Positions 1 through 48,430 of a stretch of DNA of 48,430 nucleotides are shown here, one piece after another. Location: positions 1-48,430 of the IMG/VR virus record IMGVR_UViG_3300010391_000214. One strand, written 5' to 3'. Origin of the DNA: a virus. The position numbers and the translations under genes are program-made. Every line of letters begins with the position of its first letter. Position 1 is the stretch's first letter. The notes below the pieces were generated by a model, which did no database searches, was not told the DNA's origin, and worked only from the letters and a program-made list of their open reading frames with translations.

Positions 1-1
1 A

Positions 2-58
2 TTGGGTTATCGACTGCGCCCCGCACCGAAACCCCGAAAGAAACGGAGAAAAGAATGA
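2..58 (+). CDS. C-terminal end of an unidentified upstream ORF (partial)
   Basis: The frame is open from the left edge and ends in a TGA that overlaps the next start as ATGA, the arrangement used throughout this genome. The visible tail is rich in Arg, Lys and Pro and would be a basic C-terminus. If the window ends are joined, the frame continues backwards into the right end, with an ATG at 48372 that would give about 38 residues. Upstream the frame stays open to a TAA near 48238. No family is recognisable. It could equally be a chance open frame in a leader. Confidence 0.3.
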   Translation: MGYRLRPAPKPRKKRRKE

Positions 59-372
59 AACTATCGACAATCGCCGGTTCCTCAATCACCCCCCACCCCA
101 ATCAGGCACAGCCCGTCGCCGCGTCCGGTCAGTCACTGGCTGCGACCTCCGATACCTCCATCACGGTTGTGTCCGGGGCGATGTACGCCATCACCGTGAC
201 TGTCGGCTACCTCATCGCAGGGTGGCTCACCACCGCGACCGCGGCCAACATCGTGTTCGCGTGCGGAACCAACCAGACGATCATCATCGAAGTGCCCGTT
301 GGCCAGACCGACCTCCACTACAACCTGGTCGGGTCCAGCCCGCTGGCCTGGCTTCGCCGGATTCAGCAATGA
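55..372 (+). CDS. Small hypothetical protein, virion-type composition
   Basis: 105 residues, not recognised by family. It is rich in Thr, Ser, Ala, Val and Ile with alternating hydrophobic stretches, which suggests a small beta-rich protein such as a minor virion or decoration protein (inference from composition only). An ACGGAG ribosome site lies just before ATG 55. Its TGA overlaps the next ATG at 369 (ATGA), so it is probably translationally coupled to the next two genes. It is the first gene of the rightward late block. Confidence 0.6.
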   Translation: MKLSTIAGSSITPHPNQAQPVAASGQSLAATSDTSITVVSGAMYAITVTVGYLIAGWLTTATAANIVFACGTNQTIIIEVPVGQTDLHYNLVGSSPLAWLRRIQQ

Positions 373-485
373 GTACGCCCCTCCCGGTCAAGACCCCGGT
401 AGTCAAGCCGGTGGGGGAACTGGTCAAGGAGGCGCAGGCGACAGTGGATGGTATTGTGAAACTTGTCACAGAGGTAAATAAGTGA
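369..485 (+). CDS. Hypothetical 38-residue peptide
   Basis: The frame opens with ATG overlapping the previous stop (ATGA) and ends in a TGA overlapping the GTG of the next gene (GTGA). The N-terminal half is Pro/Val/Lys-rich and the C-terminal half reads as a short amphipathic helix. The double overlap is the main support that it is translated. Function unknown. Confidence 0.5.
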   Translation: MSTPLPVKTPVVKPVGELVKEAQATVDGIVKLVTEVNK

Positions 486-763
486 GCGTACACGAACAGA
501 TCATGGCGGGGGTGAAGGTGACGATCACCGTCCCGGCGTACTGTACGGATGCAGAGTTGTGGGAGATTCTTATGGCTGCGTATGACAAGGAACTCGATAG
601 AATTCTTGAGTCCGGGAAGGAAGTCCCGGTTACTTGGCGGCCCGTCGCTGATCGCCTCTCGATCGAGGTTCAGTTCCGCGATAAGACCGTGTTCTTAACC
701 ACACCGATTACCGATCCGGCCAGACTGTTGGGGCCGGGAGTAGAACCGAAAACTGTAGAGTGA
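482..763 (+). CDS. Hypothetical protein, 93 residues
   Basis: It starts at GTG 482 overlapping the preceding TGA. It is an acidic alpha/beta-looking protein with no motif I recognise. It closes the first small cluster: 28 nt after the stop comes a strong hairpin (791-810) before the protease gene. The position upstream of the packaging genes suggests a late or virion-associated role, but nothing in the residues shows it. Confidence 0.6.
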   Translation: MSVHEQIMAGVKVTITVPAYCTDAELWEILMAAYDKELDRILESGKEVPVTWRPVADRLSIEVQFRDKTVFLTTPITDPARLLGPGVEPKTVE

Positions 764-790
764 TCGTCCCTTTCCACTCTCCTGCATAAG

Positions 791-810
791 CTACCCCCAT
801 TCGGGGGTAG
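791..810 (+). terminator. Perfect 8-bp hairpin, possible terminator or processing site
   Basis: CTACCCCC pairs with GGGGGTAG around a 4-base loop. A short T run (CTGATTTT) follows. It sits between the stop at 763 and the ribosome site of the gene at 829. The T tract is short, so it may attenuate transcription or be an mRNA processing or stability element rather than a full terminator. Confidence 0.55.
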
Positions 811-828
811 CTGATTTTGGAGTGGCCC

Positions 829-1605
829 ATGAAACATGTATTCATGATCCTGGCGATCGTATTTGGGTTGGTAATCCCGATCAGTCTATTCTGTGCCGCG
901 GGGATCGGCATAAACAAGTATCTGATCCAACCCGACCCTATTGCGATTGCGGCCCCTCTGGTTGTTGCGCCGGCGGCGGTAGTTATCCTTCCTCCGACTC
1001 TTGAGGAGGTCGTAGCCGCGACAGTTACCATCAAGTGTGTAGGTGGGGGCAACCGAGAGTGGGCAGGTAGTGGCGCGTTCATCGACGACAAAGGAACCAT
1101 CCTCACTGCCGGCCATGTCCTTAACGGCGCGGTCGTCGTCATGGTGATCCTGGGAGATGGGAAAATCTATCCCGCAACCGACATGTTTGTGTTGGCCCCC
1201 GTCGATGTGGGGTTCTGTAAGATGGCCGGACCCATGCCCACCCCCTTCTTGAAGATCGCCGCAGTAGCACCACGGCTGGGCGATACCGTCCGGGTCATCG
1301 GTTCGCCGATGGGATTGGTCTTCGCCGGCAGCGTGTCCCAGGGTATCGTGTCCTGCACCATGCGGATGCACGACAAGATGGATTATCTTCAGGTCGATGC
1401 GTCGGCCATACCGGGGAACTCTGGTGGCCCGGTGGTCAACCTGCAAGGAGAAATCGTAGGAGTCCTGGTGGCAGGTGTCCAGGCCGGGATCGAGATCAAC
1501 TTCGCCGTTCCCGCCGATCAGGTATTGGCGGTCTTGGATTGCTATAATTCATTCAAGAAATTGAAAGCAGTGCTATGGCATCCCCAGCCCCCACTCCCAA
1601 ACTGA
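829..1605 (+). CDS. Trypsin-like (HtrA/Deg-type) serine protease with N-terminal membrane segment
   Basis: 258 residues. The first ~30 residues form a hydrophobic helix, so the protein is either exported or anchored with the protease outside the cytoplasm. The chymotrypsin-fold triad is readable: His96 in TAGHVL, Asp126 in APVDVGF and Ser198 in GNSGGPV, with HtrA-like spacing. There is no PDZ domain after the catalytic part, so it is shorter than cellular DegP. I prefer ATG 829 because GGAG lies 6-7 nt upstream; an in-frame TTG at 817 exists. It lies between a hairpin and the terminase genes and overlaps the next gene by 31 nt. The substrate is unknown. Prohead maturation seems unlikely with a signal-like N-terminus; cleavage of envelope or host-surface proteins is an inference. 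Confidence 0.85.
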   Translation: MKHVFMILAIVFGLVIPISLFCAAGIGINKYLIQPDPIAIAAPLVVAPAAVVILPPTLEEVVAATVTIKCVGGGNREWAGSGAFIDDKGTILTAGHVLNGAVVVMVILGDGKIYPATDMFVLAPVDVGFCKMAGPMPTPFLKIAAVAPRLGDTVRVIGSPMGLVFAGSVSQGIVSCTMRMHDKMDYLQVDASAIPGNSGGPVVNLQGEIVGVLVAGVQAGIEINFAVPADQVLAVLDCYNSFKKLKAVLWHPQPPLPN

Positions 1606-1940
1606 AACAGGTATTCACTGACATGCTCCGCCAGGTCGCGGAGGAAGTCACTGAGTTCGTTGAGATACCCGATGGCGATAGCGGCAAGGAGATGGCCATC
1701 CGCTCGAAGGCCGAGGCCCTCGCCCGGTTCGTTTGGAAGCAGGCCCTCGGTTACGAGGAAACAAACGACGCAGGAGAAAAGGTAAAACATGAGCCAGACA
1801 AGTGGGCAGTAAGTTTACTGTTCGATCGTCTGGAAGGTAAAGTTACAGCGATCCCGGTTCAAGGCCGGGCCGGGATGACCATCAGCGAGCGTGTATCAGA
1901 GCAGGGCAAGAAGGCCCTGAACAAACTGGCTGACGCATGA
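1575..1940 (+). CDS. Probable small terminase subunit
   Basis: 121 residues, mostly helical and charged. It overlaps the protease gene by 31 nt at its start and the large terminase by ATGA at its end. Small terminases bind the packaging site and sit directly before the large subunit, and this is the only gene in that place. I see no clear helix-turn-helix sequence, so the call rests on position, size and helical character. It could be another terminase-associated DNA-binding protein. Confidence 0.5.
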   Translation: MASPAPTPKLKQVFTDMLRQVAEEVTEFVEIPDGDSGKEMAIRSKAEALARFVWKQALGYEETNDAGEKVKHEPDKWAVSLLFDRLEGKVTAIPVQGRAGMTISERVSEQGKKALNKLADA

Positions 1941-3850
1941 ATCTGTTTGTAGAACCGATTCTTAAATCTCCGTTTCCAAATCCTTCGGCGATCTGGACAT
2001 GTCCGAAGACGGGGTTGCGAGTACCAAAAGGGTTCTTTGAAAACTTAAAATACCGTGAACGATTGCTCAAGGCCGCCGAGACGGATGAAGGTATGCAGCG
2101 TGATCTTATCGCCGCCTGTGCCCAGAGTCCCCTCTATTGGGCCAACACTTTCGCCTGGACCTATAAGCAGTGGGATGTCGATCCCAAGACCGGTAAGAGT
2201 GTCGCAGCCCGCGCCATCCATGTCCCGTTCATCACCTGGGAAATTCAGGACGACTTCACGACTGAACTACACAAGGCCATAGATCAGGGCTATGATCTGG
2301 GCATCAAGAAGTCGCGAGACATGGGTGCATCCTGGGAATGTATCCTGGCCTTCCATCATGTCTGGCTATTCGGGTATGAGGCCCAACTCCTGGAGATGTC
2401 CCGTACACGCGAGTATGTGGACCAGACCGGGAACATGAAGGCCCTATTCCAGAAACATGATTACCTGAATCAGTGGCTACCGGATTGGATGCGCCCCCCG
2501 CTCTGTCTGCCGAATGAGAAGTACCGGTCGAAGATGCACATGAAGAACATCCTCACCGGCTCTTGCATCGACGGCGAATCAACGACGGAACATGCGGGAT
2601 CGGGCGACAGGCGTAAAGCCATCCTCCTGGATGAATTCGCGAAGGTCGAGTTCGGCCAGAAGATTCGTAGTGCGACCGGTGATATTTCCCCCTGCCGTAT
2701 CGTGAACTCGACACCGGCTGGATCGCACACCGCGTACAGCAAGTGGGTGAATGGCGGACAGATCAAGACCTTCATCCTCCCATTCTGGGAACACCCTGAG
2801 AAAGGGGCTGGTCGCTACATCCGGAAGGATGATATCACCCAGAAGTGGCAGATTCGGTCGCCGTGGTATGACTACGAAGATGGTCGCCGTACCCGTCGCG
2901 AGATGGCCCAGGAAGTGGACATGGATGATCTTGAGGCCGGCGCAGTATTCTTCAACACGCAGTTGATCGAACAGCATAAGGTTCTGTTCGGACGCGCCCC
3001 GCGCGAACACCTGCTGATCTCGTTGCGGGATACGATCTCCGATGCGATGGTCGAGAAGGTGATTCAGCGGAAGAACTTCCAGGGCGATGTGGTTGTGAAA
3101 CACGGCCGGGCTGAGGACATGTTGGATATCTATGTCCCGCTATTCAATGGTCGCCCCGAACAGCAATATACCTATACCTTCGGGATCGACATATCGCGCG
3201 GCCAGGGCGCATCGAATTCGACGATCGCCATCGGCTGTGACCAGATGAAACAGAAGATCGCGGAACTGGCGACAGCGAACCAACCACCCCACGAGTTCGC
3301 TCGAACGATCGTGGCCCTCGCCCTCTGGTGTGGTGGCCGTTCTCCGAGGAACCTGCCCAAGTTGATCTGGGAAAAGAATGGGCCGGGCTGGGATGTGGGG
3401 CGATTGCTGGTCAAGATATTCCGCTACCCGTTCTACTATCGGGATAAAAAGGTTGGCACTTCTGCGGAAATGGAAACCGAAAAATACGGCTGGCAGAATA
3501 GCAAGGGCAACAACGATGTAATCATGGGCAATTATTTACGGCTCTTTGAGACGGGCGAATTCAACGATCCGTCTCTTAAATGTCTTGAAGAAATGAAGAC
3601 TTATATCAACTACCCGAATGGGTTCATTGGCCCCGCGGACTTGGTGGAAGAAAGCGAATCCGCCAAACAGACACACGGCGACCGGGTACGAGCGACAAGT
3701 CTTATGCTGTTGGGATTCGAGGGACCACCCAAATCCCGCAACGATACTTTGAAGGCCCCGGCGGGAAGCGTTGGAGAGCGCATGAAGAATGTGCTCGACA
3801 AGAAACGCAACCGGGGCACGAAACAGATGTTCGACTTTACGAGGCCATAA
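1937..3850 (+). CDS. terL: Terminase large subunit (packaging ATPase-nuclease)
   Basis: 637 residues, the usual size. The ATPase motor has a deviant Walker A at residues 122-132 (GIKKSRDMGAS), typical of large terminases, and Walker B LLDEF with Asp232-Glu233. The C-terminal RNase H-like nuclease shows FGIDISRG (Asp418) and a late HGDR (Asp582) that fit its metal-binding acidic positions. It pumps DNA into proheads and cuts it, docked on the portal made by the next gene. Its ATG overlaps the stop of the small-subunit candidate, and its TAA overlaps the portal ATG (TAATG). Confidence 0.95.
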   Translation: MNLFVEPILKSPFPNPSAIWTCPKTGLRVPKGFFENLKYRERLLKAAETDEGMQRDLIAACAQSPLYWANTFAWTYKQWDVDPKTGKSVAARAIHVPFITWEIQDDFTTELHKAIDQGYDLGIKKSRDMGASWECILAFHHVWLFGYEAQLLEMSRTREYVDQTGNMKALFQKHDYLNQWLPDWMRPPLCLPNEKYRSKMHMKNILTGSCIDGESTTEHAGSGDRRKAILLDEFAKVEFGQKIRSATGDISPCRIVNSTPAGSHTAYSKWVNGGQIKTFILPFWEHPEKGAGRYIRKDDITQKWQIRSPWYDYEDGRRTRREMAQEVDMDDLEAGAVFFNTQLIEQHKVLFGRAPREHLLISLRDTISDAMVEKVIQRKNFQGDVVVKHGRAEDMLDIYVPLFNGRPEQQYTYTFGIDISRGQGASNSTIAIGCDQMKQKIAELATANQPPHEFARTIVALALWCGGRSPRNLPKLIWEKNGPGWDVGRLLVKIFRYPFYYRDKKVGTSAEMETEKYGWQNSKGNNDVIMGNYLRLFETGEFNDPSLKCLEEMKTYINYPNGFIGPADLVEESESAKQTHGDRVRATSLMLLGFEGPPKSRNDTLKAPAGSVGERMKNVLDKKRNRGTKQMFDFTRP

Positions 3851-5682
3851 TGCCGACTCTCTTTACGCCGCGACAATTTCAGAATGTAGCCGATGAGGGA
3901 TTCCGCCGGCTCAAGCACTACCGTGCTGCGCGGATGATGTTCCTCAAACAGTATGTCGGGCAATACTACAATTCCACGAAGGGAGAGGCCGGGGCCGAAC
4001 CAGTCAATCTGATCTTCAACACGATCCGGGCTATGACCCCGCATCTCGTCATGCGTAACCCGGTCAACCAGGTATCGACCGATTTCGTGGAACAAGAGGA
4101 TTACGCTTTCCTGTTGGGTCGCGGAATTGATGTCACCCAAAAACGGATCAAGTTCGACAAGACTCTGCGGGCGGCCGTAGTCAGTGCTTTCTTTGCGTTT
4201 GGGTTAATGAAAACGGGACTCTCCGTCAGCGGCCAGTGTCTCTACATCGACGATGTGATGGTGGACCCTGGTTCAGTCTATGTGGATTTAGTGGACCTGG
4301 ATAACCTGACAATCGACCCGATGTGTACCGAGTGGAATGAAGCGGCCTTCATCGGGGATAAGATTCGTGTTCCACGACATGAACTTCTGGATGCCGAAGG
4401 GTACGCCCATGATCTCGTGATGCGCCTCCCCCGCTGTCTGGGTGTCGGGTATGATGAGGGCGGCACAAAGAATCTGTCCCAGAAGACCAACGCCATGAGC
4501 CACATGGAAGAAGTCATGGACTATGTGGATGTGGTCGAACTGTGGGTTCCCAAAGCCGAGGCCGTGGTGACGATCCCGGAGCCGAACTCCATCACAGCCG
4601 ATCAGTATCTGAATGTGCGCGAATACTACGGGCCGAAGTCTGGCCCCTATACCAGGTTGTCTCTGACAATGCCTGTCCCAAACAACCCCCTACCTGTTGC
4701 GCCTGTGAGCGTTTGGTATGACCTGCATATCATGGCGAACAGGATTTTCAAGAAGACCATGAACCAGGCAGAGCGGCAGAAGGATGTGGTCGTGTTTGAC
4801 CCAGCCGTGATCGACCAGGCGGAAGATGTCCGCGAAGCGCGCGATGGCGAGATGGTTGCGGGCGACCCCACAAAGATGCAGATGCTGTCATTTGGTGGCC
4901 AGAACCAGAAGAATGAAGGCATGTTGCAACAGTTGCAAATCTGGTACAACTATATCGCCGGCAATCCGGACCAGATGGCGGGGGCAAGTTCTAACGCCGA
5001 CACCGCGACCCAGGCCAACATCCTCCAGGGCAACGCCTCCATCGGGATGACCGATAGTGAGGACATCGTTGCGGAAGCAGCCGCGGATGTCTCCCATAAG
5101 ATCGGGTGGTTCCTCCATAACGATCCGTTCATGGAACTTCCAATCGCCCTGCGCACGACCGCGGGCGAGCCGAAGCAGGTTATCCTCACGCCGGAACAGA
5201 AGCGTGGCGACTTCTATGACCTGGCGTTCACGATCAAACCGCGCTCCATGCGCCGGCTGAGTGCCGATGTTCAGGCCCAGCGGATGCTACAGTTCGCGAC
5301 CAATGTAGTGCCGGCCGCTGCTATGGCTGCCCAGGCGATGATGCAGACAGGCCAGCAGTTCAACCTCCCGGCCTATCTGTCGATGGTAGCGGAACAGATG
5401 GAGATTCTGGACCTGGTTCAAGATGTATTTATCGACCCGCAGTTCCAGGAACGCTTAGCGTTGATGGCCGCCCAGAGTCCCGCGGCCAGTGGTAATGCGA
5501 ATAAGAAACCCGGAACCGGAACCTCCGGTACGCCGGGTCTGAGTCTATCGGGTGTCCAACAGAATGGCGGCGCACCTATGCAGACGATGATTCCTGGGCA
5601 ACAGCAACAGGCCAACATGGGAGCGCAAGCGGGCGCAAACCAGGGCCAACAAATGAATCAGCAAATGGGATTGGTGCGATAA
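3850..5682 (+). CDS. Portal protein
   Basis: 610 residues, immediately after the large terminase, with N-terminal helices and a broad alpha/beta middle resembling podovirus-type portals. Residues around 375-410 carry an NPDQMAG...NADTATQANI stretch in the helical segment expected near the channel. The last ~70 residues are low-complexity and rich in Gln, Gly, Asn and Met, a common disordered portal tail. The dodecameric ring would nucleate prohead assembly and dock terminase and connector. It is joined to the next gene by a TAATG overlap. Confidence 0.85.
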   Translation: MPTLFTPRQFQNVADEGFRRLKHYRAARMMFLKQYVGQYYNSTKGEAGAEPVNLIFNTIRAMTPHLVMRNPVNQVSTDFVEQEDYAFLLGRGIDVTQKRIKFDKTLRAAVVSAFFAFGLMKTGLSVSGQCLYIDDVMVDPGSVYVDLVDLDNLTIDPMCTEWNEAAFIGDKIRVPRHELLDAEGYAHDLVMRLPRCLGVGYDEGGTKNLSQKTNAMSHMEEVMDYVDVVELWVPKAEAVVTIPEPNSITADQYLNVREYYGPKSGPYTRLSLTMPVPNNPLPVAPVSVWYDLHIMANRIFKKTMNQAERQKDVVVFDPAVIDQAEDVREARDGEMVAGDPTKMQMLSFGGQNQKNEGMLQQLQIWYNYIAGNPDQMAGASSNADTATQANILQGNASIGMTDSEDIVAEAAADVSHKIGWFLHNDPFMELPIALRTTAGEPKQVILTPEQKRGDFYDLAFTIKPRSMRRLSADVQAQRMLQFATNVVPAAAMAAQAMMQTGQQFNLPAYLSMVAEQMEILDLVQDVFIDPQFQERLALMAAQSPAASGNANKKPGTGTSGTPGLSLSGVQQNGGAPMQTMIPGQQQQANMGAQAGANQGQQMNQQMGLVR

Positions 5683-5948
5683 TGGCGAATAAAACTGAAT
5701 ATAATGCGGCAGAAACGGCGTACTTCACGGCCTACCAGAAACACATCAAAACAATGACCCCGGCTCGTGCCCGCGCTGCCGCGACCCGCGACAGCGGATC
5801 CACCCCCAAAGATAGTTGGGTGGGGAAACTCAAGGGTGGGGTGAAGCGGGAGATGGCGCGAGAGAATAAGCGCACCAGAGAGATAGAAGGTGAGTTGAAG
5901 AAAACCGGTATGATGCAGCGGGATATTGATCGTTTGAAAGGGAAGTAA
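5682..5948 (+). CDS. Small basic protein, paralogue of the gene at 18171
   Basis: 88 residues, Lys/Arg-rich and helical. Its first ~60 residues align with the protein at 18171-18494: both have ETAYFT followed by YQ, an Ala/Arg-rich helix, SG(S/T)TP and then KREMA. The family is not recognised. Its place between portal and scaffold, and the paralogue between fibre and internal proteins, suggest a small virion or assembly factor. It is coupled at both ends (TAATG to its own start and to the next gene). Confidence 0.7.
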   Translation: MANKTEYNAAETAYFTAYQKHIKTMTPARARAAATRDSGSTPKDSWVGKLKGGVKREMARENKRTREIEGELKKTGMMQRDIDRLKGK

Positions 5949-6358
5949 TGCCTCTGTATGAATTCCAATGCGGAGCGTGTGGGCATGTGACCGGGGTGAT
6001 TGCGCCCATGTCCTCTGTCCCGACAACTGCGCCGTGTGAGATGGGGTGTTCGTTACCCGCCGCACGAATATATTCATTCAACAGCGGGAATGTGGACTAC
6101 GCCGTCCCGATCGTGTCGCAGTCCCTGGCTATGCACCCGGAACAAATCGACGAGCACAAGAAATTATTTCCGGATATCCCGGTTACGGAAGACGGCTGCC
6201 CGGTGTTCTCAAACTTCGCCGATCACGAAGCGTATCTGAAGAAGACTGGATTTACGAAACTTCCGGGGAAGCGTAATCCCCGGCCGAAGTCCCGCAATGG
6301 CGTGACCGTAATACGAGCATCAGATATTATGCAGGAGAAAGCAAATGCCCAAAACTGA
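5948..6358 (+). CDS. FmdB-like zinc-ribbon protein
   Basis: 136 residues. It opens with MPLYEFQCGACG, the signature of the FmdB-type putative regulatory zinc ribbon. Cys8 and Cys11 with the later CEMGC pair could bind one zinc. The rest is a hydrophilic tail ending in a helix. FmdB-like proteins in phages usually lie among structural genes and their function is unknown. It overlaps the scaffold-like gene by 14 nt. Confidence 0.65.
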   Translation: MPLYEFQCGACGHVTGVIAPMSSVPTTAPCEMGCSLPAARIYSFNSGNVDYAVPIVSQSLAMHPEQIDEHKKLFPDIPVTEDGCPVFSNFADHEAYLKKTGFTKLPGKRNPRPKSRNGVTVIRASDIMQEKANAQN

Positions 6359-7406
6359 AGCCCCCGCAAGGGAGGAGCAGTCCTTCGAGACGAAGGGCGA
6401 GATGACTGACGCGATGAAGAATGTGGCTGATGATGCCGCATTGGTGGCGAAGGTCGAAGCCCGGCTCAACAAGATCGAACCATCCGACGAGGAGATGGCG
6501 GTCGTTGCCCCGGCGGACAATAAGCCGGTGGCGAAACCTGTTGTTAAACCACTCGAACAAGAGCCGGAAGAAGTAAAGGACGAAGTAAAGGAAGAAGCGG
6601 TTCCCGAAGAATTGCCGCTGAACTTCCATCGCGCCGCCCTTCAATCGGGGTGGACGGACCAGGACATCCAGGAGTTTGTGGATGCCGATCCCGCTCGCGC
6701 GTTCAAGACTTTCCAGAATCTGTACATGACGCAGACGGGTATCTCCCGACAGTTCGCGGCCCTCGGACGCAAGGTGCAGGAAACCCCGGCAGCCGCGGCT
6801 CCCGCTGCCAAGCCGGTCGAGGTTGATGACCTCAAGGAGATTCGGGAACAGTACGGTGACGATCCCATTCTGAGCGGGGTCGATGCCATCCTCAAGAAAC
6901 GCAATGCTCAGATGGAAGAAAAATTCTCTCGGATGGCTGGCCCCTCGAACCCTGGCCCTGCTGCCCCGGCTGAACTTACGCCGATGGAACAGGCCCAGGC
7001 CGTTGTTGGCCAACAGATCGAGATGTTCTTTGGCGGCAGTGGTTACACCCAACATTACGGCGAGTTCTACGGCGCAGGGCGGGAACCTCGATCCCGCACG
7101 ATCGACCAACAGAGCCACCGCGATGAGGTAGTGATGCTGGCTGACCAGATCATGGCAGGTGCACAGGCACAAGGATTGCGTCCCTCCATCGAAGAAGTTT
7201 TGGAGCGGGCGCATTTCATGGCGTCAGCACCGGCTGCGAAGAAAGCGGTTGTCGCGGAGATCAAGGCGACCGCTGTGGCACGCACGAAAGGGATTTCACT
7301 GCGCCCGTCGAAGACGGCCGCCAGTATCGTGCCGGCAGGTAACGCCTCACCTGCGGAGTTAGAACAACGAGTCGGAACAAAGTTGGCATCTATTTTCAAA
7401 GGATAA
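6345..7406 (+). CDS. Probable scaffolding protein
   Basis: 353 residues. The N-terminal ~90 are acidic with Lys-Pro-Val and Glu repeats, the middle is Ala/Pro-rich, and the ends are helical. The C-terminus is Lys/Arg-containing, which often serves as the capsid-binding end of scaffolds. It lies directly upstream of the capsid gene, the usual scaffold position in podoviruses. No protease motif is visible. The call rests on position and composition. Confidence 0.65.
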   Translation: MPKTEAPAREEQSFETKGEMTDAMKNVADDAALVAKVEARLNKIEPSDEEMAVVAPADNKPVAKPVVKPLEQEPEEVKDEVKEEAVPEELPLNFHRAALQSGWTDQDIQEFVDADPARAFKTFQNLYMTQTGISRQFAALGRKVQETPAAAAPAAKPVEVDDLKEIREQYGDDPILSGVDAILKKRNAQMEEKFSRMAGPSNPGPAAPAELTPMEQAQAVVGQQIEMFFGGSGYTQHYGEFYGAGREPRSRTIDQQSHRDEVVMLADQIMAGAQAQGLRPSIEEVLERAHFMASAPAAKKAVVAEIKATAVARTKGISLRPSKTAASIVPAGNASPAELEQRVGTKLASIFKG

Positions 7407-7411
7407 TAACC

Positions 7412-8494
7412 ATGTCAGTCAAGAACGAAGAACTTTTGGACCTCCTCCAGACGACTCTGGAAGACATGCCCAAACAGGAGTTCGAGGTTATGTGGGATAA
7501 CCCGGACTACGAATTCTGCCGCATCTACCAGAAGGAAGCGATGTCGGTGGACGGCGGAACCTCCATCATGCGCAAGGTCATGCTGGACCCCACCGGCAAC
7601 GCATCCTATCGTCGGAACTTCGATACCGATACGCCGATGATCGGGAATGTGATGCAGGAAATCAATGTGCCCTGGTGTCAGTTGGGCACGAACTATTCGT
7701 GGGACAAGTTTGAAATCCTGCGAAACAAGAACTCGGCGAAGGGTTTCATCGACCTGATGAAGGTTCGGCGAATCGACGGCCTCTGGGCGTTGGCCAACCT
7801 GATCGAGACGAAGGCGTGGTTCACCCCCACCAGTGCGACCGATGACCTGTATCCCTACGGTGTCGCGTACTACCTGAACATGTTGGACGCGGCCGCCACC
7901 ACCGCTGGTTTCAACGCCCGGACCATTCGGTATCAGGATGGAACCACCGGCACGATCTGCGCTGGCCTGGATGCGGCTGTCCACACGAAGTGGAAGAACT
8001 ACGCCGCCCTGTACACGGCCGTGGACAACGCCATGCTGAAGACCTTCCGCACCGCGTTCCTGAAGACCCGTTTCAAAGCCCCCCTGTTCATCAACGATCC
8101 GAGCAAGCAGGGCAACGGCCAGAAGCGCATCTACACGAACTCCGACAATGTGGTTGAGTTGCAGGCCCTTGCTGATGCCCGCGATGACAACCATAGCGGC
8201 AGTGATGTCATGGGCAACATCCGCGTGGATGATAGCGGCCTCGTGTTCATCAACCGGTTGCCGGTCCAGTATATCCCGGAACTGGAAGATGTGACCTATG
8301 ATCCGATCTACTGCATCGACTTCAAGTATTTCAAACCGTTCGTCCATGCCGGTTACTGGATGGAAGAATCCGAGCCGATGACGGATCGTGGACAGCATAC
8401 CACCTTCACCGTGTTCCTTGATGGTGCGCACAACAACCTGTGCATCAACCGTCGGCGGGCTGGTTTCGTTCTCCACACTGCGATCCCGGCGTAA
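7412..8494 (+). CDS. Major capsid protein
   Basis: 360 residues with mixed alpha/beta composition, following portal and scaffold with strong, Lys/Arg- and Asp-balanced, GC-rich coding. Its composition and position are those of an HK97-fold capsid protein. I cannot place it in a named subfamily by eye. Motifs near the C-terminus (YCIDFKYFKPFVHAG) look like the tail of A-domain or P-domain strands. It should be the most abundant virion protein. The next gene follows after 58 nt and has its own ribosome site. Confidence 0.8.
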   Translation: MSVKNEELLDLLQTTLEDMPKQEFEVMWDNPDYEFCRIYQKEAMSVDGGTSIMRKVMLDPTGNASYRRNFDTDTPMIGNVMQEINVPWCQLGTNYSWDKFEILRNKNSAKGFIDLMKVRRIDGLWALANLIETKAWFTPTSATDDLYPYGVAYYLNMLDAAATTAGFNARTIRYQDGTTGTICAGLDAAVHTKWKNYAALYTAVDNAMLKTFRTAFLKTRFKAPLFINDPSKQGNGQKRIYTNSDNVVELQALADARDDNHSGSDVMGNIRVDDSGLVFINRLPVQYIPELEDVTYDPIYCIDFKYFKPFVHAGYWMEESEPMTDRGQHTTFTVFLDGAHNNLCINRRRAGFVLHTAIPA

Positions 8495-8552
8495 TCGGTT
8501 TTCAACCCGAAACCCCAAAACAAGAACAACAGAATTTAGATAGGAGTTACAA

Positions 8553-9404
8553 ATGGGTAAGATGAAAACAGAAGCGTTCGGTGTCGTCGGGCGAGTAGGC
8601 CACTCCGATGTGCCGGATTGGTCCTTCCTCTACCGAGTCTCCTCGGTCAAGGATTCCCGGTACAATATCGGGGATCGCGTTGTGACCGGTGACGGCCGAA
8701 CCTTCCGTTACGCGAAGGCGAACGGAACCGTGAACACGGAGTTCGGTGCGTATAAGACGAAGAAGACCAACACCAACGCCGTCGCCCCCGCACAGGCAAC
8801 TGCGGCCTCCCTGGGAGCCGACAAAGCCGCTGGCGCAATTGGCAGCCGGCATGTCACTGTCACGATCGACACCGAAATTGGTGTTCTGACTACCGGCGTT
8901 CTGTCGAAGGATGAACTGGTGGGCGGGTACATCGTCATCGGCAATGGAACCAGCCAGCATCCGCAGATGCGGGTGATCGTGTCCCATCCGGCTCTGACGA
9001 CCGCAGGCGGTGCATTGACCCTGACTCTGGATGGGGAACTTACCATCGCTGTCGTCGCTACGACCACGAACATCGAGTTGATGGAGAACCCCTTCTACAA
9101 CCTGAAGGCCGATGCCGCTGGCGGGATTGGCGAATATAACACCTTCCTGGGAATCGCCGCAGCCCAGGCCGTATCCGGCCAGTATTTCTGGTTGCAGACC
9201 TGGGGTCCGTGCTGGATTACCAGCGACGGCAATACCTGTGACAGTGCCGCCGATCGCACCATCGTGTTCGGCGGAGACGGGGCCGTGAAATCCAGTAACG
9301 ATGTCACGATGGAAAGCGGTTTCCAGATCGCTGGTGTTGCCCTCGATACGAGTAGTGTCGGGGCAAGCAATGCCCCGATGGTGTTGCTGCAAATCTGGCC
9401 GTAA
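8553..9404 (+). CDS. Hypothetical structural protein downstream of capsid
   Basis: 283 residues, Gly/Ala/Thr/Val-rich and beta-strand dominated, preceded by a clear TAGGAG site. There is no named family. The position right after the capsid gene and the composition suit a head decoration or capsid-stabilising protein. A strong hairpin follows its stop, so it probably ends a highly expressed capsid unit. Confidence 0.6.
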   Translation: MGKMKTEAFGVVGRVGHSDVPDWSFLYRVSSVKDSRYNIGDRVVTGDGRTFRYAKANGTVNTEFGAYKTKKTNTNAVAPAQATAASLGADKAAGAIGSRHVTVTIDTEIGVLTTGVLSKDELVGGYIVIGNGTSQHPQMRVIVSHPALTTAGGALTLTLDGELTIAVVATTTNIELMENPFYNLKADAAGGIGEYNTFLGIAAAQAVSGQYFWLQTWGPCWITSDGNTCDSAADRTIVFGGDGAVKSSNDVTMESGFQIAGVALDTSSVGASNAPMVLLQIWP

Positions 9405-9421
9405 TCGAGAACAGTAATCGT

Positions 9422-9445
9422 GGGTAGGCCCGCCGGGGCCTACCC
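9422..9445 (+). terminator. 10-bp GC-rich hairpin after the capsid unit
   Basis: GGGTAGGCCC pairs perfectly with GGGCCTACCC around a 4-base loop, followed by ATCTTT. It lies between the stop at 9404 and the start at 9468. It may be a partial terminator that lowers expression of connector and tail genes relative to capsid, or a stabilising 3' end. The T tract is weak. Confidence 0.6.
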
Positions 9446-9467
9446 CATCTTTGGAAAGGGAAACAGA

Positions 9468-9632
9468 ATGGACCCGAAACAAGCAATGTCAATTTTGGCA
9501 GATGTGTGCCAGCAGTTCCACGGAACCCTGGCGGATCACAATAATATCCAGACGGCCCTCGCGACTGTGGGCAAGATCGTACTCTCCGCCCCCGTCAAAC
9601 CCGCGCCCGCCGCCCCCGTCAAACCGGAGTAA
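9468..9632 (+). CDS. Hypothetical 54-residue protein
   Basis: ATG 9468 is preceded by GGAAAGGG. The N-terminal two thirds are an amphipathic helix, and the C-terminus is a short Pro/Ala/Lys/Val repeat (PVKPAPAAPVKP) that should be extended. Only 2 nt separate its stop from the connector gene. No family is recognised; it may be a small virion or assembly factor. Confidence 0.55.
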   Translation: MDPKQAMSILADVCQQFHGTLADHNNIQTALATVGKIVLSAPVKPAPAAPVKPE

Positions 9633-9634
9633 CC

Positions 9635-10885
9635 ATGACAGAACCAATCGGCGCATACACATACCAGGATTTGCTGACGCGCGTGGCGATCGAAGCCGGC
9701 AATGCGTACTACGGTACGACCGGCGTTGATCCGGCAATGGCCCCGGTCACGAACTTCCATGACTTCGATCAGGTATCCGGTGTCGTCCAGCGGGGGATCA
9801 AACGGTTTATTGACCTGGCCCCGCCGGATGGCTGGAACTGGCGGAAACGGATTTGTTCTATCCGGTTTCTGACAGTTCTCACAAAAGCGACTGCCCTAAC
9901 GACTTCGCCCGCGGCTGGGGACATCTTGACCCAGGCAACGACTGGTGCGACCCTGGTTGTGCGTTCGGTGTCTTCGGACAAGAAAACAGTCTATGGCACT
10001 CAGACTTCGGATGCGGTCTTCACGACGGGCTACACGGTATCCTCCAACAACACCGGAGCGACAATGAGTCCGGCCACCTGGACTCCCGCCACAGTAACCG
10101 CCGGATCAACTGCAATCGCATCCGATCAGGCGAGGTTCCTCATGCCGCAGGATTTCAGCGGCGTGCCGACCGGCAAGATCGCGTATGCCAAGAACACGGC
10201 GCACAACACGGAGATCGACCTGGTCCACGATAATGGTATTCGACTGGATCGGTCCTGTACCGTTGTCACCGGCTATCCGAGTCGGGTTGCGATCTTTCCC
10301 TATGGGGTTCGGCGGTATGAACTTCTGGTTGATCCGGCTCCCGTTGCGGCCGATGCCATTGAGATTCCGTATCAGGCCCACTTTGATCTGCTCCAGGTCC
10401 AGGGTGGCGTGGCGACCGCAGGTGCGGCGACCACATTGACCGATACGGTTCTGACGACCCGCGGGTACTTCCCCGACGATTACTTCAACGGATGGGTCAT
10501 TACTGTATTAGGTGGAACGGGAAGGTATCAGACAGCAACTGTAACAGATTGGGATATGTCAGATTCAAAGTTTACATTCAGTGCCCTGTCTGGTGGGTCA
10601 ACACCAGATGCAACAACGGTGTACATTGTCCAGCCCGCGAACAACTATCATCCCGCTGGGGCATCCTTTGATACGATGGTGCTGGGAGCATGTCTGGCGC
10701 AGGCAGTGTTGGATTTAGGTCTGGAAGACCAATCCGGCCGGGTCGCCGAATTCTTCAAGGTGCTGCTGCCCGCAGCCCAAGAGATGGATCGAAAGATCGC
10801 GGGGCGTTCCCGACGATTAGGGCTTATGTCAAATGGTCCGACCTATCCGCGCGAGCGGACCTGGAACGATGTAACATATTCATAA
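9635..10885 (+). CDS. Probable head-tail connector / tail adaptor carrying a shared beta module
   Basis: 416 residues. The helical N-terminus (YTYQDLLTRVAIEAG, then RGIKRFIDLAP) and helical C-terminus (LGLEDQSGRVAEFFKVLL) resemble adaptor proteins that plug onto the portal. Between them, residues ~95-153 form a Thr/Ser/Val-rich stretch starting GDILTQA and containing TVSSNNTGA. That stretch recurs in the protein at 13606, so it looks like an inserted module. The ring probably links the portal to the nozzle. Confidence 0.5.
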   Translation: MTEPIGAYTYQDLLTRVAIEAGNAYYGTTGVDPAMAPVTNFHDFDQVSGVVQRGIKRFIDLAPPDGWNWRKRICSIRFLTVLTKATALTTSPAAGDILTQATTGATLVVRSVSSDKKTVYGTQTSDAVFTTGYTVSSNNTGATMSPATWTPATVTAGSTAIASDQARFLMPQDFSGVPTGKIAYAKNTAHNTEIDLVHDNGIRLDRSCTVVTGYPSRVAIFPYGVRRYELLVDPAPVAADAIEIPYQAHFDLLQVQGGVATAGAATTLTDTVLTTRGYFPDDYFNGWVITVLGGTGRYQTATVTDWDMSDSKFTFSALSGGSTPDATTVYIVQPANNYHPAGASFDTMVLGACLAQAVLDLGLEDQSGRVAEFFKVLLPAAQEMDRKIAGRSRRLGLMSNGPTYPRERTWNDVTYS

Positions 10886-10894
10886 GGAGTACAC

Positions 10895-11452
10895 ATGGGT
10901 ATCACTGCTGATTTCCTCAAAAAGTGTCGCATCTTCATTCGCCAGGGCGAGGGGTTCCTGAAGAACCTGGACATCCCGATTCTGTCGATCTCGTTGGCCA
11001 GTTCGGGTGCGCCCCTGACCACCACAACCTCCACGAACCCCGGCCCGGCGTTGGTTGATACGAATGTCTTGGCCCTTCATTGGGATGCCAACACGGTCGT
11101 GGCCGCCGGGATTAAGTTCGATGTGCCCGACGACTATGATTCCTCGAAGGATCATTTGAAACTGCGGATGAAAGGCAAGATGGCCGGGTCCACGAATGTG
11201 ACCACTGGAATCGACGCGCTGGTTTACAAGAACATCAGCACGACCGATCTCGACCCCACCAAGTCGGGGTATCTGACGGCCACCGATTCGTGGATCGAGA
11301 TTGACCTGTCGGGGAATACGCTCGTTGCGGGCGACACTCTCCAAGTCAAAATCTTCCCAGAGGCCCACACGACCGACGCGCTCAACCTGAAACAGTCGAA
11401 GTGGGAATACCGCTCCACCCTGGTCTATGCCGACCAAAACGGAAGCCGCTAA
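10895..11452 (+). CDS. Hypothetical virion protein
   Basis: 185 residues with AAGGAG before the ATG. The N-terminus has a Lys/Arg-containing helix; the rest is beta-rich with regular hydrophobic/polar alternation and Asp/Thr/Gly turns, like a small jelly-roll or decoration domain. No family is identified. Its TAA overlaps the ATG of the next gene (TAATG), tying it to the tail cluster. Confidence 0.6.
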   Translation: MGITADFLKKCRIFIRQGEGFLKNLDIPILSISLASSGAPLTTTTSTNPGPALVDTNVLALHWDANTVVAAGIKFDVPDDYDSSKDHLKLRMKGKMAGSTNVTTGIDALVYKNISTTDLDPTKSGYLTATDSWIEIDLSGNTLVAGDTLQVKIFPEAHTTDALNLKQSKWEYRSTLVYADQNGSR

Positions 11453-11676
11453 TGAAATTACAGTTTCCAATTAGAGGAAAACATGTGGGTGGGCCTGCTT
11501 CCCAGCAGCCCACCCTTACTTCTCCTGCCCTGAATAATGTCCGCCCGATCTCCAACGAGGAAGGGCGGATGCGGGGCGGCCAACGACCCGGCCTCAAGAA
11601 GTGGGGAACAGGGACTTTGATCGGTGCTGCCAATCAGCCGATCGTCGCCATGTGTTCTGTGAGTAGCGTGATTTAA
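11452..11676 (+). CDS. N-terminal fragment of a split tail nozzle-type protein
   Basis: 74 residues, starting in a TAATG overlap and ending in another. It contains an RPISNEEGRMRGGQRPGL segment, the kind of N-terminal arm I associate with single large podovirus tail/nozzle proteins, and then stops after VAMCSVSSV. The C-terminal continuation appears to be the protein at 13606, with two Fn3-type genes lying between. I read this as one ancestral gene broken into coupled cistrons. Alone it is too short to be a folded tail protein. Confidence 0.55.
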   Translation: MKLQFPIRGKHVGGPASQQPTLTSPALNNVRPISNEEGRMRGGQRPGLKKWGTGTLIGAANQPIVAMCSVSSVI

Positions 11677-12056
11677 TGGCAGCACCGGCCCAAGTCACTA
11701 CGCCAGTACCCTCGACCGGGGCAACGGGAGTTTCCCCCACCCTGGTCCAAGTGTCGTGGGCGGCAGCGGCTGGGGCCACTTCCTACAATGTCTATTTCGG
11801 ATTGAGTGGGGCGTATGTCCTTGTGTCCGCGGCTCAGGCCGGGCTGACCTATGCGATGTCAGGGCATCTGACGCATGGAGCCGTGTACCAATGGCGGATC
11901 GACTCGAAGAATGCCGATGGGACGACAACCGGGGTAGTGTGGTCGTTCACGGTTCTGGCTTTAGTGGCCCCTATTCCCGACGAAGAGAATACTATTAAAC
12001 CACTGAATCATTTAGTGGTTGTAGCCAATGACCAAGTATGGTATGAGAGTGTTTGA
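11676..12056 (+). CDS. Fibronectin type III-like domain protein (cassette 1)
   Basis: 126 residues. Residues ~5-95 form one Fn3/Ig-like domain: a Pro-Ser-Thr lead, SWAAAAGATSYNVYFG as the B-C strands, and YQWRIDSKNADG...WSFTV at the end. The last ~20 residues (HLVVVANDQVWYESV) are unrelated to Fn3 and match the tail of the next protein. Both stop/start junctions overlap (TAATG, TGATG). Phage Fn3 domains commonly bind carbohydrate or help adsorption. Confidence 0.75.
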   Translation: MAAPAQVTTPVPSTGATGVSPTLVQVSWAAAAGATSYNVYFGLSGAYVLVSAAQAGLTYAMSGHLTHGAVYQWRIDSKNADGTTTGVVWSFTVLALVAPIPDEENTIKPLNHLVVVANDQVWYESV

Positions 12057-13606
12057 TGGCTGTCCGAACAATCGCCTCTAATGGTGGCACTGCGGTCGGG
12101 AATACGACGGTCTATGCGACCTCGCAGAATTTTACTACCCCTGACGCGACTTATAAACTCACGAAGATTGCCATCCCGCTCGCCAATAGCGACCCGCAGG
12201 CGGCCACGACGACCGCGGTTAAGATTTATAGTGTTGATGTAAATAATAAACCCGATGCGCTCTTAGCATCAATGGGCACAATCGCCTCTACCTCCCTCTC
12301 CACGACTTTTGTGAATAAGGAGTTTTCTGGCGGAACATGTGTCCTTGATCCGCTCACCGAATACGCGATTGTAATCTCTGTAACCGGGGATGCCGGATGT
12401 TCCGTTCGGTGGCAGGGGTCATCAACTGGAACGGGATTAAATCTTGCCAAAGCAACTTCGGGCAGCGAGTGGGCGGAAGATGGAACGCCGCGGGTGCATG
12501 TAGTTTACGGAACCTACCATAACCCGCCGCCCAAAGCCACAGCGCCCGATCCTGCCGATGATGCAGTCGATGTCTCGGCGGCCCTGGATATTGTCCTGTG
12601 GGAAACGAGTGGCCAGGAGGATAGTGTCGATGTGTACTTCGGATATGCAGGTTCCGCGGAACTGATAGAATCTGCCTGGACCGAAGGAAATTATTACGCG
12701 ATCGCCTTGCCATTAGAGGCCGGCCAAGAATATGAGTGGCGCATTGACACCACAAACGAGGCGGGTACTACCGCAGGCGATGTGTGGTCGTTTACTGTCG
12801 CGTTGTCTCTCACCCTTACACCCACGGCCCCCACCAACGCGGCCGTTGGGGTTGCGGTCGTAACCCCAGAGTTTACTTGGGCGTGCGACGGATTTGACCC
12901 CGAAACAATGGTGTTCAATGTTTATCTTCGGGAAGCGGATGATAGTGAATTTGTTTTGATCGCAGAAAATACTTCGGACCTTAGCACCATACTGCCGGGA
13001 AACCTCGTCTATAATACGGATCATGTGTGGCGTGTCGATGTCCTCGATGTGGAAGTGCCGGGTGTACCTCTATTGGTGGGAGATGAATGGACTTTTGACA
13101 CGGATGTATCACTGGTCCTAACCCCCACCTTCCCAACCCACGAGGCGGACGGTGTTCTTATCGCGCCGGCTGAGGGAGTGATTTGGGACTGCCAACCCGC
13201 AGTCCCCGATACACAGGGGTATGATCCCGCAACAATGGCGTTCGATGTATATTTTTCTTCGACGGGAGGTTTTGTTGGGGGGGAATCTCCCCTTAGTTCG
13301 GGGCAACCAGATTTAACTCTACCCCTCCCCTTCAATCTTTCCTATGGGTGGCAATACTATTGGAAGATCGTGGTGCGAGAACTTTCTACCGGCGCGGTCC
13401 TTCTGGAGGGGAGTGCATGGTCTTTTGATACACAACCCCTAATAGAATACCCCATTCCCCGATATCGAACTGTTCTCGCGCCCGGTCAACCACCTGGCGG
13501 AACGACGATGAGTGTTGCGACCGCAGAGAATTGTCTTGCGTCTATTAAGCGACTGGTCGCCGCTTCTCAAAACACAATCTGGTATGAATACGAGGCAGGT
13601 GTATAA
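12056..13606 (+). CDS. Jelly-roll plus three Fn3-like domains (cassette 2)
   Basis: 516 residues from ATG 12056, which overlaps the previous TGA; an in-frame TTG lies one codon earlier. Residues ~1-155 look like a beta-sandwich of the choice-of-anchor type. Three Fn3-like repeats follow (~160-250, 252-350, 352-465), with YEWRIDTTNEAGT...WSFTV matching cassette 1 closely. The C-terminus RLVAASQNTIWYE repeats the cassette 1 tail. The region uses fewer G/C third positions than its neighbours, consistent with later acquisition. It is probably a surface-exposed tail or adsorption protein. Confidence 0.7.
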   Translation: MAVRTIASNGGTAVGNTTVYATSQNFTTPDATYKLTKIAIPLANSDPQAATTTAVKIYSVDVNNKPDALLASMGTIASTSLSTTFVNKEFSGGTCVLDPLTEYAIVISVTGDAGCSVRWQGSSTGTGLNLAKATSGSEWAEDGTPRVHVVYGTYHNPPPKATAPDPADDAVDVSAALDIVLWETSGQEDSVDVYFGYAGSAELIESAWTEGNYYAIALPLEAGQEYEWRIDTTNEAGTTAGDVWSFTVALSLTLTPTAPTNAAVGVAVVTPEFTWACDGFDPETMVFNVYLREADDSEFVLIAENTSDLSTILPGNLVYNTDHVWRVDVLDVEVPGVPLLVGDEWTFDTDVSLVLTPTFPTHEADGVLIAPAEGVIWDCQPAVPDTQGYDPATMAFDVYFSSTGGFVGGESPLSSGQPDLTLPLPFNLSYGWQYYWKIVVRELSTGAVLLEGSAWSFDTQPLIEYPIPRYRTVLAPGQPPGGTTMSVATAENCLASIKRLVAASQNTIWYEYEAGV

Positions 13607-15117
13607 TGGCTGGAACAATGGTAGCAGTGGCAGGAGCGACGGTTGATACAACCGATCAACTCACGATGGCCGCGGGCCTCCAGAAAGCGTTTGTGGCAAA
13701 CGGGGCAACTCTGGGCGTGGTCGATTTCGCCAACACGAAGTTGGTCTGTTCGGCCCTGACCCTGCCGCCGAAAAAGGGCGACATTCTCACCCAGGCAGTG
13801 AGTGGGGCGGCAATGGTTGTGGATTATGTAAACGCGGTCGCAGCGACTGCCGTGTACGGCTTCACAACGACAACTACCCCCTTTAATACAACGAATACAG
13901 TATCCTCTAATAATGTCGGCGCCATAATGAATCCCGCGACATTCACACCATCGGCTGTGGTGGAAGGACGAACGGCCCCCCACTGGTACGCCTGGACGAA
14001 GTACCCTGGCTCGACGACGGCCATGCCGACGAAGGCATACCTCGTTTGTTTCTGGCGTGGGCGGGCCGTGCTCAGTGGCAATCCAGCCGAGCCGCACCAA
14101 TACTACATGTCCCGACAATTCAATCCGTGGGATTGGACTTATGGGGCGAACGATGCACAGAGTGCCTTCCGGGGCGGGAATGCAGATGCGGGCCAGGTCG
14201 GGGATATTGTTCGGGCGTTGATCCCGCGAAACGATGACTACATGTTATTCGGGTGCAACACGAGCATCTGGATTATGCAGGGTGATCCCTGTAGCGGCGG
14301 GCAATGCTACCGGGTCGAGGAAAATACGGGAGTCTATGGATCGCATTCGTGGTGTTGGGATGCCGATGGAAATCTGTGGTTCTGGGGCGATAACGGAATC
14401 TATAAACTGGTCGGCGGCAAAGGCCCCGCAGTCTGTATGTCCCTGGTCCCCCTCCCCCGCCTGGTGGCCGATGAGGATGCCAATCCCTCCACCCACCGCA
14501 TTACGATGGGGCTTGACCCGAACCGGGGTGGAATCTTCATCTCGATTACGAAATTATCCGACGGGACGAATTCCTGTTACTGGTATGATACCCGGACCCA
14601 AGGATTCTTCCCGGAAAGCTATCCGGCCCTGGATGGGGCCTATAGTCTCTTGAACCACATGGCGAATGATCCCGATGACCGGGGCCTGTTGGTCGGCTGT
14701 ACTGACGGATACATCCGCCAGTGGTCAACTGCCTCGGTCAGCGATGATGTTGGGGTTTCGACCCAGGCAATCGACAGTAAGGTTTTGTTGGGGCCGATCC
14801 CGGCTGATCCAAAGTCTCTGAAGTCCGCGGTTATTAACGATATTTTTGTAGAGGCGGCCGGTGGCGGAGTGAGCGGGTCCGAGACGGATTCCTCCCCGAT
14901 CACGGTGAATTTGTTCGTCTCCGATGTTGCAGAGAACCTCCTGTCCGATGTGGCCGCCGCTACTCCGGTAGTCTCGACAGTTTCCCGGCCCCTCGGTCCC
15001 CGCGTCACGAAGAAGAATTACCGATTGGGCGGACGATTTTTTGGCGTGCAACTCCGCAATAATACGCTGGCTCAATCCTGGTCGGCGGAAGAAGTTATCT
15101 TAGATGAAGGAAAATAA
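13606..15117 (+). CDS. Tail nozzle-type protein, beta-propeller-like, with shared module
   Basis: 503 residues. The body has repeated short strands with Trp/Tyr (LWFWGDNGIYKL, CYWYDTRTQGFF) as in the propeller-like tail hub or nozzle proteins of podoviruses. Residues ~58-115 (GDILTQAVSGAAMVV, then TVSSNNVGA) are the same module seen in the connector at 9635. The N-terminus reads as the natural continuation of the WYE tails of the two preceding genes. It probably closes the portal/connector channel. Confidence 0.55.
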   Translation: MAGTMVAVAGATVDTTDQLTMAAGLQKAFVANGATLGVVDFANTKLVCSALTLPPKKGDILTQAVSGAAMVVDYVNAVAATAVYGFTTTTTPFNTTNTVSSNNVGAIMNPATFTPSAVVEGRTAPHWYAWTKYPGSTTAMPTKAYLVCFWRGRAVLSGNPAEPHQYYMSRQFNPWDWTYGANDAQSAFRGGNADAGQVGDIVRALIPRNDDYMLFGCNTSIWIMQGDPCSGGQCYRVEENTGVYGSHSWCWDADGNLWFWGDNGIYKLVGGKGPAVCMSLVPLPRLVADEDANPSTHRITMGLDPNRGGIFISITKLSDGTNSCYWYDTRTQGFFPESYPALDGAYSLLNHMANDPDDRGLLVGCTDGYIRQWSTASVSDDVGVSTQAIDSKVLLGPIPADPKSLKSAVINDIFVEAAGGGVSGSETDSSPITVNLFVSDVAENLLSDVAAATPVVSTVSRPLGPRVTKKNYRLGGRFFGVQLRNNTLAQSWSAEEVILDEGK

Positions 15118-15119
15118 CG

Positions 15120-15863
15120 ATGGCAAACGCCTTTGAACAAGCCCAACGACGCGCCAACTCCCGCAACCAGGCCCGCCTGAACCAGGCCACCGCCCTCTAT
15201 GATTCGATCATAGCCCAATTTTCAGGGGGTGAGAAAAGCCCCCTGATGACCTCTGTGAACAAGCAACTGGAGATAGGGGGCCGTAAGGCCGTCTCCCAGG
15301 GAATGCAGTCCCTGGTCAATGCTGGGCTGTCTGGGTCGTCCGTAGCATCCGGCCTCGGTACGAAATACGAGGAAGAAGTAGGTGCTCCAACCCGCCTAAA
15401 CGCTTTAGACACTATAGCCCAACGCTTGGCTAACGCCCAGATGGGGAAGGCCGGTCTTCTGGAGCGGGTCGAGGAATCGGGTCCGGATGCAGGGTTAATG
15501 GCGAACCTGATGCAGGCGGCGAATTCGGGCGGCGGTGGTGGCTACGACAGTGGCGGATTTGTTTCTCGTATCCCAGGCAACTATTATAACAGCGGGAATA
15601 CTGGTGGTGTGTCCTACGGATCGACCAACAATATGGGGCGGTATCAACCCGCCCAGGTTTCTATCCGAAATGGGGCCGCGACAAAAAATCTCGCTTCCTC
15701 ATTTTTAGCGGATGCCTCTTCACGCGGTTGGGCTGGAGCACAAACCCCGTATAAACCCGCCCCCGCGAGTAGTGGGTTGTTGGCCTTCTCACAGTTGGGC
15801 AAAACCAAGTCTGTAGCGAGTTACGCCGGATTTACCCCGACCCTCGATCGGTTGGGGTGGTAA
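15120..15863 (+). CDS. Hypothetical internal-virion-type protein
   Basis: 247 residues. The N-terminal ~135 are helical and Gln/Arg/Ala-rich (FEQAQRRANSRNQARLNQA). A Gly/Ser/Tyr/Asn-rich flexible region spans ~140-190, and the C-terminus is short and Ser/Ala/Gly-rich. The arrangement resembles small ejection (internal) proteins encoded between nozzle and fibre genes in podoviruses, but no family is recognised. Confidence 0.5.
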   Translation: MANAFEQAQRRANSRNQARLNQATALYDSIIAQFSGGEKSPLMTSVNKQLEIGGRKAVSQGMQSLVNAGLSGSSVASGLGTKYEEEVGAPTRLNALDTIAQRLANAQMGKAGLLERVEESGPDAGLMANLMQAANSGGGGGYDSGGFVSRIPGNYYNSGNTGGVSYGSTNNMGRYQPAQVSIRNGAATKNLASSFLADASSRGWAGAQTPYKPAPASSGLLAFSQLGKTKSVASYAGFTPTLDRLGW

Positions 15864-15866
15864 TTC

Positions 15867-18167
15867 ATGGGCGCACCGAACCTCATACCGATCCCCCAGG
15901 ATGGTGACTGGCCGGCAGTCCGCAAGGCCCTTCAGGTTCTTGCTGCGCGGCTGGGACCGGGCGGAGCACCGCATTTCGCCGGCCTGGATGTGGATGTCCT
16001 AACGGCCGATGCACTCACTATCCCTGGCTTGTCTGGAGTTCTCCAGGCAACGGCCGGGGTAGTGTCCGGGTCCGCGCTTCACGCGGCGTTAGGGTCTATC
16101 GGGGCGAATGACCACCACAATCAGGCCCATGTTTTGAACGGGGCCGACCATACGGTATCGGGGCTGACTCCGGGCCACATCTTGACTGCCCTCACAGCAA
16201 CCACTTTCGGGTTCGCAGCCCCGGTGGACTTGGGCCTATCTTCCCTTACGGACCCCGGTGCAGATCGAATCCTGTTCTGGGACGAAACCGACAATGCCCT
16301 GAAGTGGCTGGGCATGGGGAACTCCGTCGCCATCACTGGCACGACCCTCGATGCGATCCAAGATATTCGCACCACGGCCGCACCACAATTTGCGGGCCTG
16401 ACATTAACGGGGGCGGCAACCGGGATTCTCCCCACGACGGGACCGGAATTAGCCACAAAAGAATATGTTGATCTCGCGACCACCCATTTGAATCGGTCCT
16501 ATTTCCTTCTGAACGCGGCCGGGGCGACTGGCGGCTATAAAGCCCTATCGGACACCCAATCCGTGTTGAGCAAGGCAACATTATCTGTGGCAGGGGCCAC
16601 GGACGCTCAGGTTCTGGGCGGGTGGATATTCCCGACCGTTTCTATCGCTGGGGAAGAATACCATCTGGGGAGGTACGGTCTTCACATCCACGCCCGCAAG
16701 ACGAATGTTACGAACCAAACGATTGCACTCAAATGGACCTTAGTGGAGCGGAAGGCGGATACCTCCGAGGTAACGGTGGGGACCAGTGAAACCTCCGGTA
16801 ACCTCACCGCGTCTGCAACAAGCTATGACCTTCATCTGAACATCGCGGCCGATTACGCAATCACGACAGGAAGTTATCTTGTCCTCGAGGTGATCGCCGT
16901 GGTTGCCGGGACTGGCGTGGCCCCGGATGTTGATCTGTATTATCAGGGAACGGAAGCATCTGAGATGGACGCTCCCGCTACCTCCAGTTTTTTCAACGAT
17001 GTGTATGTTCGATTGGATGGCCGGGGCAATTTAACTGAAGCCACATCTTCCGTCCTCACCATCACCGGCGGCACGAATGGAGTTCTGGGGGGCGTGTCTC
17101 TCCAAGTCAAACAGGCGGCAACCGGGCAATCGGGATACCTCTCGAACACCGACTGGAATACTTTCAACGGGAAGGCGGCGAAGACCGACAGGGAGATCAT
17201 CAATACCTTGCTGGGTGTACACATCACACTGGACCACTCGGTAGGTGCATATAAACTCCTGTGTGATGCAGTTGTGGACGCGATGGAAACGAATGGCGGG
17301 GTCGATGGCACGGTTAATCTCAGTGCTGATTACGATACCACAAATGATTGGCATAACCCCACTGTCGAAGCAGTAAGTCAATCACAGACCACGGCGACCT
17401 CCAACGGGAATATGGGCGATGTTGGTGGCGTAGAGACTCGATATGCCCAGACCTTCACCTTCTCCACCGCTTATCAATGCCCGCGTGTGGATGTTTATTT
17501 GAACGCGGCGAACGGCAGTCCAACAGGGAACATTACCTGTCGGATCGAAACGACATCCGGCGGGGTTCCTACGGGGACTTTGATCTCCGTAGGTGCGTCC
17601 ATTACTCGTGCGGCCGCGACCGGATGGGTATCATTCGACTTCAATAGTGTTCTTCAATTCGGCGTAGCGATACCGGCCTCTACGGTTTACGCCCTCGTAC
17701 TCGTGGTAGATAACCAAGCCACCGATAATTATTTCAAATGGGGTCGAATCGCAACCGGCGGGTATGCCAATGGTCAGGCGTGCGTGAGTGTGGATGGCGG
17801 GGCTAATTGGGCCGCCGATGGGTCAGCAGACATGGCGTTCAAGATTTACCGAGGGGGCAACATGCGGCTCCAATCCATCACATTCACTGCCAATACCCAA
17901 CCCGCGACCGCGAAAATTGTCATCCTTGAGTCGGATGATACCATCGTGTTGAACTCCGATATTACCGCTCAAGTATCGCGTGATGGGGGTACGACATGGG
18001 CCACTGTGACTCTGGCGAGCAAGGGCCTGCTCGACGCATCCAACTCTATCCTATATGGTTCGGCGGACGTGTCCGGCCAACCCGCGGGCACGTCGATGAA
18101 ATGGCGGATCGAAACCGCCGATGAACATGTTATACGAATCCGGGGCGTTGCCTTGGTGTGGGAGTAA
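15867..18167 (+). CDS. Tail fibre / receptor-binding protein
   Basis: 766 residues. The N-terminal ~220 have fibre-type sequence: DRILFWDETDNALKWLG, ITGTTL, APQFAGLTLTG and ELATKEYVD, all common in trimeric phage fibres. The middle (~220-400) is beta-rich. A second beta-sandwich around 510-665 (QTFTFSTAYQCPRVDVYLN, then WGRIATGGYANGQ) resembles choice-of-anchor or carbohydrate-binding folds and is the likely tip. There is no visible enzymatic depolymerase motif. It probably recognises the host surface. Confidence 0.75.
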   Translation: MGAPNLIPIPQDGDWPAVRKALQVLAARLGPGGAPHFAGLDVDVLTADALTIPGLSGVLQATAGVVSGSALHAALGSIGANDHHNQAHVLNGADHTVSGLTPGHILTALTATTFGFAAPVDLGLSSLTDPGADRILFWDETDNALKWLGMGNSVAITGTTLDAIQDIRTTAAPQFAGLTLTGAATGILPTTGPELATKEYVDLATTHLNRSYFLLNAAGATGGYKALSDTQSVLSKATLSVAGATDAQVLGGWIFPTVSIAGEEYHLGRYGLHIHARKTNVTNQTIALKWTLVERKADTSEVTVGTSETSGNLTASATSYDLHLNIAADYAITTGSYLVLEVIAVVAGTGVAPDVDLYYQGTEASEMDAPATSSFFNDVYVRLDGRGNLTEATSSVLTITGGTNGVLGGVSLQVKQAATGQSGYLSNTDWNTFNGKAAKTDREIINTLLGVHITLDHSVGAYKLLCDAVVDAMETNGGVDGTVNLSADYDTTNDWHNPTVEAVSQSQTTATSNGNMGDVGGVETRYAQTFTFSTAYQCPRVDVYLNAANGSPTGNITCRIETTSGGVPTGTLISVGASITRAAATGWVSFDFNSVLQFGVAIPASTVYALVLVVDNQATDNYFKWGRIATGGYANGQACVSVDGGANWAADGSADMAFKIYRGGNMRLQSITFTANTQPATAKIVILESDDTIVLNSDITAQVSRDGGTTWATVTLASKGLLDASNSILYGSADVSGQPAGTSMKWRIETADEHVIRIRGVALVWE

Positions 18168-18170
18168 CCT

Positions 18171-18494
18171 ATGAAATACTCAGAAGCAGACAAAGAAACG
18201 GCATATTTTACACGTTACCAACGGTATCGGAAGCAGGGACTTAGCTTCGAGGAAGCCCGTTTGCGGGCCTCCACCGAAAGCGGGACAACCCCGGGCATGA
18301 GCATCCGCAAGTCGTTAACCGAAGCCAAGGCATTGACCAAACGCGAGATGGCGGAGGAACCGGAGGAAGTCCAGCGGGCTGAGAAACCCGCCCGCAGACC
18401 TAAGTCCGAGACTTATTCGATTGCAGATGAGCAGGATAAAATGTTGCGGCGTAACATTTCCGCGGCAGCATACCGCAGATTGCAAGGTAAGTAA
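18171..18494 (+). CDS. Small basic protein, paralogue of the gene at 5682
   Basis: 107 residues. It shares the order ETAYFT, YQ-basic, EAR/ARAR helix, SGTTP and KREMA with the 88-residue protein at 5682, then diverges into a longer Lys/Arg/Pro tail. GGGAG precedes the ATG. The family is unknown; two copies flanking the whole structural region suggest a repeated small virion or assembly factor. Confidence 0.65.
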   Translation: MKYSEADKETAYFTRYQRYRKQGLSFEEARLRASTESGTTPGMSIRKSLTEAKALTKREMAEEPEEVQRAEKPARRPKSETYSIADEQDKMLRRNISAAAYRRLQGK

Positions 18495-18509
18495 TCGGAA
18501 GGGGTAACA

Positions 18510-18623
18510 GTGGCGATCAATGTAACTTATGGTGACGTGGCTGCGTATGGGCAACTCGGGGCAATGGCCGGGCAAGCCGCGGCCGATGGTCTGATGTTGA
18601 AATCCAAGACAGTAAAGGAGTAA
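18510..18623 (+). CDS. Hypothetical 37-residue peptide
   Basis: It opens at GTG 18510, five nt after a GGAAGGGG ribosome site, and ends 3 nt before the next ATG. The peptide is Ala/Gly-rich with a likely short helix and no Cys. It fills an otherwise unexplained 130-nt gap. Function is unknown; support is the ribosome site and tight packing. Confidence 0.45.
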   Translation: MAINVTYGDVAAYGQLGAMAGQAAADGLMLKSKTVKE

Positions 18624-18626
18624 CCC

Positions 18627-19487
18627 ATGCCTTTTCGATTTGATCGTACACCACTCGGAGCAGTGCAGTCTTTGGCGCAACGGGCTGGTCAGGTCCAAGC
18701 CGAGAATACTGCGTTCTCACAGAATCTGGCCCTTCGCCAACTGGCGAACCAGGAACAGAACCAGGCGTATGCCAGGGAATCTGACGCACAGGACCGCACC
18801 CAACGCAACAATGCGTTCCAACTCCAACTCGCCTCGGCTGCTCGTGATGAGGAGCGTATCAAGATCGCACAGGGGCGAGCCGATCAACAGGTGCTGTCCG
18901 AGGAACGCCGGTACGCGGACACCACAAAGCGAACCGACCTAATGATGCAGCGGGATGAGGATCGGTATAACGCGGCCGTCCGAAAACAGAATGAGGTCGA
19001 GCGGGCCGGCGGTGTGAGCGAGGCGAACGCGAAAGCGCGGGTGAATATCGCCCAACAGAACGCCAACTCCTTCGCCCAACGAACTACCTATACCGATGAA
19101 CTCAAGAAACTCGGCGACACAATCAACAACGCGCGGGAAGTGATGAAAGGTGGCGGCAAGAACTTTGAATTCATCGACGGGAAGTGGTGGGACCAGGGCC
19201 ACTGGTATGGCGGCCGCACCCCCGTAACGGATAAAACTCATATCGTCGAATTAGAGATGGCAAAACAGGCCATAGATACCGCGGCCCTCCGACAGATTGA
19301 AGTCCAGAAACGCCTCATCAATACGCAGGCCCCCCTCCCTACCGGGGTAGAATCGCCTGTGACTGCTGAGTTAAATGGGATTATCAATACTATGGGGCGA
19401 GCGGACCAAAACCTCATGGCGCAGGCACGCGAACAGGGATACACCGACGAACAGATTCTTGAAGGTCTAAAGAAACAACCTAAATAA
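18627..19487 (+). CDS. Coiled-coil internal virion protein candidate
   Basis: 286 residues, almost entirely predicted helix and rich in Gln, Arg, Asn, Ala and Glu. It looks like a long coiled coil over residues ~15-180 (QSLAQRAGQVQAENTAF, then QQNANSFAQR). It contains a short WWDQGHWYGG patch near 190. It precedes the giant polyprotein, matching the middle ejection-protein slot of podoviruses. No family name can be given from sequence alone. Confidence 0.55.
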   Translation: MPFRFDRTPLGAVQSLAQRAGQVQAENTAFSQNLALRQLANQEQNQAYARESDAQDRTQRNNAFQLQLASAARDEERIKIAQGRADQQVLSEERRYADTTKRTDLMMQRDEDRYNAAVRKQNEVERAGGVSEANAKARVNIAQQNANSFAQRTTYTDELKKLGDTINNAREVMKGGGKNFEFIDGKWWDQGHWYGGRTPVTDKTHIVELEMAKQAIDTAALRQIEVQKRLINTQAPLPTGVESPVTAELNGIINTMGRADQNLMAQAREQGYTDEQILEGLKKQPK

Positions 19488-19496
19488 GGAGATACT

Positions 19497-22400
19497 GTGG
19501 GAATCAAAGACATCCAAGAAATGGTTAATGCGCGGAACGCAGAGCAGAGTCCGATGTTTACGGGAAGTATGGCTGGAGTGGCCGCTATGGTCGCCGCCCG
19601 GACACCGGAATACGCTGCTCCGAAGATCGACCGAAAAGCAGTATTTGCGAAACTCGATCTCGATGTGTCCTCGCTCACCAACGACGCGATTCATGGACCG
19701 AATGTAGTCATACCTCCTCCGGTTCGCATGATCTCGATGATGGGAAGTGATCGTCCTGCGACCCCGGAGGAAATCGCGAATGGGATGGGCCACGATGTGG
19801 CTCCGAAGGCATCGCCCCATGACCTATTCAGGAAGTCCGTCCAGAATATCATGGCCGCGGAAGATGACCCTGCCAATAAAGAAAAGAAGATAAAGTCTAT
19901 CCAGAGTGCCTACAAACAAAAACAGTACGAAGCGGAACTCCTCCCTGTCCAGACCTATTGGGACAACAAACTCGTTGAGGAACACGAAGCAGAACGACAT
20001 GCCCAGCGCGTGACCGGCTGGATTGAAGCATGGCAGCGATCGGGCTGGTGGGGCTATACCCCTGTCGCCCCGATCACCACGATGTGGAATAAATTCCGGG
20101 ACGATCCAGAACATGGACACCGGTTCAAATATGTTGAAGACAAGTGGACCCAGGGTGAGGCATCCCTGTTCAGTGGGGTTGCCAGCATATTCGGTGCGAA
20201 GGACTACGCTCGCGCGGCCTACCTCGCAACGAAGGCCCCCGAATTAGCCGATGCAGTCGATGCCGATTGGATTGATAAGGCCCTGGGTACGGCCGCATCC
20301 GCGGCCCCCTACATGATCGCGACCACCGTTGCCTCCATCGCAACAGGCGGAGCGGCTGGGATGCTGGGCCTGAGTGCAGCCGGTTGGGGTGCAATGGGCG
20401 GCGGCCTCGTATCGTTTGGGGTCGAAGGGAACAGTGCCTATCAAAATGCCATTGACGCAGGGGTTGATGAGGAAACAGCCCGGCAGATCGGATTCCAGAC
20501 CGGCCTCATCAACGCTGCAATCGAAGCAATTCCGTTCGGTAGCGGTATGAAGTACATCAAGATGGGCAAGAAGGCCGCCCCGGAAGTATTGAAGGACACG
20601 GCCCAGCGAATTCTTACGACGAAAATGAAAGCCGCCGGAAAGTGGACGAAAGAGCGTGCTATACAAGCGACCCAGGAAGCCCTCGAAGAAGCCGGCCAGG
20701 AACTTGGAACCATGCTGGGGGAAACCCAGTTCAAGGATATCAAGGGTAAGGAAGTTGTGGATCGCGTTATGGCGGCCGGCGCAGGTGGGTTCTTCCTGGG
20801 CGGCACGATGGGCATGGCGATGAGTGCGATGACCGCCGAGGGTGCAGCGAAAGCAGAAGCCGATGTGACTGTTAATGAGAAAGAACAAGCCCTCATCGAA
20901 CAGGCCATCGCGAATGAGAAGGTTCGGGGGCCGATCCGCTCCTCTCGCTTTTCGACTGCGGATGCAGAAACAGCGCGCAACGAGGGCATCGAAGCCACCG
21001 CTCTCTACCTCCGGAAGGCGGGAGTCGTAGATGAGGGCCAGATCAAACTCGAAGTTGATACCGTTCGCACCCTGGCCGACGATGTGAAGGATGACATCAT
21101 TACCCCGGCCTATGCCCAGAAACAACTGAAGGCGTGGGGTTACGGCGACAAGGCCACTCCAGATCAGGCGCGCGTCACCGCACGGTTTATGACTGACGGC
21201 GCGATCAAGATTTTCAATGGGGCTGATTCCGCATCGGTCATCCATGAACTTGGGCACAACCATTTCGATACCCTGGATAAAGCGTCACAGAAGCTGATCG
21301 AGGCCGAGGTCGTTAAGTACGAAGCCGATAATCCCGATACCACTTCTGCCTCCAGGGAACCTGGTGTTCCGCTCCGCCATATCAAGGAGCGATACTCGGA
21401 CCTGGTAGCGGATTATGCTGTGTCCACACGCATCCACAAGAAGGTGGGGGTCAACCTCCACAAGTTCTTGGGTGCGGCTCGTGATATGTGGCATCATGTG
21501 TTGGCTCGTGTCCTCAACATGCGGACCAACATCGCAGCCGGGCGCATGTCCAATCGGCTCAAGGAAATGCTGGCCGCCCCACTCATGGCCCCGGAAGTTG
21601 CCCCCATCGAACCGGCGGGTAAGTTTGTCCAGTACACTCGCCAGGGTCCGGATGAAGATATACCCCGTCAAGCCACTGGTCCGGCGGTTATTCCGAGCGG
21701 CCCGTCCGCTCCGGCCCAAGAGAGGGCTGGGAAGTTCGTAACCGCCGTCCCGCAGGGTCCGGACGCAGACCCGCTTCCCCCGGTCAGTCCCTGGAATCCA
21801 GCCCTAAAGCCCCGCCAGGGTCCGTCCTATCAGATGGTTGCCCCGCCCCAGGGCGGTGCAGTCACGGCCCCCCGCGCTCGCTATGTGGACGATATCGCGA
21901 CCGACAGCAAGAATGTATGGGTACGCCCGATCGGTGGAAACTACTCGATCGACAACAGCAAGCGCACCCTGCTCATGCAGTTCTCTGATCCCGCGGCCAA
22001 AGATACTCCCCTGTATGATTTTGTTGGGGAGCCGTCCTGGGTAGTCGGCATGGCAAAAAAATTCCCCGATGCCGATTTGTATATCGTCCGTGATCCAGGA
22101 GAAGCGAAACAATTCGTAGAAGAAAGCGGGTATCAGAAGATTACGGTGAATTCCAGCAATACCACGCCTGAACAACTGGCAGGACTACTCGATGGATTCT
22201 CCGGTAAAGTAAGCCAGGTAGATAAAGTACCCATAGGAAAAGATTATCGCTTCTTTGGGGGCGAACAACAGGCCGCAATTCTTTTTGCCCCGCCGCTCAC
22301 AAAGGAACAACTGGACGAGGCGCATGCTGTGTATGGGCTGCGCCCGCTTGAAAAGAAGGTGGCGATGAAGACTGCTCCGGTCGAGATGTCTGAGAAGATA

Positions 22401-25400
22401 GAACAGGGATTTATTCTCCCGGACGGACAAGTTCTTCCTGTTGGATTCAAAGAAACCCACCAGGATGTGGCGCAATTAGCGGGTCTTTCTATGGAGGCAT
22501 TGATTGAAGAAGGATCGGTTCGATTCCGGGTAGCGAAAAACTATGCCGGGACCGCCACAGAAATTTTAGTGGAGGCCGCGTCGCCCATGACGGCCGGGCA
22601 ACGCGATGCCCTGACTTCTTTTCTTGATATGCGGTTCGGGAAAAATGCCGTTATCTATTTTGATTCGCGGAGTGGGGATGGCGAATCAAGCAGTTGGATG
22701 TATGATAGCATAGAAAAAGTTGACGCTATCCTAAAGGATATGGACGCTCGCCTCGGTAAGCCGGTCGCGTCCTATGAACTCCGCCCCGCCGAACAGGAAT
22801 TTTCTGACCGCTACGATGGTGGGCGTAAGTTAAAACCGATGGATGAGGCCGGGTTCATCATGTCGAATGGTAAGGCGGTCGTCTTCCCGCAAAATGAAAT
22901 GACCCACGGCCTGGTGGCAGGATCGCCGGAGGAACGAAATGCGCTATACGCTGCGGGCGTGATTCGTTTTCGCCGCGGCACGGATGAGTCCCAATTCGCG
23001 GATGCCGAACCAGGTGAATTGATTATCGAGGCCCATCTTCCGATGACCTACGATCAACGCGAGGCCATCAAGACATATCTTGACGATAATTTCGGAAAGA
23101 TCAGGCGGGTTATTTTCGATGCCGCACCCCACAAGCGAGACGGTGGAACCCAGTCCTACGCTGGCGATGACGATGCCTCTGACACTGTGGCGGACATGCA
23201 ACAGCGCCTCGATTCGGCCCATTCCCAGGTCGCCCACTTCCAACTCCAGCGAGCCGATACCGCCCCGGTGTCTGTCGATCAGAAAATCCAGATGGGGATC
23301 ATCCCCGAACTGTTAGGGTTCAAAAAGGAACAGGCCGCCTCGCACCGGCAGTCTCTCACAGGCAAGGCCGACTGGAGTGCCATGAACTATGGCGAGGCGA
23401 AGAAGGTCATCGCCGATCTCCTGGAGCGTGCTCGTGCGAAAGGAATCCGGCTCAACGGGGAGAAGACTTTCGCAGACTGGCTCGCCGTTGGTATCCAGCA
23501 GCACGCTACCTCTCACACCGATCCGATCAACGCCCTCCGCCCTGGCGAACTGGCCTCCTGGTGGAAGCGAATCAAGAAGGGCATCCGAGGTTGGGATGTG
23601 GCCTCCACGCGAATCGAGCGTTTGTGCATGGAGTTGGGCGGCTATGAAAAAGGGTCGCTCTACAATGCGTTCTTCCTGAAGGTCCGCGAAGCAGCCGATG
23701 CGGGCGAGGTTGGGGCCATTGCACGCGAACAAGGATTCAAGTCCTTTATGGAAAACACCCTGGGACTGGCCCGCATGAAAGCTGTCCTCTCTACTAAACA
23801 AGAACAGGTTGTTCCTGGCAAATACCTGGACCCCAGCGAGCAAATGAGTTTCCTGATGATGGCGAAGAACGATCATGGTATGCGCCGGCTGACCTCCCCC
23901 ACCGGGCACAACTATTCGTCCCCCGAAGTGATCCAGGCAATCCGGTGGATCACCATCAATCGTCCGGATGTGGTGGTGGTCGCCGATTGGATGCTCGCCC
24001 AATACGAGGAACAGTTTATCCGCCTGGATGCGGCACACTTTGCAGCCACTGGTGAACATCTCAACAAGGAAGATTTCTATTCGCCCCTCTACCTTCGGGA
24101 TGTCGAATTGGAACAGCAGCACGACTACCTGGCTGATCTTATCGGTGCAGTGGAAAGCCAGTCCAACGCCCCGCATATTTCCGAAACGATCGACCGCGAG
24201 CAGAAGGCATCGCAGCCCGTCCACATGGACGCGGTTGAGAACTACCTGTTCAACTCGCGGCGTGTCGAGCGGTACATCGCTCTGGCTCCGTCTGTCGCCC
24301 GGTCAGCCAAAATCCTGAACAACCGTAACTTCAAGGCCGCCCTCAACGGGGCGACCAGTGGGTATGGTAATGTGATCCTGGGCGACTGGCTGCGTGATAC
24401 GGCTCGTGGCTACGCTGCTGAGGGCCAGGGCCTGCTCGACAAGACGATGCGGGTACTCCGCCGCAAGTCGATGGCCTATGTCCTGGGCGCGAAGTTCACC
24501 GCCAGTACGCGGCAGGTATTGTCCCTGTTCAAGACGATCGCCGTCGATCCGAAATTGATCCCGGCAATCGCCCAGAACCTTCTCCTCCACCCGATCTGGT
24601 CGTCCTCCTACCGCAAAATGGAGGCCGAAGTATTCGCCTCCTCCGCTATGATGAAGGCCCGTAGTTTCGACCGCATCGAGACACAGTTGAAACAGTCAAC
24701 CTCCGCCCGCAAGAAGTTGCAGGGAAAGACCCTCTGGGATGAGAAGATGTTGTGGACTCTGCGAACGATGGACCGGCACATTGCAGTGATATCCTGGAAA
24801 GCGTCCTTCGATGTGGCGAAGGCCCAGGGCATGGTGGATGCGGACGCTATCAAGTGGGCCGATGAAGTTGTCCGCACTACGCAGTCGATGGGTGAAGCAG
24901 TGGACCTCCCGGCATTCTTCCGAGGCGGGACACTGGCTAAGTTGCTCACCACATTTGAGAATGATAATAACCAGAACTATAACTACTGGCGGCATGATGT
25001 ATTCGGCCAGTACAAGACCGGCAAGATCGGGGTGGGTGGATTGTCCTATCGCATCCTGATGTCCTATGTAATACCGGCTCTGCTTATGGGGATGATCGGG
25101 CGGGGCGGGACTCCGGAAGATATGGAGGATGTGGCCACAGACCTGGCTACCTTCCCCCTCGCGTCCATCGTTCTTCTTGGTCGATGGTCCTATGCCGCAA
25201 TCAAGGGCTACAGCCAGGGCAGTACGATTGTGGATGTTCCGTTCACGCAGGCCGGCAAAGCCCTCCAGGAAGTGGGGAAGGGTAACTATGGGAAGGCCGC
25301 CCTTGAGGGTGCGAAGGCGGCCGCGGCATTCACAGGAACGGTCCCACAACAGGCGTTCACCACAACCCAGGGAGCGATCCATCTTATGACCGATGAGGAC

Positions 25401-25667
25401 AACAACGCGAACCTGCGGGAACTGCTCTACACCCGGAGTCAGTTGGGGTTACCAAGAAATCAGAGAGTGGTGGCGAAAAGAAGGGGAAGAGGCGATAACC
25501 CCCGAAATAGGGGGGTACTATTGGTAGGGTCCAGGGGAGATCGTCGATCCTGGGGCATCCTGGAGCGTTTTATTTTGGAGAACTTTGATGAAACCCACAG
25601 ACAAAGAAGAAGTGGTCGAAATAGCCGAACTCACTGTCCGGCGGTACTTCGATCACTTCCTCGGTGA
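19497..25667 (+). CDS. Giant internal virion / polyvalent protein with HELGH motif (3' end probably frameshifted)
   Basis: 2056 residues as read, from GTG 19497 after AAGGAG. Order: charged helices; hydrophobic Ala/Gly segment ~270-310; HELGH at 583-587, a possible zinc-metallopeptidase site; linker with two AGKFV...QGPD repeats (~706 and ~744); two copies of a ~140-residue domain (~968-1102 and ~1116-1258); a long helical region resembling large polyvalent phage proteins; hydrophobic segment near 1855. The last ~75 residues are odd. One extra G in the run at 25445-25448 would switch to a Lys-rich tail ending at 25498, before a hairpin. As written, the frame runs through that hairpin and over the next gene. 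It is probably ejected with DNA into the host. Confidence 0.75.
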   Translation: MGIKDIQEMVNARNAEQSPMFTGSMAGVAAMVAARTPEYAAPKIDRKAVFAKLDLDVSSLTNDAIHGPNVVIPPPVRMISMMGSDRPATPEEIANGMGHDVAPKASPHDLFRKSVQNIMAAEDDPANKEKKIKSIQSAYKQKQYEAELLPVQTYWDNKLVEEHEAERHAQRVTGWIEAWQRSGWWGYTPVAPITTMWNKFRDDPEHGHRFKYVEDKWTQGEASLFSGVASIFGAKDYARAAYLATKAPELADAVDADWIDKALGTAASAAPYMIATTVASIATGGAAGMLGLSAAGWGAMGGGLVSFGVEGNSAYQNAIDAGVDEETARQIGFQTGLINAAIEAIPFGSGMKYIKMGKKAAPEVLKDTAQRILTTKMKAAGKWTKERAIQATQEALEEAGQELGTMLGETQFKDIKGKEVVDRVMAAGAGGFFLGGTMGMAMSAMTAEGAAKAEADVTVNEKEQALIEQAIANEKVRGPIRSSRFSTADAETARNEGIEATALYLRKAGVVDEGQIKLEVDTVRTLADDVKDDIITPAYAQKQLKAWGYGDKATPDQARVTARFMTDGAIKIFNGADSASVIHELGHNHFDTLDKASQKLIEAEVVKYEADNPDTTSASREPGVPLRHIKERYSDLVADYAVSTRIHKKVGVNLHKFLGAARDMWHHVLARVLNMRTNIAAGRMSNRLKEMLAAPLMAPEVAPIEPAGKFVQYTRQGPDEDIPRQATGPAVIPSGPSAPAQERAGKFVTAVPQGPDADPLPPVSPWNPALKPRQGPSYQMVAPPQGGAVTAPRARYVDDIATDSKNVWVRPIGGNYSIDNSKRTLLMQFSDPAAKDTPLYDFVGEPSWVVGMAKKFPDADLYIVRDPGEAKQFVEESGYQKITVNSSNTTPEQLAGLLDGFSGKVSQVDKVPIGKDYRFFGGEQQAAILFAPPLTKEQLDEAHAVYGLRPLEKKVAMKTAPVEMSEKIEQGFILPDGQVLPVGFKETHQDVAQLAGLSMEALIEEGSVRFRVAKNYAGTATEILVEAASPMTAGQRDALTSFLDMRFGKNAVIYFDSRSGDGESSSWMYDSIEKVDAILKDMDARLGKPVASYELRPAEQEFSDRYDGGRKLKPMDEAGFIMSNGKAVVFPQNEMTHGLVAGSPEERNALYAAGVIRFRRGTDESQFADAEPGELIIEAHLPMTYDQREAIKTYLDDNFGKIRRVIFDAAPHKRDGGTQSYAGDDDASDTVADMQQRLDSAHSQVAHFQLQRADTAPVSVDQKIQMGIIPELLGFKKEQAASHRQSLTGKADWSAMNYGEAKKVIADLLERARAKGIRLNGEKTFADWLAVGIQQHATSHTDPINALRPGELASWWKRIKKGIRGWDVASTRIERLCMELGGYEKGSLYNAFFLKVREAADAGEVGAIAREQGFKSFMENTLGLARMKAVLSTKQEQVVPGKYLDPSEQMSFLMMAKNDHGMRRLTSPTGHNYSSPEVIQAIRWITINRPDVVVVADWMLAQYEEQFIRLDAAHFAATGEHLNKEDFYSPLYLRDVELEQQHDYLADLIGAVESQSNAPHISETIDREQKASQPVHMDAVENYLFNSRRVERYIALAPSVARSAKILNNRNFKAALNGATSGYGNVILGDWLRDTARGYAAEGQGLLDKTMRVLRRKSMAYVLGAKFTASTRQVLSLFKTIAVDPKLIPAIAQNLLLHPIWSSSYRKMEAEVFASSAMMKARSFDRIETQLKQSTSARKKLQGKTLWDEKMLWTLRTMDRHIAVISWKASFDVAKAQGMVDADAIKWADEVVRTTQSMGEAVDLPAFFRGGTLAKLLTTFENDNNQNYNYWRHDVFGQYKTGKIGVGGLSYRILMSYVIPALLMGMIGRGGTPEDMEDVATDLATFPLASIVLLGRWSYAAIKGYSQGSTIVDVPFTQAGKALQEVGKGNYGKAALEGAKAAAAFTGTVPQQAFTTTQGAIHLMTDEDNNANLRELLYTRSQLGLPRNQRVVAKRRGRGDNPRNRGVLLVGSRGDRRSWGILERFILENFDETHRQRRSGRNSRTHCPAVLRSLPR
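25498..25516 (+). terminator. Hairpin at the end of the giant late gene
   Basis: ACCCCC and GGGGGT pair around GAAATAG right after the TAA (25496-25498) of the alternative frame. Further inverted segments (CCAGG/CCTGG around GATCGTCGATC, ~25530-25555) follow before the next ribosome site. There is no long T run. Its place supports an intended stop at 25498 rather than 25667. Confidence 0.5.
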
Positions 25668-25815
25668 GACTTTGCCTACGATCCTGACGACCCACGCTTC
25701 CAGTTGCTGCACCAAAAAGTTACTTCACAAGTGCATCTGGATTCTGCTGGGGATCGGGATCGGCCTTAGCTTCGCCTTTCCGGAACTTCTCAAAATCATA
25801 GGCGGGCTTCGCTAA
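25588..25815 (+). CDS. Small membrane protein, holin candidate
   Basis: 75 residues from ATG 25588, with TTTTGGAG upstream. The N-terminal half is charged (DKEEVVEIAELTVRRYFDHF) and a single hydrophobic helix spans ~49-68 (WILLGIGIGLSFAFPELL), followed by a short basic end. One transmembrane segment with a charged cytoplasmic head fits small one-span holins or related phage membrane proteins. It is the last rightward gene and overlaps the convergent leftward gene by 96 nt. Lysis function is inferred from topology and position only. Confidence 0.55.
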   Translation: MKPTDKEEVVEIAELTVRRYFDHFLGETLPTILTTHASSCCTKKLLHKCIWILLGIGIGLSFAFPELLKIIGGLR

Positions 25816-26106
25816 AGAAACGAATGCGTCCATCAGGATCGGGTGGATGAGGGGCAGGCGGGCCATGTTGAATGTGATGGTCTTCCCCCCTCCGATCCGG
25901 CGGGGGCAGTACCGAACGCGAGCCGCTGTGTCGAACCCCATCGCTCTGAAGTTCTCCATCTCCTGGTGGGGAACCCCGTAGTGTGCCCCCTTGTACTCGA
26001 AGATCAGGAGGTCGATCGTCTCCATGATAGAGGCGAACAGGGTGGCGGGCATATCGAAGACCGGGACTTTGATCCGCACGACGATGTAGTTAAGGGTTCG
26101 TATCAT
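25720..26106 (-). CDS. Hypothetical protein, last gene of the leftward block
   Basis: 128 residues from the ATG at 26106, overlapping the preceding stop (ATGA) with GGAG upstream. It is alpha/beta with an aromatic, hydrophobic N-terminal half and a hydrophilic tail rich in Lys, Asp, Pro and Gln. Its last ~32 codons lie opposite the holin-like gene. No family recognised. Such antisense overlap of two 3' ends may couple early and late transcript decay (inference). Confidence 0.55.
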   Translation of the reverse strand: MIRTLNYIVVRIKVPVFDMPATLFASIMETIDLLIFEYKGAHYGVPHQEMENFRAMGFDTAARVRYCPRRIGGGKTITFNMARLPLIHPILMDAFVSLAKPAYDFEKFRKGEAKADPDPQQNPDALVK

Positions 26107-26294
26107 CCTATCTCCAATGGCATGGCCACAATCTGGCGTTCTGTCCGGGATACTTCCCGATAGCCCACAACCACCATTACAGTTTTCCCACACTTTCTAC
26201 AGGGTCGTCTATGTGATCCCGGTTTACTGCGACTTACTTTATTCCAGTTCTCACAAGACGGACAACACCAAGCATGTTTGTGGTATTGTATCAC
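26103..26294 (-). CDS. Zinc-ribbon peptide
   Basis: 63 residues starting at GTG 26294, which overlaps the previous stop as GTGA and has AGGAG seven nt upstream. It has CCPSC and CRKC pairs ~20 residues apart, a classic treble-clef or ribbon zinc site, with a Lys/Arg-rich loop between. Probably a small nucleic-acid-binding or host-interaction protein. A longer frame upstream exists but collides with two better-supported genes. Confidence 0.6.
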   Translation of the reverse strand: MIQYHKHAWCCPSCENWNKVSRSKPGSHRRPCRKCGKTVMVVVGYREVSRTERQIVAMPLEIG

Positions 26295-26410
26295 CAGTTT
26301 ACTCCTACCGAAAATAAACCGAGGTTTAGGCACACCCAATGCCCATCGTAATAGGTCCGATGGAATCCGAATCGTGCCCCCCAGGTCCACCAGAGGAAGT
26401 GCAGTCTCAT
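26291..26410 (-). CDS. Tiny Trp/Tyr-rich phage peptide
   Basis: 39 residues between overlapping junctions: ATGA with the gene before, GTGA with the gene after. GGGAG lies upstream of the ATG. It contains FGFHRTYYDGHW...LNLG, a pattern I believe recurs in short phage proteins, and many aromatic residues. Function is unknown. Too short for automatic calling, so the support is the coupled junctions and ribosome site. Confidence 0.45.
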   Translation of the reverse strand: MRLHFLWWTWGARFGFHRTYYDGHWVCLNLGLFSVGVNW

Positions 26411-26610
26411 GTTTTCTCCCGGAATAAAAATGTACGCACTGATCGTAAATTTTGTGGAGTGAGAAAAATCGGACAGCACCTCTCGGTTGCCCGGATATGA
26501 ACATTTCCGTCACATTTTTCAAACCATACCTCAGAAGTCCCCACCCCCGGCTTTCCGCCACACTTGCATTCAAACGCAAGATAGTTTTTCCTCCGAACAT
26601 AGTTTATCAT
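26407..26610 (-). CDS. Small Cys-rich (zinc-binding) protein
   Basis: 67 residues from the ATG at 26610, with TAGGAG nine nt upstream. Cys residues in FECKCGG and ERCCP fit a zinc knuckle or ribbon. It is basic at the N-terminus and heads a run of four overlapping genes to 25720. No family recognised. Confidence 0.55.
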   Translation of the reverse strand: MINYVRRKNYLAFECKCGGKPGVGTSEVWFEKCDGNVHIRATERCCPIFLTPQNLRSVRTFLFREKT

Positions 26611-26622
26611 GGCCGCTTTCTC

Positions 26623-26886
26623 CTAAATCATTGCCTCGATAAAGTGGATGATCCACCGTTTAGTGGTCTTCCTCTGCCGCCACTGCTCTGTTTTCAAAAA
26701 CATCCTCCGGCCCGATCGACAGAAGCGACCGCGGTGCACCCAATAGTAAATGGTCCGGAAGCATAGGTCAAGGCCATAGGTCTTCTTTATCCACAATCTG
26801 GCTTGCTCCAGCGTCAGGTATTCTGAGTCCGGGATAAAGTCTTGCTGTCCGATTGCGTTCGTACACATCGGGATGATCCCCTTCAT
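26623..26886 (-). CDS. Excisionase/MerR-like helix-turn-helix protein
   Basis: Up to 87 residues. The core YLTLEQARLWIKKTYGLDLCFRTIYYWVHRGRF reads (in pieces) as the winged helix of excisionase-type DNA-binding domains: a helix starting LTLEQARLW, a turn, then a recognition helix with TIYYWVHRGR and a basic wing. It probably binds phage or host DNA as a regulator. ATG 26868 has the better spacing to AAGGGG, giving 81 residues; ATG 26886 is the longer option. It overlaps the previous gene by more than 100 nt, which is unusual here. Confidence 0.6.
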   Translation of the reverse strand: MKGIIPMCTNAIGQQDFIPDSEYLTLEQARLWIKKTYGLDLCFRTIYYWVHRGRFCRSGRRMFLKTEQWRQRKTTKRWIIHFIEAMI

Positions 26887-27184
26887 AGATTGATTGCCGG
26901 CCAGGTTTCCCTGCCCAAGTCTCCCACGGAACTTCGGGAATTACGCGAGCAGATACCTGCCTCATCCCCGATAGAACGGCTGCCACATACCAGGTCTGTC
27001 CTGAGCATCCGTCATGGGGGTAGGATTCTACCTTCACGATAAAGCCAGGCGAAGTACCTGGGGGTATTCGAGTGAACCCCCCAAACACTTCTACCTTGCC
27101 ATTTGTCAGTGCTCGCACCACACATCGACGCAGTGGGCACTGAGATAGAAACTCAACGAGATGATTCGAGTTCAGGAACATCAA
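26768..27184 (-). CDS. Hypothetical protein, C-terminus uncertain
   Basis: 138 residues from ATG 27184, which overlaps the previous TGA (ATGA). The first ~95 residues look like a genuine beta-rich domain (KVEVFGGFTRIPPGTSPGF). The last ~40 lie over the start of the HTH gene in another frame and have poorer codon bias, so the true protein may be shorter through a frameshift, or the HTH protein may start later. Function unknown. Confidence 0.45.
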   Translation of the reverse strand: MMFLNSNHLVEFLSQCPLRRCVVRALTNGKVEVFGGFTRIPPGTSPGFIVKVESYPHDGCSGQTWYVAAVLSGMRQVSARVIPEVPWETWAGKPGRQSIYEGDHPDVYERNRTARLYPGLRIPDAGASQIVDKEDLWP

Positions 27185-27432
27185 TCATCGTCCTCGAACT
27201 GCTGACGACCCAGGAGGCCAAGCCGGGCCTGATTGAGCCGATCCGCTATTGTGCGAACCACACACTTGGCCTTCTTAGTCCAGGATAGTGGCTTACGAAC
27301 CGGCTGCGGGAATCTGGCCCAATACTGTTGATACTGTACGAGGTCGGCCTGCCACCGGTCGAAATCAAACGGAGGCATGTCTTGTAGTGTGGCCTGGAGT
27401 AGGCCGCGAAGGTCGGATTCTTTTACCGCCAT
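27181..27432 (-). CDS. Hypothetical protein, 83 residues
   Basis: Starts after GGGAG and ends in an ATGA overlap. The first half is acidic and aromatic (ESDLRGLLQATLQDMPPFDFDRW) and the second is basic. The opening LLQATLQDMP resembles the capsid protein's own LLQTTLEDMP, a short similarity that may be coincidental. Function unknown. Confidence 0.5.
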   Translation of the reverse strand: MAVKESDLRGLLQATLQDMPPFDFDRWQADLVQYQQYWARFPQPVRKPLSWTKKAKCVVRTIADRLNQARLGLLGRQQFEDDD

Positions 27433-27442
27433 ACTGGACTCC

Positions 27443-27943
27443 CTACACGGTCGCCGGGGTGGTCGTCTTCAAGGTGGTGATGACCGAGTTCTTTCGCTTG
27501 CTGTCATAGACTCCACCAGCCGCCACACCCACGCCGCCGATAGCCAGCAGACTCGTCAGGATGCTCGGCCAGGACACAGCCCCACCCGTAACCAGGGTAG
27601 TAGCCAGGCCGCCCGCAAGATCGAAGAACTGTTTCTGGATAGCAGCTTGCTCGGTAAAGTCCGCGGCTACCGCACCATCCTGGTCCGCCAGAAGTTGAAC
27701 CTTCGCATTGTATTCGGCCAACTGTCGCTCGATATCGGCCTTCTTTACGGCCAGGTCCACTTCGGTCTTCTGGATTTCCTGGGTCCATTCCGCCGGGGTA
27801 ACTTCCTGTCCGCTGATCGGGGATTTCGTCTGGAGGGGACACCCTGCCATCACCGCGATGATGCAGGCGGCCACGAGGAACCCGGCGATCTTTCCTCGCT
27901 CATAATCCACGACCTTCAACACACTGTGCAACCAATCCTTCAT
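27443..27943 (-). CDS. Lipoprotein with coiled coil and C-terminal membrane segment (unimolecular-spanin-like)
   Basis: 166 residues from ATG 27943 with GGAAG upstream. An N-terminal signal helix ends in VMAGC, a good lipobox, so Cys near residue 35 should be lipidated. Residues ~55-115 are a charged helix rich in Gln, Glu, Lys and Ala. Residues ~125-150 (ILTSLLAIGGVGVAAGG) form a membrane segment followed by a basic tail. Lipid anchor plus C-terminal span is the topology of unimolecular spanins, which link outer and inner membranes at lysis. Known u-spanins have a beta-rich middle, so this remains a hypothesis. It sits in the leftward block, away from the holin candidate. Confidence 0.55.
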   Translation of the reverse strand: MKDWLHSVLKVVDYERGKIAGFLVAACIIAVMAGCPLQTKSPISGQEVTPAEWTQEIQKTEVDLAVKKADIERQLAEYNAKVQLLADQDGAVAADFTEQAAIQKQFFDLAGGLATTLVTGGAVSWPSILTSLLAIGGVGVAAGGVYDSKRKNSVITTLKTTTPATV

Positions 27944-27966
27944 TGTTCTTCCTTTCATAAAAGAGG

Positions 27967-30210
27967 TTAGAGATAGTCTTTTTTCGCTTGGTCTGTCAGT
28001 CGAATGCCAACCCACATATCTGTTGCACTGTCCATGACTTCCACCCGCCCGTAGTGCACTTCCGGCTGCACCGCACAGATGTGCTGCCGCATCATGTCAT
28101 CGCTCTCAGTCGTATAGCAGCCGGCCTTGCACCACGCCTTATAGCAGGAGCGGATGTTGAATCTAAGTTCCCGATATTCCGGGGTGAGTTCACAACAGTC
28201 CTCGATGAACGCAAGCATCGGGGAGTTGAGGCGGCGGACGGTGGGGATCATGTCCAGGTCGCAGGCCGGCTCAACGAATCTGCCCGAACTCCGCAGGTCC
28301 AGGAGGCCGGCTAAGGCCCAGGTCGCGATAGACTGTCCATGTTGTCGAATCTTGGATTTCAGACCACGATCCTCTCTGCCTACATACGAATTGGGAAACC
28401 GTAAGAACGACAATCTGGGCATGATAGCGTTGGCATTGTCTCGCAGTGCGGGTAGCAGATTCATCGAAATGGTAAAGCGACAAGACAGGTGGACATGGGG
28501 TATCGCAGGTTTCCCTTTCATATTCACGGTCACTCCGTCCTCGCCGGTAATGTTTAATAGCCGCTGCAAGGCACGCTCTACATTTGTGTGGCCAGAAGTT
28601 TTGAGGTCGCCGATAGTTACGCATTGTTTCCCCATGAGATGTTCGTACCCGAAGTTCCCCGCCATGTCATCCATGTCCGTGGCTGCCACCTGGTCCTGGC
28701 CCAACACGGTCTTGAGGGCCTCGGTCATAGTTCCTTTGCCGGATCGAGGAGGGCCAATAAAGAACATGAGTTTTTCTTGGGACACATCCGACACCATGTT
28801 GTACCCGAACCACTGTTGTAGCAGCCGTATTCTGTCGGCATCCCCACCGAGGATGTCATAAACAAGATCGGACCACCAGGAGTAGTCGGCATCAGGGTCA
28901 TATTCGTAGGGGAGGCCGTTATAGGTAAAGAGGGTGGGATCATTCTGCATCATCTCCATTGTCTGGACATTCAATATCCCGTTCTTGAATACGACCAGAT
29001 CGCGGACGGGGGTGGGGTTGTTGTCGAGCCATACCGGGGCATCACCTTCGACCGGGCAGAAGTTGTTCATCGCTTCCATGATGTTCCGCACCCTGGCCGC
29101 ATTCGCGACATACTTCTTTGTTTCGGATTTCCCCTTCCCTGATTGAACGATCTTGCAGGTATCGAGCCACCGATAGAGATCACCCCTCACCATCTCCGGC
29201 ATCCGGGGGGCGTACTTGTGGCCGTCCCACACAACCCATCGGTTGTGATGATACCGCAGTGTCACAGTAGTGTCCGTGGTGTGGCATTGCTCCAGGTAGC
29301 GGCTCGCAATCAGGGTTGGCTCATCGTCTTGGAATGTGCGGGAGTTATCGTCCTTCCATACCGCATGGTCCTTCGCGTACAGGATGAACTCCGCCTGGCT
29401 CAGCCCGGCCTGGGTGTACCACTGGCGAAGGTCTTTGTATTCCGGGGGCGGCAGCAGCATACCGGCCTTTGTGCTCATGGCCAGGAGTGCGTGGGTGTTC
29501 TCCATGCCGGTTGTACCCGGCCCATCGTTCTCCCCCATCACCAGGACCGGACGCTTGCCTACGCGGTCGGCCAGATATTCGTGACCGCCTTTGCAGTTCG
29601 GCTTTCCGACCGCTATGAATCCGAGAGAGACAGCCGTGAGAACATCGCTTGCTCCCTCAACAACCACGATGGGATGGTCTGACACGGCAAGAAGTGAGCC
29701 ATGTTTACGGCCTCCTTTCTTGCGGATGTGAAGGAATGACTGCCCGTCATTACTTGAATAGGACGGGTCCGATCCCTTCTTGACTTTGGTACAGAGAACG
29801 GCTTGAGGGTCGTCGGTGTTCTCGGAAGACACCATGCAGTATTTTGCACGACCACATATCGGGCAAACAAGGTCTGTAGTGCATCGTGTCCAGTTGTCTG
29901 CCCCAGGGATATATGGATTCGTATCGTCTTGTTTAACGGCATAGATCAACCCCCGATTGGATTTTGGGATGCCGGGGCACATGGTGTCCGCCAGCATGAA
30001 CTTGTTGCCGGTTGCAGTGCGAACCGATAAGCCGACGATGTTTCCGATCGCATCGCGTTCTGGGAATACCCACACCTGTTTGGCCGGATAGAACCCAACG
30101 CCCAACTGCTTGATCGACTCGATCGTGCAGCCCAGGGCCTCGGACAGATCACGCCGGATACCCTCAGTCATGTTGGCAACGAATATGTTGTAGTGTTCCG
30201 TAAGATTCAT
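27967..30210 (-). CDS. Primase-helicase, phage P4 family (TOPRIM + D5-like AAA helicase)
   Basis: 747 residues. A Cys pair in CPICGRAKYC (~110-125) makes a zinc site of primase type. The TOPRIM core is seen as VVVEGASDVLTA...VLVMGENDGPG (~185-230). After a linker comes the D5-type helicase: Walker A GPPRSGKGT with Lys492, a Walker B-like ITIGDL region, and an arginine-containing sensor region near ISMNLLP. It should make primers and unwind DNA at the fork for the family A polymerase. Preceded by a hairpin at 30232-30264; ATG has GAGG upstream. Confidence 0.88.
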   Translation of the reverse strand: MNLTEHYNIFVANMTEGIRRDLSEALGCTIESIKQLGVGFYPAKQVWVFPERDAIGNIVGLSVRTATGNKFMLADTMCPGIPKSNRGLIYAVKQDDTNPYIPGADNWTRCTTDLVCPICGRAKYCMVSSENTDDPQAVLCTKVKKGSDPSYSSNDGQSFLHIRKKGGRKHGSLLAVSDHPIVVVEGASDVLTAVSLGFIAVGKPNCKGGHEYLADRVGKRPVLVMGENDGPGTTGMENTHALLAMSTKAGMLLPPPEYKDLRQWYTQAGLSQAEFILYAKDHAVWKDDNSRTFQDDEPTLIASRYLEQCHTTDTTVTLRYHHNRWVVWDGHKYAPRMPEMVRGDLYRWLDTCKIVQSGKGKSETKKYVANAARVRNIMEAMNNFCPVEGDAPVWLDNNPTPVRDLVVFKNGILNVQTMEMMQNDPTLFTYNGLPYEYDPDADYSWWSDLVYDILGGDADRIRLLQQWFGYNMVSDVSQEKLMFFIGPPRSGKGTMTEALKTVLGQDQVAATDMDDMAGNFGYEHLMGKQCVTIGDLKTSGHTNVERALQRLLNITGEDGVTVNMKGKPAIPHVHLSCRFTISMNLLPALRDNANAIMPRLSFLRFPNSYVGREDRGLKSKIRQHGQSIATWALAGLLDLRSSGRFVEPACDLDMIPTVRRLNSPMLAFIEDCCELTPEYRELRFNIRSCYKAWCKAGCYTTESDDMMRQHICAVQPEVHYGRVEVMDSATDMWVGIRLTDQAKKDYL

Positions 30211-30231
30211 TCGGGCCTCGGATAGAGGGGT

Positions 30232-30264
30232 GGACCTGGCCGGGGGAGGGGGTCGGCCAGGTCC
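30232..30264 (-). other. Intergenic 10-bp hairpin
   Basis: GGACCTGGCC and GGCCAGGTCC are perfect complements separated by 13 bases, in the 69-nt gap between the SSB-like gene and the primase-helicase. No T run follows on the leftward strand, so this is more likely an attenuator, processing or mRNA-stability structure than a full terminator. Confidence 0.55.
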
Positions 30265-30279
30265 GGAACTGAAACGGGG

Positions 30280-31212
30280 TTAGCTGAGTTCGGCAACGGT
30301 GTACTTCACAACCGCCGCCCATTCGTCTTGGGTGAAGTCCTTCTCGACCTTGCCGGGGGCACAGGTTTCCAGCATCTTCGACCATGCCTCGGCTCGCTCA
30401 TTGTCATCCACGCCTTCGGTCTTGGCCACGACCGCACCCCACGCGGAGTTGTTGTCATACTGCGGGGCGGCTGGCTCGGCCTTCGCTGCGGGCTTGGGCT
30501 TGGCGGCCGGCTTCGGCTTGGCAGCCGGGGGCTTCGGGGCAGCCGGTGGGCGGATGATGCCGGGCTGGGTGGACGGAGCGGGATCGGGGATCGAGTCCGG
30601 GTCATCGCCGGCCAACGGTTCCTCGGCAATCGTCTGATCGTCCGGGGCTTCCACAACCGGTTCGGGCTTGGCTTTGGGGGCCGCCTTCACCGGGGGCTTG
30701 GGGGCAGCAGCCGGGGCTTTCGCCACCGCGATCTTGCCGCCCGACAGACCCTTGAGCATTCCACTGAACTGCTTGTCCAGGGCCGACAGTTTACCGGCAT
30801 CGAGTTTCTCGACCTGGCCCATGCCGCTGCTCGGCTTGGCATCCTTCTCGTCGATCCACACGACCTTGCGGCTCTGCTTGCCCTCGTACTCGTGGTCGGC
30901 CGCCCGGAACTGAATCTCCATGCCGTCGATCGGCAGGGCATCCAGGCCGGTGAAGGACATACCGTCCCACTTGAACAGCTTCATCACCTGCTCGCAGTTC
31001 TTGGTGGGCTTGTTGTCCTTGCCCGCCAGGATCAGGTAAGCCGTACTGCCCTGGTCGTAGATGGACCAGTCCACCCACACCGACTCATCGAAGTCGTACT
31101 GAGTCGCTGCTTCCAGCGTCAGCACCAGTTGGGGGTAGCCGCCGGACGACAAGTTGACGGCGTGCTCCAGAATCTTCCCCTGATAATTTCCTGCATTTGT
31201 AAGACCGATCAT
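30280..31212 (-). CDS. OB-fold/SSB-like protein with long Pro-Ala-Lys linker
   Basis: 310 residues. The N-terminal ~130 (NAGNYQGKILEHAV, then WIDEKDA) resemble the DUF669-type or SSB-like proteins that accompany Sak4-like ATPases. The middle (~165-250) is low-complexity, built from repeated AAPKP/AAKPKP units. The C-terminal ~50 form a separate helical domain (WGAVVAKTEG, then EWAAVVKYTVAE). AAAGGG lies before the ATG. It probably binds single-stranded DNA and recruits replication or recombination partners. Confidence 0.6.
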   Translation of the reverse strand: MIGLTNAGNYQGKILEHAVNLSSGGYPQLVLTLEAATQYDFDESVWVDWSIYDQGSTAYLILAGKDNKPTKNCEQVMKLFKWDGMSFTGLDALPIDGMEIQFRAADHEYEGKQSRKVVWIDEKDAKPSSGMGQVEKLDAGKLSALDKQFSGMLKGLSGGKIAVAKAPAAAPKPPVKAAPKAKPEPVVEAPDDQTIAEEPLAGDDPDSIPDPAPSTQPGIIRPPAAPKPPAAKPKPAAKPKPAAKAEPAAPQYDNNSAWGAVVAKTEGVDDNERAEAWSKMLETCAPGKVEKDFTQDEWAAVVKYTVAELS

Positions 31213-31234
31213 TCACATCCCTTTCAAAAAGTGG

Positions 31235-31492
31235 TTATAGTTTACAGGCCTGCAACATATAGTCAAACTGAATCAGAATATGCTGGCGTTTCTCCATAAG
31301 GATGTTTCGCATCCACACCTTCCACTCCCCCAGCGTTACCACCCGCGAGGGCCGCTCTATGACCTCTCGGACATCGAAGATGCAGATCACATCTCTTTGA
31401 CCCAGGAGGCCCTGATCGCACCCGTAATTATCTAAGGCCGTACACTGTTTGATGAATTGACTGTAGGTTATACGAGGTTCGTCCTGGTCCAT
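31235..31492 (-). CDS. Hypothetical protein, 85 residues
   Basis: Starts at ATG 31492 in a TAATG overlap with the ATPase gene; an in-frame codon further upstream would overlap that gene more. Alpha/beta, with Cys and Asp near the start and a basic, hydrophobic C-terminal half. No family recognised. Position suggests a small recombination or replication accessory protein. Confidence 0.55.
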   Translation of the reverse strand: MDQDEPRITYSQFIKQCTALDNYGCDQGLLGQRDVICIFDVREVIERPSRVVTLGEWKVWMRNILMEKRQHILIQFDYMLQACKL

Positions 31493-32340
31493 TATTTGAT
31501 CCCCATGAATTTCCACAGATCGTCATCGGTCGGTTTGCTGAAGTTGATTACCGGCTCGGTGATGGTGCGACTCTTGGCGTAGAACCAGACCTCTGGCTGA
31601 ACGAAGATCGCCCGTTCGGTGCATCCTGCAACGGCCTTCTTTTCCTTGACCACGATGCCCTGGTAGCTGATCCGGCAGATATGATCGGCCCATTCACGAT
31701 ACAGCCCGGCGACATCGCCCTGATTCGTATGTTGGAGGCGGGGGCCTTCCTTCAGGAAGTTGTCGCTCCCGGCGTTCGGGGCGGCGGACACTTCGCTCTG
31801 GGCGATCAGCACGACATGCTTTCCTTTGGCCGTGAGTTTGTCGGCCAGGGCCAGGATGCCCAGCATCGCATCGTAGATGTGCCGATAGCCCTTTCCGTAT
31901 CCATAGGACTCGATGCTGTTCGCATCTGCACCCTTGCCGGCCGGGATAGTCTGGAGGACATACGGTACGGACCAATCCTGGAGGCAGGTCACGGTGTCGA
32001 TCGTCACGGTATCGGCCATCCCAAACAGGTCTTCCTGGGCCAGGGCCATCCGGACATCAGCGAAGGATTCGACTCCCTCGACCCGATTCAAATCCTCGCC
32101 GGTGATCGGGTTCTTGATCCTGGCTCCGCCGTCATCGACACCGATGAACACTGGCTTGGGGGCAGTGGAGGCCAGGGTTGTCTTGCCCATGCCGGACTCG
32201 GCATAGAGGATAACCTTCTCGCCACGGCCGGCGGAGGACCATCCTTTGACCTCGAACTTTTTCGCCGGGGTCTTGATCCGGGGCGGCGGGGCAGCGATCG
32301 TCTTTGACGCGGGACGCGGTGGGGGTGTTGGCAATGCCAT
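31492..32340 (-). CDS. Sak4-like RecA-fold ATPase (single-strand annealing partner)
   Basis: 282 residues. After a Pro/Ala/Lys-rich N-terminus comes Walker A YAESGMGKTT (Lys53), a Walker B strand VTIDTVT, and a HVVLIAQSEV strand typical of AAA_24/Sak4 recombinases. These phage proteins load or aid single-strand annealing with an SSB. The SSB-like gene lies two genes downstream and a RecB-like nuclease just upstream, together a compact recombination set. AGGAG precedes the start. Confidence 0.8.
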   Translation of the reverse strand: MALPTPPPRPASKTIAAPPPRIKTPAKKFEVKGWSSAGRGEKVILYAESGMGKTTLASTAPKPVFIGVDDGGARIKNPITGEDLNRVEGVESFADVRMALAQEDLFGMADTVTIDTVTCLQDWSVPYVLQTIPAGKGADANSIESYGYGKGYRHIYDAMLGILALADKLTAKGKHVVLIAQSEVSAAPNAGSDNFLKEGPRLQHTNQGDVAGLYREWADHICRISYQGIVVKEKKAVAGCTERAIFVQPEVWFYAKSRTITEPVINFSKPTDDDLWKFMGIK

Positions 32341-32354
32341 AGTTTCTCTCCTGC

Positions 32355-33569
32355 TTATTTCGCTTCTTCGGTTTCGGGTTGATAGACCTTGAACCCATCG
32401 GGGGTATTGATTCGGGCGGACTCCACTGTGACCTTCACATTATTGTAACAGAGTCCGATGAACGGGCACTTGAATGTTGCCTCGCATTGCTGCTCATTCT
32501 TGAACCAGGATTTGCTCTTGCGATAGTTCGTGATCGCCCGGTAGATGTTGTACAGTTCGTGCTCGAATGCGATCATGTCAGCATCGGTCTTCTCGATCTC
32601 CCGGCGAGCGAAGTAGAACTCAGGCCGCTCGCTGATATCCTGGAGGAACCTGGCCCCGAACATATCGGGTGTCTCATGGATCGCGAATGTCCCGGCCTTC
32701 TTACCCGGCTCGTATGTGGCCAGTTCGCCGTTCACATGGATGACTTCCGCATCATCCACGCCACGCGATACCTCGACCTGGAATTCCCCGCCACAATACT
32801 GGCCGGTCTGGGCGAACTCAAGGGACGCACCCTGGGTCAGGTTCTTGGGGCCAATGCCGGGCTTGTGGAACACATCATAGAGCACCTTGTTGATGAGGGG
32901 ATCGGTCGCCTTGATTCCCCACGGCTCCAGGAGTCCGGCACGCTGGGCCTTCTGGGTGTTGTAGATATAGAGGGAGGGCTGGGTTGCCATCCGCAGGTTG
33001 GACCAGTAGTCCGAATCCTGGGCGACCGATTTGCTTGTGGTCTTGTTCTCACCGATCCCCGCCGCCCCGTTCCACTCACACATCGAGTCCATCTTATAGA
33101 CCAGCACGCAATCCTGCACACACCGATGGGCACGCGGGTTGAACAGCGGCGACTCGGCCTTGAGTTCGGTGGCCTTCGTCACGAGGGTATCGTTCTGGTA
33201 GTACCACTTGTACCCCACCATAGCATGGAGGATCATAGCCCGCTCGATCTTCATTTCCTCACCGTTGAACCATTCGGGCATGGACTCATACCGGGCGTTG
33301 AGGAAGTGGGTGACAGAATCCATCGGGTCCGGCAGGATCACACTCGTACCCCCACAGATAAAACAATCATCGTCGCAAGGGTCTTTGGGCCGGAAATTGG
33401 GGCACTGACCGTCACCGCCACGGCTCAGGATTTCACGGCAGGTATGGTACACAGTACCGATACGGAGGGCTTCGGTTTCCTGGGCGGGCTGCAACCCGCA
33501 CTCATACTGGAGGAAGAACCGCATCGGGCACGCTTTGAAACACGAAATACAACTGGCTGATAGTCTCAT
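32355..33569 (-). CDS. PD-(D/E)XK nuclease, Cas4/RecB-like
   Basis: 404 residues. The N-terminus has clustered cysteines (SCISCFKACPMRF: Cys7, Cys10, Cys14) and a helix with YECGL; the C-terminus has a further pair in CEATFKCPFIGLCY. Four such cysteines flanking the nuclease core is the iron-sulphur arrangement of Cas4/AddB-type nucleases. The core shows GENKTT, the (E)xK catalytic signature, and a later QPSLYIYN helix matching the QxxxY motif. Likely a 5'-3' or end-processing exonuclease for phage recombination. Confidence 0.78.
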   Translation of the reverse strand: MRLSASCISCFKACPMRFFLQYECGLQPAQETEALRIGTVYHTCREILSRGGDGQCPNFRPKDPCDDDCFICGGTSVILPDPMDSVTHFLNARYESMPEWFNGEEMKIERAMILHAMVGYKWYYQNDTLVTKATELKAESPLFNPRAHRCVQDCVLVYKMDSMCEWNGAAGIGENKTTSKSVAQDSDYWSNLRMATQPSLYIYNTQKAQRAGLLEPWGIKATDPLINKVLYDVFHKPGIGPKNLTQGASLEFAQTGQYCGGEFQVEVSRGVDDAEVIHVNGELATYEPGKKAGTFAIHETPDMFGARFLQDISERPEFYFARREIEKTDADMIAFEHELYNIYRAITNYRKSKSWFKNEQQCEATFKCPFIGLCYNNVKVTVESARINTPDGFKVYQPETEEAK

Positions 33570-33570
33570 G

Positions 33571-33744
33571 TTATCCCCCCATTTCGTCGGCGTTATCGGA
33601 GATCAACACTTCGATGTAGTCGAGACGATCTTTCAGATACGCCTCTACTACTCGGAGGCGTTTTTCAAGAACGGCATTCTCCTCGCGTAGAAAATGAATT
33701 GTTATTTGATCGGGAGTGAATCCTGACATGTTTAATACTTCCAT
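33571..33744 (-). CDS. Small coiled-coil protein, first gene after the 33.8 kb promoter
   Basis: 57 residues from ATG 33744; ATG 33729 is an alternative start. Residues ~18-45 (LREENAVLEKRLRVVEAYL) are an obvious heptad-type coiled coil, with an acidic tail. The stop is 2 nt before the nuclease ATG. Possibly a dimeric accessory or regulatory peptide. Function not recognised. Confidence 0.55.
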   Translation of the reverse strand: MEVLNMSGFTPDQITIHFLREENAVLEKRLRVVEAYLKDRLDYIEVLISDNADEMGG

Positions 33745-33798
33745 TTTCTTTATCCCCTGCATGTGCAATCTCGTTTCAGTTTCCCCATCACATTGCGT

Positions 33799-33827
33799 AT
33801 TATACCATAACCGCAATCGAAAGTCAA
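33799..33827 (-). promoter_or_regulatory. Leftward sigma70 promoter P33.8
   Basis: On the minus strand TTGACT (33822-33827) and TATAAT (33799-33804) are separated by exactly 17 bases, with TATGG before the -10. Downstream comes ACGCAATGTGATGG, nearly identical to the sequence after the promoter at 44.0 kb. It lies in the gap between the VRR-NUC gene and the nuclease cluster and should drive genes from 33.7 kb leftwards. Confidence 0.85.
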
Positions 33828-33833
33828 GGGAAA

Positions 33834-34157
33834 TTATAATTTTGTCCCTATCCACCCAACGAATTTCTCCACCTGCTCGACATCCCAGGCGTACATCGTG
33901 AAGGCCCCGGCCTCGCCCCATTGTTCGAGTTGCATGGCCTGCCGCTTCTGGTGCTCGCGGGAGACACGAGCATCTTCTTCGCTGGCTTTCACTTCGATCG
34001 CGATCATCGTGCCCCGGTAACAGCAGAAGATATCAGGCATCCCTTCCTCGTTTGCCTTCATTACTTTGACCGCCTTGCAGTTGGGGAGGGCGTTGAGATA
34101 ATGTAGTATCTGTCGCTGTAAAATTGATTCCACTATGTCCTTCGCAATTTTAAGCAT
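33834..34157 (-). CDS. VRR-NUC domain nuclease
   Basis: 107 residues from ATG 34157, at better spacing from AGGAG than ATG 34163. The stand-alone VRR-NUC signature is clear: GMPDIF (Asp42) and IAIEVKA (Glu55, Lys57), followed by a Gln-rich helix (HQKRQAMQLEQW). It is a metal-dependent nuclease of the PD-(D/E)XK class, in phages often a Holliday-junction or structure-specific enzyme beside an SNF2 helicase, as here. The start overlaps the helicase stop by a few bases. Confidence 0.85.
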   Translation of the reverse strand: MLKIAKDIVESILQRQILHYLNALPNCKAVKVMKANEEGMPDIFCCYRGTMIAIEVKASEEDARVSREHQKRQAMQLEQWGEAGAFTMYAWDVEQVEKFVGWIGTKL

Positions 34158-35511
34158 TTTCATTCTCCTGTAAGTATTTTAGGGTGGCTTCGCTCACTGT
34201 CTCTTTACGCTGGATGATCTTCCATAGGGCCTGGTCGTATGTCTTGTCGGCCATTATGAAATAGAATCCACACACATCATTCTGCCCGCTCCGCAGGATG
34301 CGGCGGCGGGCTTGCTCGTATGCGTCATAGCTGGCCGAAAGCGAGAAGAAAACGGCGGAGTGCACATATTGCAGATTCACTCCCATCCCCATAGAAGCCG
34401 GGTTTGCGACGAGGTATTTCTTCCGCCCAATCTCGAAGTCCGTCAGGATTCTGTTTCGATTCTTCAGGTCGCCTGCCCATACCGATCCTTTCACACGCTT
34501 TAGGATAGCATCTTTCTCATAGTCGTAGTTGTACCAGATGATCGCCCGATCCCCGATCTCGGCCAGGAGATCATCGAGTTCATTCAGCTTGGCGTTACCA
34601 AACACCTGGGCCTTCCCATCGGGATCATAGATAAATCCGCTGGTCAGTTGGCGAAGGTGCTGCACCAGGGTCAGACAGTTCTTTGTCAGCATCTCCACGC
34701 CCTGGGCCTGGATCACGCAATCGTTCTTCATGCTGTCATAAACTTTACGCTCATTTTGTGACAGTGTTACCCTACGAATCTGCTCAAACGACTGGAGCGA
34801 TGGTAACACATCCTCGGTCTGGACCGCCGATACCCACGGCTCCAGCAATCGGTTGAACTCTGGCTCCAGGTGCGTCTTGAACCTGAACAGCCGAACATTC
34901 TGGGTCGGCATGTACTCGGTATAGAACTGCTCCCGGAACCGGTAGAAGTTGTCATCGAATCCCTTACCCAGGCCGGCCACGAACTTGACCTGTGCCCAAT
35001 ACTCGAAGCGTTCGTTGGGGGCTGGCGTGCCCGACAATGCGAACCGATGGGGGATGGGTACTTTGAGTGGGGGGAAGGCCCCGCCTCGTGTGTGCTGCCC
35101 CGCTAGGGCCATTGCCATCGAAGTACGGCGGCTCTTTGGGTTCCGTATCTGGCTTGACTCATCCAGGATTATCGTCTGGAATCCGCGTTTGGCAATTTCA
35201 CTATACATCGAACAGGCAATACCATAAGAGGTAATGAACAATTTGTGTTGTTCGTTAAGTAGTTTCTTTCTCTTGGCGGGTGTTTGCTGCCAGATTACGC
35301 ATGGTTTCAGAGATGGCATCCACTTCGCGATCTCCTTGACCCACACATCCAGAACCACAGAGGCCGGGCAGATGAGCAGGCAGGGCTTGGAATAGAACGA
35401 CAGCAGGTGCAGGGCCGTCAGCGATTTGCCTGTACCACATCCGTGGGCGACCAGCAGATTCTGCTTGCGTCCTCGGCTCGCGGCGGCATCCTGATGCGGG
35501 CGTAGGTTCAC
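34150..35511 (-). CDS. SNF2-type superfamily 2 helicase
   Basis: 453 residues from GTG 35511, which overlaps the polymerase TGA (GTGA), the junction type used elsewhere here. Motif I is AHGCGTGKS (Lys29); motif II is ILDESS (Asp117, Glu118), the DE-x-x box of SNF2/Swi2 proteins; the second RecA lobe shows QYVHSAVFFSLSAS and an EQARRRILRSGQ arginine-finger motif. It is a DNA translocase, paired with VRR-NUC as in many phages. Longer N-terminal starts would invade the polymerase gene. Confidence 0.85.
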   Translation of the reverse strand: MNLRPHQDAAASRGRKQNLLVAHGCGTGKSLTALHLLSFYSKPCLLICPASVVLDVWVKEIAKWMPSLKPCVIWQQTPAKRKKLLNEQHKLFITSYGIACSMYSEIAKRGFQTIILDESSQIRNPKSRRTSMAMALAGQHTRGGAFPPLKVPIPHRFALSGTPAPNERFEYWAQVKFVAGLGKGFDDNFYRFREQFYTEYMPTQNVRLFRFKTHLEPEFNRLLEPWVSAVQTEDVLPSLQSFEQIRRVTLSQNERKVYDSMKNDCVIQAQGVEMLTKNCLTLVQHLRQLTSGFIYDPDGKAQVFGNAKLNELDDLLAEIGDRAIIWYNYDYEKDAILKRVKGSVWAGDLKNRNRILTDFEIGRKKYLVANPASMGMGVNLQYVHSAVFFSLSASYDAYEQARRRILRSGQNDVCGFYFIMADKTYDQALWKIIQRKETVSEATLKYLQENENA

Positions 35512-37508
35512 TTCGTGTACCGCTTGCTGACCTGGCCTTCGCAGTTCAGGGGCAGGCCCTGACACCAGGCCGGTACAATCCGCATAATATTACACATGGT
35601 TTCTAACATCTTGTTTGCCTTGTAATCTGGACATAAACTAACCAGTTCATCGTGACAATGGAAGATGATCGGCAAACCAGCATCCTCACATCGGAGGATC
35701 GCTTCGGCCAGGATGTCACGACATGCTGCCTGGTCCTCATTCTCAGTCAGAGTTCCGCCCCATAGTTCACCGTGCTTCCAAACGATCTTATCCCGATCGG
35801 CTTTCTGCACGATGTCGGCATAGGGGTATCGCATGAAGCGGCCGCTTGGCAGTTTCATATAGACCATGTGCCCCTTGCGAATGAAGGTAGTGCCAGACTC
35901 GGATGGGAACCAGGTGTTCTCTGTCCGGACTGCCTGGCGGAACGCACCCTCGATCTTCGACCAGTGCTTCGGGACACGCGAATAGGTTGTCCGATATGTT
36001 TTCACAACCCGATGGGCCATGTTGACATCGTACTCACCGGCTGCAATCTTGGCCCGGAGAACCTCGTCATCGCCCATGCGAATGAAGAACTTGTTACCGC
36101 CCATGCCGTACCCACATCCCAGGATACCCTGCTTCCCGAACGCTCGGCGGAGCGAGTACAGATCAGCCAGGGCTTTGGGGTCATCCTTCTTGGCCTTCCG
36201 GACCCTGGCCCCAAACAGTTTGCCGGCGAACATCGAATAGACATCTTCCCGCCGGGCGAATCCTTCGAGCAGGTCATCCTGATGCGACAGCCACGCCAGC
36301 ATCACGGCCTCGATCGAACACCAGTCAACAATCAGGAATGAATAACCCGGCGGCGGGATAAGTAGCCAGCGGATATGGTTCACGAGTTCGTGGGATTTTG
36401 ATCCCATGTTCTGGGGGTTGACTCCCTCGCATCCTGACCAGCGGGCAGTGTGTGCCCCGCAGTAGGTCAGCGGCACAGGGAAGATTCCCCCATTGGCCAG
36501 GGCCATCCGTGCCATCTTCCCGATCCTGGCAATATGGTTGGGCCAGGACTTCGCTGACTGCCGGGCCTTCGCCAGGATGCGGACCTGTTCTACCGGGTGA
36601 TTGAGCAGGCCCAGGAATCCATCGTCCGTCTTGGCGAAGGCGGGGATCATTCCCTCTTGCCCGGTCAGGGCGATCATCGTCTTTGTGGGTTTCCCCTTCT
36701 TCATCGGCAGCGTGCGTTTGCCTTCGGGCATAGCAGCCAGGATCGCCTCGGAGAATTGGAGGGGGCTGTTGAGAATTTTGGAATCCGTTCCGGCGGCGGC
36801 CAATGTCTCCTTCAAGATATTTTCCATCTGGTTTGTCAGGTTCTCAGCCAGGGCGAAATCAAACCGGATGGGTGAATCCAACCACAGCTTCAGGGTGTGC
36901 CGCATCATCGGCAGTTCCAGGGCCGGGTTGGACAGGGAGGGCAGCCACTTGATCGCGGCCGTACCCTCGATGAACACATCATCCTGGCAATACGCATCGT
37001 GGGCCTGCCGTTGCTCCAGGTTCATATCGTCCCAGCGGAGGCCCTTGAACTGCATCGTGTCGCCCTTCGGCCTGCACTTGAGCCGGCCAGCAATGTCCTT
37101 CAACTTGGCCGATGCCCTCGATTCCAAGTGGTGCGACAACATCTTTACATCGAGTACATAAGGCGGCGTTATGTCGAAAATCTTCTTCAAAATGTACGCA
37201 TCATAATGAGCGTTCTGGATTACGACTGTCACATTCTCCAGGTTCTTCCCGTAGAGGGCGGAGAAGTAATACCCAGTGCGGTCCTCGGTCAGGATCGTAC
37301 CACCCACGAAATGGGTGTGCCATTCCTGCCCTGGCTTGATCTCCGCCCACCCTACGCCGGTGAACTCAAACCGAGGATCGTTCACATACTCTGGGATCGA
37401 CATCTTCTTCAGCGAATAGGCAGCATCGAAGAAAGTTTCAAAATCAATGACAAACAGAGTAGTCGGCCATCCGGCGGCCTTCAGGATTTCATCCCAGGTT
37501 AAGGACAT
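35508..37508 (-). CDS. DNA polymerase, family A (with 3'-5' exonuclease)
   Basis: 666 residues from ATG 37508. The exonuclease domain shows VIDFETFFD (Asp22, Glu24). Polymerase motif A is IVDWCSIEA (Asp395), motif B lies in RRAFGKQGILGCGYGMGG, and motif C is FHCHDEL (Asp620), where most relatives have VHDE. There is no 5'-3' exonuclease domain. It is the replicative polymerase of this phage, working with the P4-type primase-helicase. An ATG at 37532 would add 8 residues over the upstream gene. Confidence 0.92.
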   Translation of the reverse strand: MSLTWDEILKAAGWPTTLFVIDFETFFDAAYSLKKMSIPEYVNDPRFEFTGVGWAEIKPGQEWHTHFVGGTILTEDRTGYYFSALYGKNLENVTVVIQNAHYDAYILKKIFDITPPYVLDVKMLSHHLESRASAKLKDIAGRLKCRPKGDTMQFKGLRWDDMNLEQRQAHDAYCQDDVFIEGTAAIKWLPSLSNPALELPMMRHTLKLWLDSPIRFDFALAENLTNQMENILKETLAAAGTDSKILNSPLQFSEAILAAMPEGKRTLPMKKGKPTKTMIALTGQEGMIPAFAKTDDGFLGLLNHPVEQVRILAKARQSAKSWPNHIARIGKMARMALANGGIFPVPLTYCGAHTARWSGCEGVNPQNMGSKSHELVNHIRWLLIPPPGYSFLIVDWCSIEAVMLAWLSHQDDLLEGFARREDVYSMFAGKLFGARVRKAKKDDPKALADLYSLRRAFGKQGILGCGYGMGGNKFFIRMGDDEVLRAKIAAGEYDVNMAHRVVKTYRTTYSRVPKHWSKIEGAFRQAVRTENTWFPSESGTTFIRKGHMVYMKLPSGRFMRYPYADIVQKADRDKIVWKHGELWGGTLTENEDQAACRDILAEAILRCEDAGLPIIFHCHDELVSLCPDYKANKMLETMCNIMRIVPAWCQGLPLNCEGQVSKRYTK

Positions 37509-37908
37509 GTCGGTTCCCGTCTTTAGTGGCATGAATCATCGGCAATGTATCCTTCTCCAGTTCGGCCAGGGGCTTGAGCAACAGTCCCCAGGCCCTGGGG
37601 GAATACTCCCCGGCGAGCCACCGCTTATAGAGTTCCCGGAATCGGCCCACCCAATACCCCACATAGTAGAGGATACATTCCCGTAGCGTCCCGGTGAATC
37701 GAGTTCGGTGGGGATAGAGGCCATCATGGATGGCGTTGGGGAGCCGCATGTGGGTACAGTAGGTCGTCAACAAGGACCGCTCCTGGGTACTCCAGGTCGT
37801 ATTGAGCAGCACTTTCACCAGGGCGTAGTGCCACCGGGAGATCATGCTGTCGGCCTCGTGGATCGACACGATCGACTGGCAATGCAGTCTATGGAAAGTT
37901 CCCATCAT
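37489..37908 (-). CDS. Hypothetical protein, 139 residues
   Basis: Starts at ATG 37908 in an ATGA overlap and overlaps the polymerase start by ~20 nt. Helical and rich in Tyr, Leu, Arg and Trp with His/Cys in the first half (FHRLHCQSIVSIHEAD). I do not recognise a family. Its tight coupling to polymerase suggests a replication accessory role (inference). Confidence 0.6.
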   Translation of the reverse strand: MMGTFHRLHCQSIVSIHEADSMISRWHYALVKVLLNTTWSTQERSLLTTYCTHMRLPNAIHDGLYPHRTRFTGTLRECILYYVGYWVGRFRELYKRWLAGEYSPRAWGLLLKPLAELEKDTLPMIHATKDGNRHVLNLG

Positions 37909-38129
37909 ATCACATCCTCATTAAGTTCATCGCACCGCACCCAGGCATCCTGTTTGCTCGTGAAGAATTGGGTTGCAATGCAGTCATTGATAAACAGGAT
38001 GCCGTCCACTGTCTCGAACCAGTGGATTTTCGTCCAGACTGGCTCCCATAATTCGAGGCCGGTATCGTCGTCGATAAAAGGGGCCACACTCCACAGTTCT
38101 GTTCCGATTATCAAGGGATCGGGCAGCAT
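37905..38129 (-). CDS. Hypothetical protein, 74 residues
   Basis: Starts at ATG 38129, two nt after the phosphoesterase stop, with GAGG upstream. Acidic beta-rich sequence with many Trp/Asp/Glu (FIDDDTGLELWEPVW). Longer frames upstream lie over the phosphoesterase and are rejected. Function unknown. Confidence 0.55.
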   Translation of the reverse strand: MLPDPLIIGTELWSVAPFIDDDTGLELWEPVWTKIHWFETVDGILFINDCIATQFFTSKQDAWVRCDELNEDVI

Positions 38130-38131
38130 GA

Positions 38132-38833
38132 TTACCTCTTGGATTTCGAGTCGTGATACTTTTCGCCCTTGCCGCACGGCATGAGGTGAAGCTGAGGCAT
38201 ACCGTCCAGCACAACACCAGCCGCCATGATCGGCTTGCAAGGATTTCGATCCTGGTAGAGGAACTGGATGCGATTCCAGGCGATCCCGCAGCCGACATCC
38301 ATCCCGAACAAACGCTGAGTAGGATTGCAGAGGAACTTCACGCCTGCCTGGGTATGGAAGTGACCCATAACGCAGGACTGTGCCATCTTCCGCATCGTGT
38401 TGTAGGCCGGGGACATCCCGCCGCCACAGCCATCGCCGTGTACATAGAGCACACCATCGACGGTTACGGAGTTGACCCACTTCCAGTTCGGCGTGTCCCA
38501 TATCTGAGCGAAGGATTTCAGCACCAGTTCCGGCACGCTCCCGGTGGACGCTTTGCGGATGAGCAGCCGATCGTGGTTGCCGATCGTCACTGTCGCCTTC
38601 GGGAACATGCGATACCATTCCCGCACCGATGTCTGGGCCTTCAGGATTTCCTGTGACGGGCCGTCTGCATCGGGGTGCTTCTCGTAATATGAGATTGAAT
38701 GCAGGTCCACGATGTCGCCCAGGAACACGACTGTATCGCACTTGTGCTCGCGGTACAGATCGCGGCAGAACGCCATATACCCAGGACGCACCTGGGGCAA
38801 ATGAAGATCACCAATCGCTAAGCATCGACTCAT
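38132..38833 (-). CDS. Calcineurin-like metallophosphoesterase
   Basis: 233 residues from ATG 38833 in a TAATG overlap. Conserved blocks: GDLH (Asp9, His11), GDIVDLH (Asp40), GNHDR (Asn86, His87), VHGDG and GHFHT, the full two-metal site of this superfamily. Phage members act as nucleases, phosphatases or nucleotide phosphodiesterases; here it could process DNA ends or nucleotides. No specificity can be read from the sequence. Confidence 0.9.
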   Translation of the reverse strand: MSRCLAIGDLHLPQVRPGYMAFCRDLYREHKCDTVVFLGDIVDLHSISYYEKHPDADGPSQEILKAQTSVREWYRMFPKATVTIGNHDRLLIRKASTGSVPELVLKSFAQIWDTPNWKWVNSVTVDGVLYVHGDGCGGGMSPAYNTMRKMAQSCVMGHFHTQAGVKFLCNPTQRLFGMDVGCGIAWNRIQFLYQDRNPCKPIMAAGVVLDGMPQLHLMPCGKGEKYHDSKSKR

Positions 38834-39327
38834 TACACGACCTTCCAAGTAATATAATTCTTCGGGGTGAAGTTATATGACCAGAATGGGATCGTGTCCT
38901 GCCCGCAGATCGTGCAGGCACGCTTGTCACACAGGCAATCCAAGAACTTATCCAGCAGCCGCTCAGTGTTATCGTTCCATTCATGGAAAAGGAACACCGG
39001 CTTGTTGATCGCCAGGGCGTGCTCGATCTCGATCCGCATTCCCCGCGACACCATCTGCCCGGATGGATCGTAGGCCAGGACGAAGTCGCGGCGGGACAGG
39101 ATGTCGCAGTCTGTCAGCAGGATTCCCCGCTCGGAGATCAGTTGGTTCTTGTAGGCCACCTGCACAAATTCATCATGGTCCGCCGGAATATACAGGGCGA
39201 CACCCGTATCTTCCTCAATTTGCCAGGCGACATCGCTGCATTCCTCGCAGGCCTGTTTAATCTGTTCCGGAGTAGCCGATTCCCCGGCCGCTCCCCGTAT
39301 GGGGTGTGAAAAATACGCATCCATCAT
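38833..39327 (-). CDS. Nucleoside 2-deoxyribosyltransferase-like protein
   Basis: 164 residues. The N-terminus has SHPIRG and the middle has RGMRIEIEHALAINKPVFLF, the flavodoxin-like core with the GxxxEIGxA-type motif of nucleoside 2-deoxyribosyltransferase-like phage proteins. Two Cys pairs near the C-terminus (CLCDKRACTIC) may bind metal. It could act on nucleosides alongside the diphosphohydrolase-like protein two genes upstream. Catalytic residues are only partly evident. Confidence 0.6.
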   Translation of the reverse strand: MMDAYFSHPIRGAAGESATPEQIKQACEECSDVAWQIEEDTGVALYIPADHDEFVQVAYKNQLISERGILLTDCDILSRRDFVLAYDPSGQMVSRGMRIEIEHALAINKPVFLFHEWNDNTERLLDKFLDCLCDKRACTICGQDTIPFWSYNFTPKNYITWKVV

Positions 39328-39602
39328 TTCCCTTTCGGTTTGAGTTTCGCATTTAGGCGGTGGCCCAGGTCACAGCCGATAAGCTGCCCCAGGGCGTACC
39401 CCGCACCGTAAGCTATGAAGCAGATCGGATTCGTCTGGTTGGCAACCACCATGCTGAACACCCACACCCATACCGTGACCTCGAAGAAGGCGATGATCGC
39501 GGCATAGTATTTGTGCCCGGCTACCACGAGCAGCCATCGCACGGTTTCCACCAGGACATCCACTGTTCTGAAGACAAAGATCATTAAGGCGATCCAAAAC
39601 AT
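39324..39602 (-). CDS. Membrane protein, DUF5698/UPF0316-like
   Basis: 92 residues from ATG 39602, six nt after GGAG. Three hydrophobic helices (FWIALMIFVFRTVDVLVETVR; YYAAIIAFFEVTVWVWVFSM; YGAGYALGQLIG, given in part) with the order RxxDV...FFEV...NP...YALG, as in the small bacterial UPF0316 family. The biological role is unknown. An unusual cargo in a replication operon. Confidence 0.65.
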   Translation of the reverse strand: MFWIALMIFVFRTVDVLVETVRWLLVVAGHKYYAAIIAFFEVTVWVWVFSMVVANQTNPICFIAYGAGYALGQLIGCDLGHRLNAKLKPKGK

Positions 39603-39603
39603 A

Positions 39604-40167
39604 TCATGCTCCGTGTTCGAGGTTCCCCGGATTGACTCGGTTTCCGAATTCATCGAAGGGGCCATAGCGGTCATTCCCATACTTGGCTATCACTTCTCCG
39701 GCTGAGATGGTCCGGCCAGTGGTGTTCTTGATGACGGGCCAGGCCGGAGGTTCCTTCGGCGGGCATACCGCCGCCCGATCACGACCATAAAATCTGCGGA
39801 ATTGACCATCATTGAACAGGTCTTCCAGGGATTCGGGGCGTTCCCCGTTCTTGATCTTGTCTCTGAAGAACATGACGGCCCCGGCGTTGAAGATGACTGC
39901 GGCCAGGTGGTCTTCCTGCTCATCCCCATCGAGAAGTTGAAACGCATGGCGGAGCAGAGACGACAGGCAGCGTCGAATGTTCATCCCCTTCTGCCAGTTG
40001 TTGTCGGTGTACTTCTTCGCACCTTTCTCCAGGTGTTTGGCGAAGCGGTCGATCACGATCTGGGGGACCAGATCATATCGCCCACGGCCTTCGGCGGAAC
40101 TGCGAACCGCACCTGTCTCGGCGAATGTCGCGAGTTCCGGCGTTTCTTTGATCTCATACTCTCCCAT
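39604..40167 (-). CDS. dATP/dGTP diphosphohydrolase-like protein
   Basis: 187 residues. The N-terminal ~100 show TGAVRS...GRYDLVP, EKGAKKYTDNNWQKG, RHAFQLLDGDEQEDHLAA and FNAGAVMFF: the dATP/dGTP diphosphohydrolase N-terminal family (formerly DUF5664). Related phage enzymes hydrolyse dATP or dGTP to the monophosphate, including MazZ in phages that replace A with 2-aminoadenine. The C-terminal part is extended and unrecognised. No PurZ-type adenylosuccinate synthetase is in the window, so a base-replacement role is not supported by context. Confidence 0.72.
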   Translation of the reverse strand: MGEYEIKETPELATFAETGAVRSSAEGRGRYDLVPQIVIDRFAKHLEKGAKKYTDNNWQKGMNIRRCLSSLLRHAFQLLDGDEQEDHLAAVIFNAGAVMFFRDKIKNGERPESLEDLFNDGQFRRFYGRDRAAVCPPKEPPAWPVIKNTTGRTISAGEVIAKYGNDRYGPFDEFGNRVNPGNLEHGA

Positions 40168-40184
40168 TACTTATCCCCTTCATC

Positions 40185-40793
40185 TTAAATCTTGTTTAGT
40201 TTCAGCCATGCACGATACCCGTCTGTCTGATGTTCTGTCGGGGGTGTCGTATCCAGATCGAACCAGCGGCAACAGTGGTGATTTGCGTATGTGCCCATCA
40301 TTTCAGGAGTCATCTGTTTATCCACCGGCAAATCCCTATTGTTGCGGTAGATAGTCTGATTCTCCCGGCAGTGGTGGCAGGTGGGAATCGGGTCCCGCTT
40401 GATAACTTCCACCCGGCGGATGATGGTGTTCCCGCACAGGCAGCGGGCCTCGACGGTGCGGCGATAGTTCGGGCGTTCGGTCTTGTGCTCCATCGTTCGC
40501 CATTCCTCGATGGGGACAACCCGCAGGATCGTAAGTGACCCAACAACAACACCCTCTTTGAGCACACGCGGGTGGCCTACGCCCTGGGGCTTCATAAAAC
40601 GCCGGGAGCAATAGCGGCAACTGTTGGATGCACCCGAAAGGAGACTATTCGTGAATACCAATCGGGCCGGGGAGTCGCAGTTCATACACTTCGCGAGCAC
40701 CTTGCGATTCGAGCCATGTTGTTCGATGTCTGTCTCGACCACTTCCCAGAATCCGAATACATCGCCGATCTTAATCTTGGATTTACGCCCCAT
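40185..40793 (-). CDS. Tandem zinc-ribbon protein (HNH-associated type)
   Basis: 202 residues with two similar units. Unit 1 (~8-66): GDVFGFWEVVE, then CMNCDS, then SCRYC. Unit 2 (~84-145): VGSLTILRVV, then CLCGN, then CHHC. This N-terminal style of domain often precedes HNH or AP2 domains in phage homing enzymes, but no HNH follows here. The adjacent gene is endonuclease VII. Probably DNA-binding. TAATG overlap with the next upstream gene. Confidence 0.6.
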   Translation of the reverse strand: MGRKSKIKIGDVFGFWEVVETDIEQHGSNRKVLAKCMNCDSPARLVFTNSLLSGASNSCRYCSRRFMKPQGVGHPRVLKEGVVVGSLTILRVVPIEEWRTMEHKTERPNYRRTVEARCLCGNTIIRRVEVIKRDPIPTCHHCRENQTIYRNNRDLPVDKQMTPEMMGTYANHHCCRWFDLDTTPPTEHQTDGYRAWLKLNKI

Positions 40794-41269
40794 TATTTTT
40801 TGCTCCGTTCCAAATACATGGCCGCGGCCAAGAGGTTTTCTACTGAATCGCCCAATAATCCTACCGCCATATTACATCGGGAGCATAGAAGCCCACGCAC
40901 TTTCCCCGTTTCGTGATCGTGATCGACATTCAAACCAATCACTTTACCATGCCGATGGGCAGATTCCGGTTTCCCGCAAATTGCACATAATCCATGTTGA
41001 CTTTTACTCAACTCGCCGTAGTACTCGGCGGAAATACCGTACATATTGCGTAACCACCGCCCTCTGTCGGCCACTTTACTGCGGGATGTTTGTTGATATT
41101 TTAATGTGGTGGCTCGGTGCTTTCGTCTTCCAGTCTCGGTCCGCACCCATTGTTTATTCGCTCTCGCATTACAGGCCTTACACCATGAGCACAATCCATC
41201 GGGCCGGTTTTTATGCCGGGAAAATTGATCGAATTCTTTTTCTATCCCACATTTTGGGCATCGCTTCAT
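40793..41269 (-). CDS. Recombination endonuclease VII
   Basis: 158 residues. N-terminal zinc motif CPKCG...CSWCKAC, then YGISAEYYGELSKSQHGLCAICGK, then NVDHDHETGKVRGLLCSRCN, the His-Me finger catalytic core of the endonuclease VII family. It resolves branched DNA such as Holliday junctions before packaging. Start overlaps the previous stop. Confidence 0.92.
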   Translation of the reverse strand: MKRCPKCGIEKEFDQFSRHKNRPDGLCSWCKACNARANKQWVRTETGRRKHRATTLKYQQTSRSKVADRGRWLRNMYGISAEYYGELSKSQHGLCAICGKPESAHRHGKVIGLNVDHDHETGKVRGLLCSRCNMAVGLLGDSVENLLAAAMYLERSKK

Positions 41270-41451
41270 TCTTTTTCTTTCGATAAATCCTCACATATTT
41301 TTTTCAAATCGACAGAGGGGACGCGGCAACAAAACAAATTCCAGTGCTTTGGGCACACCGCAATAGATATACCCAAATGGATATAGGTCAATAGCCCGAT
41401 CTGCTCCGTGCAACCCCCGATTCCACACCGATCGGGATCAATAGGTGTCAT
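41266..41451 (-). CDS. Small Cys-containing hypothetical protein
   Basis: 61 residues from ATG 41451; a longer start (41520) would overlap the next gene by 83 nt. Cys pairs CGIGGC, CPKHWNLFCC fit a zinc site. Ends in an ATGA overlap with endonuclease VII. Function unknown. Confidence 0.5.
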   Translation of the reverse strand: MTPIDPDRCGIGGCTEQIGLLTYIHLGISIAVCPKHWNLFCCRVPSVDLKKICEDLSKEKE

Positions 41452-41731
41452 CTTCGTCGCACCCGCTGCAATCATCGAGAGGGTCGCAGTCGTCACAGGG
41501 CCGATCCCCGTAGAGTTCAAGCCCTTCGGGGTCCAGATCGTTACGATCCGGGGCCGATGTGCTCACGGCCAACACCCGGCGGCTCACGATGATATCCTCG
41601 AAGGGGATATCCATACCGGCGACCTCTTGATCCTGGCCGTCAAGCACGATCTCCTTTGCCTCATCCGCATCCTGGGCCTCGATTGCCACGGTCTGCGTTT
41701 GGCGGATTTGAAAAGTAATGTGATAAAGCAC
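41438..41731 (-). CDS. Acidic hypothetical protein with Cys/Asp-rich tail
   Basis: 97 residues from GTG 41731, preceded by AAGGAAG at good spacing. The first half is a short alpha/beta domain; the tail (DDCDPLDDCSGCDEDD) is strikingly acidic with four cysteines, possibly a metal site or DNA-mimic-like surface. Function unknown. Confidence 0.55.
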   Translation of the reverse strand: MLYHITFQIRQTQTVAIEAQDADEAKEIVLDGQDQEVAGMDIPFEDIIVSRRVLAVSTSAPDRNDLDPEGLELYGDRPCDDCDPLDDCSGCDEDDTY

Positions 41732-41732
41732 T

Positions 41733-42158
41733 TTACACTTCCTTTCTGTGAAGTTCGATATGACATTTCGAGCACAACCACATAACATCTACCGGCTTTG
41801 AATAATCCTCATGGTGGGCCTGCGGCTTTGGGTTCTCGTGGCACATCTCGCAAACATCAGGCCGCACTAAGACCCCTGCACGGAGGGCGAGGGCAACAAT
41901 CATCCGAGCCGCCAATTTTTCCGGATAGTTTAGGGCGTGGCGAAACTGCCCCATCGCCTGGGATCGCTTGTGCCCCTCGGTCATCCTATAGGCCTTCTTA
42001 TTCGCCCGTCCCTTTTCCGTATCTCGATACCGCTTTTGGCGTGCCCTGGACCCAGCAAGGTGAGACTCCCTGTATTTTTTCTCATTGGCGTGGACCTGGT
42101 CGAGGTTCCGGATTCTCCACTGGCGGAGATACTCGGCTTGGCTCTCTTTCACACCCAT
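41733..42158 (-). CDS. HNH-like zinc protein (paralogue of the gene at 46084)
   Basis: 141 residues. A long basic helical N-terminus (~85 residues, Arg/Lys/Gln-rich) is followed by CEMCHENPKPQAHHEDYSKP and WLCSKCHIELH, the compact His-Me finger (HNH-type) fold with two zinc Cys pairs. Likely a nicking or homing-type nuclease, or a DNA-binding relative. AAAGGG lies before the ATG. Confidence 0.75.
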   Translation of the reverse strand: MGVKESQAEYLRQWRIRNLDQVHANEKKYRESHLAGSRARQKRYRDTEKGRANKKAYRMTEGHKRSQAMGQFRHALNYPEKLAARMIVALALRAGVLVRPDVCEMCHENPKPQAHHEDYSKPVDVMWLCSKCHIELHRKEV

Positions 42159-42282
42159 TGCGAATCCCTTTCAGTCTGATCTCGAATTCATGTTTCGTTA
42201 TCTGGTGCTGAGCATACGCCCATCTCAATTCATATTCCGCCCGGCCCACTAAGCAGGGGCGGCGTGCACTGCCTTTCCCCAT
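42082..42282 (-). CDS. Short conserved phage peptide, MGKG type
   Basis: 66 residues. The N-terminus (MGKGSARRPC, then RAEYELRWAYA, then ITKHEFEIRLKGI) matches a short phage protein pattern I know from many genomes. No function is known. Its ATG lies inside the -10 box of the promoter at 42281-42309, so it cannot be translated from that transcript as usually defined unless an upstream transcript covers it. The C-terminus overlaps the HNH gene by 77 nt. Confidence 0.5.
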   Translation of the reverse strand: MGKGSARRPCLVGRAEYELRWAYAQHQITKHEFEIRLKGIRNGCEREPSRVSPPVENPEPRPGPRQ

Positions 42283-42309
42283 TATACCATATCCCCCGAT
42301 CGACTGCAA
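42281..42309 (-). promoter_or_regulatory. Leftward sigma70 promoter P42.3
   Basis: TTGCAG (42304-42309) and TATAAT (42281-42286) on the minus strand with a 17-base spacer ending in TATGG, like P33.8. The -10 is immediately followed by GGGGAAA, so the sequence reads TATAATGGGGAAA, where P33.8 has 12 more bases before ATGGGGAAA. It should drive the HNH gene and those beyond it. Confidence 0.75.
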
Positions 42310-42315
42310 GACAAA

Positions 42316-42606
42316 TCACATATCGGCTTTGCCGGGACCGTTCAGGGGCGGGCGGGTATCTCGGTCCTGCTGCTTGGCCCGGTGCATCTCGCGGGCGATC
42401 GTATTGGCCACTAACTCGGTCGCGACGACCATAAGGGCGACTTCCTCATCGTCCATCATCGCCATATCCTCGGCCTCGATATGCTTCCGCTGGTTGGAGT
42501 GTAGTTTGCAGATAATCCGGGCAAGGATCGCCCGGTTCTGCATAACTGTGATCCGGTCCTGTTTGATCGCCGCATCGAATGGGGTAATGGTGTTGTCGGC
42601 CACCAT
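42316..42606 (-). CDS. Hypothetical helical protein, 96 residues
   Basis: ATG 42606 overlaps the previous TAA (TAATG). Helical, Met/Ala/Glu-rich, with a central acidic run (EAEDMAMMDDEEVAL) and a Lys/Arg/Pro tail. No family recognised. Ends just before P42.3. Confidence 0.55.
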   Translation of the reverse strand: MVADNTITPFDAAIKQDRITVMQNRAILARIICKLHSNQRKHIEAEDMAMMDDEEVALMVVATELVANTIAREMHRAKQQDRDTRPPLNGPGKADM

Positions 42607-42803
42607 TACCGCACACGCTTTCTGGCAGTCCACAACCGCTTGAAAATGTTGCGGGACATGAGGCCGGTCAGATTGGCCTGAAGGAATGAGATACGATCCC
42701 TGTTAGTCATAAAGGCCTGCTTCAGGGCGGCATTCTGGGCCATAAGCTGGGCGATCACACGCTCAGCTTCCTGCAACTTCGCTACCAGTAGCATCTTGTT
42801 CAT
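42606..42803 (-). CDS. Hypothetical coiled-coil protein, 65 residues
   Basis: Residues ~8-35 form an obvious heptad helix (KLQEAERVIAQLMAQNAALKQ, in part), and the C-terminus is Arg/Lys-rich. AGGAGAAACC precedes the ATG. Dimeric accessory or DNA-binding peptide by composition; not recognised. Confidence 0.55.
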   Translation of the reverse strand: MNKMLLVAKLQEAERVIAQLMAQNAALKQAFMTNRDRISFLQANLTGLMSRNIFKRLWTARKRVR

Positions 42804-42826
42804 GGTTTCTCCTGAATTAAGGTTAA

Positions 42827-42898
42827 GTGGCCCGGCAGGAATCGAACCTGCTCCATTTCAGGGATTCCTCCCCTAACGGCATTCCGGTTTCAGGCCAC
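42827..42898 (-). ncRNA. tRNA-like element with intact acceptor and T arms
   Basis: On the minus strand GTGGCCTG pairs with CGGGCCAC (8 bp, one G-U), and GCAGG-TTCGATT-CCTGC is a perfect T arm with the B-box consensus. The T stem stacks directly on the acceptor stem. The middle ~40 bases do not fold into a normal D arm and a seven-base anticodon loop with U33; instead a GGGA-GGAA-TCCC hairpin is formed. No CCA is encoded. It could be a degenerate tRNA, a tRNA mimic or a processing signal. Confidence 0.5.
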
Positions 42899-42909
42899 CA
42901 CTTGACGAC

Positions 42910-42990
42910 CTATTCGTCGAATCGCCCGCTGTAATACCACGCCAGCACAATCAGGCATACGACGATGATGAGAACCTGAGTTCCTTCCAT
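42910..42990 (-). CDS. 26-residue single-span membrane peptide
   Basis: ATG 42990 is one nt after the previous stop (TAAAATGG), and AAGG lies nine nt upstream. Residues 5-20 (QVLIIVVCLIVLAWYY) are a clear membrane helix with a short charged end. Fills the gap before the tRNA-like element. Function unknown. Confidence 0.45.
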   Translation of the reverse strand: MEGTQVLIIVVCLIVLAWYYSGRFDE

Positions 42991-42991
42991 T

Positions 42992-43465
42992 TTATATCGC
43001 CTTAATCGTTTTGCAGTGACATACCTGCGTATCGTTGCCGTACATCACGCCATGCCACTGGTGGCCAGCGAACCGGAACCAGATATCGTAGCGAACGCGG
43101 GCGATATTGTGGCGGCCGACCTTGACCATCGGGATGTAAATCTTGAGCGTGTCGGGCCAATTCGACAGAATCCACTTAGAAACCCATTCTGTCCGCTGCA
43201 TTCCGGGGTTCCATAACTGCGTTTGGCCGACAGTACGATCCTCTTGGCCGGGGGCAATGGAACCCGACAGGTACAGGCAGGTGGGCAGGCCCTTCTCCAT
43301 GTGCTCGCGATCCTGCTTGCCGCAGCACGCAAAGCATACCTTGTTGTCATCCTTGTCGATCCCATACCCCGTTACCACATCCTTGAGGATGGGCTTGGTT
43401 TCCCCACATCCGTGGCACACGAATGTCTCAGCCGCCACTGTTTCGTTGATCGCAATATCCTGCAT
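42992..43465 (-). CDS. Zinc-ribbon hypothetical protein
   Basis: 157 residues from ATG 43465 with CAGGAG upstream; the longer frame reaching 43591 would run into the pentapeptide gene. CHGCGE and CFACC pairs at ~17-46 form a zinc ribbon. The rest is beta-rich with many Trp/His (WVSKWILSNWPD, HQWHGVMYG). Ends in CHC. Not recognised. Confidence 0.6.
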   Translation of the reverse strand: MQDIAINETVAAETFVCHGCGETKPILKDVVTGYGIDKDDNKVCFACCGKQDREHMEKGLPTCLYLSGSIAPGQEDRTVGQTQLWNPGMQRTEWVSKWILSNWPDTLKIYIPMVKVGRHNIARVRYDIWFRFAGHQWHGVMYGNDTQVCHCKTIKAI

Positions 43466-43493
43466 GTCTTTTCTCCTGCATTTATAGGGTAGA

Positions 43494-43895
43494 TTAAGAA
43501 AGTTTCTGGCACTCCCCCGATTCTGTCCGATGGAATTTATTCGCCAGCCGAAGAAGAATGGGCCGAATGGCCTGAAAATCCTCGTCAGCACAGTCCACCG
43601 AGCACAGATGATAGATGAGTTGATTCACGATCCGGGCATCGACTTTCACGCCCAAAGACCCACACCATAGCGGCCAACAGGAAAAGTCCAGGTCCACACC
43701 CCGAAGGTCCGCACCCTGAAGGTCCGCACCCCGAAGGTTCGCACCCCGAAGGTCCACACCCTGAAGGTTCGCACCCCGAAGGTTCGCACCCTGAAGGTTC
43801 GCACCCCGAAGGTCCGCACCCTGAAGGTTCGCACGCTGCCCATCATTCCCCGATAACCACAATCTGTGCTGTCCTAAAATGATTTTCAAATTCAT
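43494..43895 (-). CDS. Pentapeptide-repeat protein
   Basis: 133 residues from ATG 43895, after AGGAGAAACCT. Residues ~21-70 contain ten A(N/D)L(Q/R)G repeats, one right-handed quadrilateral helix of two and a half coils. Flanks are an N-terminal strand pair and a helical C-terminal domain (~75-133). Some pentapeptide proteins mimic DNA and bind gyrase, which would suit an early phage protein, but the C-terminal domain is not a known gyrase-inhibitor signature, so this is inference. Confidence 0.85.
   Translation of the reverse strand: MNLKIILGQHRLWLSGNDGQRANLQGADLRGANLQGANLRGANLQGVDLRGANLRGADLQGADLRGVDLDFSCWPLWCGSLGVKVDARIVNQLIYHLCSVDCADEDFQAIRPILLRLANKFHRTESGECQKLS
43687..43838 (-). repeat. 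Tandem 15-bp DNA repeat inside the pentapeptide gene
   Basis: About ten 15-bp units of the type GAAGGTTCGCACCCC / GAAGGTCCGCACCCT (plus strand), alternating in a 30-bp higher-order pattern at the DNA level as well as the protein level. This implies recent expansion by slippage or unequal exchange, and repeat number may vary between isolates. Confidence 0.85.
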
Positions 43896-44002
43896 AGGTT
43901 TCTCCTGCATAGGTTTCGGTTTTGAACGATCATGTCTGGGGCCGCCCAGCATTTCGCCGGGGTTCCCCGTTCGGCCCTTTTCGCGTCAGGCCGTTTCTCC
44001 AT
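43892..44002 (-). CDS. Possible 36-codon leader ORF, near-leaderless
   Basis: From ATG 44002, only 11 bases downstream of the -10 box, the frame runs 36 codons and ends in a TGA overlapping the pentapeptide ATG (ATGA). The peptide is basic with two cysteines. If transcription starts ~7 nt after the -10, the ATG sits a few bases from the 5' end. May be a coupling leader peptide or chance. Confidence 0.3.
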   Translation of the reverse strand: MEKRPDAKRAERGTPAKCWAAPDMIVQNRNLCRRNL

Positions 44003-44012
44003 CACATTGAGT

Positions 44013-44041
44013 ATTATATCACAAAGAGCGTTTGAATGCAA
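44013..44041 (-). promoter_or_regulatory. Leftward sigma70 promoter P44.0
   Basis: TTGCAT (44036-44041) and TATAAT (44013-44018), 17-base spacer. The next 20 bases (ACTCAATGTGATGGAGAAAC) match those after P33.8 with two changes. Drives the pentapeptide gene and those after it. Confidence 0.85.
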
Positions 44042-44062
44042 GAACAAAATTCTCAAAAATCT

Positions 44063-44392
44063 TTATTCCGTTAAGAGTGGGCAGGGGAATGGGGGGCAAT
44101 CCCCGGCCACGGCACACATATCACACCGCTCGTCCCCCACGAATTCTGGATGCTGGGCATACATATTCTTCGTGAACCACTGTTTTGCATCGGCCAGCGT
44201 CTTGAACCCCACCCCCGAATAGGTTTCGGATTCATACCAGCGGGCGTACAAGTTTCGATTCAGGGTCAGGGTGTCGGCGATAATCTTTCTGCCGGACGCA
44301 CCGACAAGCCATACCCGCCATGTGGATTTCGACCCCCGATACCAGAACCCCACGCCGTCTCGCTCGATTTTGACAGTCACTGCGTTTTTCAT
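44063..44392 (-). CDS. Hypothetical protein, 109 residues
   Basis: ATG 44392 with GGAG upstream. Residues ~1-70 are an alpha/beta domain with a FKTLADAKQWF helix; the C-terminus has CDMCAVAGDCPPFPC, a likely zinc site. Frames reaching further upstream overlap two other genes. Not recognised. Ends just before P44.0. Confidence 0.6.
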   Translation of the reverse strand: MKNAVTVKIERDGVGFWYRGSKSTWRVWLVGASGRKIIADTLTLNRNLYARWYESETYSGVGFKTLADAKQWFTKNMYAQHPEFVGDERCDMCAVAGDCPPFPCPLLTE

Positions 44393-44393
44393 G

Positions 44394-44495
44394 TTATTGT
44401 CTCCGTTTCTTGGCCTGTTGTAGCCGCTGTGCCCGTTCTCGTTCTGACCGGTATCGGTCCCGAAACTCGGTTCGTTTTGGCTTATTCGTCGCCAT
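44394..44495 (-). CDS. Very basic 33-residue peptide
   Basis: ATG 44495 overlaps the previous stop by 14 nt and has GGAAGG upstream. The peptide is one basic helix (KRTEFRDRYRSERERAQR), which could bind nucleic acid. One nt separates it from the next gene. Function unknown. Confidence 0.45.
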   Translation of the reverse strand: MATNKPKRTEFRDRYRSERERAQRLQQAKKRRQ

Positions 44496-44715
44496 CGTCG
44501 CATCCTTCCGCCGCGGCCGCATCGTAGTAATCCTGCCCGTCCTGCGTAAGCTGGACATCGTTGCATTCCATGCCACACACGGCACAGACTGGCCATGAAT
44601 CCCATTCCGAATCAGCGAATACTGGATCGCAATCTTCGACATCTATACCAGCACAGCAGTCGATACATTGGAATTCCGCATCAAGCACATAGCCGACAAC
44701 CTCATACGACTTCAT
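44482..44715 (-). CDS. Acidic zinc-binding hypothetical protein
   Basis: 77 residues. CIDCCAG and CAVCGMEC pairs form a zinc site around PVFADSEWDSWP, a pattern I have seen in short phage proteins; the tail is Asp/Ala/Glu-rich. AGGAG lies seven nt before the ATG. Function unknown. Confidence 0.6.
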   Translation of the reverse strand: MKSYEVVGYVLDAEFQCIDCCAGIDVEDCDPVFADSEWDSWPVCAVCGMECNDVQLTQDGQDYYDAAAAEGCDDGDE

Positions 44716-44769
44716 TTTGATTCTCCTGCTTAGGTCTTATTCAGCTTCCTGACGATCAGGCCGCCTATT

Positions 44770-44789
44770 CCCGGTCCCGCAGGGCCGGG
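44770..44789 (-). other. GC-rich hairpin in an 85-nt gap
   Basis: CCCGG-CCC-TGC-GGG-A-CCGGG on the minus strand, one bulged base. A second small hairpin (CCTGA/TCAGG) follows. No T run. Lies between the genes at 44801 and 44715 and may be an attenuator or stabiliser. Confidence 0.4.
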
Positions 44790-44800
44790 TGTAGGGGGTC

Positions 44801-44965
44801 TTATTGTGCGGGTGTGACAATTCCGCATTGCCACAATCCGAAGCGGAAAACGGCTACCTGATTATCTGGATCGTCTCGCACCAGCTTTTCGATATTCATC
44901 AATACATCAGGCCGCCGGTCCCGGATACACAATGCGATTAAGCCAAGCCAATTCAAGGTTTTCAT
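44801..44965 (-). CDS. Hypothetical 54-residue protein
   Basis: Starts two nt after the previous stop; GGAG about 11 nt upstream. Contains PDVLMNIEKLVRDDP then VAVFRFGLWQCG, a plausible small alpha/beta fold. Accounts for the otherwise empty stretch 44801-44965. No family recognised. Confidence 0.5.
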   Translation of the reverse strand: MKTLNWLGLIALCIRDRRPDVLMNIEKLVRDDPDNQVAVFRFGLWQCGIVTPAQ

Positions 44966-44967
44966 GG

Positions 44968-45180
44968 TTATTCTCGCTCCGCTTTATAAGTTTCATTCGG
45001 GCAGCCGATCTCATGCAAGGCCGTGCCATTGCAGACACATGCTCGGCATTGTGAGCACCGCACCCGGATGCCGCGGGATTCATCGAATCCCCGCCGGATC
45101 AGTGACCGATGGATTCTGGCCCGCTTGTTTTTCAATTCCCGCTTCAATTCATCGCTCGGTTGGTTCACAAAAATGTTCAT
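44968..45180 (-). CDS. Small zinc-binding phage protein
   Basis: 70 residues. Basic helical N-terminus, then RCSQCRACVCNGTALHEIGC, a motif I recognise from short phage zinc peptides of the CSQC...HExGCPN type. AAGGAGG precedes the ATG, which overlaps the previous TAA. Confidence 0.6.
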   Translation of the reverse strand: MNIFVNQPSDELKRELKNKRARIHRSLIRRGFDESRGIRVRCSQCRACVCNGTALHEIGCPNETYKAERE

Positions 45181-45335
45181 TATTTTTCCTCCTTCAGAAG
45201 ATCAAACACGACCCGATTCAAAATCCGGCGATAGGCAATTCGATTTTGTGTCTCCGCTTCCGATCGGGCCGGGGGCAGGGAGTTTATAAATTTCGTGCCC
45301 ATGTCGATCAATTCATAAATTCGCTTCTTATTCAT
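45180..45335 (-). CDS. Hypothetical 51-residue basic protein
   Basis: ATG 45335 is six nt after AAAGGG; an ATG at 45341 is too close to it. Single Lys/Arg-rich helical domain (KKRIYELIDMGTKFI; RIAYRRILNRVVFDLL). First gene after P45.4. Function unknown. Confidence 0.5.
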   Translation of the reverse strand: MNKKRIYELIDMGTKFINSLPPARSEAETQNRIAYRRILNRVVFDLLKEEK

Positions 45336-45386
45336 TTTCATCCCTTTCAAAATAGTGTTTTCGTTTTATTCAATACTGATAATAGA

Positions 45387-45415
45387 ACCATACCACATTT
45401 TCATTTTCATTGCAA
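45387..45415 (-). promoter_or_regulatory. Leftward promoter P45.4
   Basis: TTGCAA (45410-45415) and TATGGT (45387-45392) on the minus strand, 17-base spacer. The -10 is weaker than in P33.8/P44.0. An AACACTATT leader motif follows ~30 nt downstream, before the ribosome site. Confidence 0.65.
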
Positions 45416-45424
45416 GCAAAATTT

Positions 45425-45748
45425 TTAATTATCTCGATATCTGAACAGAACCTGCTTCTGGCCAACGGCCGTTATGACGATATCCGCAATGTCGATCTGT
45501 TCTATCCAGAATCCTGCTGCACACATCTCCAATATATCGTCGGCTGAAAACCATTCGGCAAGCTGATTTTCATCCAGAAAACCGCACCGCTCGTTTGCTT
45601 CGACCCATCGCCCAATTCCTTCGTCGCAAACAGGGGCCGGGTGTCCGGTTGTGTCCACATTGTGGTCATCATGGAATGAGAATAGGCCATGACCCCAATA
45701 CGGTCCCGCTTTCATATGATTCTGGACCCTTAAAATCGCCATATCCAT
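45425..45748 (-). CDS. Hypothetical protein, 107 residues
   Basis: ATG 45748 is seven nt after GGAG; an in-frame TTG at 45766 would overlap the upstream gene. Sequence pattern GPYWGHGLF...GHPAPVCDEGIGRWV...CGFLDENQLAEWF resembles a family of small phage proteins seen next to early promoters. Function unknown. Confidence 0.55.
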   Translation of the reverse strand: MDMAILRVQNHMKAGPYWGHGLFSFHDDHNVDTTGHPAPVCDEGIGRWVEANERCGFLDENQLAEWFSADDILEMCAAGFWIEQIDIADIVITAVGQKQVLFRYRDN

Positions 45749-45749
45749 T

Positions 45750-46079
45750 TTAATTCTCCAATTCAAATTTTCGGATTCTGGAAACTGGTGAGCACATTAT
45801 CAGGGGGGCCGTTTTATCGACACAATAGACGATCTCGTGAATCCAATTTTCGGCCAGCCACGATCCAATCAATACGGGCAAAATATCCCGCTGACGGCTA
45901 TTCAATTCCTTTGCTTCAATCGCCAATTTACCATCGGCAAGGAATTTGGACCCCCCGTACAATCGGACCCGGATATATCCAGACCGATACCATCGGGGCC
46001 GGATTGTGTCGTGGTCCGATCCCGGCGGCAGCGTTTCAATTGTGCCGTTTTTCGTGACAAAATACCCTTGCCAATTCAT
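45750..46079 (-). CDS. Hypothetical protein, 109 residues
   Basis: Tightly spaced (4-nt gap to the HNH gene upstream). Mixed alpha/beta with Tyr/Trp/Arg-rich N-terminal half (RPRWYRSGYIRVRLYGG) and Glu/Lys tail. Not recognised. Confidence 0.5.
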   Translation of the reverse strand: MNWQGYFVTKNGTIETLPPGSDHDTIRPRWYRSGYIRVRLYGGSKFLADGKLAIEAKELNSRQRDILPVLIGSWLAENWIHEIVYCVDKTAPLIMCSPVSRIRKFELEN

Positions 46080-46083
46080 TGTC

Positions 46084-46485
46084 TTATTCCTTCGCGTTTA
46101 TGTGAATTTTTCTATGGCACGATCGGCATACCCAAAATACTTCAAGGGGCTTTTCATAATCCTCATGGTGTGCGTCTGTTTTTCGCGATAGCCAACACCA
46201 TGAGCACACGGCAGGAGCAAACAAAATCCCGATCATAATCGCCCCCTTGACTACCATGTGTGCTCCTGCTTTTTCAGGATTCTGCTCCTGATATTTTCCT
46301 GCTCTATTCAATTCAGCCCGCTTGACATAAGCCCGCTTTCGGTATTTTGTTCGATACCGTTTTATTTCGGCCCTATGGCGATTCTGATATAGCCGAGTTT
46401 CCGCTTTGTGGGCTTGATAATAAGCCCGGCGTTTTTCCCGCTTTTCCGCTTTGTGTTCCTCATAGTATTTTTTCGGATCGAACAT
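46084..46485 (-). CDS. HNH-like zinc protein (second paralogue)
   Basis: 133 residues from ATG 46485. Long Lys/Arg/Tyr-rich helix, then CSWCWLSRKTDAHHEDYEKP and WVCRSCHRKIH, matching the protein at 41733. Same His-Me finger core and zinc pairs. AT-richer codons than the first copy. A longer start would overlap the next gene. Confidence 0.7.
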   Translation of the reverse strand: MFDPKKYYEEHKAEKREKRRAYYQAHKAETRLYQNRHRAEIKRYRTKYRKRAYVKRAELNRAGKYQEQNPEKAGAHMVVKGAIMIGILFAPAVCSWCWLSRKTDAHHEDYEKPLEVFWVCRSCHRKIHINAKE

Positions 46486-46490
46486 AAGCC

Positions 46491-47051
46491 CTATTCCATA
46501 AATGAAAATTGCTTCTGCTTTGTCTCGGCCGTAAAAGACGACCCGCCAAATCCATAATTGAACCGTGATATCGTCCATAAAATCGCTTGAATTGCCGCTG
46601 GCGTATGTCCAGATTTATTGGCAATTCGCCGGATTTTGCCGGATATTTTGGCATACATTTTGTCTGATATCGCCTTATTTTCATCATACCCAAAATATCG
46701 CAAAATCCAAACATCGATTGTCACAGAATCAAAATTCCCGCAAAGATTATCTGCAAACGATCGGACTTTGTTTCCGGATAGAGGTTGTCCAGATAATGCT
46801 CGTTCTATGTTTCCAGTATGGCATGGCATTAGGCCTTGTCGGCTATAGGGTTTGCCCGATCGGAATTCCCGATAAATCCTATTGGCCAAAATCCAATTAT
46901 CTTTTACTCGTTTCCGCGGACTTGTCGCAGCTAATAAATTCGCGAATAAGGCCGGATCATCATAGGTTTTGACGATATAATCGTTAATCTCACTATACCA
47001 GTTTCCATGAGATTCAAAACGCTTAATCCAATATTTTGTCGATTTTCGCAT
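46491..47051 (-). CDS. Hypothetical helical protein, DUF7178-like
   Basis: 186 residues from ATG 47051, nine nt after GAGG; several earlier Met codons are in frame. Sequence includes LLAATSPRKRVKDNW, PCHTGNIERAL, GNKVRSFADNLCG and SGHTPAAIQAILW. The pattern fits phage proteins annotated DUF7178, whose fold resembles helix-hairpin-helix DNA glycosylases (from memory). Possible DNA-modification or base-excision role. Confidence 0.55.
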   Translation of the reverse strand: MRKSTKYWIKRFESHGNWYSEINDYIVKTYDDPALFANLLAATSPRKRVKDNWILANRIYREFRSGKPYSRQGLMPCHTGNIERALSGQPLSGNKVRSFADNLCGNFDSVTIDVWILRYFGYDENKAISDKMYAKISGKIRRIANKSGHTPAAIQAILWTISRFNYGFGGSSFTAETKQKQFSFME

Positions 47052-47157
47052 TGTCATTATCCTCATTAAATTCATTATATTCATTAGCGGCTTGAATTCC
47101 CCGAACGCCCGTATTATCGGACATTCGGGGAATCCATTCCCCAGAGGAAGTGATTTA

Positions 47158-47445
47158 TTATCGGGCGGACACAAAACTGTGTGCACATTGTGCCGACGAT
47201 ACCAACACACATTCTTGTTTATTGGCGATCCGAATCTCGTCGGCTATAGCCAATATTTTCGGGAATTCATTTTCGGCGATAATTTCGATAATGACACTAT
47301 TTTCGGCTATCCCCTTCCAATACCCCTCACAATTTATTATTGTAAACCCGTCGAAATATCGCGATACTATTTTGACGATATTTTCGCGAAATTCCCGATG
47401 ACGACCGATAATATGGTCCGATTCTGTTTGAATTCTATACAACAT
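47158..47445 (-). CDS. Hypothetical protein, 95 residues
   Basis: Alpha/beta with a C-terminal ADEIRIANKQECVLVSSAQ helix-strand. GAAGGG before the ATG and an AACACTATT leader motif further up. Not recognised. Confidence 0.5.
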   Translation of the reverse strand: MLYRIQTESDHIIGRHREFRENIVKIVSRYFDGFTIINCEGYWKGIAENSVIIEIIAENEFPKILAIADEIRIANKQECVLVSSAQCAHSFVSAR

Positions 47446-47484
47446 AGTTTTTTCCCTTCTGAATAGTGTTTTGATTATCGGACT

Positions 47485-47697
47485 TTACCGGGACATTTTA
47501 GACCGGATATCGTCCATTGTGCCGGCTTTATCGAATGACGGCAATTCATGCCAAACGGGAAACCCCCCAGAATTTTTTTCGCACACACTACACCGATACC
47601 CCCAGCCGGATTTATCGCGGATAGGCAAGGCGAATTGTCTATGGCGATAAGAGATCGGGATAATTGTCGTGTAAATCCAATTCAGTATCTTTTTCAT
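47485..47697 (-). CDS. Small zinc-type hypothetical protein
   Basis: 70 residues. Basic hydrophobic N-terminus, CSVCEK pair, acidic tail. GGGAG before the ATG, with AACACTATT just upstream. Not recognised. Confidence 0.45.
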   Translation of the reverse strand: MKKILNWIYTTIIPISYRHRQFALPIRDKSGWGYRCSVCEKNSGGFPVWHELPSFDKAGTMDDIRSKMSR

Positions 47698-47754
47698 TTT
47701 TGGTTACTCCCTAAATAGTGTTTACTGTTTTTGTTTGCTAATACGAGTATCGGA

Positions 47755-47907
47755 CTATTTTGTATCCCGCACAACGGCCGCTATCTGCTTCAATAGTGTT
47801 AAGGCGAAAGTATCCCCTGCCATAGTGGGAGGGTTACTATATAACCGATTTTTGGTGCGGATATACTTCTGGATAGCCGCTATCCTTCTGTCGTTTCTGG
47901 TTTTCAT
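47755..47907 (-). CDS. First leftward gene, 50-residue basic peptide
   Basis: ATG 47907 eight nt after GGAG. Basic helix at the N-terminus (KTRNDRRIAAIQKYIRTKNR) then a short hydrophobic helix. First gene after P47.97, so it should be one of the earliest transcribed. Function unknown. Confidence 0.45.
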   Translation of the reverse strand: MKTRNDRRIAAIQKYIRTKNRLYSNPPTMAGDTFALTLLKQIAAVVRDTK

Positions 47908-47959
47908 TTTTGCGTCTCCGATAATGTTATAGTGTTTTGTTTGCCAATACGATATCAGG

Positions 47960-47988
47960 ATATTACCATAAAACGGATTTAATGTCAA
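47960..47988 (-). promoter_or_regulatory. Leftward promoter P47.97
   Basis: Consensus TTGACA (47983-47988), 17-base spacer ending TATGG, and TAATAT (47960-47965). It is the outermost promoter, at the edge of the AT-rich region, and reads into the whole leftward block. Confidence 0.7.
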
Positions 47989-48023
47989 TAGGTAATTTTG
48001 AGTAATTTACAGTATTTATCAAA

Positions 48024-48040
48024 ATACAATACATTACTCA
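48024..48040 (+). repeat. 17-bp direct repeat, copy 1
   Basis: ATACAATACATTACTCA, identical to 48267-48283 and 243 bases away. It contains the ATTACTCA core. Confidence 0.85.
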
Positions 48041-48266
48041 AAAATACGATTTTAGGTATTTTGGGATTTTACTGATATATTGCTTATCATATATGGCGTA
48101 TTAAGCTAAAAAACACGGTTTTTCTAAAATAGAATATAGCCGAAAAGTTCTCTATCTCCCCCATGAGATTCTTATGAGTAATATATGCAATCGATATAAT
48201 ACACTATTCTACTCATGCCAAAGTCACACTATAGGTCAATAAATTCTCGGCTATATTGTATTGAGG

Positions 48267-48283
48267 ATACAATACATTACTCA
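48267..48283 (+). repeat. 17-bp direct repeat, copy 2
   Basis: Exact copy of 48024-48040, in the same orientation, preceded by TTGAGG. Confidence 0.85.
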
Positions 48284-48430
48284 CAATGTTTTGAATCCCG
48301 TCCATTATAGCCGTGAGGATATATTGAATCCGGCACAATTCCCGTATTGTATACGCTTCGTCTATTGCATTATGAGTACAATAAGCCGATATTATTGGAC
48401 AATACCTTGCCTATGCCCACGCAAACGCAC

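Follow-up and report, generated by a model that had tools for sequence, protein, structure and literature searches.

A podophage tail-nozzle gene apparently kept in pieces, with modules exchanged at the cut

A single polypeptide running from arm to platform is usual for nozzles. It is absent from the stretch of viral DNA studied here (the window, a 48,430-bp virus record), where four consecutive genes are found, and this raises the question of whether they are pieces of one nozzle and how the two middle genes are gained and lost. A sequence-only reading had proposed that modules enter at this site by splitting a tail nozzle gene, with translation kept coupled. The features concerned are as follows.

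11452..11676, + strand: N-terminal arm of the predicted nozzle, 74 aa, C-terminal end PIVAMCSVSSVI; conserved in 68 loci
11676..12056, + strand: module 1, 126 aa; one Fn3/Ig-like domain, then a C-terminal hairpin (WYE1)
12009..12053, + strand: WYE1 hairpin tail (LVVVANDQVWYESV region); 24.7 bits with a profile of body hairpins only
12056..13606, + strand: module 2, 516 aa; choice-of-anchor-R-like N-terminal domain, three Fn3-like repeats and a C-terminal hairpin (WYE2)
13538..13588, + strand: WYE2 hairpin tail (IKRLVAASQNTIWYE); 25.9 bits with the same profile
13606..15117, + strand: predicted nozzle body, 503 aa, beginning right after the WYE2 hairpin; judged by the model of its homologue L029, it would hold the rest of the beta-propeller and the C-terminal platform
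13738..13977, + strand: small domain within the body, with a second copy in an upstream gene (9878-10114; 52% identity, E 8.8e-16)

The four stop/start overlaps reported for this locus were all read in the sequence: TAATG at 11450-11454, 11674-11678 and 13604-13608, and TGATG at 12054-12058. The start of module 2 was taken as the ATG at 12056, the listed TTG at 12053 being an upstream alternative. One-base overlaps are also found at 3850, 5682 and 5948 in the window, so overlaps of this type are in themselves nothing unusual for this phage. The Fn3 content claimed for the two modules is read from weak family matches and from likeness to the modules of relatives. Module 1 matched Big_5 weakly (E 0.017) and resembled modules in L009, L023 and L001, while module 2 had tblastn matches to modules of L008, L009 and L023. 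NF041539 was matched by the first domain of relatives' modules. The claimed jelly-roll fold is one that we infer for the first domain of the 12056 gene.

Relatives were found in IMG/VR by searching with the major capsid protein (25 matches) and then with the body (239 matches, 80 kept). This gave 79 distinct bodies at a 97% identity cut, 68 of them with an arm and a readable arm-to-body gene chain. All the relatives are metagenomic contigs. INPHARED phages gave no match to the body, the major capsid protein, an outgroup nozzle or a fused relative as queries, and a scan of genome contigs with the body found no relative. The window's clade is a large uncultured group of short-tailed phages.

Sequence searches with the window body itself found no named family. 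Its identity was approached through a model of the body plus hairpin of a relative, L029, since the window body is a homologue within the same 63-row alignment. The model was confident (pLDDT 87.0, pTM 0.78), and its top 11 PDB matches were podophage tail chains (E 9e-14 to 1.5e-7), drawn from SU10, Pa223, LME-1, VP1, A4, GP4, Carin1, crAss001 and P22. The best was the SU10 nozzle, 7z4b_DW (E 9e-14). Foldseek TM-scores were moderate (0.34-0.54) and the rmsd was large. PHROG tail family 376 was matched by 32 of the 63 alignment members. By its predicted fold, the 503-aa body is a podophage nozzle, with a platform and a beta-propeller like those of solved nozzles. In the L029 model, the hairpin is a confident pair of strands (residues 15-18 and 21-25) with which the fold begins. 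Blade-like hairpins also recur along the body sequence.

The search for phages in which the 11452 and 13606 parts form one gene was successful. Arm and body lie in one gene in L024, L025, L111, L113-L115, L121 and L122. In the distant L024 and L025, which carry the whole nozzle in one gene, the arm profile matched residues 8-77 (E 1.8e-15) and the body profile residues 500-864 (E 2e-60, hhalign), in agreement with the proposal that the 74-aa protein is an N-terminal arm and the 13606 protein a later part of the same protein. L113 and L114 are compact one-gene nozzles, 527 codons from stop to stop, consisting of arm, one hairpin and body with no module; L115 resembles them but runs off its contig. 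L111, L116, L117, L121 and L122 carry inserts of 250-850 residues at the same place in one uninterrupted gene, suggesting that insertion between arm and first hairpin is widespread. L112 is cut elsewhere, before its body. At the level of homology, these comparisons show that arm and body correspond to opposite ends of a podophage nozzle gene of the ordinary kind.

One-gene nozzles were found in outgroup loci only; the arm is its own gene in all 68 resolved relatives of the window's clade. The cut after the arm is shown by this distribution to be old, fixed and permanent in the clade. This contradicts the idea that modules enter by splitting the gene, as does the fact that the outgroups carry their inserts in one uncut gene. 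The modules exchange at an old split instead.

Cassette content was then compared between close relatives, and it was found that the flanks agree and the modules differ, bearing out the proposed cassette site. Identities of body, arm and modules were 92%, 92% and 26% for L032/L039, 86%, 79% and 10% for L029/L043, 82%, 93% and 21% for L040/L041, and 77%, 70% and 0% for L091/L093. Of 31 informative close pairs, 24 lose DNA homology no more than 30 bp from the arm's stop codon, and homology often picks up again near the first hairpin; these pairs share members and are not independent. The L032/L039 pair gives an example. Homology stops 11 bp past the arm, is back for the last module half up to the WYE1 stop, and is back again 3 bases before the WYE2 codons, with an extra module in between in L032. 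These alignments show the gap to be a cassette site: even close relatives carry different contents in it, and homology breaks at the arm stop and near the first hairpin. The module types between arm and body were choice-of-anchor-R-like, Fn3, LamG-like, sialidase-like propeller and GP4-type fibre. In seven loci (L001, L032, L033, L040, L054, L070 and L100), a stop/start interrupts an Fn3 domain, each time at the same position.

The two module genes had also been said to end in similar tails. A hairpin profile was trained on relatives' nozzle-body hairpins alone, never on module genes, and it confirmed this likeness: the tails LVVVANDQVWYESV and LVAASQNTIWYE scored 24.7 and 25.9 bits, compared with 6.6 for the best shuffled chain protein. 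Among 5281 background ORFs, only two outside the arm-to-body intervals exceeded 8 bits (the unresolved locus L081 was set aside). The hairpin is the C-terminal end of 66 of the 98 intervening genes, and elsewhere in these genes there were two weak near-terminal matches only. Intervening genes with no hairpin include gp80, HNH and split Fn3 halves.

Two hairpin copies were counted in 51 of the 68 loci, one in 16 and three in one. The 16 one-hairpin loci are built as arm, then module-hairpin-body; among them is the doubtful L005, with a weak hairpin. The 52 loci with at least two hairpins are built as arm, module 1 with WYE1, and WYE2 with the body, with or without a second module ahead of WYE2. 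In most relatives, WYE2 belongs to the body gene and is its first hairpin; it is fused to the body in 38 two-hairpin loci, as the hairpin is in the one-hairpin loci. A further cut directly behind WYE2 divides the body gene in 14 of the 52, the window included. Fused relatives read ...YEDINVAAGTMVEL across this point and split ones ...YEDI / MAAGTMVEL. On the body tree, the cut after WYE2 needs about 12 changes, at least 11 of them forced by well-supported branches, suggesting that this cut comes and goes. Both tails had been expected to join the start of 13606. WYE2 does continue directly into it, but WYE1 is an extra copy, the compact nozzles having a single hairpin.

The explanation that best fits the locus as a whole, and that we consider probable, is that the products of the four genes make up a single tail nozzle, supplied in pieces, with a cassette site and modules held by hairpins. 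Arm and hairpin would assemble non-covalently with the body, as other split phage proteins do, and the WYE2 hairpin would complete the first blade of 13606. WYE1 may have arisen by duplication of a module-plus-hairpin unit and would serve as a docking tag carrying an extra module. We infer that the C-terminal hairpin docks each module on the nozzle by pairing its strands with the propeller and with the last strand of the arm. Domains left exposed, of Fn3, lectin-like or propeller type, could then bind the cell surface. The modules are putative surface binders, and a role in adsorption is plausible from the domain types and from the GP4-type fibre gene in 11 relatives.

Another possible explanation is that WYE1 adds a blade or half-blade to an enlarged propeller, so that every protomer would contain module 1 as a fixed component, not as an accessory docked onto it. 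The blade-like hairpins repeated through the body and the occurrence of exactly two hairpin copies in 51 of 68 loci would fit this. So would the arm's last strand, which varies with hairpin number: V or I is found at one position in 12 of 16 one-hairpin loci vs none of 52 two-hairpin loci. About four of five independent tree contrasts were concordant and none discordant (sign test p 0.125). This difference fits a contact between arm and first hairpin, although it is confounded by shared ancestry. However, hairpin copy number differs between close relatives (L091/L093 and L044/L053), which is hard to explain for an essential blade. The joined three-gene model of L034, a relative with all three genes naturally in one frame, again had nozzles as its best PDB matches, but the arm and WYE1 were not confidently placed (pLDDT <60). 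This tells against docking as well as against the enlarged propeller, and contact of these two parts with the body is putative. We regard the enlarged propeller as rather unlikely, though it is the strongest competitor to docking.

The tails could also be footprints of partial gene duplication and recombination, acting as homology arms with no docking role, while the modules attach elsewhere or are free. Homology breakpoints do lie near the hairpin, and the tails are alike at the DNA level between close relatives. However, the hairpin stays C-terminal while modules are replaced, over bodies only about 45% identical, and WYE2 is modelled with confidence within the body fold. We find this explanation quite improbable.

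Next, the expression of the pieces was considered. Stop-to-next-start spacing after the arm is -1 in 27 loci and +1 in 20, and 0, 2, 3 or more in the others. Start choice was heuristic, and the handful of long spacers could reflect wrongly called starts. Of the arm genes, 69% have a Shine-Dalgarno-like motif ahead of the start, compared with 15% of the genes that follow the arm and 11% of background ATGs; neither module start in the window has one. This scarcity after the arm is as expected for re-initiation or coupled translation. With the overlaps, it supports the proposed coupling as the likely mode of expression, in which ribosomes would terminate and restart at the overlapping stop/start to reach the modules. 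Alternatively, programmed frameshifting or stop readthrough could join the pieces, at least part of the time, into one long nozzle containing the modules. In outgroup phages, one chain does contain arm, insert and body, and only stop codons separate the three genes of L034. The variable junction spacing among relatives (-1, +1, +2, 0, +3 and some longer spacers) argues against a programmed frameshift, as do the ATG at the junction for nearly all downstream genes and the lack of a common slippery sequence in the junctions, which were viewed by eye only. Joining of the pieces by either route is, thus, very unlikely.

The idea that the small gene is independent and that the module genes are ordinary tail genes adjoining the nozzle by chance is largely refuted: the arm is separate throughout the window's clade, but it forms one gene with the body in the eight outgroup loci named above, arm and body are conserved over divergent relatives, and in several relatives module, hairpin and body form one in-frame fusion. 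A pseudogene reading was rejected on the same one-gene outgroups and the same conservation.

Phage receptor-binding parts are usually swapped as fibres or fibre tips. In this clade, a core tail protein apparently stays in pieces, its cut is where modules are exchanged, and the cargo shares a hairpin tag. Should this hairpin dock, a ring protein could gain or lose binding domains with no need to be rebuilt, and the hairpin would suggest itself as a small transferable tag with which proteins could be displayed on phage tails. A more speculative extension, possible but short of an even chance in our view, is a plug-in system. Any domain with a C-terminal blade-hairpin tag might be captured by strand complementation, so that modules could be added, stacked or swapped with no nozzle remodelling, possibly with mixed modules on the six protomers. 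A literature search, with most subscription journals outside its coverage, turned up no report of a nozzle whose gene is cut where modules are exchanged.

Ig-like and Fn3 domains get added to phage structural proteins, some by programmed frameshift. As in those cases, promiscuous beta-sandwich domains would decorate a tail protein here. The difference is that the domains here are in separate, probably coupled genes with a common C-terminal hairpin, and the junctions do not fit frameshifting.

The SU10 nozzle, gp17, is one chain with a platform, a beta-propeller and Ig-like domains between blades 2 and 3 (PMC9509320), encoded in one 1005-codon ORF. It shares with this locus a platform-and-propeller nozzle with extra domains. 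In gp17, arm and first hairpin are apparently joined directly, as seen by eye, whereas here the insertion lies between them and the gene is cut there. Arm and body sequence profiles found nothing significant in gp17. We dropped the idea that the window's module slot is the SU10 Ig-domain slot, since by eye the SU10 insert corresponds to the small domain within the body. GP4 offers a second parallel. Its portal-tail chain 8jov_A was matched by the body model, and 11 relatives have a gene of its fibre I family (Gp80, PF23140) between the pieces of the nozzle gene, but the window's own cassette has no counterpart.

Split phage genes with reassembling products are known in T4-like phages, e.g. nrdA/mobE of Aeh1, and UAAUG coupling was noted for mobE (PMC2988022). 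As in such homing-endonuclease splits, an essential gene here is in at least two pieces, which are homologous to contiguous parts of one intact protein (hhalign vs L024/L025). In contrast to Aeh1, the gap here exchanges structural modules clade-wide, the cargo carries a duplicated hairpin, and there is mostly no endonuclease. HNH endonuclease genes were found in the gap in L067 and L102 only, with none in the window's cassette. In L102, the C-terminus of the endonuclease repeats the last residues of the arm.

The gene for a GP4-type fibre I (Gp80 of podophage GP4, PF23140) was found between the nozzle pieces in 11 of the metagenomic virus loci related to the window's nozzle region (L028, L031, L058, L059, L061, L062, L067, L069, L082, L083 and L095). 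In most of these it lies immediately 3' of the gene that ends in WYE1, the first nozzle-derived hairpin tail, and every one (11/11) also carries a second module.

Endonuclease genes were also found in this region. Their positions were as follows:
L102, 2103-2633: HNH endonuclease gene, within the gap between arm and body
L067, 2587-3267 and 3649-4037: ORFs in the module region, with an HNH endonuclease gene and an apparent second endonuclease
The product of the L102 gene has the C-terminus KICTVSTVA, and the DNA there nearly copies the 3' end of the arm, as if the HNH gene had come with the arm junction or copied it. The putative second endonuclease gene of L067 is spread over two ORFs, and the endonuclease genes of this locus adjoin a split Fn3. 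A stop/start interrupts an Fn3 domain in seven relatives, at the same position, immediately ahead of the strand YxVYF:
L001, 5352; L032, 2840; L033, 4599; L040, 7588
L054, 7582; L070, 7514; L100, 7581

A small domain recurs in two tail genes of the window, the copies being 52% identical (E 8.8e-16). It is present twice in the L013 body and looks like a mobile unit passing between adjacent tail genes. In the window it lies at:
9878-10114: copy 1, inside the upstream gene 9635-10885
13738-13977: copy 2, inside the nozzle body

Two genes of the window downstream of the nozzle were also noted:
15867-18167: tail-fibre-like gene
19497-25667: 2056-aa ORF, adjoining the structural genes on their downstream side
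The former has, at residues 509-653, a weak similarity to module 2's first domain (28%, 154 columns, E 0.025). A Pfam search with the latter at E 0.001 gave zero matches.

Other arrangements were seen in divergent loci:
L005, 15609-16114: two consecutive small genes upstream of the body
L112, 2098-7233: arm fused to an insert of ~1000 aa, with the body as its own gene
The L005 genes end in VVYFGKA and then VIYFGDV, with a weak likeness to the hairpin, and the body itself is without a hairpin. In the distant relative L112, the split was apparently an independent event, at a different point from that of the window's clade.
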